64,000 bases of DNA, taken from contig JAPWJX010000001.1 in the NCBI GenBank assembly GCA_028283855.1, positions 62,001 to 126,000 on the forward strand, in the 5' to 3' direction. Made by a program: the position numbers and the translations under genes. Under the pieces are notes generated by a model that ran no database searches, had not been told where the DNA came from, and saw nothing but the letters and a program-made list of their open reading frames with translations. The DNA comes from Verrucomicrobium sp. Its GTDB lineage: Bacteria; Verrucomicrobiota; Verrucomicrobiia; Methylacidiphilales; GAS474. Position 1 is the first letter of the stretch. Each line of letters begins with the position of its first letter. Below, piece by piece: positions 1 through 64,000 of the stretch.

Positions 1-471
1 ATCCTCCAGCCCCCCGTGTGGAGCGAGGACGAGTGGCGCCAATTCGCCCAGGCGCTCACCGTCCTCCTGCAAAAGCACGGCGCCAGCTGGACCCATGACG
101 ACGGCTCCCAATGCTGGGACATGCGCTGGCAGATCCGGGAAGGGGGGGAACTGGTCTGCCAGGTGGAGCAGCACGGCCCGGAGAAAATCTCCCTCGTCGT
201 CGCGCAGACCGGCGGCTTCGCGGAAGAGATCGGCAGCTACACCTGGCTGTGGGCCGAGTTCGGCACCGACGGCCATTTCACCCGCGACCCCTACTGGGTC
301 GACGGCGCGTGGAAGGAAGCCCTCATCGGCCTCCTCATGCCCTACCAATACCGTTCCAACTTCTACCTGGAAGCGCCGACGGAGACGCCCGCCGCGCTCA
401 TGATCGAGCATCCCCACATCGACGAGCATCCTCCCCAAGCCTATGAGCAAGAAAATCATCCAAGCGCCTGA
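1..471 (+). CDS. hypothetical protein, probably cut by the window edge
   Basis: The reading frame is open from base 1, so the true start may lie outside the window; the first internal candidate is a GTG at 16 without a visible ribosome binding site. The visible part is about 156 residues, acidic and rich in Trp and aromatic residues, with no signal peptide or membrane segment in what is seen. Its end overlaps the start of ridA by 29 bases, so the two are probably co-transcribed and translationally coupled. I do not recognise the family. Confidence is for the gene being real, based on high-GC codon use typical of the neighbours and the coupling. Confidence 0.6.
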   Translation: MLQPPVWSEDEWRQFAQALTVLLQKHGASWTHDDGSQCWDMRWQIREGGELVCQVEQHGPEKISLVVAQTGGFAEEIGSYTWLWAEFGTDGHFTRDPYWVDGAWKEALIGLLMPYQYRSNFYLEAPTETPAALMIEHPHIDEHPPQAYEQENHPSA

Positions 472-832
472 GGGCAAGGCCCCCCAGGCCATCGGTCCCT
501 ATTCCCAGGGCGTCCGCGTCGGCGACCTCGTCTTCCTTTCCGGCCAGATCCCGACCGATCCGGCCACCGGCGCCTTCCCGGAGGGCATCGCCGCCCAGAC
601 CGAACAGGCGATCAAAAACATCACCGCCCTTTTGGCCGTCGAGGGGCTGACTCTGGCCCACGTCGTGAAAGCCTCCGTCTTCATGGCCGACTTGGCCGAG
701 TTCGCCGCGATGAACGAGGTCTACGCCCGCCACTTCGCCTCCGCGCCGCCCGCCCGGTCCACCTTCCAGGTGGCCAAGCTCCCGCGCGACGCCCGCGTCG
801 AGATCGAAGTAGTCGCCCACGCCGGGGCTTAA
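443..832 (+). CDS. ridA: RidA family reactive-intermediate (enamine/imine) deaminase
   Basis: A 129-residue protein, the usual RidA size. RidA proteins hydrolyse 2-aminoacrylate and related enamines released by PLP enzymes and act as cytosolic homotrimers. Seen in the sequence: the N-terminal IGPYSQ segment, the VFLSGQIPTDPATG segment, and near the end the conserved RSTFQVAKLPRDARVEIE block that carries the family arginine contacting the substrate carboxylate and the trailing glutamate. It starts inside the preceding frame and ends 19 bases before a convergent gene. The family is secure; the precise substrate is not shown by sequence. Confidence 0.95.
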   Translation: MSKKIIQAPEGKAPQAIGPYSQGVRVGDLVFLSGQIPTDPATGAFPEGIAAQTEQAIKNITALLAVEGLTLAHVVKASVFMADLAEFAAMNEVYARHFASAPPARSTFQVAKLPRDARVEIEVVAHAGA

Positions 833-851
833 GAAGAAAGAAGGGGACGGC

Positions 852-1247
852 CTAGGCCGCTTCCCGCCGGTGGTCCGGGCCGTCCGCGGCTTTTCCCGCC
901 TGGGGCGCGGCATGGCGCATTTCCGCGGCGTTTTGCCGGATGGCGGTAAGATCGGGGGAGGGGTGCTTCGCCTGGTGCTCGCGGAGCGGGCGCTCCATCC
1001 ATTCCTCCAGTTTTTCCCGGACCACGTGGTCGTGGGCCGTCTGATCCAGAGTGGCCTGGCGCTGGAAGACGGCGGCGAGAATCGTTTGCCGCAGGCGGGC
1101 GAAAGCTTGGGTGAACTTGCCCACGGGGCCTTCCTCACTCCGGCCGGCCACGATGCCCAGCTCGGCGATGTCGGCCCGCTGCCGGTCGTCCCGCGCCTCG
1201 AAGGCGTCGTTGGTGAACTTGACCTGATGAAGCTTCGGCTCTTCCAT
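852..1247 (-). CDS. hypothetical 131-residue charged protein preceded by the shared 14-base element
   Basis: I do not recognise this protein. It is 131 residues, highly charged and Arg/Glu/Ala/His-rich, predicted mostly helical by composition, without signal peptide, membrane segment or cysteine. The ATG at 1247 has a strong AGGAGG ribosome binding site a few bases upstream. Just upstream of that (1265-1278) is the same 14-base element that precedes the VWA-zincin gene and the AAA ATPase gene 52-59 kb away, which is the main reason to think it could belong with that system. It is convergent with ridA and divergent from pyrE with only 41 bases between starts. Function is unknown. Confidence 0.75.
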   Translation of the reverse strand: MEEPKLHQVKFTNDAFEARDDRQRADIAELGIVAGRSEEGPVGKFTQAFARLRQTILAAVFQRQATLDQTAHDHVVREKLEEWMERPLREHQAKHPSPDLTAIRQNAAEMRHAAPQAGKAADGPDHRREAA

Positions 1248-1264
1248 AAAGTCCTCCTACTATA

Positions 1265-1278
1265 TAATTCGGCTATTT
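1265..1278 (-). promoter_or_regulatory. shared 14-base element, copy A
   Basis: On the minus strand this reads AAATAGCCGAATTA, identical to 53906-53919 and 60081-60094. It ends 17 bases before the start codon at 1247, with an AGGAGG site between. On the plus strand the overlapping TATAAT (1263-1268) could also serve pyrE, whose ATG is at 1289. Its position fits a promoter -10 region or an operator; which one cannot be decided from sequence. Confidence 0.55.
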
Positions 1279-1288
1279 CCTCTCCCCC

Positions 1289-1852
1289 ATGCCCTTAGAC
1301 CCCCTGCAGGCCTTTCGTGACACCGGCGCCCTCCTGGAAGGGCATTTCATCCTCCGTTCCGGGCGGCACAGCCGCCAGTTCTTCCAGTGCGCCCTCCTCC
1401 TCCAGCACGCCGCCCTGGCGGCGGAACTCTGCGGCGACCTGGCCGCCAAGGTGAAGGGACTCTCCTTCGACGCCATCGCCTCGCCCGCCATGGGAGGCAT
1501 CCTCGTCGGCCAGGAAGTGGCCCGCCACCTGAAGACCCGCCACATCTTCGCCGAAAAGCAGGAGGGGAAGCTGGTCATCCGCCGCTTTCCGATCGAGCCG
1601 GGCACCCGCTTCCTCGTCGCGGAGGACGTCGTCACCACCGGCGGTGCCGTGCGGGAGACGATGGCCCTTCTGCGCGCCGCCGGGGCGGAAGTCGCGGGCG
1701 TCGCCGCCATCGTCGACCGCAGCGGGGAGCCGCCGGTCGACTTCGGCGTGCCGTTCTTCAGCCTCCTGCGCCTGCATGTGGAAACCTTTCCCGCCGACGC
1801 CGTCCCGGACGACCTGCGCGGCGTTCCCGCCATAAAACCCGGGAGCAAATAA
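1289..1852 (+). CDS. pyrE: orotate phosphoribosyltransferase
   Basis: Catalyses orotate plus PRPP to orotidine 5'-phosphate, the fifth step of de novo pyrimidine synthesis, in the cytosol. The protein is 187 residues, typical in length. The type I phosphoribosyltransferase PRPP loop is plain as FLVAEDVVTTGGAVRET (near residues 110-127), and the N-terminal FILRSGRHS segment matches the substrate-binding start of the family. Other pyrimidine genes lie about 20 kb away on the other strand (21.6-25.6 kb), so pyrE is detached from that operon here. The next gene begins 2 bases after its stop, suggesting co-transcription. Confidence 0.95.
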   Translation: MPLDPLQAFRDTGALLEGHFILRSGRHSRQFFQCALLLQHAALAAELCGDLAAKVKGLSFDAIASPAMGGILVGQEVARHLKTRHIFAEKQEGKLVIRRFPIEPGTRFLVAEDVVTTGGAVRETMALLRAAGAEVAGVAAIVDRSGEPPVDFGVPFFSLLRLHVETFPADAVPDDLRGVPAIKPGSK

Positions 1853-1853
1853 G

Positions 1854-2423
1854 ATGAAGCCGCGCGGCCTGTTCCTCCTTTTCTCCCTGTTCCTGCTGCT
1901 TTCCGCCGCCGTCCGGGCGGAAGACGCGCCGTCCGCGCCGGTGCTGGAGATGGTCTGGGTCCGCTGCGACCATGTCCCCCGCACCCAGGCGGAAATGGAG
2001 GCCTTGGCCTCCCGCAAGGAGTATTGGCTCACCAAGCCGCTCCGCATCGAGCTTTCCCTGAACGAGGAGCGGAAAGGCCGCTGGGAAGGCAAACGGGTCC
2101 GTGTGCCCACCGAGATTTCCGAAAAGGGGAAAGTGACTCGCCGCATTTACCGGCGGCCCCACCTCTACCTGACCGCCTACCTCCGCTCCATCGCCCCCGG
2201 GCCCTCCTATTCCGTCCTGGCCACCTACGACTCCCTTTTGCCGAAGACTCCGGCCGTCCAGGTCGTCGCCAGGAAATCGATCCCCATCCCCCAGTTCGAC
2301 GTGGTGGCGGGGAATGATTCCCCCCTGGTGTTGGAGGAGGGGGAGTGGCAGCCCGCTTTCAACACGGAGACCAGCGCCTATTTGACCTCCCATCTGCTGC
2401 TGGTGCGCGCGCGGCAAAGATAG
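1854..2423 (+). CDS. secreted protein of unknown function
   Basis: A 189-residue protein beginning with a clear Sec signal peptide: a positive MKPR start, a long Leu/Phe-rich core and a cleavage site near the AEDAP segment (about residue 23). The mature part is rich in Arg, Pro and Tyr and looks beta-rich; no cysteines or catalytic motif stand out. Start codon directly follows the pyrE stop (2-base gap). I do not recognise the family. Probably periplasmic or exported. Confidence 0.8.
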   Translation: MKPRGLFLLFSLFLLLSAAVRAEDAPSAPVLEMVWVRCDHVPRTQAEMEALASRKEYWLTKPLRIELSLNEERKGRWEGKRVRVPTEISEKGKVTRRIYRRPHLYLTAYLRSIAPGPSYSVLATYDSLLPKTPAVQVVARKSIPIPQFDVVAGNDSPLVLEEGEWQPAFNTETSAYLTSHLLLVRARQR

Positions 2424-2469
2424 CTCCTTGCCCCTTGCCTTGAGGCGGACCGCTCCCTATCAGTGAGCG

Positions 2470-3183
2470 ATGCTCCCCGTTCTCCAAAAGCTCCTCATCC
2501 TCCAGGAACGTGACGAAAAGCTCTCCGCGCTGCGCGGGGAGCTGGACCGGATGCCGGTGGAGGAGAAGGCTTTGGAAGACCAGTGGCAGGCCGCCTCCCA
2601 CCGCCTCAACCACCTGAAGGAGACCCACCGCCAGCTGGAAGTGGACCGCAAGAAGCTGGAACTGGAGATCGGCTCCAAGCAAGAGCAGATCGGCCGCTAC
2701 AAGACGCAGCAGCTCCAGACCCGCAACAACGACGAGTTTTCCGCCCTGAACCACCAGATTGCCCACGCCGAGAAGGAGGTCGTCACCATCGAGGACAAGG
2801 AGCTGGTCGGCATGGAGCGCGCCTCCGAGCTGGAGAAGCAGATCGCCGCGGAAGAGGCGGCGCTGAAAGTGCAGGAAGGGAAGGTCGCGGAGAAGCGGGC
2901 CGTCTTCCGGGAGCGCCGGGCGCGGTTGGAGGAGGAGGCCGCCAAGGTTTCCGCCCAGCAGGCCGCCGTGGAGCAGGAGGTGGAGGCGGCCCAGGAGGGG
3001 ATCCTGTCGCGCTACCGCCGCATCCTGCAGAGCAAAAAGCGCCAGGCCGTCGTCCCGGTAACCCACGGATCCTGCGCGGGCTGCCACATGAAGCTGACGG
3101 CCCAGACCGTCGTGGCCGTCACCAAGGCCCAGGAAGTCGTCGCCTGCGAGAATTGCGGGCGGCTGCTCTACAGCGGAGAATAG
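2470..3183 (+). CDS. coiled-coil protein with C-terminal C4 zinc ribbon (DUF164/zf-RING_7 type)
   Basis: 237 residues. Residues about 5-180 are a long heptad-rich helix with many Glu, Lys, Gln and Leu residues. The last 45 residues form a C4 zinc ribbon, with CAGCH and, about 24 residues on, CENCG. This layout is that of the bacterial and archaeal zinc-ribbon/coiled-coil family whose Helicobacter member is implicated in flagellar expression and nucleic acid binding; the role in most bacteria is not settled. Cytosolic by sequence. Gene ends 4 bases before a convergent TPR gene. Confidence 0.85.
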   Translation: MLPVLQKLLILQERDEKLSALRGELDRMPVEEKALEDQWQAASHRLNHLKETHRQLEVDRKKLELEIGSKQEQIGRYKTQQLQTRNNDEFSALNHQIAHAEKEVVTIEDKELVGMERASELEKQIAAEEAALKVQEGKVAEKRAVFRERRARLEEEAAKVSAQQAAVEQEVEAAQEGILSRYRRILQSKKRQAVVPVTHGSCAGCHMKLTAQTVVAVTKAQEVVACENCGRLLYSGE

Positions 3184-3187
3184 GCGC

Positions 3188-3871
3188 TTAACGCTGGCCG
3201 GAAGCGGGGTCCCGCTTCTGCAGCCAGCCCGCCTCGATCAGCGGCTCGGCGAACAGGTTGTTCGACTGGGTGGGGAAAATGCTCAGCGCGGAACGGATGT
3301 AATCCTCGGCCTGCGGTCCCTTGCCCTGGTTAAAGAGCCACGCCGCGTTGGCGTAGTAGTAGGCCGGGGTGTTGCCGCCGAAGTCGAACTTGTCCAGGCG
3401 GGCCTTGGCCTCGTCCAGGTTCTTTTCCAGGAGGTAGGTCAGGTAAACCTTGTAGAGGATCAGCTCGTTCTTGGGATCGTCCGCCAGGATCGACTGGAAG
3501 CCGGCGCGGGACTCCGGATACTTCTTTTGCAGGTAGAGGACTTCCGCCTTGTTGAAGCGGGCGGGGAAGAACTTTGGGTCGATCTTTAGCGCCTTGTCGA
3601 ACTGCTCGTCGGCGGCGGCCCACTGTTCCTGCTTCACCAGGATGGAGCCGTGCAGGTTGATGACCTGGGGATCGTTCGGGCGGAGTTTTTCGGCCTCCTG
3701 GAGGCGGAGAAGGGATTCGGCGTAGCGCCCGTTGGAAAAGGCGTCGAAGACGGCCTGCATCTTCTTCTGGAACTCGGGGGAAGGCGTGTCGGTGGGGGCG
3801 GCGGTCTGCGCGAAAAGCGGCAGGGCCGCCAGGACGGGAAGGAGGAGGGCGGCCAAGAGGCGGGAGCGCAT
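3188..3871 (-). CDS. secreted tetratricopeptide-repeat protein
   Basis: 227 residues with a signal peptide (MRSR followed by a Leu/Ala-rich core, probable cleavage at LFAQ-TA near residue 22). From about residue 33 the sequence shows successive 34-residue TPR units, including the typical PNDPQVINLHGSILV and DPKFFPARFNKAEVLY pairs, and continues nearly to the end. TPR proteins act as protein-binding scaffolds; being exported it probably works in the periplasm. It lies 24 bases downstream of rpoN on the same strand and may be co-transcribed with it. No enzyme motif is visible. Confidence 0.85.
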   Translation of the reverse strand: MRSRLLAALLLPVLAALPLFAQTAAPTDTPSPEFQKKMQAVFDAFSNGRYAESLLRLQEAEKLRPNDPQVINLHGSILVKQEQWAAADEQFDKALKIDPKFFPARFNKAEVLYLQKKYPESRAGFQSILADDPKNELILYKVYLTYLLEKNLDEAKARLDKFDFGGNTPAYYYANAAWLFNQGKGPQAEDYIRSALSIFPTQSNNLFAEPLIEAGWLQKRDPASGQR

Positions 3872-3895
3872 GGGGGAAGGGAAGGGGAGCCCCGC

Positions 3896-5335
3896 TTAAA
3901 TCCCGCCCCGCCGCAGGTTGGAGGGGAGAATGTTCAGTTCCGAGCGGTATTTGGCGACGGTGCGGCGCGCCAGGGGGATGCCGCGTTCGGAAAGGATGGA
4001 GACAATCTCCTGGTCGGAAAGGGGCTTCTGCGGGTTTTCCCGGGCGACGAGCTCCTGGATGGCCTCCTTCACGCTGGTGTTGGAGAGGAACTCGCCCGTG
4101 GTGGTCTGGTAGCCGGGGGTGAAGAAATACTTCAGGTCGAAGACGCCGAAGGGGGTCTGGATGTATTTGTTGGCGATGGCGCGGCTGACCGTCGTCTCGT
4201 GGACGCCGACGGCTTCCGCCACCTGGCTCATGGTCAGGGGCTTGAGCATGGCCGTGCCGTGCTCGAAGAATTCCGTCTGCCGCTGGACGATGGCGCTGGC
4301 GATGTTGAAGAGGGTCTGCTGGCGCAGGTGGAGGCACTTGATGATGAACTTGCCCGCCCGGATCTTTTCCCGCAGGTATTCGCGGACCTTGGCGTCGTTG
4401 CCGTCGGTGGCCAGCAGGTCCTTGTAGACGTTGCTGATGCGGAGGCGGGGAACGGCGTCGTCGTTTAGGACGACGATCCACTGGTCGCCGTTCTTCTGGA
4501 CGGCCAGCTCCGTGGTGACGATGTTCCGCTTGTCGTCCGGGGCGAAGGCCGAGCCGGGCCGGGGCTGGAGGGTGGCGATGAAGTGGGCGGCCTGGATGAC
4601 GCGGTCGGCGGAGACGCGCAGGGCGCGGGCGATCTCCTGGTATTTCTTCCGGCCCAGCTCCTGGATGTGGTGGGAGACGATGGCCGCTTCCACGTCCTCC
4701 GCCTTGCCCAGGCGGTCCAGCTGGATGAGGAGGCACTCCCGCAGGTCGCGCGCGGCGACGCCCACGGGGTCGAAGGTTTGGATGAGGGCCAGGGCCTGCT
4801 GGACGGTGGGGATCGGCGTCTGGGAGGAGGAGGAAATCTCGTCCAGGTTCGACTTGAGGAAGCCGTCGTCGTCGAGGCTGCCGATGATTTCCTCGCCTGC
4901 GGCGCGGATCTGCTCGTCGTCGGTGGCCAGGGAGAGCTGGCGGGAAAGGTGGTCGGAGAGCTGGTCGGGATCGACCTGGGAGTCGAAGAAGTAGCGGCGG
5001 CGCTCGGCGTCTTCCGCGGTGTAGGTGGAGCTGCCCTTGGATTGGGCGAAGTATTCGCGCCAGTCCTCGTCCTGCTCGGCCTGGGCTTCCTTGGTGGCCT
5101 CTTCCTTGTCCCAGCGGTCGTTCTCGGCCTCTTCGGGGGTGGTTTCCTTGGCCTCCGGCTTTTGTTCCTCTTCCTGGACCTCGGCTTCTTCCAGGACGGG
5201 ATTGACCTCCAGCTCCTGCTGGATGAGGGAGCGCAGCTCCAGCGCGGGCGCCTGGAGCAGGGCCAGCGACTGCTGCATCTGGGGAGAGAGCGTCTGGCTT
5301 AAGCCGAGGTTTTGGTGCAGACCGAATCCGGCCAT
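3896..5335 (-). CDS. rpoN: RNA polymerase sigma-54 factor
   Basis: 479 residues, normal for the family. Region I at the N-terminus is Gln/Leu rich (LSPQMQQSLALLQAP), as needed for activator contact. Region II is a long acidic linker (residues about 50-95). The core-binding region follows, with a helix-turn-helix (MSQVAEAVGVHETTVSRAI) and the diagnostic RpoN box ARRTVAKYR near the C-terminus, which reads the -24 element. It directs transcription from -24/-12 promoters with AAA activators; one such activator is encoded at 42696-44096. The gene is divergent from the WalJ-like hydrolase and has its own predicted promoter. Confidence 0.97.
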   Translation of the reverse strand: MAGFGLHQNLGLSQTLSPQMQQSLALLQAPALELRSLIQQELEVNPVLEEAEVQEEEQKPEAKETTPEEAENDRWDKEEATKEAQAEQDEDWREYFAQSKGSSTYTAEDAERRRYFFDSQVDPDQLSDHLSRQLSLATDDEQIRAAGEEIIGSLDDDGFLKSNLDEISSSSQTPIPTVQQALALIQTFDPVGVAARDLRECLLIQLDRLGKAEDVEAAIVSHHIQELGRKKYQEIARALRVSADRVIQAAHFIATLQPRPGSAFAPDDKRNIVTTELAVQKNGDQWIVVLNDDAVPRLRISNVYKDLLATDGNDAKVREYLREKIRAGKFIIKCLHLRQQTLFNIASAIVQRQTEFFEHGTAMLKPLTMSQVAEAVGVHETTVSRAIANKYIQTPFGVFDLKYFFTPGYQTTTGEFLSNTSVKEAIQELVARENPQKPLSDQEIVSILSERGIPLARRTVAKYRSELNILPSNLRRGGI

Positions 5336-5343
5336 AGTCCCCT

Positions 5344-5372
5344 AGAGTAAATTTTAATGGGCTTCCGGGCAA
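5344..5372 (-). promoter_or_regulatory. predicted sigma-70 promoter of rpoN
   Basis: On the minus strand TTGCCC (5372-5367), a 17-base spacer and TACTCT (5349-5344) are followed by AGGGGA just before the rpoN ATG. The transcript would have a very short leader. Assigned by eye from consensus spacing only. Confidence 0.4.
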
Positions 5373-5380
5373 AGGAAAAG

Positions 5381-5409
5381 TTGCCGGGTACGAGTCCTTT
5401 CGATAGATA
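5381..5409 (+). promoter_or_regulatory. predicted sigma-70 promoter of the WalJ-like gene
   Basis: TTGCCG (5381-5386), a 17-base spacer and TAGATA (5404-5409). The ATG at 5418 lies only 8 bases after the -10 element and there is no ribosome binding site, so transcription from here would give a leaderless or nearly leaderless mRNA. Confidence 0.4.
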
Positions 5410-5417
5410 AAGAACCC

Positions 5418-6260
5418 ATGCTCGAGTTCACCGTATTGGCCAGCGGATCGAGCGGGAACTGCGCTTTCCTTAAAACCCCCGGGGCGCGCCTCCTGATCGA
5501 CGCGGGACTTTCCGGAAAGCGGATCGAGCAGGGGCTCTCCGGCGTGGGAGGCAGCCTGGCGGAGATCGACGGCGTTTTCATCACCCACGAGCACAGCGAC
5601 CACGTCCTGGGCCTCACGGCGCTGGCCCGCCGCAGGAACCTGCCGGTCTACTGCAACCGGTTGACCATGGAATGTCTCCAGCCCGCGCTGGAGGGATATG
5701 ACAATTGGCGCCTTTTCGAGACGGGCCAGACCCTGACGGTGGGGGACGTGACGATCGAGACCTTCCCCGTTTCCCACGACGCCTACGACCCCGTGGGCTA
5801 CATCTTCCACCACGGCCTGGGGTCGGTCGGGTTTTTGACCGACCTGGGGCACGCCACCAAGCTGGTCATCGAGCGGGTCCGCCGCTCCCGGGCCCTGGTC
5901 CTGGAGGCCAACCACGATCTCCAGCTCCTTCAGCAGGACACCCGCCGTCCCTGGCCGGTGAAGCAGCGCATTCTTTCCCGGCACGGCCACCTTTCCAACG
6001 AAGCCGCCGCCGAGCTGGCCGTCCAGATCGCCGGGGCGCACTTGGAAGACCTCTTCCTGGGTCACTTGAGCGACGACTGCAACCGGCCCGAGCTGGCCGC
6101 CCAGATCATCGGCGACCGGCTCCGTGCCCACGGCCACCACCATGTCCGGCTGCATCCGCTGGAGCCCTCCCGCGCCGCCGCCACCCTGCGATGGACGGAG
6201 GCCCGCCCTCCCTTGCCGGAGGTGGAAACCTCTGCCGCGGAAGAGCCGTTCCTCTCTTAA
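5418..6260 (+). CDS. MBL-fold metallo-hydrolase, WalJ/YycJ type
   Basis: 280 residues. The beta-lactamase-fold metal site is shown by THEHSDH (about residues 55-61) followed by later ligands in FPVSHDAYDP and FLTDLGH. The start LASGSSGNCAFL and the ligand spacing match the WalJ/YycJ branch, which has 5'-3' exonuclease activity in the studied members and is linked in Firmicutes to the WalRK cell-wall system. Here no walRK genes are next to it, so only the biochemical class is supported. The C-terminal 25 residues are a low-complexity tail. A terminator hairpin follows directly. Confidence 0.85.
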   Translation: MLEFTVLASGSSGNCAFLKTPGARLLIDAGLSGKRIEQGLSGVGGSLAEIDGVFITHEHSDHVLGLTALARRRNLPVYCNRLTMECLQPALEGYDNWRLFETGQTLTVGDVTIETFPVSHDAYDPVGYIFHHGLGSVGFLTDLGHATKLVIERVRRSRALVLEANHDLQLLQQDTRRPWPVKQRILSRHGHLSNEAAAELAVQIAGAHLEDLFLGHLSDDCNRPELAAQIIGDRLRAHGHHHVRLHPLEPSRAAATLRWTEARPPLPEVETSAAEEPFLS

Positions 6261-6261
6261 A

Positions 6262-6295
6262 AACGGGGCTTTTCCCCCGTTGGCTTGCCTTTTTT
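6262..6295 (+). terminator. predicted intrinsic terminator after the WalJ-like gene
   Basis: Stem AACGGGG (6262-6268) and CCCCGTT (6275-6281) around a 6-base loop, followed after a short gap by a six-T run at 6290-6295. The T run is further from the stem than ideal. Confidence 0.55.
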
Positions 6296-6401
6296 ACGGC
6301 TTTCCTATAGCCTTCCTCTCTCTCGGGTAACGCAAGGGCGCCTTGGGTAAGGCGATTTTGGCCGGTCTTTTCAGGCCGGCGGGAACGGAACGAGTCATAA
6401 G

Positions 6402-6599
6402 ATGAACACGGAATCGACGAACAAGCCGGAAGACCAGGGCGGATTTTTTGCCCTGCCCCATCCGCCAAAGCTGAGCGAGGACGCCTATGAGGGCGCCCAG
6501 CGCAGCTCCGCCATGAGCCGGCCTTCCAAGCGGAGAGCGCGGGGCGGGGACATGGGCGCGGCCTCGTCGGCCTTCAAACGGTCGGGCAAGCCGAGCTAG
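6402..6599 (+). CDS. small hypothetical protein (65 residues)
   Basis: A 65-residue, disordered-looking, Ser/Pro/Lys/Arg-rich peptide with no signal peptide, cysteine or fold signature. The second half is basic (PSKRRARGG). It is convergent with the PolX gene and overlaps its stop by 4 bases. There is no strong ribosome binding site. It is listed because it fills an otherwise empty 330-base interval with a normal ATG and native-looking codon use; it could be spurious. Confidence 0.45.
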   Translation: MNTESTNKPEDQGGFFALPHPPKLSEDAYEGAQRSSAMSRPSKRRARGGDMGAASSAFKRSGKPS

Positions 6600-8338
6600 C
6601 CGATTCCGTGCTTCCGGCGCTTGGCGCCGAGGAGCTTTTCCATTTCCGCCCAGGGCAGGGTGTTGGCCACATCCTCCCGGCGCAGCCACCCCTTCCGCGC
6701 CAGGCCCGTGCCGACGCGCAGGTATTGGAAGTCGCCGATGGAGTGGGCGTCCGGGTTGATGACGCAACGCACCCCCTTGTCCCGCGCCCGGCGCCACCAG
6801 CGCCAGTCCAGGTCCAGGCGGTAGGGGTTGGCGTTTAGCTCGATCCAGGTGCCGGTTTCCGCCGCCGCGTCGATGAGTTTTTCCAGGTTCACCGGGTAGG
6901 CCTCCCGCTTGAGCAGGAGCCGCCCCGTGGGGTGCCCCAGCATGGTGACGTGGGGGTTCTCCATCGCCTTGATGAGGCGCGGGGTCATGTCCTCGTCCTT
7001 CGCGCCGGGCACGTGGAGGGAGGCCACCACGTAGTCGAAGCCGGCGAGCACCGCGTCGTCATAGTCGAGGCGGCCTTCCTTCAAGATGTCGCACTCGATC
7101 CCGGAGAGGACCTTCACATCGTCCTGGTCCCGGTTGAGGGCGGCGATTTCCTCCCGCTGCGCCAGGACGCGCTCCACGGAGAGGCCGTTGGCCTGGAAGG
7201 AGGACTTGGAATGGTCGGCGATGCCCAGGTAGCCCAGGCCCAGCTCCGCCGCTTCCGCCACCATCTCCCGCAGGGTGTTGCGGCCGTCGCTGGCGTCGGT
7301 GTGGCAGTGGAAGGTGCCCTTCAGGTCGGTCCATTCGACCAGGCGCGGGATCTCGTTCTTCTCCGCCGCCTCGATTTCCCCCAGGTTCTCCCGCAGCTCC
7401 GGCGGGATGTAGGAGAGCCCCAGGTCGTGGAAGATCTCCTCCTCCGTGACGCAGGGGATCAGCTCCTCCTTGCCGTCCGCCTCGCGGAAGAGGCCCCATT
7501 CGCTCAATTTCTTTCCCTGGGAGATGGCCCGCTGGCGCATGGCCACGTTGTGCTCCTTGCTGCCGGTGAAGTGGTGCAGGGCGTAGGGGAAGACGGTGTC
7601 GCTCACCACGCGCAGGTCGCACTGGAGGCCGCCGACGAGGAGGACGGAGGCCTTCGTCTCTCCCTGGCCGATGATCGATTCGACGCCGGGGAGGTGGGTG
7701 AAGTAGCGGCTGACTTCCACCGGGTCGGTCGTGGAGGCCAGGAGGTCCAGGTCGTGCAGGACCTCCTTGTTCCGCCGCAGGCTGCCCGCCGCGCTGACGC
7801 GGATCACGGCGGGATGCTCCCGCAGCGCGTCGAGGAGCCCTTCCGCGATGCCCAGGACGTCTCCCAGCCGGTGCTGGCCGGTGTAGCGGCGCCGCTGGTC
7901 GATGCTTTGCAGGATGTTCAGCTCCGTCTTCGCGCCGAAGCCCTTCAGCTCGGCGACGCGGTGATCCTGGCAGGCCTTTTCCAGCGCGGGGATGTCGGAG
8001 ACTTGGAGCTCCTCGTAAAGGGCCTTCACCTTCTTCGGCCCCAGGCCGGGGAGTTGGAGGAGGTCGAAGATGCCGGGCGGGAAGGAGGCGCGGAGTTTTT
8101 CGTGGTATTCCAGACGGCCGGTCGTCACCAGCTCGGCAATCTTGGCCTGGAGGGCCTCCCCTAGGCCGGGAATGGAGCCCAGGCGCGCCTCCGCCACGAT
8201 CCGGCCGAGGTCCTCGGAAAGGGATTCCAGGGCGCGGGCCCCTGTCCGGTAGGCGCGGCTTTTGAAGGGGTTTTCCCCCTTCAAGTCCAGGAGGACGGCG
8301 ATCTCCTCCAGCACGGCGGCGGCATGTTCCTTGTCCAT
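6596..8338 (-). CDS. polX: DNA polymerase/3'-5' exonuclease PolX (Pol beta-like with PHP domain)
   Basis: 580 residues from the ATG at 8338, preferred over an upstream ATG at 8350 because GGTGAGGGG lies just before it. N-terminal helix-hairpin-helix region ([15 protein letters not shown]), then the Pol X nucleotidyltransferase core with the paired aspartates in [10 protein letters not shown], then the C-terminal PHP domain with [10 protein letters not shown] and GIADHS metal ligands. The family does gap-filling synthesis and 3'-5' exonuclease or AP-endonuclease work in base-excision repair. It is divergent from hemL and convergent with the small gene before it. Confidence 0.93.
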
Positions 8339-8413
8339 CCCCCTCACCATGGAGGGGACCCCTCAAAAATCAATCGCATGCGGCCCGCCGCCTGCTTAAA
8401 TAAAACCCGCTCC

Positions 8414-9721
8414 ATGACCGCCCTCCCGACTCCCGCGCGGCCCGTCGCCGCCTCCCGGAAACTCTTCGCGGAGGCCCTGCGCTACCTGCCCGGCGGGGTC
8501 AATTCCCCCGTCCGCGCCTTCCGCGGGGTGGGCGGAGAGCCGTTCTTCGCCGTCCGGGCGGAGGGAGCCCGCGTTTGGGACGCCGACGGGAACGCCTACG
8601 TCGACTACGTCGGCACCTGGGGCCCGGCCATCCTGGGTCACGCGCCGAAGGTCGTCGTGGAAGCGGTGCGGAACGCCGCCGTCCACGGCACCAGCTTCGG
8701 CATTCCCAATCCGTTGGAGGTGGAGATGGCCCGCACGATCCTCTCCTGGGTCCCTTCCGTGGAAAAGGTCCGCATGACCAACAGCGGCACGGAGGCCTGC
8801 ATGAGCGCCATCCGCCTGGCGCGCGGCTTTACCAAGCGGGAAAAGATCGTCAAATTTGAAGGCTGCTACCACGGCCACGGCGATTCCCTTTTGGTGAAGG
8901 CCGGCTCCGGCGCGCTCACCGGGGGCGAGCCGGACAGCGCGGGCGTCCCCGCCGCCCTGGCCGCGCTGACCCTTTCCCTGCCGTTCAACGACCTGCCCGC
9001 GCTGGAGGCCGCCTTCGCGCAGAACAAGGGGGAGATCGCCGCCGTCATCGTGGAGCCCTTCCCGGCCAACACCGGCCTGATCCTCCCCGACCCCGGCTTC
9101 CACGAGGCGCTCCGCCGCCTCTGCACGGAGCACGGCACGCTCCTTATCTTCGACGAGGTGATGACCGGCTTCCGCCTGGCCAAGGGCGGCGCGCAGGAGC
9201 TCCTCGGCATCCGGCCCGACCTTTCGACCTTCGGCAAGGTGATCGGCGGCGGCCTGCCGGTCGGCGCCTTCGGCGGCCGGGCGGAGGTCATGGACCACCT
9301 GGCCCCGCTGGGGAAGGTCTACCAGGCCGGGACCCTTTCCGGTAATCCTCTGGCCATGGCGGCGGGCCTGGCCCAGCTCCGCGCGCTGGAGGAGACCGGC
9401 GGCTTCGCCAAGCTGGAGGAAGCCGGCGCCGCGCTGGAGGCGGGCCTCCGCCCGCTCCTGGCCAAGCTGGCCACCCCCACGCAGCTGGTCCGCCGCGGCT
9501 CCATGTTTTCCCTTTTCTTCACCGACGGCCCCGTCCGCAGCCTGGCCGACGCGCTGCGCAGCGACCGGGAACGCTTCGCCCGCCTCTTCCACGCCCTGTT
9601 GGACCGGGGCGTCTACCTGGCCCCCTCCCAGTTCGAGGCCGGATTCCTCAGCACCGCCCACGGCCCGGCGGAGATCGAGCAAACCCTGCGCGCCTTCGCG
9701 GAGGCGCTGCCCCTGGCATGA
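8414..9721 (+). CDS. hemL: glutamate-1-semialdehyde 2,1-aminomutase
   Basis: PLP-dependent enzyme that converts glutamate-1-semialdehyde to 5-aminolevulinate in the C5 haem pathway. 435 residues from ATG 8414, chosen because the conserved family start ([20 protein letters not shown]) follows within 20 residues; the open frame extends further upstream but without homologous content. The PLP lysine is in [18 protein letters not shown] and the [10 protein letters not shown] block carries the cofactor aspartate. The stop overlaps the start of the S55 peptidase gene (ATGA), so the two are coupled although their roles look unrelated. Confidence 0.96.
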
Positions 9722-11499
9722 GGCGGAGGCGGCTCCTCCTCCTGGCCGCGCTGCTTTGCCTCACGGCGGGCGGCCTGCGCGCCCAGGAATCGCCGCCCGC
9801 CGCCGCCTCCATCCTGCCGGTAAAGGAGATCCGGCCCGGCATGCGGGGCGTGGCCTACACCGTCCTGCAGGGGACGGAGGTCGTCCCCATCCAGGTGGAG
9901 ATCATGGGCGTGGCGGAAAACGCCATGGGACCGGGCCTCGACCTCATCATCGGCAAGCTCGTCGATCCGAAGACGGCGGTCTGCGGCGCCGTCCACGGCA
10001 TGAGCGGCAGCCCCCTCTACATCGACGGCAAGCTCGCCGGGGCCCTCTCCCGGCGGCTCACCACGTTCGAGAAAGACGCCCAGTGCGGCTTCACGCCCAT
10101 CGAGTCGATGCTCCAGGTCGGCGAGATGGCTTCCAGCGCCTCCGCGATGGCCGCGCCCTTTTCCCCCTTCCATCTGGCCAAGGGAGACACCCTCGTCGAG
10201 CCGCCCGCGCCCCGCTTTGAGACGCTGGGCGTGCCCTTTTCCGCCACCGGCCTTTCCGGCCAGGCGCTCGGGGAGCTGTGGCGGGCCCTCGGCTTTTCCG
10301 GCTCCGGCTTCATCCCCGTCTCCGCCGGGGGCTCCGGGAGCCTGGCCCGGCTCTCCGGCGCGGAGCTCAAGCCCGGCGGGGCCGTCTCCGCCGTCCTCAT
10401 GTCCGGGGACTTGAACGTCGTGGGCACCGGCACCGTCACCACCCGGACGGGGAACCGCCTCCTGGCCTTCGGCCACGGCATGCAGGAAGCGGGCGCCAGC
10501 GCTTGGGGCCTGGCCCCGGCGGAAATCATCACCACCATCCCCAGCTACGCGGAGGCGTTTAAGATGAGCAACGCGGGCCCGCTCGTCGGCACCGTGGATC
10601 AGGACCGCCTCTGCGCCATCGCGGGGAAGGTCGGCCCGCTGCCGCCCCTGGCCGATTACCGGATCGAAATCGTCCACAACGGCAAGGCGTCCCCCACGCT
10701 CAAGGGCCGCTTCGTGACGGACAAGAACACCGTCCCGCTCCTCGTCGCCACCGCGGCGGCCGCCGCCATGCAGGATTCCAACCGGGTGGGCCGCACTCTC
10801 TTCCTCCACGTCTCCGGGGAGCTGCGCTTCCGGGACTCCGCCGTGCCGCCCCTCAAGATGGACGAGATCGCCTCCGGGGAGGACTTCGAGGCGAGGAAGG
10901 CCCTCATGACCCTGGTCGAGCCGGTGGAGATATTCTACGGCCAGCCCTGGCCCGTCGTCCCGCCCGCCTCCCTCACGCTGCGGGTGGAGACGGCGGAGGA
11001 AGTCCGCGCCTGGACCGTGGAGGAAACCCGCGTGGACAAGCGCTCCGTCGACCCGCGCGGGACGCTCGGCGTCGACGTCGTCCTGCGGGAGCGCTACGGG
11101 AACCGGCAGGTCCGCCACTTCGACGTGGCCCTGCCGCCCGCGCTCAAGCAGGGCCCCTTCCGCATCCGCGCCAGCGGCGCGATGGGCCTGGACCTGCCCG
11201 CCATTTCCGACACCGCCCCGGCCATCGAGGACGCGGCCCAGTACGTCGCCCTCTTCAATCGCCGCCACCGTGCCGACCGGCTCTACCTCCAGATCGTGAG
11301 CGACGCGCCGGGCCGCGTCGTGGGCGACCGGCAGCTGCCCGCCCTGCCGCCTTCCGTCCTCTCCGTCACCGGGCGGGACGCCGCCGCCTCCGGCGCGAAG
11401 ACCGTTTCCATGGGGGAGCAGGTCTGGTATGAAACCTCCGCCGAGATGCCGGGCGTCGTCGGCGGGCAGCAGAGCGTCTTCCTCGACATCCACTCATGA
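9718..11499 (+). CDS. secreted SpoIVB-like S55 peptidase domain protein
   Basis: 593 residues with a signal peptide (MRRRR, Leu-rich core, cleavage near LRAQ-ES). Residues about 35-200 match the SpoIVB S55 serine-peptidase domain: an N-terminal [14 protein letters not shown] strand and the active-site [16 protein letters not shown] block around residues 93-108, with serines 96 and 98 as nucleophile candidates. In Bacillus SpoIVB cleaves SpoIVFA to trigger sigma-K processing, but nothing here suggests sporulation, and the PDZ order of SpoIVB is not clear. The long remainder looks beta-rich. Coupled by 4-base overlaps to hemL before and to the propeller-like gene after; an outer-envelope protease pair is likely. 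Confidence 0.85.
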
Positions 11500-13643
11500 T
11501 CCAGCGCCTCCTTTTCCTCTTCCTCGCCGCCTCCTCCGTGGCCCGGGCCGTCCAGCCGGAAGAGATCGTCTACTCCAGCTACCCGGACTTCGCCGCCGGA
11601 AACCTCCGCAGCGTCACCCTGAGCGACTTGGGCGTCCTGGCCGCCGCCCCGGGGCTAAAGGAAATCGCCTCCCTGCCGCCGCTGGACGCGGAACAGATCT
11701 GGGCCCTCCTGCCGGACGGCGCGGGCTACTACGCCGCCACCTCGCCGAAGGGGCTCCTCTTCCGCGTCACGCCGGGGAAGGCGGAAGTCGCCGCCAAGTT
11801 CGCGGAGAACAACCTCTACGCCCTGGCCCGGAACGGGAAGGGGGACCTCTTCGTCGGCACCTCCCCGGACGGGAAGATCTACCGCCTCTCCCCCGGCGGG
11901 AAGCCGGAAGTCTACTTCGAGCCGAAGGCCAAGTATATCTGGGCCCTGGCCTTCGACGCCCAGGGGAACCTCTACGCCGCCACCGGCACGGAGGGGAAAA
12001 TTTTCAAGATCACCGGCGCGGGGAAGGGGAGCGTCTTCTGCGCGACGGACGAGGTCCACGTCCGCTCCCTGGCCTTTGCCCCGGACGGCGCGCTCCTGGC
12101 GGGCACGGCGGAAACCGGTACCCTCTACCGCATCGCGCCGGATGGCTCCGCCGTCGCCCTGGTCAGCACGGGGCGGCAGGAAGTGGACCGCATCGTCGTC
12201 CTGCCGGACGGCGTCGTCTACTTTTCCGCCGCGGGCTCGCCCCGCGCCTCCGCCCCCCGTGACGGCGGCAGCAAGGGCGGCGGCAACAAGGACGGCCTGC
12301 CGCCCTCCCTCGTCGCCGGTTCGGAAAACCGCCCGGCCCCGTCCGGCCCGCGCCTGCCGAAGCCGACCTTCGCCGGAGGCCAGCTGGACGAGGGGAACAC
12401 CGCCTCCCAGGTCTGGCGGCTCGACGCCTCCCTCTACCCGCAGGCCATCTGGTCCACGCCGGAGACGATCCTGACCCTCGACCGGGACGGGGAGGGCGTC
12501 CGCGTCGGCACCGCCTCCAACGGGGCGCTCTACCGCCTCGACGCGCGGGGCCGCGCCACCCAGGTCCTCAAGCTCAACGGGCCCAGCCTGACCGCCGCCG
12601 CCCCGGACAAGGCGGGCTTCTCCCTGGCTTCCAGCAACCCGGCCCGCGTCTATCGGCTGGAGGATTCCCGCCCCATGCGCGACCCGGGCGTCTACGAGTC
12701 GGACGTCGTCGATTCCCACGGCTTCGCCCAGTGGGGCGCGCTGCGCGCGGAAGGGACCGGCCTCAACGCCTTCCTCTTCACCCGCAGCGGCAACACGCCC
12801 CGCCCGGACAAGTCGTGGTACCCGTGGGTCCCCCTGCGCGACGCCTTGAGCGCCAGCCCGCCCGCGCGCTACTTCCAGTTCAAGATCGAGATCGCCACCG
12901 GCACCGTCGACCGGGTCGACCTTTCCTACCTGCCGAAGAACCTTCCGCCGAAGATCGCGCAGGTGGAAATCCTGCCGCCGGGGGTCGGCTACGCCGCCGT
13001 GGAGCCGCCCCAGCCGCCGCCGCAGGCCCGCAGCGCGGAGCAGATCCTCCTCTCCGCCGTCAGCGGGCCGGAGGAAGGCGGGTTTGCCGGAAACGGCGGC
13101 GGGAACATACGCTACCAACCCTCCTTCGCCCGCGGCTATCGCACCGCCGTTTGGAAGGCGAGCGATCCGAACCGCGACACCCTCCGCTACGCCCTCTACT
13201 ACCGCTCCACCGCCGATAGCGCGTGGCGGGAACTGGCCAAGGACCTGGACGGCACCGTCTTCAGCTGGGACGCCAGCGGCTGGCCGGACGGCCGGTATTA
13301 CCTGAAGGTCGTCGCCAGCGACGAGAAGGACAACCTCCCCGGCAAGGCCCTGACCGACGAGCTGCCCAGCCGCCTCTTCCTGGTCGACAACACGCCGCCC
13401 GCCATCACCGTCTCCTCCGGCGACAGCCGCCAGGTCTCCTTCCTGGTGAGCAAGGAGGGGAGCGGTATCGACAACGTCTCCGTCTCCACCAACGGGAGCG
13501 ACTTCAAGGTCCTCCAGCCGGCGGACGGCGTCGTCGACCCGCGCCGCCAGCGCTTCAGCTACAAGCTGGAGGCCGGGCAGGTCCTCTTCATCCGCGCGGA
13601 GGACCAGGCCGGCAACGTCTCCAGCGCCCAAGTCAAACCATGA
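11496..13643 (+). CDS. secreted beta-propeller-like protein
   Basis: 715 residues with a signal peptide (cleavage near ARAVQPEE, about residue 19). Residues about 60-400 consist of repeated 40-45-residue segments each ending in patterns like LYAATGTEGKIFKI, LLAGTAETGTLYRIAP and VRVGTASNGALYRLD, characteristic of WD40/NHL-type propeller blades. A Gly/Ser-rich insertion is at about 245-275. The C-terminal third resembles fibronectin-like beta sandwiches (KASDPNRDTLRYALYYR). No catalytic motif. It overlaps the S55 gene by 4 bases and the next gene by 4 bases, so the three form one translationally coupled unit; it may be a binding partner or substrate scaffold of the peptidase. Confidence 0.8.
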   Translation: MIQRLLFLFLAASSVARAVQPEEIVYSSYPDFAAGNLRSVTLSDLGVLAAAPGLKEIASLPPLDAEQIWALLPDGAGYYAATSPKGLLFRVTPGKAEVAAKFAENNLYALARNGKGDLFVGTSPDGKIYRLSPGGKPEVYFEPKAKYIWALAFDAQGNLYAATGTEGKIFKITGAGKGSVFCATDEVHVRSLAFAPDGALLAGTAETGTLYRIAPDGSAVALVSTGRQEVDRIVVLPDGVVYFSAAGSPRASAPRDGGSKGGGNKDGLPPSLVAGSENRPAPSGPRLPKPTFAGGQLDEGNTASQVWRLDASLYPQAIWSTPETILTLDRDGEGVRVGTASNGALYRLDARGRATQVLKLNGPSLTAAAPDKAGFSLASSNPARVYRLEDSRPMRDPGVYESDVVDSHGFAQWGALRAEGTGLNAFLFTRSGNTPRPDKSWYPWVPLRDALSASPPARYFQFKIEIATGTVDRVDLSYLPKNLPPKIAQVEILPPGVGYAAVEPPQPPPQARSAEQILLSAVSGPEEGGFAGNGGGNIRYQPSFARGYRTAVWKASDPNRDTLRYALYYRSTADSAWRELAKDLDGTVFSWDASGWPDGRYYLKVVASDEKDNLPGKALTDELPSRLFLVDNTPPAITVSSGDSRQVSFLVSKEGSGIDNVSVSTNGSDFKVLQPADGVVDPRRQRFSYKLEAGQVLFIRAEDQAGNVSSAQVKP

Positions 13644-14320
13644 GCTTCTCCCCCTCCGCCTACCTCGACCTCTCCCAGACCGCCCACGCCGCCCTCTTCG
13701 AGGGGGTCGGCAACGTCTGGGAGGCGCTCCCCCGCATCGCCCCCTATCTCAAGGAGAACCTGAAGCCCGCCTTCCACGGCTCCAAGCTGGCGGAGGCCTA
13801 CGTCGGCCCGCAGGTCTACGTCGGCCCCGGGACGATCATCGAGCCCGGCGCGGTCATCAAGGGGCCCGCCTGGATCGGCGCCGAGTGCGAGGTGCGCGCC
13901 GGGGCCTACATCCGGGAAAACGTCATCGTCGGGGACGGCTGCGTCCTGGGCAATTCCTGCGAGTTCAAGAACGCCGTCCTCTTCAACGGCTGCCAGGTAC
14001 CGCACTACACTTACGTCGGCGATTCGATCCTGGGCCACAAGGCCCACCTGGGCGCGGGAGTCATCCTTTCCAACTTCAAGCTGGCGGGAGACGAGGTCGT
14101 CCTGCGGCACGACGGCGCGCTCATCCGCACCGGCCTGCGGAAATTCGGCGCCATCGTCGGGGACCGGGTGGAGGTCGGCTGCAAGGCGGTCCTCAACCCC
14201 GGCTCGGTCATCGGCCGGGGGGCGGTCCTCTATCCCGGCGTGGTCTGGAGCGGCGTCCTGGCGGAAAAGACCCTGGTGAAGAACCGGCCCCAGTATCAAT
14301 TATTGCCGGTTCGGGACTAA
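13640..14320 (+). CDS. left-handed beta-helix (hexapeptide) sugar-nucleotide transferase-like protein
   Basis: 226 residues from the ATG overlapping the previous stop. From about residue 55 the sequence is a run of hexapeptide repeats (PQVYVGPGTIIEPGAVIKGP and so on), giving a left-handed beta-helix as in the C-terminal acyltransferase half of GlmU. The N-terminal 50 residues (SAYLDLSQTAHAALFEG) resemble the linker found in stand-alone GlmU-like proteins of several phyla. The pyrophosphorylase half is absent, so it is probably an acetyltransferase or a regulatory homologue in UDP-GlcNAc metabolism. Exact substrate is not shown. Confidence 0.8.
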   Translation: MSFSPSAYLDLSQTAHAALFEGVGNVWEALPRIAPYLKENLKPAFHGSKLAEAYVGPQVYVGPGTIIEPGAVIKGPAWIGAECEVRAGAYIRENVIVGDGCVLGNSCEFKNAVLFNGCQVPHYTYVGDSILGHKAHLGAGVILSNFKLAGDEVVLRHDGALIRTGLRKFGAIVGDRVEVGCKAVLNPGSVIGRGAVLYPGVVWSGVLAEKTLVKNRPQYQLLPVRD

Positions 14321-14342
14321 ATCCTGCTACCCAGAGGGCGTC

Positions 14343-14537
14343 ATGAACGGCCCCGTCTTCTTCACCGCCGATCCCGTCACGGGGACCAAGGCCGACGCGC
14401 CGGTCCTGCAGGAGATGGTCGACGACGCGGCCGCCACACGCCATTTCCAGGAGACGATCTGCGCCCTGGCCGCCGAGGCTGGAATGCCGGAGGCGGAGGC
14501 CCGCGCCCTCTTCCTCAAGGAGAAGCCCCGTGCCTAG
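14343..14537 (+). CDS. small hypothetical protein (64 residues)
   Basis: 64 residues, mostly helical by composition, Ala/Glu-rich, no signal peptide or cysteine motif apart from a single Cys. It overlaps the start of the next gene by 8 bases, so it is probably the first gene of a two-gene unit with the GNAT-like protein. Not recognised. Confidence 0.6.
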   Translation: MNGPVFFTADPVTGTKADAPVLQEMVDDAAATRHFQETICALAAEAGMPEAEARALFLKEKPRA

Positions 14538-15558
14538 CCGGGAGCGGGAGCGCGCTTCGGCCGCCGCCGTCCGCAAGGCCCCCGCGCGGGAGCTCTCCCC
14601 CGCCGCCGCCCGCGCCCTGACGCGGCGCGGCGAAAGCAGCCTCGACTTCGCCCTGGAGCTGGAAGACCACGGCATCCAGGTCGACCGGATGGGCCTCGAC
14701 CGGAAGCAGTGGCGCCAATTCATGGGGCCCGGCGTGACCCCCGCCAATTTCTGGGAGAAAGTCCTGCCCGGCCTGGATCTGGCCGGGGAACGGCGGGTGC
14801 GGATTTCCTCCCCCGATCTCATGCAGGGAAAGGAGCTTTCCCGCCTCGACCTGGAATTGAAGGCCTCCGTGAAAGACCGGGACGGGAAATTCGTCCCCGT
14901 CGAGCTGGAATGGCGCATTGAACCGCGCGAAAAGACGGGCCGCTTGGCCATGCTTTCCCTGGACGCCGCCGGACGCGGGCGCGGGCTGGGGGAGGCCCTT
15001 TTCGAGCGGACCATGGCCTTCTTCCGCGATCGGGGCGTGGAGCGGGTCACCATGCGGGCCAACATCGACGTGGGCGGCTATCTCTGGCCGCAGAAGGGAT
15101 TCTTCGCCCAGGACCTGGGGGAGGCGGCCGCCATGCTGGGAGACGGCCCGGCCTACGGGGCCAAGGGGCAGATCCACGCCCAGATAGAATCCCTGCGCGC
15201 CGCGATCCGGCGGCGGGAGATACAAGGCGGCCTTTCCAAGGAAGAGCGGGAGCAGACGCGGGAATTCGCGGCGGAGCTGGACCAGGCCCAGCGCATTGTG
15301 GAGGACGGGCGCCGGCATGTCGCCGCCGGGAACTTGCGTGCGGCCCAGCTGGCCGTGCCGATGGTGGCCGCGCTGCGGGCGGAGACGCCCGAGTTCCTGA
15401 TCCGGAAGATCTCCGCCGACAATCGCGGCGCGCTCTACGCCGCGCTCCGCGCCGACACGCTGGGGAAGGCGCTCCTCTGCGGCACCGCCTGCGAGGCGGC
15501 GTACGACTTCCGCGACGCGCGGTGCCGCCGCCTCTACTCTCCCAAGCCTACCGCTTAG
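14530..15558 (+). CDS. GNAT-fold-like protein of unknown substrate
   Basis: 342 residues from a GTG start inside the preceding gene. Residues about 135-190 show the acetyl-CoA binding pattern of GNAT enzymes: SLDAAGRGRGLGEALFERTM, with the R-x-x-G-x-G pyrophosphate loop, followed by a helix and VTMRANIDVGGYLWPQKGF. The N-terminal 120 residues and the C-terminal 120 (charged, helical) are not recognised; the last 30 residues hold three cysteines (LLCGTACEAAYDFRDARC). It is convergent with the subtilase gene, overlapping it by 11 bases. The GNAT call rests on one motif. Confidence 0.6.
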   Translation: MPSRERERASAAAVRKAPARELSPAAARALTRRGESSLDFALELEDHGIQVDRMGLDRKQWRQFMGPGVTPANFWEKVLPGLDLAGERRVRISSPDLMQGKELSRLDLELKASVKDRDGKFVPVELEWRIEPREKTGRLAMLSLDAAGRGRGLGEALFERTMAFFRDRGVERVTMRANIDVGGYLWPQKGFFAQDLGEAAAMLGDGPAYGAKGQIHAQIESLRAAIRRREIQGGLSKEEREQTREFAAELDQAQRIVEDGRRHVAAGNLRAAQLAVPMVAALRAETPEFLIRKISADNRGALYAALRADTLGKALLCGTACEAAYDFRDARCRRLYSPKPTA

Positions 15559-17362
15559 AGAGATCCTCCCGCAGCAGCTCCACGGAGCGCTTCGGGTTGA
15601 TGAGGGCGAAGGTGCCCTTGTCGGCCCCCTGGCGGATCAGCTTGATCGTCCCCTCCGGCGTCAGCGCGGGGTCGAGGGCGATGAGCTTGGCGGCCAGGTT
15701 GGCCGCCTCCGGCGCGGCCATGGAGGTGCCGGAGAAGGGAAGGACGTCGCCGCCGGGGATGCGGCTCTTCACCTCGAAGCCGTCGGCGTAGACGGAGACG
15801 TTCCCGCCGAAGCTGGTGAAGGAAGTCCGCTCCCCCGCCTGGTCGACGGCGCCGACGACCAGCAGGTTCGGCAGCTTGAAGGAGGAGGGGGTCACCTCGT
15901 CGAAGGCCACGTCGTTGTCGCTGTTCCCCGCGGCGGTGACGAAGAGGATCTCCGGCGCGCTCTCCAGCGCGGCGCGCAGGCCCGCCTTGTCCAGGTTGAA
16001 GATTTCCCGCGCCACCTTGGCCCGCTCGGCGGCGTCCTTTCCGGCGCCGTTGGCCTCCAGGGCTTCCTCCACCCCCTTGAGGGAGCCGCCCCAGCTCATG
16101 TTGACCACGCGGACGTGGTGGGCCTTGAAGAAGTTGACCGTGGCCTGGTAGGCCAGGACGTCCTTCTTCGTCTGCTCGATCGTCGGCTTCTCCGGGATCA
16201 TGTGGTAGTCGAAGCTGATCCGGCCCACGGCGATCCGCGCGGCAGGGTTACCCTCCACCGCCAGCCCGGCCACGTGGGTGCCGTGGGCGTAGTTGCCGTA
16301 GAGGCTCGTCTCTTCCAGATAGGCCTTCACCTGATCCGGGGCCAGGGCGGCCATCTGCGCCTTCACGGCGGCGGCCTCCGGGCTGTCGACGGCGGCGCGG
16401 ATATCCAGCAGACCCTTGATCTGCTTTTCCATGGCGGAGAGGCGGCTGGGATCGGGGATGGGATGGAGGAGGCCTTCCACGCGGTTGGAATGGAGGTCGA
16501 AGGCGATGTAGGCGGGCTTTCCGTTCTCTTCCAGAACCTGGCCGGGGTAGAGCGGCGCGTCGACGCCGGAGTCCCAGATGCCGACGCCGACGGGGGTGAG
16601 CTTCTCGTCCGGGGCGAAGCTGACGGCGCGGGAGGCCCAGATGTCCGGCTTGTTCACCTTGTGCGCGGCGATGGCCTCGCCCAGGACGGCGACGGCCTCT
16701 TCCTTCACGGGGAGGGAAAGCTCCAGGTAGGCGCGGATGCCGACGAGCCGGGCGGCGATGTCGGCGCTGACGGTGCCGGTCTTGGCCACGGCGGGCTCGA
16801 TCTCGCTCTGCACGACGCCCAGGAGGAGGTTGCGGCTGCGCGTCTCGAAGCTGCCCTTGAGGTCCTTCACGTCGGCCTCCACCACGTCCCAGGGGAGGGC
16901 GGCGATCCGGTGGCGCAACTCCTCGGCAAAGGCGCGGCGGTAGCCCTTCGCGTCCACGCGGGGATTGGCCTTCTTCGCGGCGACCATGCGGGCCTCGCTC
17001 ACCAGGCCGGTGAGGTAGCGGGCGGAGGGCTTGTCCTCCAGGGCGCGGATTTTTTTGATCAGGCGTTTGGCCGTGCGGTCGTCGCAGCGCAGGAGGGCCA
17101 GTTGCAGGAGGGTGCCGTCGTAGCGTTTCAACGTCGTCTTGTCGTCGATCTGGTAGTGCTTCAGGTCGCTTTCGATGTCCATGCGGACCTGCTTGGCCAG
17201 GGGGGCGAAGGCGGCGGCGTTGGTCACCGCGTCGCTCGCCTTGCCGGGGAGGACGTAGGTGTGGCGGGGGAGGTCGTCGAGCTTGGTGACCGGCTTCTTC
17301 CGGGAGCAGGCGGGGACGAAAAGGAGAGAAAGGGCCAGGGCGGCCCAAAGCAGGCGGGTCAT
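15548..17362 (-). CDS. subtilase (S8) family serine peptidase, lipoprotein
   Basis: 604 residues. A lipobox (LLFVPAC) near residue 19 predicts a lipid-anchored envelope protein. The catalytic triad is visible as VGIWDSGVD (Asp near 264), YAHGTHVAG (His near 360) and FSGTSMAAPE (Ser near 547), with the oxyanion Asn in TAAGNSDND. About 90 residues separate Asp and His, a larger insert than in subtilisin. The 240-residue N-terminal part is helical and lacks the usual inhibitor I9 propeptide signature. It is divergent from murL with under 85 bases between starts. Confidence 0.9.
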   Translation of the reverse strand: MTRLLWAALALSLLFVPACSRKKPVTKLDDLPRHTYVLPGKASDAVTNAAAFAPLAKQVRMDIESDLKHYQIDDKTTLKRYDGTLLQLALLRCDDRTAKRLIKKIRALEDKPSARYLTGLVSEARMVAAKKANPRVDAKGYRRAFAEELRHRIAALPWDVVEADVKDLKGSFETRSRNLLLGVVQSEIEPAVAKTGTVSADIAARLVGIRAYLELSLPVKEEAVAVLGEAIAAHKVNKPDIWASRAVSFAPDEKLTPVGVGIWDSGVDAPLYPGQVLEENGKPAYIAFDLHSNRVEGLLHPIPDPSRLSAMEKQIKGLLDIRAAVDSPEAAAVKAQMAALAPDQVKAYLEETSLYGNYAHGTHVAGLAVEGNPAARIAVGRISFDYHMIPEKPTIEQTKKDVLAYQATVNFFKAHHVRVVNMSWGGSLKGVEEALEANGAGKDAAERAKVAREIFNLDKAGLRAALESAPEILFVTAAGNSDNDVAFDEVTPSSFKLPNLLVVGAVDQAGERTSFTSFGGNVSVYADGFEVKSRIPGGDVLPFSGTSMAAPEAANLAAKLIALDPALTPEGTIKLIRQGADKGTFALINPKRSVELLREDLSKR

Positions 17363-17444
17363 GGTTAAGGGTTATAGGAGGCCCGCCGGAAAGGCAATGG
17401 GATAGGGCTTGCGCGGCGGAAGGGAGGAAACGAACCTAGGCGTC

Positions 17445-18794
17445 TTGAGCACGCCTTCCGATCCCGCCGAGCGATTCGCCGCGCTGCGCGCCCGGCATCC
17501 GGAGCTGGTCTACGAGCGCTTCGAGATCGTGGAAGAAGCCGACGGCTGGCGCTTCGACTTCCATTTCACCCTGGCGAACGGGCCGCGCTTCCAGCCCTTC
17601 CTCTTCGTGCCGAAGAAGCCCGGCGCGCCGCCGCCGGACCGCGCGCTCCTGGAAAACCTCGCCTTCCACGCCGGCCTGGCCGAGTCGATCAGCTATTGGA
17701 AGGCGGCCTGCCCGCCGGTGTTGCGGATCGAGGCGGGAGACCTCTCCCCGGAGCAGACGGCGTGGTGGCGGGATCTTTTCTATCACGGCCTGGGCGAGTT
17801 CTTTTACCTCAACGGGCTGATCTCCGTCGTCGATCGAGCCTCGTTCGTTTCCTTTGCCGTGAAGGAGGGAGGCCCGGGCCCGATTGCCTGCCCGGCGGAG
17901 GGGAACCTGGTGCCCGTCGGCGGGGGAAAGGATTCCCTGGTCACCCTGGACCTCCTGGCCCCGTTCCACGCGGAGACCGACTGCTTCTTCCTCAATCCCT
18001 CCCGCGCGCGGGAGGAGGGGGCGGCCCTCTTCGGCTACGGGCCGGAGAAGACGATCGTCGCGCGGCGGCGGCTTGATCCGGCGCTCATGGAGCTGAACCG
18101 CGCCGGGTATTGGAACGGCCACACCCCGTTCTCCGCCCTCCTGGGCTTTTCCGCCGTCCTCGCCGCCGTGCTGTGGGGGAAGCGCCGCGTCGTCCTCTCC
18201 AACGAGGCCAGCGCGAGCGAGCCGACCGTCCCCGGCACGGAGATCAACCACCAGTATTCGAAGAGCTGGGATTACGAGCGGGCCTTCTCCGCCTACGTGG
18301 CCCGCTGGCTGACGCCTTCCGTCTCCTACTTCAGCCTGCTGCGCCCGTGGAACGAGCTGCAGATCGCCCGCCGCTTCGCGCGGGAGGAGCGGGCGCTTTC
18401 CGTCTTCCGCAGCTGCAACGTGGGGAGCGCCAAGGACCTGTGGTGCGGGGAGTGCCCGAAATGCCTCTTCGTCGACGTCCTGCTCTTGCCCTTCCTCTCC
18501 CATGAGCGCCGGGCCGCCGTCTTCGGCCCCGCCACGCCGCTGGACAAGCCCGCCCTCCTGCCGATCCTGGAGGAACTGGCGGGCGTCGCGCCGGTGAAGC
18601 CCTTCGAGTGCGTCGGCACGACGGAGGAGGTCCTGGCCGCCCTGGCCCTGGCCGGGGAGCGGCCGCCCCTTGCCGCCGCGTTCCTGGAAACGCACGCCGC
18701 CCGGCTGCCGGACCACGCCCTGGCGGAGGCCCTCCTTTCCGGCTTCCACGGGCCGCACCAAGTGCCCGATTCCTTTTTGCCGCTTTTGGGCTAG
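17445..18794 (+). CDS. murL: UDP-MurNAc-L-Ala-L-Glu epimerase
   Basis: The family, first shown in Xanthomonas, epimerises the terminal L-Glu of UDP-MurNAc-L-Ala-L-Glu to D-Glu using ATP, replacing glutamate racemase in peptidoglycan synthesis. Seen here: a PP-loop-like ATP site (PVGGGKDSLVTLDLL), a conserved SNEASASEPTVPGTEINHQYSKSW-type region, and four clustered cysteines around SCNVGSAKDLWCGECPKC. murD follows 12 bases later, the pairing expected for the MurD2-MurL route. The start is uncertain: TTG at 17445 or TTG at 17409; no ATG fits and the GGGAGG at 17421-17426 suits neither well. Length 449 or 461 residues. Confidence 0.85.
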   Translation: MSTPSDPAERFAALRARHPELVYERFEIVEEADGWRFDFHFTLANGPRFQPFLFVPKKPGAPPPDRALLENLAFHAGLAESISYWKAACPPVLRIEAGDLSPEQTAWWRDLFYHGLGEFFYLNGLISVVDRASFVSFAVKEGGPGPIACPAEGNLVPVGGGKDSLVTLDLLAPFHAETDCFFLNPSRAREEGAALFGYGPEKTIVARRRLDPALMELNRAGYWNGHTPFSALLGFSAVLAAVLWGKRRVVLSNEASASEPTVPGTEINHQYSKSWDYERAFSAYVARWLTPSVSYFSLLRPWNELQIARRFAREERALSVFRSCNVGSAKDLWCGECPKCLFVDVLLLPFLSHERRAAVFGPATPLDKPALLPILEELAGVAPVKPFECVGTTEEVLAALALAGERPPLAAAFLETHAARLPDHALAEALLSGFHGPHQVPDSFLPLLG

Positions 18795-18806
18795 AGTGAG
18801 AACTTC

Positions 18807-20117
18807 ATGGAACTGGCCGCCTTCCTCGCCCCGCAGAAGCTGCTCCTTTGGGGATTGGGCAAGGAAGGGCTCTCCAGCTACCGCTTCCTGCGCCGCCATT
18901 TCCCGCAGAAGCCGCTGGCCGTGGCCGACGCGCGGCCGGAGATCCTCCGGGAAGACCCGCAACTAGCCGCCGACCGCCACGTCTCCTTCCTGCCGCAGGG
19001 GGAGGTTCCCGCGCGGCTGGCCGAGTTCGATCTGGTGCTGAAGGCTCCCGGCGTCCCCATCGCCGAGTTCGACCTGAGCGGGCGCACGGAGCGGATCAGC
19101 GGCCAGGCCGACCTCTTCCTGCGCTTCGCGCCGGGACGGGTCGTCGGCGTCACGGGGACGAAGGGGAAGAGCACCACCTCCGCGCTTCTTCATCACCTGC
19201 TGCGGCCTTCCCAGGGGGCGGCGCTGCGGCTCGGCGGCAACTTCGGCATCCCGCTTTGGGACTTCATCGAGGAGCTGGAGCCGGGTTCCTGCACCGTGGC
19301 GGAGCTTTCCTCCTACCAGCTGGAGACGGTCCGCCACAGCCCGGCCATCGCCGTCTGGCTCAACCTCTACGAGGAGCACCTTAACTACCACCGCACCTTT
19401 GCCGCCTATGCCGCGGCGAAGGCGAACCTGGCCCGCTTCCTCTCGGCCGACGGGCACCTGGTTTATTGGGATGGCGATCCCCGTCTGGCGGAAGCCATGG
19501 CCGGATTGCCCCGCCGGGCGCAGCGCCACGCCTTCAACGGGGACAGCCCGTTCCCGTTCCGCCAGCCCGCCCGGCTGCCGGGACGGCACAACCGGCTCAA
19601 CGCCCTGGCCGCCCTCACGGCGGCGCGGCTGGTCGGGATCGACGAGGCGACCGTCCAGGACTCCCTGGACAGCTTCCAGAGCCTGCCCCACCGCCTCGAG
19701 TATCTGGGGGAAGCCGAAGGCGTCCGCTATTACAACGACTCCATCTCCACCGTGCCGGAGGCGACCCTGGCCGCGCTGGAAGCCCTGCCGGAAACCCGCA
19801 CCCTGATCGTGGGCGGGATGGACCGGGGGATCTCCTACGACGGGCTGGCCCGGGAGCTGGCCTCCGGTTCCCTGCGGCGGCTCATCCTCCTGCCGGACAC
19901 GGGAAAGCGGATCGCCGCCCTCCTGCAAAAGCAGGGGGCGCTCGGTTTCGACGTGCGGGAGGCGAAGGACCTGGAGGAGGCCGTGGCGCTGGCGCGGGAC
20001 GGGGCGGGGCCGGGGGAGGTCTGCCTCTTTTCCCCGGCGGCATCGAGCTACCACCGGTACCGGAACTTCGAGGAACGGGGGGAAGCCTTCCGCGCCCTGG
20101 TGCGGGCAAAGGCCTAG
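18807..20117 (+). CDS. murD: UDP-N-acetylmuramoyl-L-alanine-glutamate ligase, probably MurD2 type (L-Glu)
   Basis: 436 residues, the Mur-ligase length. ATP loop VGVTGTKGKSTTSALL near residue 112, the NLYEEHLNYH central block and the NDSISTVPEATLAAL and SPAASSYHRYRNFEERG C-terminal blocks are clear. MurD joins glutamate to UDP-MurNAc-L-Ala in the cytosol. Canonical MurD uses D-Glu and has a DHLDRH-type motif and a SPACAS-type end; the deviations here, together with the adjacent murL, point to the L-Glu-specific MurD2 form. The amino acid specificity is an inference from context. Confidence 0.9.
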   Translation: MELAAFLAPQKLLLWGLGKEGLSSYRFLRRHFPQKPLAVADARPEILREDPQLAADRHVSFLPQGEVPARLAEFDLVLKAPGVPIAEFDLSGRTERISGQADLFLRFAPGRVVGVTGTKGKSTTSALLHHLLRPSQGAALRLGGNFGIPLWDFIEELEPGSCTVAELSSYQLETVRHSPAIAVWLNLYEEHLNYHRTFAAYAAAKANLARFLSADGHLVYWDGDPRLAEAMAGLPRRAQRHAFNGDSPFPFRQPARLPGRHNRLNALAALTAARLVGIDEATVQDSLDSFQSLPHRLEYLGEAEGVRYYNDSISTVPEATLAALEALPETRTLIVGGMDRGISYDGLARELASGSLRRLILLPDTGKRIAALLQKQGALGFDVREAKDLEEAVALARDGAGPGEVCLFSPAASSYHRYRNFEERGEAFRALVRAKA

Positions 20118-20121
20118 CGGC

Positions 20122-20982
20122 TTAGGAGTTGTCGCTCAGCCGGGAAAGGAGGGAGGCGTCCCCCTTGGCGAGCTGGGCGGCATAGATCTCGTCCAGCTTC
20201 TCGAGGTGGTGGCGCACGATGATGTCGTGGACCATGTCGAGGTAGCGGACATCGCCCGTGTAGCCGTCCTTAAACACGGCGCGGATGAACTCGATGCCGG
20301 TCTTCTTGCGGAAGGCGTCGTCGTAACGGCCGCTCGCCTTGAGGAAGGCGACGTAGCCGTTGAAACCCTCGCTCAGGGTCGGGTAGGCGCGGAAGTCGGC
20401 AATGGTCGGGATGACGCCGTCGTCCAGGGTAGCCATGTTCTGGGCGCGAGGGCCTTTCCAGTTGTTGAAAGCCTTGATGCCAAAGTAGTTGTGATAATTC
20501 TTCGCCAGTTTGCTCTGGCCGTAGCTGCTTTCCAGGATTGCCTGGGCCATGATCGCGGAGGCGGGAATCCCTTCCGTGATCTGAAGGCGGAGGGCTTCCG
20601 GCAGGGCTGCCTCAAAGAAGTGTTCCTGGTTGGCGTTGGAGGCGCTGGTGAAGACAAGGTTGAGCGCCCGGGCCATCGTGAGGATGTCACTGGTGGAGCT
20701 GGACTGGAAGCGGAGGAGGTTGGCGATCTTCGCGTCGCGCTCCGCAATGGCTTGGGCCTTAGCGGTTTCCATCTCCGCCATCTTTGAACGCTGCTCGACG
20801 AATTTCTCCAGGGCGATCTGGCCGACGCGGGTCAGGGAAAAGATGGCGACGAGGAGAAGGGCGGAAAAGGCGCACCAAAAAGCGTTCGAGACCAGGAGGG
20901 TGGTCCACAGGCCCACCTTGCGCGGCTTGGCCTTGTAGAAAGGCCGGCGCGCGATAACGTCGGTGAGGTCGATGCTTTGCAT
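20122..20982 (-). CDS. membrane-anchored glucosaminidase (FlgJ/Mannosyl-glycoprotein endo-GlcNAc-ase fold)
   Basis: 286 residues: a basic N-terminus, one membrane segment at about residues 25-50, a coiled-coil stretch (50-85), and a glucosaminidase domain from about 95 to 265. The catalytic Glu lies in AIMAQAILESSYGQSKLA and is followed by the fold-typical NYHNYFGIKAF. Such enzymes cut between GlcNAc and MurNAc in peptidoglycan; the single anchor places it on the periplasmic side. It is convergent with murD, 4 bases apart. A long G/C homopolymer pair lies about 40 bases upstream of its start. Confidence 0.88.
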   Translation of the reverse strand: MQSIDLTDVIARRPFYKAKPRKVGLWTTLLVSNAFWCAFSALLLVAIFSLTRVGQIALEKFVEQRSKMAEMETAKAQAIAERDAKIANLLRFQSSSTSDILTMARALNLVFTSASNANQEHFFEAALPEALRLQITEGIPASAIMAQAILESSYGQSKLAKNYHNYFGIKAFNNWKGPRAQNMATLDDGVIPTIADFRAYPTLSEGFNGYVAFLKASGRYDDAFRKKTGIEFIRAVFKDGYTGDVRYLDMVHDIIVRHHLEKLDEIYAAQLAKGDASLLSRLSDNS

Positions 20983-21019
20983 GGGGAGGAAGGGGTGAAC
21001 CTTGCTTTCCAGCTTAGGA

Positions 21020-21036
21020 GGGGGGGGGAGGGGGGG
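21020..21036. repeat. interrupted poly-G/poly-C tract upstream of the glucosaminidase gene
   Basis: Nine G, one A, seven G on the plus strand (poly-C on the coding strand of the glucosaminidase gene), 38-54 bases before its ATG at 20982. Such runs are prone to slipped-strand mispairing and could change promoter spacing. Confidence 0.8.
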
Positions 21037-21043
21037 TCAAACG

Positions 21044-21070
21044 GAAAAACCCCTTCTCCATCAAGGAGAA
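21044..21070 (-). terminator. predicted intrinsic terminator after the FHA/pyr operon
   Basis: On the minus strand stem TTCTCC, 5-base loop, GGAGAA, then GGGG and TTTTT. It lies 4 bases after the FHA stop and would end the long minus-strand pyrimidine transcript. Confidence 0.6.
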
Positions 21071-21073
21071 ACC

Positions 21074-21574
21074 CTATCCTTTGAGCGCCATCCAGAGGAA
21101 AAAGCCGACGCCGAGCGCCGCCAGCCCGCCCGCCCCGCCGAGGAGCAGCGGCCAGGGGGTGGCGTCCTGCCAGGGGTGCTTTACCTGCGGGGGCGGGGCG
21201 AAGTGGGCGGGAACGCCCCGGGAGGCCGATCCTTCCAGGGAGAGATAGGGATTAAGCGGGGGGAGGGGAAGGGTGGCGGGGGCGTGCTCCGACTCGTAGC
21301 GCAGCTCGATGTTCCCCAGGCGGAGGATGTCCCCCCGGCGCAGGGCGGCGTGCTGGACGCGCTCCCCGTTGATCCGGGTGCCGTTGGTCGAGTCCAGGTC
21401 GCGGATGGCGTAGTCGCCGTCGTCCCCCAGGACCAGCTCCGCGTGGCGGCTGGAGACGCTGGGATCGGGAATGGGGATGGCGTTGTCCGCGGCGCGGCCG
21501 ACGGTGACGCGGGGGCCGCTCAACTCAAAGATCTGGCCGTGCAATTCCGGGCTGACACAGAAGATCTTGGGCAT
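21074..21574 (-). CDS. FHA-domain protein with C-terminal membrane anchor
   Basis: 166 residues. The forkhead-associated phosphothreonine-binding domain covers about residues 5-90, with VTVGRAADNAIPI, SVSSRHAELV and DSTNGTRINGERV in the expected order. A Pro-rich linker follows, and a single membrane helix with a Leu/Gly/Ala core ends the protein (about 140-163). Thus a tail-anchored adaptor with its FHA domain in the cytosol, likely reading Ser/Thr phosphorylation; no kinase of that type is in the window. It is 4 bases after carA and looks like the last gene of the pyr operon. Confidence 0.9.
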   Translation of the reverse strand: MPKIFCVSPELHGQIFELSGPRVTVGRAADNAIPIPDPSVSSRHAELVLGDDGDYAIRDLDSTNGTRINGERVQHAALRRGDILRLGNIELRYESEHAPATLPLPPLNPYLSLEGSASRGVPAHFAPPPQVKHPWQDATPWPLLLGGAGGLAALGVGFFLWMALKG

Positions 21575-21578
21575 GGGC

Positions 21579-22771
<1,193 letters not shown>

Positions 22772-22784
<13 letters not shown>

Positions 22785-24091
22785 ACGATGTGGCCGCCCA
22801 CAATGGTATGGGTGGCCCGCCCGCGCAAGGGCATTTTGTCGAAGGGACAATTGCGGGAGAGGGATTCGAATTTTTCGGCCTCGACGGTCCATTCCAGGCC
22901 GGGGTCGATGATGGTCACGTCGGCGTCGGCGCCGGCGCCCAGGTGGCCTTTTTGCGCCTGGAGGCGCAGGAGCTTGGCCGGCTCCCAGGTGAGGAGGGCG
23001 ACGAAGCGGGGCCAGTCGACGACCTTCGGCTCGACGAGGGCCTTGATGAAGGTGGAAAGCTCCGTTTCCAGGCCGATGATGCCGAAGGGGGCGCGGTCGA
23101 ACTCGACCTCCTTTTCGTAGAGGCAGTGGGGGGCGTGGTCGCTGGAGAGGACGGTGATGGTGCCGTCGGCCACGCCTTCCAGCAGGGCCTGGCGGTCGCT
23201 CTCCGCCCGCAGCGGCGGGTTCATCTTGTAGCGGGTGTCGTAGCCCTGGAGGTTGGCGTCGGTCAGGAGGAGGTGGTGGGGCGTCACTTCGCCGGAGAGG
23301 GGGATGCCGCGCTTCCGCGCCTCCCGCACCAGGCGGACGCTGCCCGCGCTGGAGAGGTGCTGGCAGTGGATGTCGGCGCCGGTCATTTCCGCCAGGACGG
23401 CGTTGCGGCTCACGATGATCTCCTCCCCCACGGAGGGCCAGCCGCGCAGGCCCAGGACGGTGCTCCAGTAGCCCTCATGGGCCACGCCGCCGGCGGTCAG
23501 GGCGTAGTCCTGGCAGTGGTCGAAGACGGGGAGGTCGAACATCTTCGCGTATTCGCAGGCGCGGCGCATCAGCTCGTTGTTCTGGATGCAGCGGCCGTCG
23601 TCGGTCACCGCCACGACGCCCGCGCGCTTGAGGGAGCCGATGGGGGCCAGGGCTTCCCCCTCCATTTTCTGGGAGAGGCAGCCGGTGGTGTAGACGTGGA
23701 CGAAGGCTTCCGCCTCCGCCTTCTGCCGCATCCAGGCGATGGTGTTGGCGCCGTCGGCCACGGGGCTGGTGTTCGGCATCGCCACCACGGTGGTGAAGCC
23801 GCCGGCCGCCGCGGCGCGGGTGCCCGCGTGGATCGTCTCCTTGGCGGAGCCGCCCGGCTCCCGCAGGTGGACGTGGAGGTCGATGAGGCCGGGGGTGACG
23901 ATCTTGCCCGCGGCGTCGATCGTCTCCCACTTCGCCCCGGGATGGGCGGCGGGGTCGGCGACTTTGCCGTCCAGCAGATAGACGTCGCCCACGGCGTCGC
24001 GGCCGGAGGCCGGGTCGATGACGCGGCCGCCTTTGATAAGCAGGGCGCGGGACGGGGCGGTGCGGAAGGGGGGCGCGTCGAAAAGGATCAT
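22772..24091 (-). CDS. pyrC: dihydroorotase (class I)
   Basis: Zinc enzyme of the amidohydrolase superfamily that closes carbamoyl aspartate to dihydroorotate. 439 residues, as in class I (about 45 kDa) enzymes. Metal ligands in [12 protein letters not shown] (about residues 70-81), further His residues in DHCQDY and DIHCQHLSS, and the catalytic Asp in SSDHAPH. It overlaps pyrB by 4 bases and carA by 13 bases, consistent with translational coupling in the operon pyrR-pyrB-pyrC-carA. Confidence 0.97.
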
Positions 24092-25048
24092 ACGGAGACT
24101 CCCTGCGGGCCCGCGCCGCCGCCCAAAAGGTAGAGGACGGCCATGCGGACGGCCATGCCGTTGGTCACCTGTTCCAGGATGAGGGACTGGGCGCAGTCGG
24201 CCAGTTCGCTGGCCAGCTCCACGCCCCGGTTAATGGGGCCGGGGTGCATGATGAGGACGTCCTTTCGGCAGCGGCGGAAGCGTTCCGCCGTGAGGCCGAA
24301 GAAGGCGGTGTATTCCCCCAGGGAGGGGAAGAGGGCCTGCTGCTGCCGCTCGTGCTGGATGCGCAGGAGCATGAGGACCTGGCTTTCCTCCAGCACGGCG
24401 TCCAGGGAGTGGGAGACGCGGACGCCCAGCTCCCGGAAACGCTCCGGCAGGAGGGTGGAGGGGCCGACGAGGGTGACTTCCGCGCCGCTTTTCGTCAGGG
24501 CCCAGACGGTTGGAGCGGGCCACGCGGCTGTTGAGGATGTCGCCGATGATGGCGACTTTGAGGCCCCGCATGTCGGGGAAGCGTTCCCGGATGGTGAAGA
24601 GGTCCAGCAGGCCCTGGGTGGGGTGCTCGTGCGCGCCGTCGCCCGCGTTGACCACGCCCGCCTCCAGCCGCTCGGCCAGGAACTGGGCCGCCCCGGCGGA
24701 GGGGTGGCGGAGGATGAGGAGCCGGGTGCCGAGGGCCTGGAGATTGAGCGCGGTGTCCTTCAGCGTCTCCCCCTTCTTGAAGGAGCTTAGCTCGCTGTCG
24801 ATGGAGAGGACGTCGGCGGAGAGGCGGCCCGCCGCCAGCTCGAAGGAGGCGCGGGTCCGGGTGCTGGGCTCGACGAAGAGGTTCACGACGGTCTGGCCGC
24901 GCAGGGCGGGGACCTTCTTGATGGAGCGGGAGAGGATGTCCTTGAACGCCCCGGCGGTGTCCAGGATGAGGTCCAGCTCCCACTTCTCCATGTCCCGCAG
25001 GGCCAGGAGGTCCTTCCGTTTCCAGGCCGGGGCGGAGGCGGGGCTCAT
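24088..25048 (-). pseudogene. pyrB: aspartate carbamoyltransferase catalytic subunit, broken by a one-base frameshift
   Basis: PyrB joins carbamoyl phosphate and aspartate, the committed pyrimidine step. The first 180 codons hold [15 protein letters not shown] (carbamoyl phosphate loop) and [14 protein letters not shown]; after the SRVARSN segment the frame is lost. The remainder, with WALTKSG-like sequence, [11 protein letters not shown] and MHPGPINRG, continues in another frame to 24088. One extra C at about 24505-24512 (coding strand AACCGTC, where AACGTC would restore the frame) explains it. All catalytic residues survive on both sides and the flanking overlaps with pyrR and pyrC are intact, so a sequencing or assembly error is the likeliest cause; a true recent lesion is possible. 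Confidence 0.85.
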
Positions 25049-25581
25049 GGGCGGTGCCTTTCCACGGCGTCTGCGCCGTCGACCTCGGAGAGGCGCACCA
25101 CCACGTCGTCCTCCAGGGCGGTTTCGATCTTCTTGCCGATGAAGTCTCCCTGGATGGGGAGCTGCCGGTGGCCGCGGTCGACCAAGGCCAGCAGGCGGAT
25201 GGAGGCGGGGCGGCCAAAGTCGCCCAGGGCGCTCAGGGCGGCGCGGACGGTGCGGCCGGTGAAGAGAACGTCGTCGACCAGGAGGATGTGCCGCCCGGCG
25301 GCGTCGAAGGGGATCTCGCTGCGGTGGGGGATGGGCAGGCGGCGGTCCAGGTCGTCCCGGTGGAAGGTGACGTCGATCTGTCCGACCGGCGGGCGGAAGC
25401 CGGAGGCGGCCTCGATGCGGTGGGCCAGGCGGGTGGCGATCGTCACGCCGCGCGTGGGCAGGCCGACGAGGGCGAGGGAAGGAAGGGGATCAGTTTCCGC
25501 GGCGACGCGGGCGGCCAGCTCGGCCAAAAGACGGTCCAGAGCGGGGCCGTCCAGGAGTATCTCGGGGGGCCGGCTCAACAA
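25045..25581 (-). CDS. pyrR: bifunctional pyr operon regulator / uracil phosphoribosyltransferase
   Basis: 178 residues, the usual PyrR length. The PRPP-binding loop is [19 protein letters not shown] (about residues 98-116) and the [11 protein letters not shown] segment is family-typical. In Gram-positives PyrR binds leader RNA to attenuate pyr operons in response to UMP; the leader here is too short to show an anti-terminator, so the mechanism in this organism is open. It is coupled to pyrB (4-base overlap) and to the small upstream gene (7-base overlap). Confidence 0.93.
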
Positions 25582-25874
25582 AGGAAGCCCTGGAGGACGT
25601 GGTGCGTCAGGGTGATGGCGGAGGACGCCGCCAAAAGGGCGGAAACGTTGGCGCTGCCTTCGCCGCGCTGATGCAGGAGAGTCTGCCGCTGGCGGCGCCA
25701 GCTGGCCCGGTGGTTCACTATCCAGTCAAGTAGCGCCTTCTCAAAGCCGACGTCGTATCCGGCTTTTTCGCTTTCGATCCACTTGTGGCGGAGGATTTCC
25801 TCCCGCTCCGCGAGGAACTCCTGGTACAGGGCCGAGTTCTTGAAGAGGCTTTCGTTATCTTTCTTAAGGTCCAT
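25575..25874 (-). CDS. small conserved-looking protein at the head of the pyr operon
   Basis: 99 residues from ATG 25874. The first 65 residues are charged and helical, with EREEILRHKWIESEKAGYD followed by a Trp-containing segment (ALLDWIVNHRASWRRQR). This part recalls the C-terminal end of DUF4032-type proteins, but I would not assign it. It overlaps pyrR by 7 bases and sits just behind a good predicted promoter, so it is the first gene of the pyrimidine transcript. Function unknown. Confidence 0.7.
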   Translation of the reverse strand: MDLKKDNESLFKNSALYQEFLAEREEILRHKWIESEKAGYDVGFEKALLDWIVNHRASWRRQRQTLLHQRGEGSANVSALLAASSAITLTHHVLQGFLC

Positions 25875-25903
25875 CAATCTGGAAACCGTGAAGGCTTCGC
25901 CCT

Positions 25904-25931
25904 AACCTAACGGACTGAAAAACGATGTCAA
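25904..25931 (-). promoter_or_regulatory. predicted sigma-70 promoter of the pyr operon
   Basis: On the minus strand a perfect TTGACA (25931-25926), a 16-base spacer and TAGGTT (25909-25904). The leader to ATG 25874 is about 25 bases. No PyrR-type hairpin is visible in it. Confidence 0.4.
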
Positions 25932-25956
25932 TCCGGGGAAGGGGGCTTGACTTAAA

Positions 25957-27026
<1,070 letters not shown>

Positions 27027-27030
<4 letters not shown>

Positions 27031-27656
27031 GAGGCAAGGCGCCCGGCGCCGCAGAGATGCTGGAGGGCCAGCAGAATGCCGTCTGAGGCCAGGTTGAGGT
27101 AGGAAAAGGCCGGGGTGAAGAGGAGCACCGCCATGATGCCCAGCGTCCACCAGAGGCCGGACTGCTCCAGCGTCTCGCTGCGGAAGCCGAAGACGTTGCG
27201 CACGATCGTCCAGCCGTCGAAAGGGGGGATCGGGATCAAGTTCAGGAGGGAAAGGAAGACGGAGACGTAGGCGAAGAGGTAGGCCAGCTTCTGCCACGGG
27301 GAGTGGGCCGGGATCAGCCAGGTCAGCACGGCGCAGGTGAGGAGGGCCACCAGCAGGTTGGCCAGCGGGCCGGCCAGGGCGATGAGGATCTCGTCCCGGC
27401 GCGGACGGCGCAGGTTGAGGGGATCGACGGGCACCGGCCGCCCCCAGCCAAAGAGTCCGCCGGAGAGGACCAGGATGTTCAGCGCCGGGATGATGATGGT
27501 GCCCAGCAGGTCGATGTGGCTGCGCGGGTCGAGGGTCAGCCGCCCCTCCTGCTCCGCCGTGTCGTCCCCCAGCCGGTAGGCGGCCCAGGCGTGCGCGGCC
27601 TCGTGGAAGGAGACCAGCGGGATGAACATCAGGAAAATGTAAAAGTGATCGAGCAT
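27027..27656 (-). CDS. site-2 protease family (M50) membrane metallopeptidase
   Basis: 209 residues from ATG 27656, chosen because it directly precedes the first membrane helix (MLDHFYIFLMFIPL). Zinc motif HEAAH in the first hydrophobic block and the second motif NLIPIPPFDGW, both diagnostic for intramembrane M50 proteases of the short, PDZ-less type. About five to six membrane segments. It is the first gene of a two-gene unit with mrp (4-base overlap) and is divergent from the NamZ-like gene with under 100 bases between starts. Substrate unknown. Confidence 0.92.
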
Positions 27657-27753
27657 TGGGCCGGGTTGGGGAAGGTGGAAAAATCCCGCCGGGTTGGCAA
27701 GCGGGAAGACTCGATTGACTCTCCTTTTGACTCCCACTACAAACGGGGCGCCT

Positions 27754-29811
27754 ATGCGCCTCTCTTACGCCCTGCTGCTCGCCGGCCTTTTTCTCCTTGG
27801 TCCGGCCTCTTCGTGGGCGGGTGAGGAGCTGGCCAAGCAGCCGGAGACGAAGGGCAAGACGGATGGCCCCGCCGTCCTGGCCGGCATCGACGTGCTGGAG
27901 GCCAACCATTTCCAGGGCCTGGAAGGCAAGCGCGTCGGCCTCCTGACGAACCAGTCCGCCGTCGACGGCCACGGCCTCTCCACCATCGAGGTCTTCCGCC
28001 GCGCGCCGAACGTGAAGCTCACCGCCCTCTTCTGCCCGGAGCACGGCCTCTACGGGGCGACGACGGCGGGCGCGCCCGTCCAGTCCAGCGTCGACGTGGG
28101 CACCGGCCTGCCCATTTACTCCCTCTACGACGACGCCCGCAAGCCCACGCCGGAAATGCTGAAGAACATCGACGTGATGGTCTTCGACATCCAGGACATC
28201 GGCGTCCGCAGCTACACCTTCATCAGCACCCTGGGCCTGGCCATGGAGGCCTGCGGCGAGGCCGGCATCGAGTTCTACGTCCTGGACCGGCCCAACCCCC
28301 TGGGCGGCGACCGCATCGAGGGCATGCCGCTCAACCCCAATTTCCGCTCCTTCGTCGGCATGTGGGACATCCCCTACGTCCACGGCATGACCGTCGCCGA
28401 GCTGGCCTGGATGATCCACGGGGAGAAGTGGATCAAGAAGCGCCCGCCGCTCACCGTCGTCCCCATGCGCGCCTGGCGCCGCTTCATGCAATGGGAGGAC
28501 ACCGGCATGGACTGGGTGCCGCCTTCCCCGCACATCCCCACCGTGGAAAGCGCCTTCGGCTACGCCGTCACCGGCCTCTGGGGCGAATTCCCCGACCTGA
28601 ACAACGGCGTCGGCTACACCACCCCCTTCAACCTCCTGGGCGCCGCCAAGCTCGATCCCTTTCCCCTGCAGAAGGCCCTCGCCGCGCGGGACCTGCCGGG
28701 CTTCGCCTTCCAGGCCGCCTATTACCGGCCTTACTACGGCCCGTCGAAGGACCTTCTCCTGGGCGGCGTCCGCGTCCTCTATAAAGACCGGGCCAAGGCC
28801 AACCTGATGCAGGGCGCCATGGTCTTGATGGAAGAGATGCAGAAAGCCTCCGGGCGCAACTTCTTCCAGTCCCTCACGCCGGAAAAGGCCGCCTTCTTCG
28901 ACAAGCTCTGCGGCGGTGATACCGTCCGCCTCCACTTCCTGGCGGGCAAGCCCGCGCAGGAGCTGGTCGACAGCTGGGAGCCCTACCTCCTCGACTTCCG
29001 CGCCCGCCGCGCCAAATACCTCCTCTACCGCAGCTACCTGCCCCTGGCCCATCCCGTAAAGGCCGCCCCGCACCAGGTGGCCAAGCCGGAGCCCGTGCCG
29101 CTGCCGACGCCGGCCAATCCGCCCGCCAAGGCCGCCGCCCCACTCCCGGTTCCCGTCTCCGAGGTTCCTCTGCCCGCGCCCGCCCCGGAACCCGTGGCGA
29201 AGGCCCAGGCCGTCCCCGAGCCGGTGGCCAAGGCCCAAGCCGTGCCCACCCCGCCGCCCGTGCCCAAGCCGAAGCCGGAAACGGTCAAGCGCGCCACCGC
29301 CGTGCCGCCCCCTGCGCCCCCTCCGGAGCCGGTCAAGAAGGCGATCGCCGCGCCCGCCATGCCCGCTCCCGCTCCGGCCCCGCAGCCCGTCGTCCCCGCC
29401 AAGCCCGTCACGCCGCCTCCGGCTCCGGCCCAGCCCGCCGTGACGCTGCCGCCGCCGGTCCCGCCCCCGGCCCCCACGCCGGTCATCATCGAGCCCGCCC
29501 CGCGCGCGCCCATGCCCGCCGCCACCGCGCCTGCTCCGGCTCCCGCACCCGTGGTTCCGGCCCCGGCTCCCGTCGTCCCGGCCACGCCGCCTCCGGCTCC
29601 CCGCCTGACGCCGCCCGCCGCCGCGCCGCGCCCGGCGGAGCCCACCGTCACCATCTTCCCGCCGCAGGTGATGAGCCCGCAGGCCCCGCTGCGCGGCGCG
29701 CCCGCCGACGGAGCCTCCGCGCCCGCCGCCGGCGGCCAGGTCCCTTCCACCAACGCGCCCGCGCCGACGATGGAGCCCCTCCCGCCGCCGCCTGACTTCA
29801 TCGGACAGTGA
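27754..29811 (+). CDS. DUF1343/NamZ-like exo-beta-N-acetylmuramidase with long Pro/Ala-rich tail
   Basis: 685 residues from ATG 27754. Signal peptide to about residue 23 (SSWAGEE). Residues about 40-425 match DUF1343, the family of Bacillus NamZ that removes MurNAc from the non-reducing end of peptidoglycan fragments: LLTNQSAVDGHG, FCPEHGLYGATTAGA, VFDIQDIGVRSYT, YVLDRPNPLGG and SPHIPTVESAF are all present. About 250 residues of Pro/Ala/Val/Lys-rich low-complexity sequence follow, with repeated KAQAVP and PAPAP elements, absent from NamZ. The tail could span the periplasm or cell wall. Its stop overlaps the RelE-like start. Confidence 0.9.
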   Translation: MRLSYALLLAGLFLLGPASSWAGEELAKQPETKGKTDGPAVLAGIDVLEANHFQGLEGKRVGLLTNQSAVDGHGLSTIEVFRRAPNVKLTALFCPEHGLYGATTAGAPVQSSVDVGTGLPIYSLYDDARKPTPEMLKNIDVMVFDIQDIGVRSYTFISTLGLAMEACGEAGIEFYVLDRPNPLGGDRIEGMPLNPNFRSFVGMWDIPYVHGMTVAELAWMIHGEKWIKKRPPLTVVPMRAWRRFMQWEDTGMDWVPPSPHIPTVESAFGYAVTGLWGEFPDLNNGVGYTTPFNLLGAAKLDPFPLQKALAARDLPGFAFQAAYYRPYYGPSKDLLLGGVRVLYKDRAKANLMQGAMVLMEEMQKASGRNFFQSLTPEKAAFFDKLCGGDTVRLHFLAGKPAQELVDSWEPYLLDFRARRAKYLLYRSYLPLAHPVKAAPHQVAKPEPVPLPTPANPPAKAAAPLPVPVSEVPLPAPAPEPVAKAQAVPEPVAKAQAVPTPPPVPKPKPETVKRATAVPPPAPPPEPVKKAIAAPAMPAPAPAPQPVVPAKPVTPPPAPAQPAVTLPPPVPPPAPTPVIIEPAPRAPMPAATAPAPAPAPVVPAPAPVVPATPPPAPRLTPPAAAPRPAEPTVTIFPPQVMSPQAPLRGAPADGASAPAAGGQVPSTNAPAPTMEPLPPPPDFIGQ

Positions 29812-30179
29812 AAAAAACCTTCCAGATCGTCTTCACCGACTTGAGCGCGGCCGAAATGGCCACGCTGCCCACCCTGCTCCAGCTCGATATCCTCGGCCAG
29901 TTCGAGGCGGGCGCCCTGCCGGAGGAGGCCGAGGCGGCCGACGCGGAGAAATTCGGCCGCGTCGAAGGGCAGGGGCGCTCCCTCAACCGCTTCCGCGCGG
30001 GCGATTACCGTATCTATTACGAGGTGGCCCCGCGCGAGCGCAGCCTCCTCATCCGCCGGGTGCTCCACAAGAACACCCTCAAAGACTTTCTCTTCCGCTC
30101 CAACCTCCCCGGCGCGGGTGAGGATGAGGCGCTCCAGGACAATCCCGATTTCTGGAAGATGATGGATGAGCGGAAGTAA
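29808..30179 (+). CDS. RelE/ParE-fold protein without an adjacent antitoxin
   Basis: 123 residues from a GTG overlapping the preceding stop. The central part, LNRFRAGDYRIYYEV followed by LLIRRVLHKNTLKDFLF, is the characteristic RelE/ParE core. An acidic insertion (EEAEAADAEKFG) sits before it and a 20-residue acidic tail after. Free RelE proteins cut mRNA on the ribosome, but here no antitoxin-like gene flanks it, and it is translationally coupled to an envelope enzyme and a VWA gene, so a toxin role is doubtful. The fold call is fairly safe, the activity is not. Confidence 0.7.
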   Translation: MKKTFQIVFTDLSAAEMATLPTLLQLDILGQFEAGALPEEAEAADAEKFGRVEGQGRSLNRFRAGDYRIYYEVAPRERSLLIRRVLHKNTLKDFLFRSNLPGAGEDEALQDNPDFWKMMDERK

Positions 30180-31035
30180 TTCCGCCCTGCCTCCCGCCTT
30201 TCGCCGTCTCCTCCTGGTCCTGGGCATCGTCCTGGGCTATCTCCTCCTCCTTTGGCTGGCGCGCAACGTGCCGCTCTCCTTCCGGGGCGGGCCGCAAGGC
30301 GCGTCCGGATCCCCCCTGGGCGTGGAACTGGCCGCGCCGCCCCCGCCGCCCGCGGAAAAGCGGGTCACTGTCCCCAGCCGCCTGGCTCCCGCGGCGTCCC
30401 TCTCCGCTTCCGCCACTGTCTCCGCCCCCGTTTCCGCGGCGGCCACGGCGGATGGCGCCTCCTCCTCGCCCGGCCCGGCCAGTCCCGCGCAGGTCTACGG
30501 CGCGGTCACGGCCGCCCACCGCTTCGTCTATTTGATCGACGTTTCCGGCAGCATGCTGATGGAGGGGCCGAACGGGCGTTCCCGGTTCGACCGGGCGGTG
30601 GAGGAAATCCGCCGCGCCCTGGAAGCGCTGCCGCCGGAAGCGGCCTTCGACGTCATCTTCTTCGCCGACCGGCCCCTGCTTCTCTCCCCCTCCTTCATCC
30701 TGGCGGACGCCGAGGCCAAGCAGCGGGCCTACGCCTTCCTGGGAAACCTGCCGGACCTGGGCGGCGGAACGAATTTGGAAGAGGGCCTGGCCGCCGCCCT
30801 CCGCCTGGGGCCGGAGGTCATCTTCCTTTTGACCGACGGCGGCGCGAACGAGCCCGACTGGAAGCTGCTGCGCGCCGTGCGCCAGATGGAGGACGCCGCT
30901 CCGGCGCCCGCGCGGCTCTACGCCTTCGGACTGGCCAACCCGATGGACCCGGACGACGCGCGCCTCCTGCAGAAGCTCTGCCGGCAGAGCGGCGGCTCGT
31001 ATCAAAGCGTGGACCCGGCGACGAGTTGGCGATAG
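30166..31035 (+). CDS. membrane-anchored VWA-domain protein
   Basis: 289 residues with one N-terminal membrane helix (about 12-32), a low-complexity Pro/Ser/Ala linker (45-115), and a von Willebrand A domain. The metal-ion-dependent adhesion site is complete: VYLIDVSGSM (DxSxS), LGGGTNLEEGL (Thr) and FLLTDGG (Asp). Such proteins bind partners through a divalent metal. The start overlaps the RelE-like gene by 14 bases and KefB follows after 13 bases. Confidence 0.88.
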   Translation: MSGSNSALPPAFRRLLLVLGIVLGYLLLLWLARNVPLSFRGGPQGASGSPLGVELAAPPPPPAEKRVTVPSRLAPAASLSASATVSAPVSAAATADGASSSPGPASPAQVYGAVTAAHRFVYLIDVSGSMLMEGPNGRSRFDRAVEEIRRALEALPPEAAFDVIFFADRPLLLSPSFILADAEAKQRAYAFLGNLPDLGGGTNLEEGLAAALRLGPEVIFLLTDGGANEPDWKLLRAVRQMEDAAPAPARLYAFGLANPMDPDDARLLQKLCRQSGGSYQSVDPATSWR

Positions 31036-31048
31036 AGTCCGGGACTTC

Positions 31049-33325
31049 ATGGAAAGTCTTCTCTTCATCCGGGACCTGGCGGTGGTCCTCCTCGTCGCGG
31101 CGGCCATCGGCGCCCTCTTCCGCAAGCTCGGGCTTTCCCTGGTCGTCGGCTACCTGGTGGCGGGCCTCATCATCGGCCCCCACACGCCGCCCTTTTCCCT
31201 GGTTTCCGACGTGCACCGGATCGAGACGCTTTCCCAATTGGGCCTCGTCTTCCTCATGTTCTTCGTCGGCCTGGAGCTTTCCCTCCGCCGTATCCGCCGC
31301 CTGGGCATCTCCCTGGTCCTGGCCACCGGGCTGACCGCCTTCCTCGTCTTCCACCTGACCAAGATCCTGGCCGCCTCCCTGGGCTGGGGACCCACGCCCG
31401 GCCTGGTGCTGGCCTCCATGCTGATGGTCTCCAGCTCCGCCATCATCACCAAGACCCTCTCGGAAGCGGGGCTCACCCACGAGACCTTCGCCCAGCGCGC
31501 CCTGGGCATGATGATCCTGGAAGACGTCGTGGCCGTGGTGATGCTCACCCTCATCACCGCCCGCGTCTCTGCGGAGGGGGCCTCCGCCAACCTGGGGCGG
31601 GTCATGGGCCTTCTGGGCGGCTTCGTCGTCCTGCTCATCGTCGTCGGCCTCCTCGTCGTGCCGCGCTTCCTGCGGCGGCTGGCAAAGGCCTCCGACGCCG
31701 ACCTGAAGGTCTCCGTCGTCGCCGGTGTCCTCATGGGGGCGGCCTTCCTGGCCGCCTGGGCGGGCTACTCCGTCGCGCTCGGCGCGTTCCTTTTGGGCGT
31801 GGTGGTGGCGGAAACCCCCTTCCGGGACCGCGTGGAGCGCGCCTTCGTCGGCGTGCAGGGGATGTTCGCCGTCATCTTCTTCGTCTCCATCGGCATGCTG
31901 ATCGACTGGCACCAGCTCATCGCCCACGCGTGGCTGATCCTGGGCGTCTCCATCTTCTCCATCCTGGTGCGCGTCGGCTGCGCCACGGGGGCCCACATCC
32001 TCTCCGGACGGACGGTGACGGGGGCCTTCCGCACCGCCCTGGTCGTCACGCCGATCGGTGAATTCTCCTACATCATCGCGCAGGTCGGCGTCTCCAGCCA
32101 CAAAGTGCCGGACTACTTCTACAGCCTGGCCGTCGGCATCTCCGCCGTCACTGCATTCACCGCGCCGATCCTGCTGCGCTTCTCGGAACCGCTGGCGGAA
32201 CGCTTTGACCAGATCCAGCCCAGCTGGGTCCGCCATTTCCTCACCATCTACCGCGGCTGGCTGGAGGCCGCCTCCCACAGCCTGAAGCGGAACAATTTCT
32301 GGATCCTGACCCGCCCGCGCATCACGCAGGTGACGGTGGAAATCCTCCTGCTGGTCGGCGTCCTCGGCTTCTCCCCGCTGGTCCGGCAGACCCTGGGAGA
32401 AATGGAGCAGCAGGCCGTCTGGCTCGACGGCAACGGCGACCTCATCAACGGCGCCTACTGGCTAGTAGTCTTCTCCGTCTCCCTGGGGTTGGCCGTGGCG
32501 ATCTGGCGGAACCTGGCCGCCATGAGCATGATCCTGAGCGAGACGGCTTTCCCCGATCCGGGTTCCCGCCTGCGCGGCGTGGCGGAGGGCGCCATCCAGT
32601 GCGGCGCGGCCATCGGCCTCATCTTCCTCTTCTGGGTCGCCATGCCGTTCCCGCTCTCCGGCTGGTGGAGCGTGGCCGTCCTCGTCGCCTCCGTGGCGCT
32701 CTTCCTCCTCTTCTTCTGGCGGCGGCTCATCCGCTGGCACAGCCACTTCCTCTATTCCTTCAACAACGCGCTGAGCGAAAAATCGGGCCGCCAGGTCATC
32801 CAGCCCGCCTCCGTCGACGAGAGCGACTGGGGCGTGGAACTGGTCGAAATCACCCTGCCGGAAGGCGCTCCCTACGCGGGCCAGAGCCTGCGGGAGCTGG
32901 ACCTGCGCAACCAATTCAACTGCATCGTCGTCGAAGTGGAGCGCCAGGGCTTCGAGATTCCCAACCCCGGTCCCGACGTCCAGCTCTACCCGGGGGACAA
33001 GCTCCTCCTCCTGGGCAACGACCTCTCCATCGGCCGCACGCGCTCTTTCCTGGAACAGAGCAGCTCCCCGACCGACGCGACGCGCAGTTTCGCGGAAAAC
33101 ACGCTGGAGACGATCGTCGTGCCGGAGGAAAGCCGCCGTCTGACCCAATCGCTGGCGCAGCTCCGCATCTTCACGGAAACCGGCGTGCAGGTCCTGGGCA
33201 TCCGCCGCGGAGCGACGACGCTGCTCAATCCCGGCGGATCGGAAATGCTCCAGCCGGGAGACCGTCTCCTCATCCTCGCCCCCTTGGCCGAAATCCGGCG
33301 CTTCGGGGCCTGGCTGCTGGGGTAG
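31049..33325 (+). CDS. KefB-type monovalent cation:proton antiporter with two TrkA-C domains
   Basis: 758 residues. About twelve membrane helices up to residue 570 (CPA2 Na+/H+ exchanger fold, with GYLVAGLIIGPHTPP and SSSAIITKTLSEAG early), and a second hydrophobic block around 430-560 of mechanosensitive-channel-like appearance. Two TrkA-C (RCK-C) domains follow, about 595-665 and 690-755. No complete TrkA-N nucleotide-binding domain is seen, unlike KefB/KefC. Probably potassium or sodium efflux at the inner membrane. Preceded closely by the VWA gene. Confidence 0.85.
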   Translation: MESLLFIRDLAVVLLVAAAIGALFRKLGLSLVVGYLVAGLIIGPHTPPFSLVSDVHRIETLSQLGLVFLMFFVGLELSLRRIRRLGISLVLATGLTAFLVFHLTKILAASLGWGPTPGLVLASMLMVSSSAIITKTLSEAGLTHETFAQRALGMMILEDVVAVVMLTLITARVSAEGASANLGRVMGLLGGFVVLLIVVGLLVVPRFLRRLAKASDADLKVSVVAGVLMGAAFLAAWAGYSVALGAFLLGVVVAETPFRDRVERAFVGVQGMFAVIFFVSIGMLIDWHQLIAHAWLILGVSIFSILVRVGCATGAHILSGRTVTGAFRTALVVTPIGEFSYIIAQVGVSSHKVPDYFYSLAVGISAVTAFTAPILLRFSEPLAERFDQIQPSWVRHFLTIYRGWLEAASHSLKRNNFWILTRPRITQVTVEILLLVGVLGFSPLVRQTLGEMEQQAVWLDGNGDLINGAYWLVVFSVSLGLAVAIWRNLAAMSMILSETAFPDPGSRLRGVAEGAIQCGAAIGLIFLFWVAMPFPLSGWWSVAVLVASVALFLLFFWRRLIRWHSHFLYSFNNALSEKSGRQVIQPASVDESDWGVELVEITLPEGAPYAGQSLRELDLRNQFNCIVVEVERQGFEIPNPGPDVQLYPGDKLLLLGNDLSIGRTRSFLEQSSSPTDATRSFAENTLETIVVPEESRRLTQSLAQLRIFTETGVQVLGIRRGATTLLNPGGSEMLQPGDRLLILAPLAEIRRFGAWLLG

Positions 33326-33414
33326 GGGACTTTTACTTTCTTTTCGGGAAAAGGAGAAAGGCCTGGATTCCTGGTCGGCCTGTGGCATAGACGGTGACCT
33401 TTAAGGGTATAAAC

Positions 33415-34857
33415 ATGAAAAAAGCCGTCTTCCTGATCGCCTTCCTCGCCTGCATCTGGAGCCTTTCCCCTCTGCCGCTCCGCGCCCAAGAGACGGCGCC
33501 CGCCACCGGGCCCTCCCTGGAACAGCGCGTCGCCGACCTGGAGGCCTACGTCAACAACGCCCAGGCCGGCACCGACGGGAAAGCCTCCTGGAAGACGAAC
33601 CTCTCCTCCGGCCCCGGCCACAACGCCTGGCTGATGACCTCCGCCGCCTTCGTCCTCCTCATGACCCTGCCCGGCCTGGCCCTCTTCTACGGAGGCCTGG
33701 TGCGGAAAAAGAACGTCCTCTCCGTCCTCGCCCAGTGCTTCTTCTGCGCCGGCATGGTCACCATCCTCTGGTGGGCCGTCGGCTACAGCCTCGTCTTCTC
33801 TCATGGAAAGCCCTGGCTGGGCGGCACCCAATTCGCCTTCTTCCACGGCGTCGATTCGGCCCCCAATACCGACTACTCCTACTGGGTCTCCCAGAACGTC
33901 TTCGCCATGTTCCAGCTGATGTTCGCCATCATCACCCCGGCCCTCATCATCGGCGCCACGGCGGAACGCCTCAAATTCGGCGCCGTCATGCTCTTCCTCA
34001 CCGCCTGGATGTTCGTCGTCTACTTCCCCCTGGCCCACATGGTCTGGGGCGCGGACGGCCTCATGAACGGCTGCTTCAACGCCGCCGCCGCCATCAAAGC
34101 CATCGACTACGCCGGCGGCACCGTCGTCCACATGTCCTCCGGCTGGTCCGGCCTCATCCTCTGCCTCATCCTGGGCAAGCGCCTGGGCTACGGAAAAGAG
34201 CCCATGCCGCCGCACAGCGTCGTCCTCACCATGGTCGGCACCGGCCTCCTGTGGGTCGGCTGGTACGGCTTCAACGCCGGCAGCGCCGCCGCCGCGGACG
34301 GCCTCGCCGCCAACGCCTTCACCACCACCACCCTGGCCACCGCCACCGGCTCCTTCGTCTGGGCCACCCTGGAATACCTCCTCAAGAAAAAGGCCACCAT
34401 CGTCGGCTTCTGCTCCGGCGCGGTCGGCGGCCTCGTCGTCATCACCCCCGCCTGCGGCTACGTCAACCCCACCGGCGCCATGTGGCTGGGCCTGGCCGCC
34501 GGGGCCATTCCCTTCTTCACCGTCACCTACATGAAGCCCCTATTCGGCTATGACGACGCCCTCGACACCTTCGGCGTCCACGCCGTCGGCGGCACCCTGG
34601 GGGCCCTCCTCACCGGATTCCTGGCCGATCCGGCCGTAAACGGCAATCTCAACGCCAATTTGAAAGACCTCATCGCCCGGCACGGACTCTGGCTGGAGCA
34701 GCTCAAAGCCATCGGCGTCACCCTGGCCCTCGTCATCGCAGGCAGCCTCGTCCTTGGCTTCGCCGTGAAGGCCCTCATCGGCCTCCGCGCCACGCCGGAG
34801 CAGGAAAGCCAGGGCCTCGACATCACCGAGCACGGCGAAGAAGGCTACATCCTTTAA
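33415..34857 (+). CDS. amt: ammonium transporter
   Basis: 480 residues from ATG 33415 (a GTG 21 bases upstream is in frame but less likely). It has a cleavable signal-like start (MKKAVF..., LRAQET near residue 24), a 50-residue extra segment, then the 11-helix Amt domain. Pore histidines are in GGTVVHMSSG and DTFGVHAVGGTLGAL. It is followed after 42 bases by a PII protein gene, the widely conserved amt-glnB/K pair in which PII blocks the channel when nitrogen is sufficient. Expression by sigma-54 would be usual; I see no convincing -24/-12 site. Confidence 0.96.
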   Translation: MKKAVFLIAFLACIWSLSPLPLRAQETAPATGPSLEQRVADLEAYVNNAQAGTDGKASWKTNLSSGPGHNAWLMTSAAFVLLMTLPGLALFYGGLVRKKNVLSVLAQCFFCAGMVTILWWAVGYSLVFSHGKPWLGGTQFAFFHGVDSAPNTDYSYWVSQNVFAMFQLMFAIITPALIIGATAERLKFGAVMLFLTAWMFVVYFPLAHMVWGADGLMNGCFNAAAAIKAIDYAGGTVVHMSSGWSGLILCLILGKRLGYGKEPMPPHSVVLTMVGTGLLWVGWYGFNAGSAAAADGLAANAFTTTTLATATGSFVWATLEYLLKKKATIVGFCSGAVGGLVVITPACGYVNPTGAMWLGLAAGAIPFFTVTYMKPLFGYDDALDTFGVHAVGGTLGALLTGFLADPAVNGNLNANLKDLIARHGLWLEQLKAIGVTLALVIAGSLVLGFAVKALIGLRATPEQESQGLDITEHGEEGYIL

Positions 34858-35238
<381 letters not shown>

Positions 35239-35253
35239 AAGCGCGACGCGGGC

Positions 35254-35281
35254 TTGCCAAAGCCCTGGATTCGCGTAGAAA
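35254..35281 (+). promoter_or_regulatory. predicted promoter of tRNA-Gln
   Basis: TTGCCA (35254-35259), 16-base spacer, TAGAAA (35276-35281), ending 15 bases before the mature tRNA 5' end. A GGGCTT/AAGCCC hairpin overlapping the -35 box could instead be the weak end of the glnB transcript. Confidence 0.4.
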
Positions 35282-35296
35282 AGACACTCCTTCCAT

Positions 35297-35369
35297 TGCC
35301 GCGTGGTGCAATTGGTAGCACACCAGATTCTGGATCTGGGTGTTCTAGGTTCGAGTCCTAGCGCGGCAA
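35297..35369 (+). tRNA. tRNA-Gln (anticodon CUG)
   Basis: A full cloverleaf fits: acceptor TGCCGCG/CGCGGCA, D arm GTGC...GCAC, anticodon stem CCAGA/TCTGG with loop TTCTGGA (anticodon CTG), T arm CTAGG TTCGAGT CCTAG and discriminator A. 73 bases; the 3' CCA is not encoded. It reads CAG codons. Confidence 0.95.
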
Positions 35370-35393
35370 CTTCTTTTACTCCCCTTATTAAGG

Positions 35394-35411
35394 GCAAGCG
35401 GTACCGCTTGC
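35394..35411. repeat. 18-base perfect palindrome downstream of tRNA-Gln
   Basis: GCAAGCGGTACCGCTTGC is identical to its reverse complement. It lies 24 bases after the tRNA, with a smaller CCCTT/AAGGG hairpin before it and no T run after it. Could end or process the tRNA transcript, or be a protein-binding dyad for the downstream kinase promoter. Confidence 0.7.
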
Positions 35412-35422
35412 GGAGATGGCTC

Positions 35423-35451
35423 TTGCTCTTGGCAAATAGGTTACATAAAAT
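35423..35451 (+). promoter_or_regulatory. predicted promoter of the hybrid kinase operon
   Basis: TTGCTC (35423-35428), 17-base spacer, TAAAAT (35446-35451), followed by a roughly 60-base leader with a GC-rich hairpin (about 35468-35489) before the start at 35520. Confidence 0.4.
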
Positions 35452-35519
35452 TCTACCATTAGGAAGACGGCGCGGCTCCCCGCGCGCGTGAATGCCATTT
35501 TGACCTACCTCATTTGACG

Positions 35520-38500
35520 ATGGATGGCCATGCTCCCCATGCCTTAATCGAGGTTTTGCGGTTTCCGGCCTGCCTTCTCAACGAGGCGGGAAGCATCGTA
35601 CACCTGAACGCGGCGTGGCGTGAATATGGCGTTCCCGAGGGACATGGCCCTGGGCGCGTGCCGTGGGCGGAGTTGGTCTGGCCGGAAGACCGGGAGGCTG
35701 CCTTGGCGGGATTTCGCTCTGCCACCATGACGGGGCGGCGGGCCGATGTGGAGTGCCGGTTGCAGAATGGGCGCGGGGCGGCGCGCTGGTTCCTTATCAG
35801 TCTGCAGCCGTTGGATGGCGATTCCGAGGACGAATGCCGGTGGCTCTGCGTCAGCACGGATATTCACGAGTTGAAGCGAAGGGTGGCCGACCTTGAAAAG
35901 CGTGCGGCCGTGCAGACTGACATGCTGAATATCAGCGGCGACTGCATCAAGCTGATCGCTTTGGACGGCACGTTGATTCACATGAACAAGGCGGGTTGCC
36001 GCGCGCTGGGCGTGGCGGAAGACTCGCCCTTCGGCATGCCGTGGCTGCCTCTCTTGCCCAAGGATGTATGGGAGACGGGAAAACAGGCTCTGGCCAGCGC
36101 CGGGGAGGGGACGATTTCCCGCTTTCCGGGCCGCAGCGAGTTGCCGGACGGGAAGGTGCAGCATTGGGATAATACGTTGACGCCTGTGTTGGGCGGCGGC
36201 GGTAAGCCGCAGGCCATCCTGTGCGTGTCCCGGGAGGTGACCGCGGAACATGAGGTGATGGAGTCGCTGCGGGAAAGTGAGGAGCGCCTGGCCATTGCGG
36301 CGCGGGTCGGCGGCCTGGGCATTTGGGATTACGACATTCGCCGCGACGAACTCCAGTGTGACGACTCTTGGTATCGGATCATGGGAAGGGATCCCGGCAA
36401 TCCTATCCGCTCGATCGCGGAGTTCCGGCCTTGTATTCACCCGGAGGACGTGGGGCGGGCGACGGAGGTGCAGCAGACGGCGGCCGAGCTCATCGCGAGG
36501 AACCAGGACTATGCCATTATGTTCCGGATCGTGCGCCCGAATGGGGATGTCCGCTGGGTGCGTTCCGCGGCATGCCTGATTCAGGATGCTGCGGGAGTGG
36601 CCGTGCGGGCCGTCGGTTTCGTGGTTGATATCACCGACGCCAAGCTGGCGGAAGAAAAACTGGGCGAAAGCCACGAGGCGCTGCGCCAGGCGGAAAGGCT
36701 CGCGCGGCTTGGAAACTGGAAGTGGGATATCGAGTCGGATTACGCCGTGTGGTCGGAGGCGCTCTACGAGATCTTTGGCCTGGACCCGACTCAGCCCGCA
36801 CCCAAGCTTCAGGAGCTAAGCCGGGTCTTTGTGCCGGAAAGCTTCGAGGCCTTTCTCTCCGTCGCCAAGCAGTGCGCCATCATGGGCACGCCCTATAGCA
36901 TCGATCTGAAGGGGGTCCGCGCGGACGGAACTTATTGTTTCGTGAATGCGCGGGGAGAGCCGGTGCGGGACGCCGCGGGACGCATTGTCGGCGCGCGCGG
37001 CACCTTGGTCGACATTACCGAGCGGAAGGACGCGGAGAATCGCGTGCGCGCTTTGAGCGAGCGGATCCAGCTTGCCGTGGAGGCTGGCGGCGTCGGCATT
37101 TGGGAGATGGATGTCCGGGCCCAGACCTTTGTATGGGACGACCAGATGCACGCCCTCTACGGGCTGCCGCCCGGCAAGTTTGGCGGAAGCTTGGAGGAGT
37201 GGAGGACCAGGATGCATCCGGATGATGCGGACCGCATCCTCTCCGATTGGCGGCAGGCGTTTGAGAGCGGTTCGACGTTTAGCGGGGAATTCCGGATCCT
37301 CAATCCCATCGAGGGAGTCCGCTACCTGCGCGCCCAAGCCCGGATTTTCCGAGGCTCGGACGGCGTGCCGGTGCGCGCAATCGGCACGAATTGGGACATC
37401 ACGGCGGAGCGGGAGACGGGGGAGAAGCTGCGGGCGGAGCGGCATATGCTGCGGACGCTGATCGACCATCTGCCGCAAGCTATCTTTATCATCGACCGGG
37501 AGGACCGGCTTCAGGTGGGAAACCTCGCCCTTCAGCATTTTATGGGGCTGCTTCCCGGGGACGACGGCGCCGGGCGAAAGGTGCACGAACACTTTCCGAA
37601 GGAGGTCAGAGAAACGCCCTGGCAGGATTGTGTGCGGGTCATGGAGACGGGGCAGCCCCTGCTGCAGCATATTGAATGCCTGAAGATGGCCGATGGGGGC
37701 GCCCGCTGGTTCCGCACCACGAAAGTCCCTTGGCGCGATATGGAGGGCGGGATCATCGGCCTTGTTTGCGTGTCTGAGGACATCACCGAGGAGCAGGCCA
37801 TTCGCAGGAAGGTGGAGGAGCAGTCGGCCCAGCTCGCGGAAACCAACACCAATCTTCAGGCGGCGCTCGCCGAGGCGGAGCATCAGGCGGAGCGGGCCCA
37901 TGCGTCGGAGCGGGCCAAGGGGGAATTCCTCGCGGTGATGAGCCATGAGATCCGCACCCCGATGAACAGCATCCTGGGCATGGTTGGGCTGGCTCTCAAA
38001 ACCGACCTTACGCCTAAGCAGCGCAATTATCTGGGCAAGGTCGAGCTTTCCGCGAGGGCGCTCGTCGCGATCATCAACGACATCCTGGACTTCTCCAAGA
38101 TCGAGGCGGGAGGCATGACCCTGGAGTTCGTCGAATTCTCGGTCGAGTCACTGTTGGAGTCGGTTGCCGCCGTCACCGCCATGCGCGCGGAGGAAAAGGG
38201 GATCGAAATCGCCTTCTCTGTGGCCCCCGGCGTCCCGGAGCGGATCGTTGGCGACTCGCTTCGACTGGGGCAGGTGCTGATCAATCTCGTCAACAATGCG
38301 GTTAAGTTCACGGATAGGGGTGAGGTGGTCGTTTCCGTGGCGCTGGAGCCGGAGCCGGGCTTGCTGCGTTTTTCCGTTCAAGACACCGGCATCGGGCTTT
38401 CTGAGGAGCAGGTCGGGCGCCTCTTTCAGCCCTTCGTCCAGGCTGAGGCCGGGGTCTCGAGAAAATACGGCGGCACCGGCCTTGGCCTCGCTATTTGCAA

Positions 38501-40457
38501 GCGCCTCGTGGAGCTAATGGGAGGGGTCATTGGGGTGCGGAGCCAGCCGGGCCTTGGCAGCACCTTCTCCTTCACCGCCCGCACGCCCCGCCCGGCCCAG
38601 GTGCCCGCATCGGACACGGATAGGTGGGTCGGACTGGCCCGCCGGCGGGTCCTGGTCATCGACGATAACGACACCGCCCGCGATATTCTGTGCGGGATGG
38701 TGCGGCGTTTCGGCATGGACACTATGACGGCAGCGTCGGGAGAGGTGGGGATCGCGCTGCTGCGGGAGGCATCCCGGAAGGGCTCCCCGTTTGAGGTGGT
38801 GCTGATGGACTGGCGGATGCCCGGAATGGATGGGCTGGAGAGCGCGCGGCAGATCAAAGCCGATGCCCTGCTCCAGCGCGTGCCGGCGGTCCTTATGGTG
38901 ACGGCGTATGCGCGGGAGGAGATCCTCCGCCACGCCGAGCAGCTCCGGCTGGAAGGCGTCCTCATCAAGCCTGTGACTGAGTCGGTCCTATTCAACACGC
39001 TGATGGAGGCGCTGGGCCAAGCCCATTCCATCCGGCGGTTGGTGGGCCGGGACCTAGGCCGGCTGCGCGGTGTGCGCGTGCTGCTGGCCGATGACGACGC
39101 TCTCAACCGGGAGGTGGGCGTCGAACTATTGCGGCAGGTCGGCGTTGAGGTTGAGGCGGTGGAGAGCGGCGAGGCCGTCCTCTCCCGGATCGAGGCGAAA
39201 GATTTTGACCTGCTCCTGTTGGACATGGAGATGGCGGGCATGGGCGGCCTGGAAACGGCGCGGCGTCTTCGGCTGAATGCGCGCTTTGAGAGACTCCCGA
39301 TCGTTGCCATGACGGGAAACGTCGATACCGCTTCCCGGCAGGCCGTCCGCAATGCGGGTATGGACGGGCATGTCGAAAAGCCGATCGATGCGGATTTTCT
39401 CTACGATACGCTGCTCCGGCTTCTGCCCCTTGCTCCCGGCCTGGCCTCGCTGGCTGGAAAGCGGGTGCTTGTGGTTGACGACAACTCCTTTAACCGGGAG
39501 GTGGTGGGCGATCTTCTGGTCGCCATCGGAATTGAGGTGGAGTTTGCGGTCAATGGCCGGGAGGCCCTGGAGCGGGTTGAAGGGGCGGCGTATGACGTGG
39601 TCTTTTTGGACGTGCAGATGCCGGAGATGGACGGCCTGGAAGTAGCCCGGGCGATCCGGGCCCGGCCCCGGCTTGCCTCTCTGCCCTTGATTGCGCTCAC
39701 CGCGCAGGCCCAGGAGTCGGACCGGGAGGCGAGCCTTGCTGCGGGGATGAACGCCCATTTGGCAAAGCCGATCGACGAGGCGCTCTTGTACCAGACCTTG
39801 CAGCGGTTTCTTGTTCCTACCGCCCAGGCCGTTTCTGAAGCGCCGCCGCCGACGTTTCCCTCCGCCCTTCCCGGAATTGACTTGGCCGTGGCCCAGGCCC
39901 GCTTTGGCGGCCGGTGCGAACATTTCTTAAGAGGCTTCCTGCGGGACTTCGCCTCCGCCCCGGAGCGCATCGACGAGAAGCTGCGCGCGGACGATCATGC
40001 GGCGCTGGGCTTCCTGGGCCACACGGTGAAATCGGTGGCGGCCTATCTAGGCGCCCGCGCGCTGGCTGACGCCGCCTCTCTCGTCGAGGCCGCCGCGAAA
40101 GCGGGGCAGAGGGAGGCCATGCCCGGGCTGGCGTCCGACTTCCAGCGGCATCTGCGGATCGTGATCGAAGGGCTGGCGGAGCATCTGCCCCTTGAGGGGA
40201 AGGAGGCGAAAGGGAGCGCCGCGGCGGGGCCAGCCCGGATTGCGGAGCTTCTGGACAAGGCGGCGCCACTGGTGCGCAAGGGCAGCTTCGATGCGGTGCC
40301 CTTGTTGGAGGAAATCCGGTCCATCCTTGCGGCCACGCCGCACGCAGCGCTGGCCGGGGAGCTCTGCGCCCAGTTTGAGGACGTCGAGTTAAAGAAGGCT
40401 GCCGAAACTCTGGAGCGGCTTCAAAAGGAGATCGCGGGAAAGAAAGGTGCCCCGTGA
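35520..40457 (+). CDS. multi-PAS hybrid sensor histidine kinase with three receivers and an HPt domain
   Basis: 1645 residues from ATG 35520 (a TTG two codons earlier is also possible; no ribosome binding site is clear). Order: about six PAS/PAC units to residue 770; a short coiled coil; HisKA with the phospho-His in [12 protein letters not shown] (near 810); HATPase with NAVKFTDRG and GTGLGLAI; receivers near 1045-1165, 1185-1300 and 1318-1435 with phospho-Asp in [22 protein letters not shown] and [11 protein letters not shown]; HPt with [14 protein letters not shown] (His near 1500). No membrane segment, so a cytosolic phosphorelay sensor. T-ending codons are commoner than in the genes before the tRNA. 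Its stop overlaps the next kinase gene. Confidence 0.95.
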
Positions 40458-41971
40458 CGGACTCTCCGCTGGATACCGTCCTGCTGGTTGACGATGACCG
40501 GGTGAACCGGATGCTGTTGGCCGACACTCTCCAGCTTGATTGTCACGTGCTCCTGGCGAAGGACGGCCCATCTGCCCTCCGGCAGATCCGGGAGAACTCG
40601 GAAATTTCGCTCGTCCTTTTGGACGTGAGCATGCCGGGGATGGATGGTTACGAGGTCCTGCGCCTCCTAAAGGCGGATGGGAGCACGGCCCATGTGCCGG
40701 TGGTTTTCATCACCGGCAATACGGATGAGGCGGAGGAAGAGCGGGGCCTGGCCGCCGGCGCTGTGGACTATATCGTCAAGCCGGTGCGCCCTGCGCTCGT
40801 CCGTGCGCGCATCCGCACCTTGCTTAAGACGGCTATCCTGGAGAGGGAATTGACACGGCCTCCGGCCTCTGCTCCGCCGGGTTCCCCCGATCCCGCGGTG
40901 GTCCTTCTTGTGGACGACGAGGCGGTTGTCGCTGAGGCGGTGAGGGCTGATTTACAGGGCTTGCCCGGCCTGGAATTCCACCATTGCGCGGACGGAACGG
41001 GGGCGGTCCATGAGGCCGTCCGGCTCCGGCCCACGGTAATCCTGCAGGACCTAAGCATGCCTGGAGTGGACGGCCTCCTCCTCCTGGCCCGCTACCGGGA
41101 ACACCCGTGCCTACGGGACGTGCCTGTCCTGGTTCTGTCCGGGCAGGAGGAGCCGCTGGTGAAAGCGCAGGCGTTTGAAATCGGCGCCAGCGACTACCTG
41201 GTCAAGCCCACCGCCCAGGCCGAGTTGCTCGCCCGTATCCGCTTCCACTCCCAGGCGTATCAGGACCGGCTCCGGCGTGACGAGGCCGCCCGGGTCCTGC
41301 GCGAGGCGATGCGGCTGCGCGAGGATTTCTCCCATTTTGCGGTCCATGACCTTGGCAGTCCCCTGGCCACGATCCTGCTGGACGCCGACGAGCTCCTGGC
41401 CGCGGCCTCTTCCGGCGTGCCGAGCCCCGCGTTGCTCCGCATCCGCGACAATGCCTTGCGACTTAGCTCCATGACCCAGGACATGCTTCTCTTGGCGAAG
41501 ATGGAGGAGGGAAAGCTGCGGATCGACTCCCGTCCGGGCGATTTGCTCGCGACGGTCAAGGAAGCGGTCCGGAACCTGGCCCCCTTTGCGGAACGGCGCG
41601 GGCTGGAGATTCGCGTGGAGGCCTCCTCTTCCTCCCTGGAGGCCCGGTATGATGCCGCGCTTCTCCTCCGGGTGATGGACAATCTTCTGTCCAACGCCCT
41701 TAAATTCTCTCCTGCCTCCGGCGTGGTTGTGGTCCGCGCCGTTGCCTTGGAAGGAGGCGTCCAGGTTGAGATCGAGGACCGTGGCCCCGGCATTCCCGAG
41801 GAGGTGCGGGAGCGCATCTTTGACAAGTTTGAGGTGGGCGCCCTGCGGAAGGACGTTCCCCAGAGCGGACTGGGACTGACCTTTTGCCGCATGGCGGTGG
41901 AGGCCCACGGCGGCCGCATCGGCGTGGAGGCGGGAACGGAAGGCGGGAGCGTCTTTCGCTTTCGTTTTTAG
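40454..41971 (+). CDS. histidine kinase with two N-terminal receiver domains
   Basis: 505 residues from GTG 40454, overlapping the previous stop by 4 bases. Two receivers, about residues 8-125 (LVLLDVSMPGMDG) and 148-265 (VILQDLSMPGVDG), precede a HisKA domain with HDLGSP (His near 298) and an HATPase with NLLSNALKFSP and SGLGLTF. Soluble. The two input receivers suggest it takes phosphate from the big hybrid kinase rather than sensing a ligand itself. No DNA-binding domain. Confidence 0.93.
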   Translation: MTDSPLDTVLLVDDDRVNRMLLADTLQLDCHVLLAKDGPSALRQIRENSEISLVLLDVSMPGMDGYEVLRLLKADGSTAHVPVVFITGNTDEAEEERGLAAGAVDYIVKPVRPALVRARIRTLLKTAILERELTRPPASAPPGSPDPAVVLLVDDEAVVAEAVRADLQGLPGLEFHHCADGTGAVHEAVRLRPTVILQDLSMPGVDGLLLLARYREHPCLRDVPVLVLSGQEEPLVKAQAFEIGASDYLVKPTAQAELLARIRFHSQAYQDRLRRDEAARVLREAMRLREDFSHFAVHDLGSPLATILLDADELLAAASSGVPSPALLRIRDNALRLSSMTQDMLLLAKMEEGKLRIDSRPGDLLATVKEAVRNLAPFAERRGLEIRVEASSSSLEARYDAALLLRVMDNLLSNALKFSPASGVVVVRAVALEGGVQVEIEDRGPGIPEEVRERIFDKFEVGALRKDVPQSGLGLTFCRMAVEAHGGRIGVEAGTEGGSVFRFRF

Positions 41972-42077
41972 CCTCCAGTCCCCAGCCGGGGTCCTCCGGA
42001 CGGGCGCGATGGCTAAACCGGAGCGAAAGACCCGGCCTTCCGGGAGGGGTGGGGGAAGGCGTCGGCGATGATCAGGT

Positions 42078-42527
42078 TTACCGGAGAGGAAGGTGTCGAG
42101 AAATGCATTGGCTGAACGTCCGGGTGTCGATCGGCTTGATGAGGTAGGCGGTGCATCCGGCGGCGAGCATCCGCTCCTGATAGGTCCTTTCGTCGTGCCC
42201 CGTCAGAGCCACCACGGGGATGTCCCGGGTGCGGGCGTTGGCCCGGATATGCTGTAGCAAGGAAAGTCCGTCCATGTCGGGAAGCTCGATATCGGTCACG
42301 ACCAGATCGGGCCGCTCCGTATCGAGCAGGTGGAGGGCTGTACGGCCATCCATGGCCCGGAGGACGCGGTATCCCTCCCACTCCAGGAAATAGGCCGAGA
42401 TATCCAGGTTACTCTGGCTGTCGTCGACCACAAGAATACGGGGCGGTTCGGCCCTTGTTAGGTCCATGGCTTGCGGGTCTTGTCCGGGTGTGCCGAGGGA
42501 GGAGGAAATCTCCGAAGTCTGCGTCAT
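42078..42527 (-). CDS. single-domain response regulator
   Basis: 149 residues; a 20-30-residue disordered N-terminus, then a lone receiver (about 30-145) with ILVVDDSQSN, phospho-Asp in LVVTDIELPDMDG, and the Lys in YLIKPID. No output domain, so probably a phosphate shuttle or sink in the local relay. The start is uncertain: ATG 42527 or ATG 42467, neither with a good ribosome binding site. It is convergent with the kinase operon and divergent from the NtrC-type gene. Confidence 0.9.
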   Translation of the reverse strand: MTQTSEISSSLGTPGQDPQAMDLTRAEPPRILVVDDSQSNLDISAYFLEWEGYRVLRAMDGRTALHLLDTERPDLVVTDIELPDMDGLSLLQHIRANARTRDIPVVALTGHDERTYQERMLAAGCTAYLIKPIDTRTFSQCISRHLPLR

Positions 42528-42558
42528 GCCTTCAGGGAGACATTTTTCATACCAGAAT

Positions 42559-42579
42559 AAGAAGCCGTAGGCGCTTCTT
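42559..42579. repeat. 7-base inverted repeat in the divergent regulator region
   Basis: AAGAAGC (42559-42565) and GCTTCTT (42573-42579) separated by 7 bases, about 32 bases upstream of the response-regulator ATG. Candidate operator. Confidence 0.5.
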
Positions 42580-42642
42580 CTTTCCCATCAACGGAATCGG
42601 ATAAATGCCCCTCCCGAAAGGAGAGGCGGGGCTAGGCAATTC

Positions 42643-42679
42643 AGATACATTTTGAATCTGAGGGGTTCCAAATGTATCT
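42643..42679. promoter_or_regulatory. 10-base perfect inverted repeat upstream of the NtrC-type gene
   Basis: AGATACATTT (42643-42652) and AAATGTATCT (42670-42679) with a 17-base spacer, ending 17 bases before the ATG at 42696. The half-sites are centred 27 bases apart, close to two and a half helical turns. The AT-rich content stands out from the surroundings. It is a good candidate autoregulatory operator, or a hairpin in the leader. Confidence 0.6.
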
Positions 42680-42695
42680 TAAGGGAAGGCCATCG

Positions 42696-44096
42696 ATGAC
42701 TAAATCGATTTTATTGGTGGAAGACGACGTCGACTTTGCGGAAAGCGTCACGGCCTCCCTCCGGGGGGCAGGTTACCATGTCGATAGCGTGGGCCGCGTT
42801 GCCGACGCGCGGGAACGTCTGTTGCGGCAGACTTACGACCTTGTCCTGAGCGACATCAATCTTCCCGACAGCGAGGACTTGGATGTCATCGAATCCCTAT
42901 CCGTGGGGGAGCGGCCTCCTCCTCTCATCCTCCTTACCGGCGAGGGGACCTTTGACCGAGCGGTCCAGGCTATCTTGCGCGGCGCGTTCGATTACCTGCG
43001 CAAGCCGGTGACGCGGTCCCGGCTCCTGGAGGTAGTGGAAAAGGCCGTCGCGGCCCGCGCCCTCGCGGGCGACATCGTCACTCTTCCCTGCGATTCCGAT
43101 GCCGGCGAGGGCCTGGTGGGGCAGGGACCGGCGATGACGGAGCTGTTCAAGGAAATCGGCCGGGCCGCGCGCCAGCCTGCGCCGATTCTCATCCTGGGGG
43201 AAACGGGTACGGGCAAGGAGCTGGTGGCAAGGGCGGTGCACCGTTACGGCGGCAGGCGGGACGGCCCCTTCGTCCCCGTCAACTGCGGGGCAATTCCGGA
43301 AACGCTGGTGGAAAGCGAGCTCTTCGGTCATGAGAAGGGGGCATTTAGCGGCGCCCAGGCGCGCCGCTTCGGCCGATTCCAGGAGGCGGACGGAGGGACC
43401 TTGTTTCTGGACGAGGTGGGAGATCTTCCCCTCTCAGTCCAGGTTAAGCTGCTCCGGGTCCTTCAGGAACGGGAAGTCCGCCCGCTGGGAGGCACCCCGG
43501 TCCGCGTGGACGTCCGCGTCGTCGCCGCCACCCACCGGGACCTGGAAGCCGAAGTGCGGCAGGGACGGTTTCGAGAGGATCTGTATTTCCGGCTTCACGT
43601 GGCCCCCCTCCGGCTTCCGTCGCTGCGGGAGCGGCGGGAGGACATCCCGGCCCTCATCGCATGCTTCCTGCGCCGCCAAGCCGCGGACGGTCCGCCGCTG
43701 GAAATCGCTGCCGAAGCGCTCCGGCTGTTCCAGGAAGCGCCGTGGCCGGGAAACGTCCGGCAGTTGGAAAACGCGGTCCGGCGCGCCTCCATGCTGACGG
43801 CGGGTCGGGTGATCGGCCCTGATCCGGTTTGCCGGGCCTTGGGCGAGGGGGGGGAGGGAACGGCTTCCGACACTCTCATCGAGGAGTGGATCGGTCGGCG
43901 CGTTGCGGGCAAAACTTCCGCCGAGCCCGCGCTACTCCGCCAGTTGGAAGCGAAGGCCATCGCCGCCGTGCTGCACCGTACCGGGGGCCGCCGCTTGGAG
44001 GCGGCACGCCTGCTTGGCATCAATCGCAAGACGTTAAGGGAAAAGATCGCCCTCTACGGTCTGGAAGTTCCCGGCAACGACCCTGGTGAGGGATGA
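42696..44096 (+). CDS. NtrC-family sigma-54-dependent response regulator
   Basis: 466 residues from ATG 42696, chosen because AAGGGAAGG lies 6 bases before it; an ATG at 42672 falls inside the inverted repeat. Receiver (about 3-120, phospho-Asp in [10 protein letters not shown]), AAA+ domain (about 140-370) with Walker [10 protein letters not shown], the sigma-54 contact loop as GAFSGA instead of the usual GAFTGA, and Walker [13 protein letters not shown]; Fis-type helix-turn-helix at the end ([19 protein letters not shown]). It activates -24/-12 promoters with RpoN (encoded at 3896-5335). Thr to Ser in GAFTGA is conservative and tolerated in some activators. Confidence 0.95.
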
Positions 44097-44123
44097 GCGC
44101 CCAAGCGCGGGGCATTGTTTTTT
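44097..44123 (+). terminator. weak possible terminator after the NtrC-type gene
   Basis: A short GCCC/GGGC stem (44099-44102 and 44110-44113) is followed by a six-T run at 44118-44123. The stem is only four pairs, so this is tentative. The rest of the 94-base convergent gap holds a GGCGGC/GCCGCC dyad. Confidence 0.3.
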
Positions 44124-44190
44124 AATCGCCCGCCTGGAAGCCGGCGGCGTCCCTTTCTTTGAGGCCGCCATTTCGGGAAAGGTTAGTTTC

Positions 44191-44562
44191 CTATTCCGTC
44201 ACCCGTTGGAGAAACTCCAGGCGGTTGCCCCAGGGGTCTTCTGAAAAGAAACGGCGGACGTCTTGGATCGCGTCATCGGCGCGGATGGGATGGCCTTCTT
44301 TTTCCAAGGCTGCGCGGACCTGGTTAAGGTCGGCGACGAGGAAAGCCGGATGGGCTTTCTTGGCGGGGCGGAAATCCTTTTCCGGACCGATGTGGATGGT
44401 CAATGCGCCGCATTGGAACCAGCAGTGGGCGCGGCCTTCCAGGGTCGATGGCATGGGGACTTCCTTTAAGCCCAGCAGCGTGCCGAAGAAGCGGCGCGCT
44501 GCGGCGGCGGCTTCCGGCCGGTCCGGCGTGGCCAGGAGGATGTGGTCTAGGGCGGTGATCAT
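44191..44562 (-). CDS. VOC (glyoxalase/dioxygenase) family protein
   Basis: 123 residues from ATG 44562, which overlaps the stop of the upstream gene by 4 bases; the frame is open further but without family sequence. Two beta-alpha-beta-beta-beta units: ALDHILLATP with the first metal ligand His, and later FRPAKKAHPAFLVADL (His) and EDPWGNRLEFLQRV (Glu), the usual VOC metal set. The family includes glyoxalases, extradiol dioxygenases and resistance proteins; substrate cannot be told. Confidence 0.85.
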   Translation of the reverse strand: MITALDHILLATPDRPEAAAAARRFFGTLLGLKEVPMPSTLEGRAHCWFQCGALTIHIGPEKDFRPAKKAHPAFLVADLNQVRAALEKEGHPIRADDAIQDVRRFFSEDPWGNRLEFLQRVTE

Positions 44563-45149
44563 AAGGTGGGGTCGAAAAGGGAGAGGCCGGTTTCCTCGTC
44601 GCGCTTTTTTACCAGGGCTTTGGGCCACGCGGTGAGGAAAAGCTCCAGGGTGGGCCAGGCATGGGCTTCCAGGAGGTGGCCGCCGCGGGTCGTGCCGTCA
44701 GGCAGGCCGATGACGCCATGGACATGGACTTGGGGCTTTTCCCCCGCCAGGCCAATGTCTCCCAGGAGGGAGCAGACCTCCACTTGCTCGTTCACGGGGA
44801 CTTCCCGGTAGGCTTTGCGCGCCGCGTCGAACCAGGCGAATCGGGCGCTGCGGAATGCGCCGATGGCCTGGAGGCGGGCGGCGTGGAGGCCTTCTTTTTC
44901 GGCGAATTCGGTGAGGCCGGAAAAGACCTCGTCTCCCTTGCCGAAGGCCAGGAGATAGTCCTTGGTTCCGTCCGGATAGGTGGTCAGCACGCGGGAGCGC
45001 AGGCCGGGGGCCAGGCCCGGGGTGACGGTTCCTCCCGGTGTGACGTAGCCGGCCGGGGCGGCTTCGGCATGGCCGGCGGCCAGATAGCCGCAGGCGGCCA
45101 GGCCGGCGCCGGTGAGCCAGGCCCGGCGGGAAAGGGCAGGGGAGATCAT
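44559..45149 (-). CDS. Tat-exported PPC (DUF296) domain protein
   Basis: 196 residues from ATG 45149 (a TTG at 45176 is an alternative). The N-terminus SRRAWLTGAGLAACG is a twin-arginine signal, cleaved near HAEAAPAG. The remainder matches the plants-and-prokaryotes-conserved DUF296 fold: DYLLAFGKGDEVFSGLTEFA, LQAIGAFRSARFAWFD and the metal-type VHVHGVIGLPDGTTRGGHL. Cytosolic PPC proteins are common; an exported one suggests a cofactor or metal loaded before export. Coupled to the VOC gene by a 4-base overlap. Confidence 0.85.
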   Translation of the reverse strand: MISPALSRRAWLTGAGLAACGYLAAGHAEAAPAGYVTPGGTVTPGLAPGLRSRVLTTYPDGTKDYLLAFGKGDEVFSGLTEFAEKEGLHAARLQAIGAFRSARFAWFDAARKAYREVPVNEQVEVCSLLGDIGLAGEKPQVHVHGVIGLPDGTTRGGHLLEAHAWPTLELFLTAWPKALVKKRDEETGLSLFDPTL

Positions 45150-45278
45150 GGAGGTAAGATACTTCAGCTTCGCCAAAGTGACAATTTTCCAAAAAATGAC
45201 TTATTTCGAATTGCGATCAGAGTCTTGTTTTCAAAGTAATTCAAGAAATGACAGGCCGGCGTTATGATCTCCCTAGAT

Positions 45279-45647
45279 ATGAAAAACAAGAATACGAACC
45301 GCAAGGCAGCCCGCCTCCTTTCCTTGATGATCTTGGGCGGGGCCCTGGTTTCTCCGTTGTCCGCGCAGGCCGCGGGCGGCGCCGGCAAGGGCTGGTTGGA
45401 AGTCCGCAATGACGCCTATGAAGCCCCTGGCTTCCAATATTCCGTCTACCGCCCGGATGGTACGGTGGCGGCCTCCCGCGTGCAGGCGGACCAGAAAGTC
45501 ACTCTCGCTCCGGGCAGCTATCGCGTGGCCACGCAGCAGGCTTCCGTTAAGGCGCAAGTCAGCCGTGGCCGCACGACGGAGGTGGTGCTAAAGGCCGCCT
45601 CCTCTGCGCCGGAGTTGAACATGCTTACCGGAGAACCGATCCGGTAG
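45279..45647 (+). CDS. small secreted protein of unknown function
   Basis: 122 residues from ATG 45279. Basic start (MKNKNTNRKAAR), hydrophobic core and cleavage near AQAAGG (about residue 31). The mature part of about 90 residues is beta-rich (GFQYSVYRPDGTV, KVTLAPGSYRVATQQ), resembling a small carboxypeptidase-regulatory-like sandwich. No cysteines. The 100-base upstream region is markedly AT-rich and probably contains its promoter. Not recognised. Confidence 0.75.
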   Translation: MKNKNTNRKAARLLSLMILGGALVSPLSAQAAGGAGKGWLEVRNDAYEAPGFQYSVYRPDGTVAASRVQADQKVTLAPGSYRVATQQASVKAQVSRGRTTEVVLKAASSAPELNMLTGEPIR

Positions 45648-45656
45648 GGCCTGAGA

Positions 45657-46601
45657 TCAGGCCGCGCTCCGGGTGGAGCGCTTTGGGTTGGTACGGCCGG
45701 AGTAGTCCCCGGCCTTGGCCGCCCGTAGCTCGGCGATTAACCCGTCGAGCATGGGCGGCCTTTCATTTTTGTGAAATACGAAGACGTGATTGAGCGTGCG
45801 CGCGGGCTTCAGGGGGCGAAAGACGACGTCTCGGGGGGCCAGGCGCAGGACGGTGTCGGCGGCCAGGCAGACTCCCTCGCCGACGGCCACCATGGCCATG
45901 GCTTCCGGGTAGCGGCGCACTTCGGTGGTGATGCGGGGGCGGAATCCGCTTTTCGAGCAGAGGTCGAGGAAGTAGGAGTGAAAGGCCGGAGCGGAGGAGG
46001 CCGCCAGGACGATCCACGGTTCATGGGCGACGCTCTCCAGGGTAATTTCCCGGCGTTTGGCCAGGGGATGGTCGCCGGCCAGGACGATGTAGAGCGGCGC
46101 GGTCTTCCAGGGGATCATGTCCAGCTTGGCGGGGAGCCGGGCGGGGGCGGTGCCGATGAAGGCCCCGTCGATCTTCTTTTCTTGCAGGGCTTCCAGCTGC
46201 TGTGCGGCGTCCATCTCAAAGAGCTGAAGCTGGCATTCCGGATGGCTCTGGTGGAAACGGCGGAGGAGGTTGGGCATTTTCTCTTCCAGGAGCGCGCCGA
46301 CGAATCCGATGCGCAGGCGGTCGACCTGGCCTTTCCGCGCGCGGGAGACCGATTCGACCGCCCGGTCCATTTGCTGGAGAATTTCCCGCGCCTGCTCGGC
46401 GAAAAGGGCTCCTTCCGGCGTGAGGCTCACGTTGCGGGTGTCCCGTTTCAGCAGGGATGTTCCCAGCTTGCCTTCCAGGATCTGGATGTGGCGGGAAAGG
46501 GGCGGCTGGGAAAGATGGAGGCGCCGGGCGGCCTTGACGAAGCTCAGTTCTTCGGCCACGGCCAGGAAGTATTCCAGCTCACGCGTTTGGATGCGTTCCA
46601 T
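45657..46601 (-). CDS. LysR-type transcriptional regulator
   Basis: 314 residues. N-terminal winged helix (ELEYFLAVAEELSFVKAARRLHLSQPPLSRHIQ, here split: ELEYFLAVAEELSF and AARRLHLSQPPLSRHI) and a C-terminal periplasmic-binding-like effector domain (about 90-295). Divergent from the AaeB/FUSC efflux operon with a 38-62-base gap containing an ATTC-N9-GAAT dyad. This layout is that of AaeR-aaeXAB, so it most likely activates the efflux operon in response to an aromatic acid or similar compound. Confidence 0.94.
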   Translation of the reverse strand: MERIQTRELEYFLAVAEELSFVKAARRLHLSQPPLSRHIQILEGKLGTSLLKRDTRNVSLTPEGALFAEQAREILQQMDRAVESVSRARKGQVDRLRIGFVGALLEEKMPNLLRRFHQSHPECQLQLFEMDAAQQLEALQEKKIDGAFIGTAPARLPAKLDMIPWKTAPLYIVLAGDHPLAKRREITLESVAHEPWIVLAASSAPAFHSYFLDLCSKSGFRPRITTEVRRYPEAMAMVAVGEGVCLAADTVLRLAPRDVVFRPLKPARTLNHVFVFHKNERPPMLDGLIAELRAAKAGDYSGRTNPKRSTRSAA

Positions 46602-46605
46602 TTTA

Positions 46606-46622
46606 ATTCTCGGTTTTGGAAT
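46606..46622. promoter_or_regulatory. candidate LysR operator between regulator and efflux operon
   Basis: ATTC (46606-46609), nine bases, GAAT (46619-46622): an interrupted dyad of the T-N11-A type used by LysR regulators, 5 bases upstream of the regulator ATG, as expected for autoregulation. Confidence 0.45.
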
Positions 46623-46663
46623 AGTTTCTCTGTCTAATAGTGGACCGCAACCAAAACCTTTCC

Positions 46664-48616
46664 ATGCAGGCCGCGTTCCCCCTGGTCTTTCTTGAAGAGG
46701 TCAAGAGCCTCCTGCCCTCCCGGCAGGCGGTTTTCTTCGCCTTGCAAATGGTGGGGGCGACGGCGCTGGCGCTATTCCTGGCCTACGTCCTGCAATTGGA
46801 ATCTCCGGGAACGGCCGCGTTGACGGTGTGGATCGTGGGGAATCCGGCCTTGGGGCCGACGCTTTCCAAGAGTTTTCACCGCATGATCGGCACGCTGGTC
46901 GGCGCGACGGCGGCGGTGACGATCATGGCGCTTTTCGCGCAGGCGCCCGGCTTTTTCATTACGGCCCTGGCGCTTTGGATCGGCCTGGGCGCGGGGGTGG
47001 GGACGCTCCTTAGGAATTTCCGAAGCTATGGCTCCATTCTGGCGGGCTACACGGCGGCGATGGTCTGCATGGGGGTGTTGGACCATCCCCTCTCGGTTTT
47101 TCACTTCGCGCTGACGCGCGCTTCGGCGGTGATCGTGGGGATCGCCTGCGGTACGCTGGTGCCTCTTCTCTTTGCTCCCCGGCGGGCCTATCAGGAGGCC
47201 TGGATGCGGATGCGGGAGGCGGCCCAGGCCGTCCTGCGGCACGCGGACCGCGCCGTCCATCTGGACGGACTGGGATCCAACCTGGAAGCCCGCCTTTTTG
47301 CCGATGTGATGGCGCTGGAAACGGCCATTGAATTTGCCGCGGTAGAATCGCCGGGTTTCCGCCCTCATGAGCAGCAGGCCCGTGAAACGGTGGCGGCGCT
47401 CATCGGCCTGGCTACGGAGGCCGCGGCCCTGGGGCACGACCTGAGCCTCCGCCCGGCTTCGGCCTTGCAGCCGCTATTGCGGGATATGGAGGCGCTTTTC
47501 CGGGATTTTCCTTTTGAAGGGGGCGGGGAGGAGCTGGAGGCCTTGCGGAGCCGGATCAACGCCCTGCGCGGGCGCCTGGAGGGCGCGGCCTCTTCGGGGG
47601 TGTCCGCGCTTACCATGCGGCGGCTGCGGGAACTTCTGGCCTGTTTCGGCGCGGCGGCGGAAAATTGGGTCGGCGCGCGATTTTTCCCGGCGCATCGCCG
47701 CCCGGCCCGGCCCGCGTTCCATCCGAATTATCCCTTGGCTTTGCGCAATGGCATCCGGGCTTTCCTGGGCACGTTGGGAGCGGGTTGTTTCTGGATTTGG
47801 TCGACCTGGCCGGCAGCGGCAAATTTCGTCGTGCTTGTCTCGATCGTCTCCAGCCTTTTTGCCGTCGCGGGAGTGCCCACGGCCGTTGTCGGGCAGGTGC
47901 TTAAAGGGGGGCTTTGGGGTGTTTTGGCCGCTTTCCTGTGCTCTTTTTTCTTCATGCAGCAGGTCGACGGTTTCCCGCTCTTGGTGCTGTGCCTGGCGCC
48001 ATTTCTTATGTTCGCGGGCTTGCTGATCTTTTCTCCCGCCACTTCCATCATGGGAGCGGGATTCAGCATCCTCTTTTTCCTGCTGCTGCCGCTCAATAAC
48101 CCGAGCCATTACGATTTGATCGGCTTTTTGAACAATACCATGGCCGTGGTGGGGGGGATTGTCTGGGGGCTGCTGATTTACCATCTGATTCCGCCGCCGG
48201 ATTCCCTTTCCGTCCGCGGTTATCTGGAAGGGGAGGTGCGGCGGGACCTGGAAAGACTGGCTTCCGCCCCCCGGCCGATGACCGTCGACGCGTGGCGGCA
48301 CACGATGTTTGACCGCCTGCACCTCCTGCATAAGGCGGGGGCTCCGTTGGAGGGGCCGCTGGCCGCTCTGCACGTGGGCATTCACATCCTCCGGCTCCGC
48401 GCGCTGCAGGAAGCGGCGGGAAAGGAGGGCTCGCGCCTGCGGCCTGCCTTGGAAGCTTTCCGCGCGCCCGCGGGAAGGGTGGAGCGCCTGCGCGCCGCGG
48501 GGGACGGGCTGGGAGTCCTGGCTTCCGAAGGAGAAGCATGGGAGGAGGCGGCCGAACGGGTGGAGGAGTCGGCGCTTATGCTGGAGCGGGAAACTTCCTT
48601 CTTCCGCCTTGCTTAA
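46664..48616 (+). CDS. FUSC/AaeB-type aromatic-acid efflux inner-membrane protein
   Basis: 650 residues from ATG 46664; a GTG at 46640 would add eight residues and is equally free of a ribosome binding site. Two repeats of about five membrane helices each (about residues 20-170 and 365-525), each followed by a soluble helical domain, which is the FUSC/AaeB plan. With the DUF1656, HlyD and NodT-type genes that follow it forms a tripartite pump. Substrate unknown; hydroxylated aromatic acids are typical for the family. Confidence 0.9.
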   Translation: MQAAFPLVFLEEVKSLLPSRQAVFFALQMVGATALALFLAYVLQLESPGTAALTVWIVGNPALGPTLSKSFHRMIGTLVGATAAVTIMALFAQAPGFFITALALWIGLGAGVGTLLRNFRSYGSILAGYTAAMVCMGVLDHPLSVFHFALTRASAVIVGIACGTLVPLLFAPRRAYQEAWMRMREAAQAVLRHADRAVHLDGLGSNLEARLFADVMALETAIEFAAVESPGFRPHEQQARETVAALIGLATEAAALGHDLSLRPASALQPLLRDMEALFRDFPFEGGGEELEALRSRINALRGRLEGAASSGVSALTMRRLRELLACFGAAAENWVGARFFPAHRRPARPAFHPNYPLALRNGIRAFLGTLGAGCFWIWSTWPAAANFVVLVSIVSSLFAVAGVPTAVVGQVLKGGLWGVLAAFLCSFFFMQQVDGFPLLVLCLAPFLMFAGLLIFSPATSIMGAGFSILFFLLLPLNNPSHYDLIGFLNNTMAVVGGIVWGLLIYHLIPPPDSLSVRGYLEGEVRRDLERLASAPRPMTVDAWRHTMFDRLHLLHKAGAPLEGPLAALHVGIHILRLRALQEAAGKEGSRLRPALEAFRAPAGRVERLRAAGDGLGVLASEGEAWEEAAERVEESALMLERETSFFRLA

Positions 48617-48617
48617 A

Positions 48618-48818
48618 ATGAAGGAAATCGACTTCTTCGGCGTTTATCTGCCGCCCTTCTTTGGGTTCCTGGTCCTGGCTTTGCTGGCCTTCCTGCCGAT
48701 CTCGGTCTTTTTGGATGGAAGCCGCCTGGAGACGTGGGCCTGGCACCCGGCTCTTTTCAAGTTGGCGACGTTTCTCCTTCTGCTCTCCCTGGTCGGGCTG
48801 GTAATCGGAATGTTATGA
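48618..48818 (+). CDS. DUF1656 (AaeX-like) small membrane protein
   Basis: 66 residues with two membrane helices; the KEIDFFGVYLPPFFGF start is diagnostic of the DUF1656/AaeX family, always found with AaeB-type pumps. Begins 1 base after the FUSC gene and overlaps the HlyD gene by 4 bases. Too short to have been noticed except inside a longer shared frame. Confidence 0.92.
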   Translation: MKEIDFFGVYLPPFFGFLVLALLAFLPISVFLDGSRLETWAWHPALFKLATFLLLLSLVGLVIGML

Positions 48819-49702
48819 AACGATGGTCCGACTACGATCCGGCTCTGCTCCGCCGCGTGGGAGTCACGGGTGGCGCGGTGCTCCTGGCCGTGCTGGCCGT
48901 TGGCCTTCTGTGGTGGAGCTACATGCTCCGCCCCTGGACGCGCGACGGGCGCGTGCGGGCGGAAATCGTGGCCGTGGCGGCCGAAATTCCGGGAAAGGTG
49001 ACGGAGGTGCGCGTGGCGGACAACCAGTTCGTCCATAAAGGGGACGTCCTCTTCGTCGTCGATCCGGAGGATTACCGGCTGCAGCTGGCGCAGGCGGAGG
49101 CGACCTGTGAAGCCCGCCGCCAGCAGATGGAGATCCGCCAGGCCGACGCCGCGCGGCGGCGGCAGCTCAGCGTGGAAGCGGTCTCCCAGGAGGAGCGGGA
49201 GACCGCGGAATCGGAGGCCGCCGTGGCCGCCGCCGCGTATGCGGAGGCCCAGGCCTCCCTGGCCACCGCCCGCCTGCACATGCGGCGGACGGAGGTCCTG
49301 GCCCCTGCCAACGGCTACGTCACCAATTTCCACCTGCGCGTGGGCGATTACGCCACCCCCGGGCAGGCGAAGATGTCGGTCATCGACTCCGATTCATTTT
49401 GGATCGCCGGCTATTTCGAGGAGACGAAGATCCCCCGCATCCGGGAAGGGGACGGCGCCACCATCCGCCTGATGGGCGTGGGCGACCCGCTGGAAGGGCA
49501 CGTGGAAAGCATCAGCCGCGGCATTGTCGACGCCAATGCGGGGCTGGGCCAGGGGCTGGCGGAGGTCAATCCGGTCTTCAACTGGGTCCGCCTGGCCCAG
49601 CGCATCCCCGTCCGCATCATCATCGACCGCGTGCCGTCCGGCGTGATTCTGGCCGCCGGCATGACCTGCACGGTTTCCGTGCATCACCGCCGCCATTCAT
49701 GA
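48815..49702 (+). CDS. HlyD-family periplasmic adaptor (membrane fusion protein)
   Basis: 295 residues from ATG 48815. One N-terminal membrane helix (about 15-38), lipoyl/biotinyl half-motifs (VAAEIPGKVTEVRVADNQFVHKG-type, split as IPGKVTEVRVADNQ and VHKGDVLFVV), a short helical hairpin (85-150), the second lipoyl half (VLAPANGYVTNFHLRVGDYA) and a beta-barrel. Joins the inner-membrane pump to the outer-membrane channel. Overlaps its neighbours by 4 bases on both sides. Confidence 0.93.
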   Translation: MKRWSDYDPALLRRVGVTGGAVLLAVLAVGLLWWSYMLRPWTRDGRVRAEIVAVAAEIPGKVTEVRVADNQFVHKGDVLFVVDPEDYRLQLAQAEATCEARRQQMEIRQADAARRRQLSVEAVSQEERETAESEAAVAAAAYAEAQASLATARLHMRRTEVLAPANGYVTNFHLRVGDYATPGQAKMSVIDSDSFWIAGYFEETKIPRIREGDGATIRLMGVGDPLEGHVESISRGIVDANAGLGQGLAEVNPVFNWVRLAQRIPVRIIIDRVPSGVILAAGMTCTVSVHHRRHS

Positions 49703-51081
49703 AAACCCGTCTTGCCGGCCTGTTCCTTTCCCTGTGGCTGGCGGGTTGCGCCGTGGGGCCGGACTACCACCGGCCCACCGTGGACATGCCGCCGGACTGG
49801 GGCTGGAAGATAGCGGAGCCCGCCGACGACCGGATCAAGCCCGACTGGTGGACCTCTTTCGGCGATCCGGTCCTGAACGATTTGGAGACGCGCGCGGGCA
49901 AGGCCAACCAGCAGGTCCTGGCCGCCCTCTCCCGCATCGACGGAGCCCGCGCCACGGCCCGCATCGCCAAGTCGGAGTTCTTCCCCGAGCTGAGCCTGGA
50001 CCCTTCCGCGAAGCGTTACAAAACGCCTCCCACCGTGGTGCCGCAGAATTTCACCGCCAACACCTTCACCGTTCCCCTGGATTTGAGCTATGAGATCGAC
50101 CTCTGGGGGCGGGTCCGTCGTTCCTACGAGGGGGCCCAGGCCCGGGCGCAGGCCAGCGTGGCCGATTACTACAACGTGCTCCTTTCCCTGCGCGGGGAGG
50201 TGGCCATCCAGTATTTTCTCCTGCGGCAAATGGACGCCCAGCAGGAGATCTTTGAGCGTGTCGCCGCCCTGCGGCAAAAGGAGGCCGAGCTGAAGGAGGA
50301 GCGCTTCCGCGGCGGCCTGATCGCCGGCTCCGAGCTGGACCGGGCCCGTACGCAGTGGAAGCTGGCCAAGAGCCAGGCCGTGGAGGCGGCGCGCCAGCGG
50401 GAGGAGCTCCAGAGCGGCTTGGCTCTCCTGTGCGGGGAGGCGGCTCCTTCCTTCCGCATCCCTCCGGCGACCTCCCTCGGCGCTGTGCCCCGGATTCCCG
50501 TGGGGCTGCCCGCTTCCCTTCTGGAGCGGCGGCCGGACGTGGCGCGGGCGGAGCGGAAGATGCAGGCGGCCAATGCCGACATCGGCGTGGCCTACGCCGC
50601 CTATTTCCCCGCCTTGAGCCTGACGGGGGACGCGGGCTATTCCAGCTTCAAGGCGGGCAGCCTGCTGGATTGGGAGAACCGCCTCTTCCAGATCGGGCCC
50701 AGCGCGACGCTGCCCCTGCTCAACGGCGGCCGGATCGCCGCGGGGGTCAGCAGCGCCCGGGCCGCCTACCAGGCCACCTGCGCCGATTACCGGCAGACCG
50801 TCCTGGCCGCGCTGCGGGACGTGACGGACGCGCTGGACGACCTGCACCATTATGAGGAACAGGCCTCCCTCCTGCGCGAAGCGACGACCGATGCCGCGGC
50901 GACGGAGGATCTCTCCCGCCGAAATTTCCAGGGCGGCGTGACGAATTACCTCCAGGTCACGGAGGCGGAGGGCGGGCGCCTGCAGGCCCGGCTGGAAGGG
51001 GTGCGGGCGGAGGCGATGGAGCGCATTGCCTCCGTACGCCTGTTTAAGGCGCTGGGCGGGGGCTTCCAGTCCGGATCTTAA
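49699..51081 (+). CDS. NodT-family outer-membrane efflux lipoprotein
   Basis: 460 residues. Lipobox LAGC (about residues 14-17) predicts a lipidated outer-membrane channel of the TolC/NodT type. Both OEP repeats are present, each with the Glu/Ala-rich helical pattern, and LLERRPDVARAERKMQAANA is the family signature. Completes the four-gene pump. Its stop overlaps the stop of the convergent 98-residue gene by 3 bases, so the pump operon ends exactly where the ankyrin operon ends. Confidence 0.95.
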   Translation: MKTRLAGLFLSLWLAGCAVGPDYHRPTVDMPPDWGWKIAEPADDRIKPDWWTSFGDPVLNDLETRAGKANQQVLAALSRIDGARATARIAKSEFFPELSLDPSAKRYKTPPTVVPQNFTANTFTVPLDLSYEIDLWGRVRRSYEGAQARAQASVADYYNVLLSLRGEVAIQYFLLRQMDAQQEIFERVAALRQKEAELKEERFRGGLIAGSELDRARTQWKLAKSQAVEAARQREELQSGLALLCGEAAPSFRIPPATSLGAVPRIPVGLPASLLERRPDVARAERKMQAANADIGVAYAAYFPALSLTGDAGYSSFKAGSLLDWENRLFQIGPSATLPLLNGGRIAAGVSSARAAYQATCADYRQTVLAALRDVTDALDDLHHYEEQASLLREATTDAAATEDLSRRNFQGGVTNYLQVTEAEGGRLQARLEGVRAEAMERIASVRLFKALGGGFQSGS

Positions 51082-51374
51082 TCCCGCTGTTCCAGGAAAA
51101 GCGTCTTCTGCTGGCCGGATTGGTCGACGGCGCGGGCCGCTTCCTCCAGCGTGACGCCGCTGCCCGCCGGAAGGAGGACGGTGGCGATGGCGATGTCCGC
51201 CAGCGCCCGCCGCAGGGCTTCCAGGGAATCGGCCTGGGCGGTGGCGGGATCTTTCTGCAAAAGCATCGGCTCCCATTCCCCTTCCAGGCGGTAGATGCGG
51301 CGAGCGGCGTCCAGGGGGGAGGCCAGGCAACGCTGCCGCGCCAGGCGGGCTAGGGAGACCAGGGAGGCGCTCAC
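51078..51374 (-). CDS. 98-residue protein at the end of the VWA-ankyrin-AAA operon
   Basis: 98 residues, mostly helical, Ala/Leu/Arg/Glu-rich, with one cysteine and no signal peptide. It starts 5 bases after the AAA ATPase stop and is the last of eight co-directional genes. A helical bundle accessory or adaptor to the ATPase is plausible from position only. Not recognised. Confidence 0.7.
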   Translation of the reverse strand: MSASLVSLARLARQRCLASPLDAARRIYRLEGEWEPMLLQKDPATAQADSLEALRRALADIAIATVLLPAGSGVTLEEAARAVDQSGQQKTLFLEQRD

Positions 51375-51378
51375 GGCC

Positions 51379-53889
51379 TCAGCCTTTCGCGGTGGCGCGG
51401 GCCGGTTCCAGGTAGACGGGGAAGCTGGGAATCTCCCCGCTGCGGCGGATCAGGGAATCGAGCAGGGGGGTGGACGACCGCGTGAGAGGCGTGCCCGGCT
51501 CCCCGGCCTGCCGCAGTTCCAGAGCCTGCTGAAGGAGGGTTTCCTTTTCCTTGGGAACGTGGACCCACTTATCCAGTGCCTTGCCGATTTGCGCGGAGGC
51601 GTCCCGGTCCGTCCGGTCGACGTAGAGGATGTCGGCCTTCTTGAGGAGGTTTTCCAAATCGGGGGTCAGGGAGGTCTCGCCGGTGATCAGCGTCTTGCCT
51701 TCGCGCGCGTTGCGGACGATCCGCAGTTCCTCCGGCCCCTTGCCTCCCGCCACGTCGGCGCAGAGGAGGGTGGTGATGGCCAGGCCGCTGGGGGACTGGT
51801 TTTGCGCCGCCGCGATGGTGGGGATCAGCTTGGCTTGTTCGGGATCGGGGACGTCCAGGGAGACGCCGACGTTGGCGTTCCACAGGGCGTCGAGGTTCTT
51901 CCCGCTCAGGCCGGGCAGGGCCAGCGCGGTGAGGGTTTCCCGGAAGGAGAGGATGTCGTGGGATCCCTGGCCGTCGAGGATCAGGGAATCGCCCACCGGC
52001 AGGAGGGAGAGGGGGGCGGAGTCGCCCACGGTGCCTTCCAGAAAGTGGGGATTGCCCACGCAGAGGAATTTGGTGGTGGGCGTTTCCAGGCTCTTGCGCT
52101 CCTCTTCCAGGCGGTTGACGCAGAGCTGGAGGTCGAGCGGCTTGATCAGGCTGTCGTCCGAGCCCTTCAGCTGGGGGTAGAACTCCCGCAGCTGGGCGCA
52201 GAGGATTTTCTGCAGGGTTTCCGTCTCCGGGGAGAGCTGCAGGCCCTTGTAGGGATCGTTGTCCAGCAGCTTGGAGATGGGCTTGAGGTTGGGATTGGCG
52301 GTGGCCTCGGCAAAGGAGGTACCGGTGATGCCGTGGTCGGTCGCCTTTTGCAGCAGGAGCTTGTGCAGGTTCGGCTTCCCCTGGCGCAGGGAGGCGTTCT
52401 CAATGGCTTGGAGGACGGTCAATTCCAGGTTGGTGCCCAGGAAGCGGTCCGGGGTGACGCGGGGCGAGGGGGAGACGGCGGGCGGCTGGCTCCAGTCCTG
52501 CGTCACGTCCAGGCCCGCGCTTTGGGACAGGGGGATGGAGTGGGGACGGGGCTTCAGCGCCTCGTTGACGTGGTCGATGATCATGCGCAGGCCGCTGCCC
52601 AGGCGGCGGCGGTCCTGCTCGTCGACTTCCATCATGATTTCCGAAGGGCGGTTCGGCGATTCGGGGTCGAGGAGGTTGTCCCAGTCCTTGTAGAATCCGG
52701 CCAGCTGCCGGGCGGCCTGGAGGACGTCGGCCTGCTTCTCGATCATGCGGTAGTGCCAGTCGGGCACGTTTTCCTTTTCGGCGGGGGAAAGGCCCAGGTG
52801 GCGGACGCTTTTCCAGAAGGCCGTCGCCTTCTTCGGCTCCAGGCCGGCGGCCAGGGGCAGCTTATTCAGGGTGGAAAGGGGCAGGCCGGTCAGCATGTGG
52901 CTGATCTGGTGCTCGTAGTCCTCCTTCGTCGCGTCGGGGACGAAGCGGGGCTGCAGGCGGCTGTATTCGGAATAGTCGCGGTCCTTGATGCCGACGCCGT
53001 CCGATTTCATGTTGCCGGTCAGGTCGCAGAAGAAGCCGGGCTTCATATCCTTCCGGCGGAAGGTGAATTTGAGGCCGCCGGCGCCTTCCACGGTCGTCTC
53101 CGGCGACTGGCCGATGAGGACTTCCCAGACGGGATAGAGCTTGGCGTCGGTGGAGGGGTCGGTCCGCATGTATTCCTCGCCGATGAAGGGGCGGCCTTCG
53201 TTCCAGGCGCGGATGAGGGGGCCGAAGCGGGTCTTGATGGGCAGGCTGTCGAGGCCCGCGTCCAGACGCTCCAGGCCGCGCACCTTTTCCAGGGCCTGGA
53301 AGGCCGGATGGGCGGCCTTGTCGGCGGAGAGCTTTACGTCTCCCCAGGCGATGATGGCTGTGCCGTCGTCCTTTTCCGTGAAATGTTCGCCGAAGGTTTC
53401 CTTTAGGATCTGGAAGGAAAGGGGATTGAGCGTCTTTTCCGCCAGCCGTTCCTCGACGATCTTGTAGACGCTGCGGCCCGCCTTGTCGGCGTCCAGGACC
53501 GTCTCGAAAAGGGCGTTTTCCGCGTTCTCCGCGAAGTTGAAAATCACGGCGCCTTCCGGCGTCTGCATGCGGCCCAGGACGCCCAGGTCGTGGGACTTGC
53601 CCATGCCCGGGGGGCCCACCGTCAGGCGCAGCTTGCGCCGGGCGTCGGGCTGGCGGGCGATGATCCCCTCCTGTTGCAGGGAGAGCATGCTGGGGTAGGG
53701 CAGTTCCCGGAGAGCCAGGCCCATGACCTCCGCGTAAGGGCGCTTGCTGTAGAAAAGGAGCGGTTCTTCCAGGGCTTCCAGGGTGGGCGGGATATAGGTC
53801 CCGTCGTCCAGGGTGCGGGAAGTGCCCATCGTGGGGTAAGGCCGTCCCGGCGCGCCCAGGGCGATGGGGTGGAGGGAAGCGTCGTCCAT
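51379..53889 (-). CDS. MoxR-like AAA ATPase of the ankyrin operon
   Basis: 836 residues. Residues about 85-330 carry an AAA core of the MoxR/AAA_5 kind: Walker A GPPGMGKS (92-99), a Walker-B-like RPFIGEE (233-239), sensor-1-like LTGN (290-293) and an arginine-finger-like SRLQPRF (310-316). Walker B has Gly-Glu-Glu where hydrophobic-Asp-Glu is usual, so hydrolysis may be altered. The remaining 500 residues are helical followed by an alpha/beta region (600-830) that I do not recognise. MoxR ATPases work with VWA proteins as chaperone-like pairs, and a VWA gene begins this operon. The ATG at 53889 has no ribosome binding site but the 14-base element lies 16 bases before it. Confidence 0.8.
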   Translation of the reverse strand: MDDASLHPIALGAPGRPYPTMGTSRTLDDGTYIPPTLEALEEPLLFYSKRPYAEVMGLALRELPYPSMLSLQQEGIIARQPDARRKLRLTVGPPGMGKSHDLGVLGRMQTPEGAVIFNFAENAENALFETVLDADKAGRSVYKIVEERLAEKTLNPLSFQILKETFGEHFTEKDDGTAIIAWGDVKLSADKAAHPAFQALEKVRGLERLDAGLDSLPIKTRFGPLIRAWNEGRPFIGEEYMRTDPSTDAKLYPVWEVLIGQSPETTVEGAGGLKFTFRRKDMKPGFFCDLTGNMKSDGVGIKDRDYSEYSRLQPRFVPDATKEDYEHQISHMLTGLPLSTLNKLPLAAGLEPKKATAFWKSVRHLGLSPAEKENVPDWHYRMIEKQADVLQAARQLAGFYKDWDNLLDPESPNRPSEIMMEVDEQDRRRLGSGLRMIIDHVNEALKPRPHSIPLSQSAGLDVTQDWSQPPAVSPSPRVTPDRFLGTNLELTVLQAIENASLRQGKPNLHKLLLQKATDHGITGTSFAEATANPNLKPISKLLDNDPYKGLQLSPETETLQKILCAQLREFYPQLKGSDDSLIKPLDLQLCVNRLEEERKSLETPTTKFLCVGNPHFLEGTVGDSAPLSLLPVGDSLILDGQGSHDILSFRETLTALALPGLSGKNLDALWNANVGVSLDVPDPEQAKLIPTIAAAQNQSPSGLAITTLLCADVAGGKGPEELRIVRNAREGKTLITGETSLTPDLENLLKKADILYVDRTDRDASAQIGKALDKWVHVPKEKETLLQQALELRQAGEPGTPLTRSSTPLLDSLIRRSGEIPSFPVYLEPARATAKG

Positions 53890-53905
53890 AAGAGAGGGTT
53901 GAAGG

Positions 53906-53919
53906 TAATTCGGCTATTT
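53906..53919 (-). promoter_or_regulatory. shared 14-base element, copy B
   Basis: Minus-strand AAATAGCCGAATTA, identical to copies A and C. Its TAG is the stop codon of the preceding ankyrin gene (53914-53916), so the element is partly coding here. It lies 16 bases before the AAA ATPase start and could be an internal promoter or control site. Confidence 0.55.
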
Positions 53920-54708
53920 CGCGGGGGGATTTCCCTGAAAAAGCCCGGGATTTTGGCCTCTTGTTTCCGGGAAGGACGGGCTGGGACGGCGGGCGGCGCC
54001 AAAGGCCTGGGGACCTAGCCTGGGCAGCGGGTGGCGGCTCAAAAGGAGCGTTTCATGGGCCGCGCGGTCAAAGTCGACCTGGGGGCGGTGCTTTTCCGGG
54101 ACGTGCTCCCACAGCCGGCGCATTTCTGGGAAGCGGCCCAGCCAAAGGGCGGGGGAGAAGACCTGCTCCAGGTGGCCGTTATTGCCCGCCAAAAGGAGAG
54201 GGGTGCGATGATTGTACGTGTTGAGAAGGAAATGTTCCGGGAGGAGGACCTGGCCGGACTCCCGCAGCACGGCGGCGATTTGCTCCAGGTGGCCGCCCCA
54301 GGCCGCCCGGTGCAGGGCGGTCCGTTTGTCCCGGTCTGTGACCAGCAGATGGTCCAGGGAGAGGGATTGGCCCGATTCCTTGAGAATCGCGGCGAGCCGG
54401 TCGAGGTGGCCGCTTTGCGCCGCCTGATGGAAGAGAGTCCGGCCTGAGCGGTCCTTCAGGAGGCAGTGCTCCAGGGAAAAAGGAGTGCCCGTCGTCTTGA
54501 GAATCGAGGCGACTTCGCCGATGGCGCCTTTTCCGACGGCCAAGTGGAAGGCGGTCGATCCGTTGCTGTCCCGGAGGAGGAAGTGATCCAGGGAGAGCCG
54601 GTGCCTTTGGGAGAATTCCTGCAGGCGATGCTCCGCAATGGCGCCGTGGAGCCGTTGCCGCGTCTCCTCGTTCAACGGGAGCGGAGTTTTGAATGGGAAA
54701 AGACGCAT
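53914..54708 (-). CDS. ankyrin-like repeat protein 4
   Basis: 264 residues. Four 39-residue repeats of the kind LS-x-(D/E)H-(F/C/L)LL...G-x-T-x-(F/L)H-x-A...GHL-(D/E)-x-(L/I)AA-x-L start near residue 38 and run to about 190, with the ankyrin TxxH and GHL positions evident. Then the shared C-terminal module: FSPALWLGRFPEMRRLW, HVPEK, a Phe-Asp segment, AHETLLL and a tail with FGAARRPS. No signal peptide or membrane helix. Starts 5 bases after ankyrin gene 3 and ends with the 14-base element around its stop codon. A basic tail with Pro follows. Confidence 0.85.
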   Translation of the reverse strand: MRLFPFKTPLPLNEETRQRLHGAIAEHRLQEFSQRHRLSLDHFLLRDSNGSTAFHLAVGKGAIGEVASILKTTGTPFSLEHCLLKDRSGRTLFHQAAQSGHLDRLAAILKESGQSLSLDHLLVTDRDKRTALHRAAWGGHLEQIAAVLRESGQVLLPEHFLLNTYNHRTPLLLAGNNGHLEQVFSPALWLGRFPEMRRLWEHVPEKHRPQVDFDRAAHETLLLSRHPLPRLGPQAFGAARRPSPSFPETRGQNPGLFQGNPPAK

Positions 54709-54712
54709 GGAG

Positions 54713-55603
54713 CTAGGAGGAGCGTTCGCGGCGGGGAGAGTCCTGGACCGGCAAGGGGGAGGAGGGGCGCGCCGCCGTGCGGAAGGAGTCCTTTTCCAGG
54801 AGCGGAAGGGTCCGTTTTAGGAGGAGAGTTTCATGCAGCCATTCCTGGAAGGGGATTTGGCCCCGCTTGGCTTCCGGGACGTGGTTCCAGAGGGCCAGCA
54901 TTTCCGGCGCCCGGCCCGCCCACCGGGCGGGGACGAAGACGCGGTCGAGATGTTCGCTCAGGACGGCCCGTTCCAGCGGGGTGGCTCCCTGCTTGTCCGG
55001 GAGGAGGAGCAGGGCGGAGGTGAAAGGCGTTTTTCCGGCAGGCCGCACGATCTCCTCCACCTGGTCGAGGCAGCCGCGGGAGGCCGCCCAATGCAGGGCG
55101 GTTTGGCCGAATTGGTTCGGCCGCAGAAAGTGGTCCAGCTCCAGGACCTGCCCCGACTTTTTCAGCAGCGCGGCGATCCGGTCCAGCTGGCGTTTATTGG
55201 TGGCCCAATGGAGGAGGGTGTTGTCCGCCCCGTGATCGGCCAGGACATGGGAGAGGGTGAGGGTTTCGTCCGATGCCTGGAGCAGGGAGGCCACCTGATT
55301 CAGGTTTCCTTTGTCGGCGGCGAGCTGCAGCGCGGTGTTCCCTAGATGGTCCTTGGCCATGAGGTGATCGAGGGAAAGCGTCTCCCCGTTTTTCCGGAGA
55401 TGGGTGGCGACGGTCGTGAGCCAGCCGCATTCCGCCGCCTTCGTCAGCGGGGTTCCCGACGGGGTGTCGGTGAGAAAGTGCGCCAGGGAAAGGCGGCGAT
55501 GCCTGAAAAAATGGGAAACGCTCCCCTCCTGGATGGCGTGCCGCAGGTCGAGGGCCGCGGCCACGTCGGCGGGCGGGGTGAATTTGGAATCGGAAGGTTC
55601 CAT
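54713..55603 (-). CDS. ankyrin-like repeat protein 3
   Basis: 296 residues from ATG 55603 (the frame is open upstream but overlaps ankyrin gene 2 antisense to its codons). Five repeats of 39 residues from about residue 38, e.g. LSLDHLMAKDHLGNTALQLA and LTLSHVLADHGADNTLLHWA, then the C-terminal module FVPARWAGRAPEMLALW, NHVPE, HETLLL and SFRTAARPS. Begins 2 bases after ankyrin gene 2, so translation is coupled. Clearly a paralogue of the three neighbours; the repeats differ enough that the duplications are old. Confidence 0.85.
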   Translation of the reverse strand: MEPSDSKFTPPADVAAALDLRHAIQEGSVSHFFRHRRLSLAHFLTDTPSGTPLTKAAECGWLTTVATHLRKNGETLSLDHLMAKDHLGNTALQLAADKGNLNQVASLLQASDETLTLSHVLADHGADNTLLHWATNKRQLDRIAALLKKSGQVLELDHFLRPNQFGQTALHWAASRGCLDQVEEIVRPAGKTPFTSALLLLPDKQGATPLERAVLSEHLDRVFVPARWAGRAPEMLALWNHVPEAKRGQIPFQEWLHETLLLKRTLPLLEKDSFRTAARPSSPLPVQDSPRRERSS

Positions 55604-55605
55604 GC

Positions 55606-56388
55606 CTAGGGGGTTCGTCCCTGCGCGGGCGGGGTCTTTTGCTCCGGCGGCTCCAGTTCCGTGCGCCGGGCCGTGCGGAAGGCCTCCGGGGCAAGGAGGG
55701 CGATGGGCCTGCGGCTCAATAAGAGAGTCTCGTGCAGGAGTTGCTCGAAGGGGGCCTGGCCCTGCTTGGGAAGGGGCACGTGGCTCCAAAGGCGGCTCAT
55801 CTCCTGCGGCCGTCCCACCCACAGGGAGGGCTGAAAAACGGTGGCCAGATGGCCCGCGCTGGCGGCGAGGCTTAACGGCGTGTCGCCGTGCTCCTCTTCC
55901 AAAAGGAGGTGGTCGGCGGAAAGGGTTTCCCCCGTTTTCTGAAGGATGGAGAAGGCCTGGCCGATGTGGCCGCGGCTCACGGCCTCGTGCAGCGGCGTCG
56001 AGCCGCCCTTGTCCGGGGTCAACAGGTTGGCCAGGGTCAGCTGCTGGCCGAATTCCTTGAGGACGGAGGCCATCTGGTCCAGATGCCCGGTCCAAGCGGC
56101 GCTATGGAGCGGGGTCATGTCCATGATCGACTTGGCCAGCACGTGGCCGATGAGCAGGGGCTCCTTCGCCTCCTTGAGGACGGCGGCCAATTGGTCCATC
56201 TGCCCGGCGAAGGCGAGCTTGTGCAGCGGGGTTGTGCGGTCGTTCCACTGCTGCAGTAGGAAGTGGTCGATGGAGAGGGCGTGGTTTTTGGCGAAGGCGG
56301 GCAGGTGGCCCTCGTCGATGGCCTTGCAAAGCCGTTTCCGGGTTCCCTCGTTCAAGGCGGGGCGGGTTCTTAGGGAAAAAATCCTCAT
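55606..56388 (-). CDS. ankyrin-like repeat protein 2
   Basis: 260 residues. N-terminal 35 residues resemble ankyrin protein 4 (MRIFSLRTRPALNEGTRKRL against MRLFPFKTPLPLNEETRQRL), then four repeats of about 39 residues (LSIDHFLLQQWNDRTTPLHKLA, here split: LSIDHFLLQQ and RTTPLHKLA) and the C-terminal module FQPSLWVGRPQEMSRLW, SHVP, HETLLL, AFRTARRTE. The ATG overlaps the ankyrin 1 stop by 4 bases. The shared N-terminus with protein 4 suggests these two are the closest pair. Confidence 0.85.
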   Translation of the reverse strand: MRIFSLRTRPALNEGTRKRLCKAIDEGHLPAFAKNHALSIDHFLLQQWNDRTTPLHKLAFAGQMDQLAAVLKEAKEPLLIGHVLAKSIMDMTPLHSAAWTGHLDQMASVLKEFGQQLTLANLLTPDKGGSTPLHEAVSRGHIGQAFSILQKTGETLSADHLLLEEEHGDTPLSLAASAGHLATVFQPSLWVGRPQEMSRLWSHVPLPKQGQAPFEQLLHETLLLSRRPIALLAPEAFRTARRTELEPPEQKTPPAQGRTP

Positions 56389-57296
56389 GCCTTGCTCCGG
56401 GCGCCGGGCGCGTGGGCGTTTTCCAGGGCCGGAATGGAAAGGGCGGGGCGCACGGCGGTGCGGAAGGCGCCGGGGTCGAAGCGGGGACGGCCGGGCAGGC
56501 TAAGCAGGGCCGTTTCGTCGCAGATCTGCCCGAAATCGATTTGGGACCGGTGTTTTTCCGGGACATGGCTCCACAGCTGGAGCATGGCCGGCAGGCGTCC
56601 TTGCCAGAGGGTCGGCTGGAAGATTTGGTCCAGGACTTGGCGTTGGATGGCCAGGTCCAGGGTGGTCTGGCCAAGGTTGTCCTTTAGGAGCAGCTGCTCC
56701 GGCAGGACGGCCTGGCCGGAATCGCGCAGGATGCGGGAAACCTGGCCAAGGGCCTTGAAGGCGACGGCCCAAAACAAGTAATTCCTGCCACCCTTATCCG
56801 TGGCCAGGAAATGCTCCGAGGAAAGGGGCTGGCCGGAATCCTTTGCCAGAAGGGCGGCGTGTTCGAGGCCGCCTTTGCAGAGGGCCCAATGCAGCGGGGT
56901 TTGACCGTCCTGGCCGGGGACAAGGAAGTGCCGCGGGGAAAGGGCTTGGCCGGAGGCCTTCAAGAGGGAGGCGATTTGTTCGAGCCGCCCGACGGTGGCC
57001 GCCAGCCATAGCGGAGTGTCCCCCTCTTTGTTCGGGACCAGGAAATGATCCGGCGACAGGGGATGTCCGGCCTCTTTGAGAGCGCGGGCTATTTGGTCGA
57101 GGCCGCCGCTGAGAACCGCCTTGTGAAAGAGGGTGTCGCCGTTTTTGCTTCGGATGAGAAAGTGTTTGGGAGAGAGCGCGTATGTCTGGCCTAGCAAGGG
57201 CAGCTCTTCCATCTGCATGGCCGTCAGCAGGCGGCTGAACGTCTTCCTGCTAAGGGGCAGGGACTTTTTCTTGGGTGATTTGCCGAAGGAGAGCAT
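56385..57296 (-). CDS. ankyrin-like repeat protein 1
   Basis: 303 residues and the most regular of the set. Five repeats start at residues 41, 80, 119, 158 and 197, an exact 39-residue period, each opening LSP-x-HFL or similar and containing G-x-T-x-L and G-x-L-x-Q-I. Canonical ankyrin repeats are 33 residues, so six residues are added, probably as an extended loop containing the (D/E/K/R)HFL element. The C-terminal module follows (FQPTLWQGRLPAMLQLW, SHVPEKHR, DETALL, AFRTAVRPA). The N-terminus is basic (MLSFGKSPKKKS). No secretion signal seen. Confidence 0.87.
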   Translation of the reverse strand: MLSFGKSPKKKSLPLSRKTFSRLLTAMQMEELPLLGQTYALSPKHFLIRSKNGDTLFHKAVLSGGLDQIARALKEAGHPLSPDHFLVPNKEGDTPLWLAATVGRLEQIASLLKASGQALSPRHFLVPGQDGQTPLHWALCKGGLEHAALLAKDSGQPLSSEHFLATDKGGRNYLFWAVAFKALGQVSRILRDSGQAVLPEQLLLKDNLGQTTLDLAIQRQVLDQIFQPTLWQGRLPAMLQLWSHVPEKHRSQIDFGQICDETALLSLPGRPRFDPGAFRTAVRPALSIPALENAHAPGARSKA

Positions 57297-57305
57297 GGAG
57301 TCCCG

Positions 57306-64000: not shown

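What the first reader, a model, noticed from the sequence alone, without database searches (positions are those of the whole stretch)
53914..57296. Novel shared C-terminal module in the four ankyrin proteins
After the repeats all four end with (V/I)F-x-P-x-LW-x-GR-x-x-(E/A)M-x-x-LW-x-HVP, then F, then (H/D)ET-(L/A)LL, then a variable stretch and (A/S)F-(R/G)-(T/A)-A-x-R. The pattern is conserved although the repeats diverge, so it probably binds a common partner (AAA, VWA or the 98-residue protein).
Basis: seen in the sequence. Interest (0 to 1): 0.7.

Follow-up and report, generated by a model that had tools for sequence, protein, structure and literature searches.

The report
Shared tail of private ankyrin family
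Four neighbouring bacterial proteins built of ankyrin repeats end in the same previously undescribed segment, and the same ending occurs on fourteen related proteins at four places in this one genome, which looks like a set of interchangeable binding proteins with a fixed handle.

Summary
The C-terminal pattern is on 14 paralogous ankyrin proteins at four loci of this genome. Profiles trained on one locus find every module of the other loci and no shuffled or control sequence. It has two parts: a ~48-residue helical core that folds confidently even alone, and a short AFRxAxR box in a low-confidence tail. Core and box are the most conserved parts, while synonymous sites are about equally diverged everywhere. 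The repeats vary most at the ankyrin binding face. Hence: variable recognition face, constant C-terminal cap-plus-peptide, probably docking on one partner (inferred). No convincing relative was found outside this genome, within the limits of the searches. The operon-partner idea is weakened: the other three loci lack VWA, AAA and 98-residue genes; partnership in trans remains possible. In passing: AATAGCCGAAT occurs 66 times in this genome, at most once in two genus mates, just upstream of start codons of these clusters and of mostly unannotated genes, suggesting a private regulon.

The parts
56385..57296 (-). ankyrin gene 1 of the tandem (303 aa)
   Evidence: Ank_2 over cut-off
56388..56624 (-). 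its C-terminal module (IFQPTLW...; box AFRTAVR at 56448-56468)
55606..56388 (-). ankyrin gene 2 (260 aa), start overlaps previous stop (ATGA)
   Evidence: AF2 model
55609..55839 (-). its C-terminal module (box AFRTARR at 55663-55683)
54713..55603 (-). ankyrin gene 3 (296 aa, ATG 55603)
54716..54940 (-). its C-terminal module (box SFRTAAR at 54767-54787)
53914..54708 (-). ankyrin gene 4 (264 aa)
53917..54162 (-). its C-terminal module (box AFGAARR at 53986-54006)
57435..60068 (-). first gene of the putative operon: 877 aa with HEIAH (residue 181) and VWA-type DGSGS (residue 642) motifs; single copy in the genome
   Evidence: no Pfam match at 0.1
60083..60093 (-). AATAGCCGAAT box upstream of the 877-aa gene
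53908..53918 (-). AATAGCCGAAT box overlapping the stop of ankyrin gene 4, upstream of the P-loop gene
51379..53889 (-). 836-aa P-loop protein (GPPGMGKS at residue 92) with a weak barstar-like stretch (residues 637-712)
51078..51374 (-). 98-residue protein, no family

Best explanation
A genome-private family of 14 'variable face, constant handle' ankyrin proteins. Shown: ankyrin repeats of about 39 residues, followed by a helical C-terminal core that is conserved across paralogs, and a separate conserved AFRxAxR box in a low-confidence tail. Inferred: the core seals the end of the repeat solenoid and, with the box acting as a tethered peptide, docks every family member onto one common partner or machine, while the repeats, which are most variable at the classical ankyrin binding positions, each recognise a different target. 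The partner is unknown.
For: 14 modules in 4 loci, 8 invariant residues; one-locus training recovers all others. Identity: core 49.5% and box 61.5% against repeats 34%. pS is about equal everywhere (0.52-0.64) while pN falls from 0.476 (repeats) to 0.345 (core) and 0.255 (box). The five positions varied in designed ankyrins (recalled: 2, 3, 5, 13, 14) have entropy 3.56 against 1.98 for the rest, 0 of 20,000 random sets as high, and pN 0.70 against pS 0.64 there. AF2: repeats and core mostly above pLDDT 90, tail under 60; core alone 84-93. Full-length profile hits in six other genomes stop at model position 183 or before, short of the module.
Against: No partner is identified and no complex was modelled. 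The same positions are variable in ankyrin repeats generally, so this is not proof of target diversification; distances are near saturation, so no claim of positive selection is made. Conservation of the core could be purely structural. The paralogs may still share one target.
Confidence: 0.5

Rival explanations
1. Only a C-terminal cap: the module is a divergent last repeat that closes the hydrophobic core and has no partner.
For: Core helices continue directly from the last repeat; structural alignments to longer ankyrin proteins run to model residues 219-228, beyond the last recognisable repeat.
Against: Core is more conserved than the repeat framework; it is predicted confidently alone; the best conserved stretch, the box, lies at the edge of the low-confidence tail; profile comparison of module with repeat is not significant.
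Confidence: 0.22
2. A C-terminal sorting or translocation signal for proteins sent out of the cell.
For: C-terminal place; proteins headed by the same DNA box have less hydrophobic (3.5 against 5.7 of the last 20 residues, p 3e-11) and slightly more basic C-termini (p 0.02) than 279 control ORFs.
Against: The module's box pattern is in 0 of 59 non-ankyrin box-headed proteins (looser patterns tried afterwards are a lead only). No VirB4 family match; the only FHIPEP match lies in a flagellar cluster. T6SS and contractile systems not tested. Controls were not length-matched.
Confidence: 0.12
3. A homo- or hetero-oligomerisation module among co-translated siblings.
For: Genes are tandem with overlapping or nearly touching ends at three loci, which favours co-production; one invariant and one mostly conserved Trp.
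Against: No direct evidence; the fourth locus (L011) has a DNA box before each gene.
Confidence: 0.09
4. One reading: dock for the operon VWA, P-loop or 98-residue protein.
For: Adjacency in the window; VWA and P-loop genes share the DNA box; VWA single copy.
Against: Three other loci with 10 of 14 copies have no such neighbours.
Confidence: 0.07

Closest known systems
Ank-PRANC (F-box-like) proteins of poxviruses and Orientia (PMC4148323, passages read)
   Same: A family of divergent ankyrin proteins sharing one C-terminal domain; that paper suggests that the C-terminus binds the SCF ubiquitin ligase and the repeats bind a target.
   Different: No PRANC or F-box match in any of 14 modules; no known eukaryotic-host setting; partner unknown. 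An analogy of architecture only.
ASB proteins, ankyrin repeats plus SOCS box (recalled)
   Same: Constant C-terminal adaptor box after variable repeats.
   Different: No SOCS box match; eukaryotic.
C-caps of ankyrin solenoids, such as those of designed ankyrins
   Same: Position and helical nature of the core.
   Different: Longer and conserved, plus a separate tail box; no Foldseek match for the module alone.

Membership tests
Ankyrin repeat proteins | Pfam ankyrin models over curated cut-off | tested here: met
   Four of four window proteins, Ank_2 44-64 bits against 27.3
Ankyrin repeat proteins | helix-loop-helix solenoid | tested here: met
   AF2 model of one protein and PDB ankyrin matches
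Ank-PRANC / F-box | PRANC or F-box sequence domain at the C-terminus | tested here: not met
   14 modules against Pfam at E up to 1: only three other families, one member each, best 0.04
Ank-PRANC / F-box | binds Skp1 or cullin | not testable with these tools
   needs experiment
Any C-terminal domain of solved structure | sequence or fold match in the PDB | tested here: inconclusive
   profile best E 1.6; Foldseek of module alone 0 matches, but the model is small with pTM 0.51

The most novel reading that the evidence does not exclude
This genome carries a private regulon of some 66-100 mostly unannotated genes, each headed by one promoter-like box (AATAGCCGAATTA a few bases before the start codon), and the 14 ankyrin adaptors with their constant C-terminal handle are its recognition arm: a lineage-specific interaction or effector programme with its own transcription signal.
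Probability: 0.2. Interest if true: 0.8.

Novelty: new variant of a known kind. Interest (0 to 1): 0.55.

Why it matters
If right, it is a bacterial counterpart of the ankyrin-plus-adaptor-box families known from poxviruses and animals, expanded to 14 copies in one species, with an undescribed docking domain. The module gives a single bait with which the common partner, and through the repeats the targets, can be found. The shared upstream box, if a promoter, would give a ready list of a private gene programme.

Tried and rejected
Operon neighbours as partner: looked for relatives of the VWA, P-loop and 98-residue proteins by tblastn in 269,949 bases of loci from the same genome (L009-L011 and L047-L092); nothing better than E 0.39.

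Module elsewhere: among 97 other relatives, two weak matches (E 0.002 and 0.009), not seen again in a local scan; among 386 other phylum genomes, one (7.6e-4, stop inside the frame); the two sets overlap and E-values are per genome, so about one such match is expected by chance. Species-genome pattern scan: 74 stretches, none confirmed. Viral contigs: 8 stretches, none confirmed. Plasmids none. Phages: 4 Wolbachia phage records, query residues 33-184 only, i.e. repeats.

Module as a degenerate repeat by profile comparison: not significant. Strict box pattern in other box-headed proteins: 0 of 59; looser patterns tried afterwards gave 5 to 11 of 59, two of them clearly above shuffles (5 against 0.5; 10 against 4.1), and are post hoc. 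Secretion: VirB4 none, FHIPEP only in a flagellar cluster. VWA relatives: none in 97 other relatives, 386 other phylum genomes, species genomes, viral contigs or phages. Papers: 'ankyrin repeat' with 'Verrucomicrobia' and 'effector', 'Methylacidiphilales' with 'ankyrin', and the 11-mer (listings and starts of abstracts only) showed nothing on this module or box; the taxon words were my guess from relatives' genome sizes, not a result. Searches served the comparison with known families; only PMC4148323 was opened, passages only. Rfam: none in 50000-61000.

Full report
What is there. The window holds four tandem minus-strand ankyrin genes (56385-57296, 55606-56388, 54713-55603, 53914-54708), all over Pfam ankyrin cut-offs. 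Upstream on the same strand lies an 877-aa gene with HEIAH and DGSGS motifs, downstream an 836-aa P-loop gene and a 98-aa gene. The labels VWA and AAA rest on motifs: Pfam gave no match to the first at 0.1 and only sub-threshold ones to the second.

The module is a family trait of this genome. A profile of the four proteins found further ankyrin genes at three loci of the same assembly, read as L009, L010 and L011. Aligned, 14 modules share F2, P4, W7, L17, V21, F54, A57 and R59, with G9, R10, E13, M14, R26 and P65 at 90% or more. The module profile returns exactly these 14 in the genome. Training on one locus at a time, all modules of the others are recovered and none of the shuffles or 279 control ORFs. 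In a tree of full proteins the four of L009 and the three of L010 each form a group (100/100 and 98/92); the window and L011 copies intermingle.

Two parts. The AlphaFold2 model of the 260-aa protein (four-row alignment) has mean pLDDT 87, with repeats and module core mostly above 90 and residues 239-260 under 50. The module alone (82 aa, pTM 0.51) keeps a helical core at pLDDT 84-93 and a low tail. The AFRxAxR box sits at residues 236-242, at the edge of the low-confidence tail, yet is the best conserved stretch (61.5% mean pairwise identity; core 49.5%, repeats 34%, last 17 residues 24%). Synonymous difference is about the same in all parts while non-synonymous difference falls in core and box, so the likeness is unlikely to be recent copying of DNA.

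The repeats. Thirty-five internal repeats were cut out (26 of 39 residues, 7 of 40, one each of 38 and 42). They are longer than the usual 33 (recalled) by a short helix seen in the model. The five positions that are varied in designed ankyrins (recalled) are far more variable than the rest, and show no constraint at the codon level (pN 0.70, pS 0.64; framework 0.43, 0.59). This fits a variable recognition face, though the same positions vary in ankyrins at large and all distances are near saturation.

Elsewhere. Nothing convincing outside this genome: see Tried and rejected for each count. Full-length profile matches in six of 97 other genomes cover model positions 11 to 183 at most, i.e. the repeats. 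The complete genus mate G002 has no match; its leuD-leuB region and the next gene, which flank the L011 cluster here, are conserved (82% and 77% DNA identity), and no ankyrin gene was seen in the 15 kb read.

Partner. Only the window copies have the VWA, P-loop and 98-aa genes beside them; the other loci do not. So adjacency does not argue for these as the common partner, but both larger genes carry the same upstream box as the ankyrin clusters and could act in trans.

The box. AATAGCCGAAT occurs 66 times in the assembly, its reversed control 0 times; 0 times in G002, once in G001 and at most 4 times in each of 37 further relatives. AATAGCCGAATTA with up to 2 mismatches: 103 against 12 for the control. 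In 49 of 66 an ATG lies within 18 nt downstream, 12 expected from shuffles, peak at 7-10 nt; an AT-rich patch lies 19-25 nt upstream. ORFs of 45 aa or more start after 63 of 66 sites. Of these 63, 55 were scanned (four ankyrins and four others left out): 11 Pfam families at 0.01 with 16 member-matches in sum, so at least 39 of 55 match nothing. Sites precede the L009 cluster, each of the three L011 genes, the 877-aa gene heading the window cluster and, with 2 mismatches, the L010 cluster. A promoter with leaderless starts is the simplest reading; there are no transcript data here.

Known relatives. Ank-PRANC proteins (PMC4148323, passages read) have the same logic, divergent repeats plus one shared C-terminal domain that recruits a ligase, but the modules here match neither PRANC nor F-box. 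The claim is 'works like', not 'is'.

Verdict. Observation confirmed; the inference of a common partner is reasonable but untested, and the named partners are not favoured by present evidence.

Noticed in passing
window 1267-1277, 53908-53918, 60083-60093 and 63 further sites in the genome: AATAGCCGAAT box just upstream of start codons of mostly unannotated genes; 66 copies here, 0 and 1 in two genus mates.
   Followed up: partly
window 57435-60068: 877-aa protein combining a HEIAH zinc-protease-like motif and a VWA-type DGSGS motif; no relative found in any genome searched.
   Followed up: partly
window 51379-53889: P-loop protein with a sub-threshold barstar-like stretch at residues 637-712 (Pfam E 0.0027).
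   Followed up: no
L057, L059, L070, L091: Box-headed hexapeptide-repeat proteins, four related members; a three-member ChaN-like family is also box-headed (L056 twice, L071).
   Followed up: no
59 box-headed non-ankyrin proteins (loci L047-L092 and window): C-termini are less hydrophobic and slightly more basic than those of 279 control ORFs (not length-matched).
   Followed up: partly
L011 8215-8225 and 9006-9016: The box contains the TAG stop codon of the preceding ankyrin gene, so box and gene end overlap.
   Followed up: no
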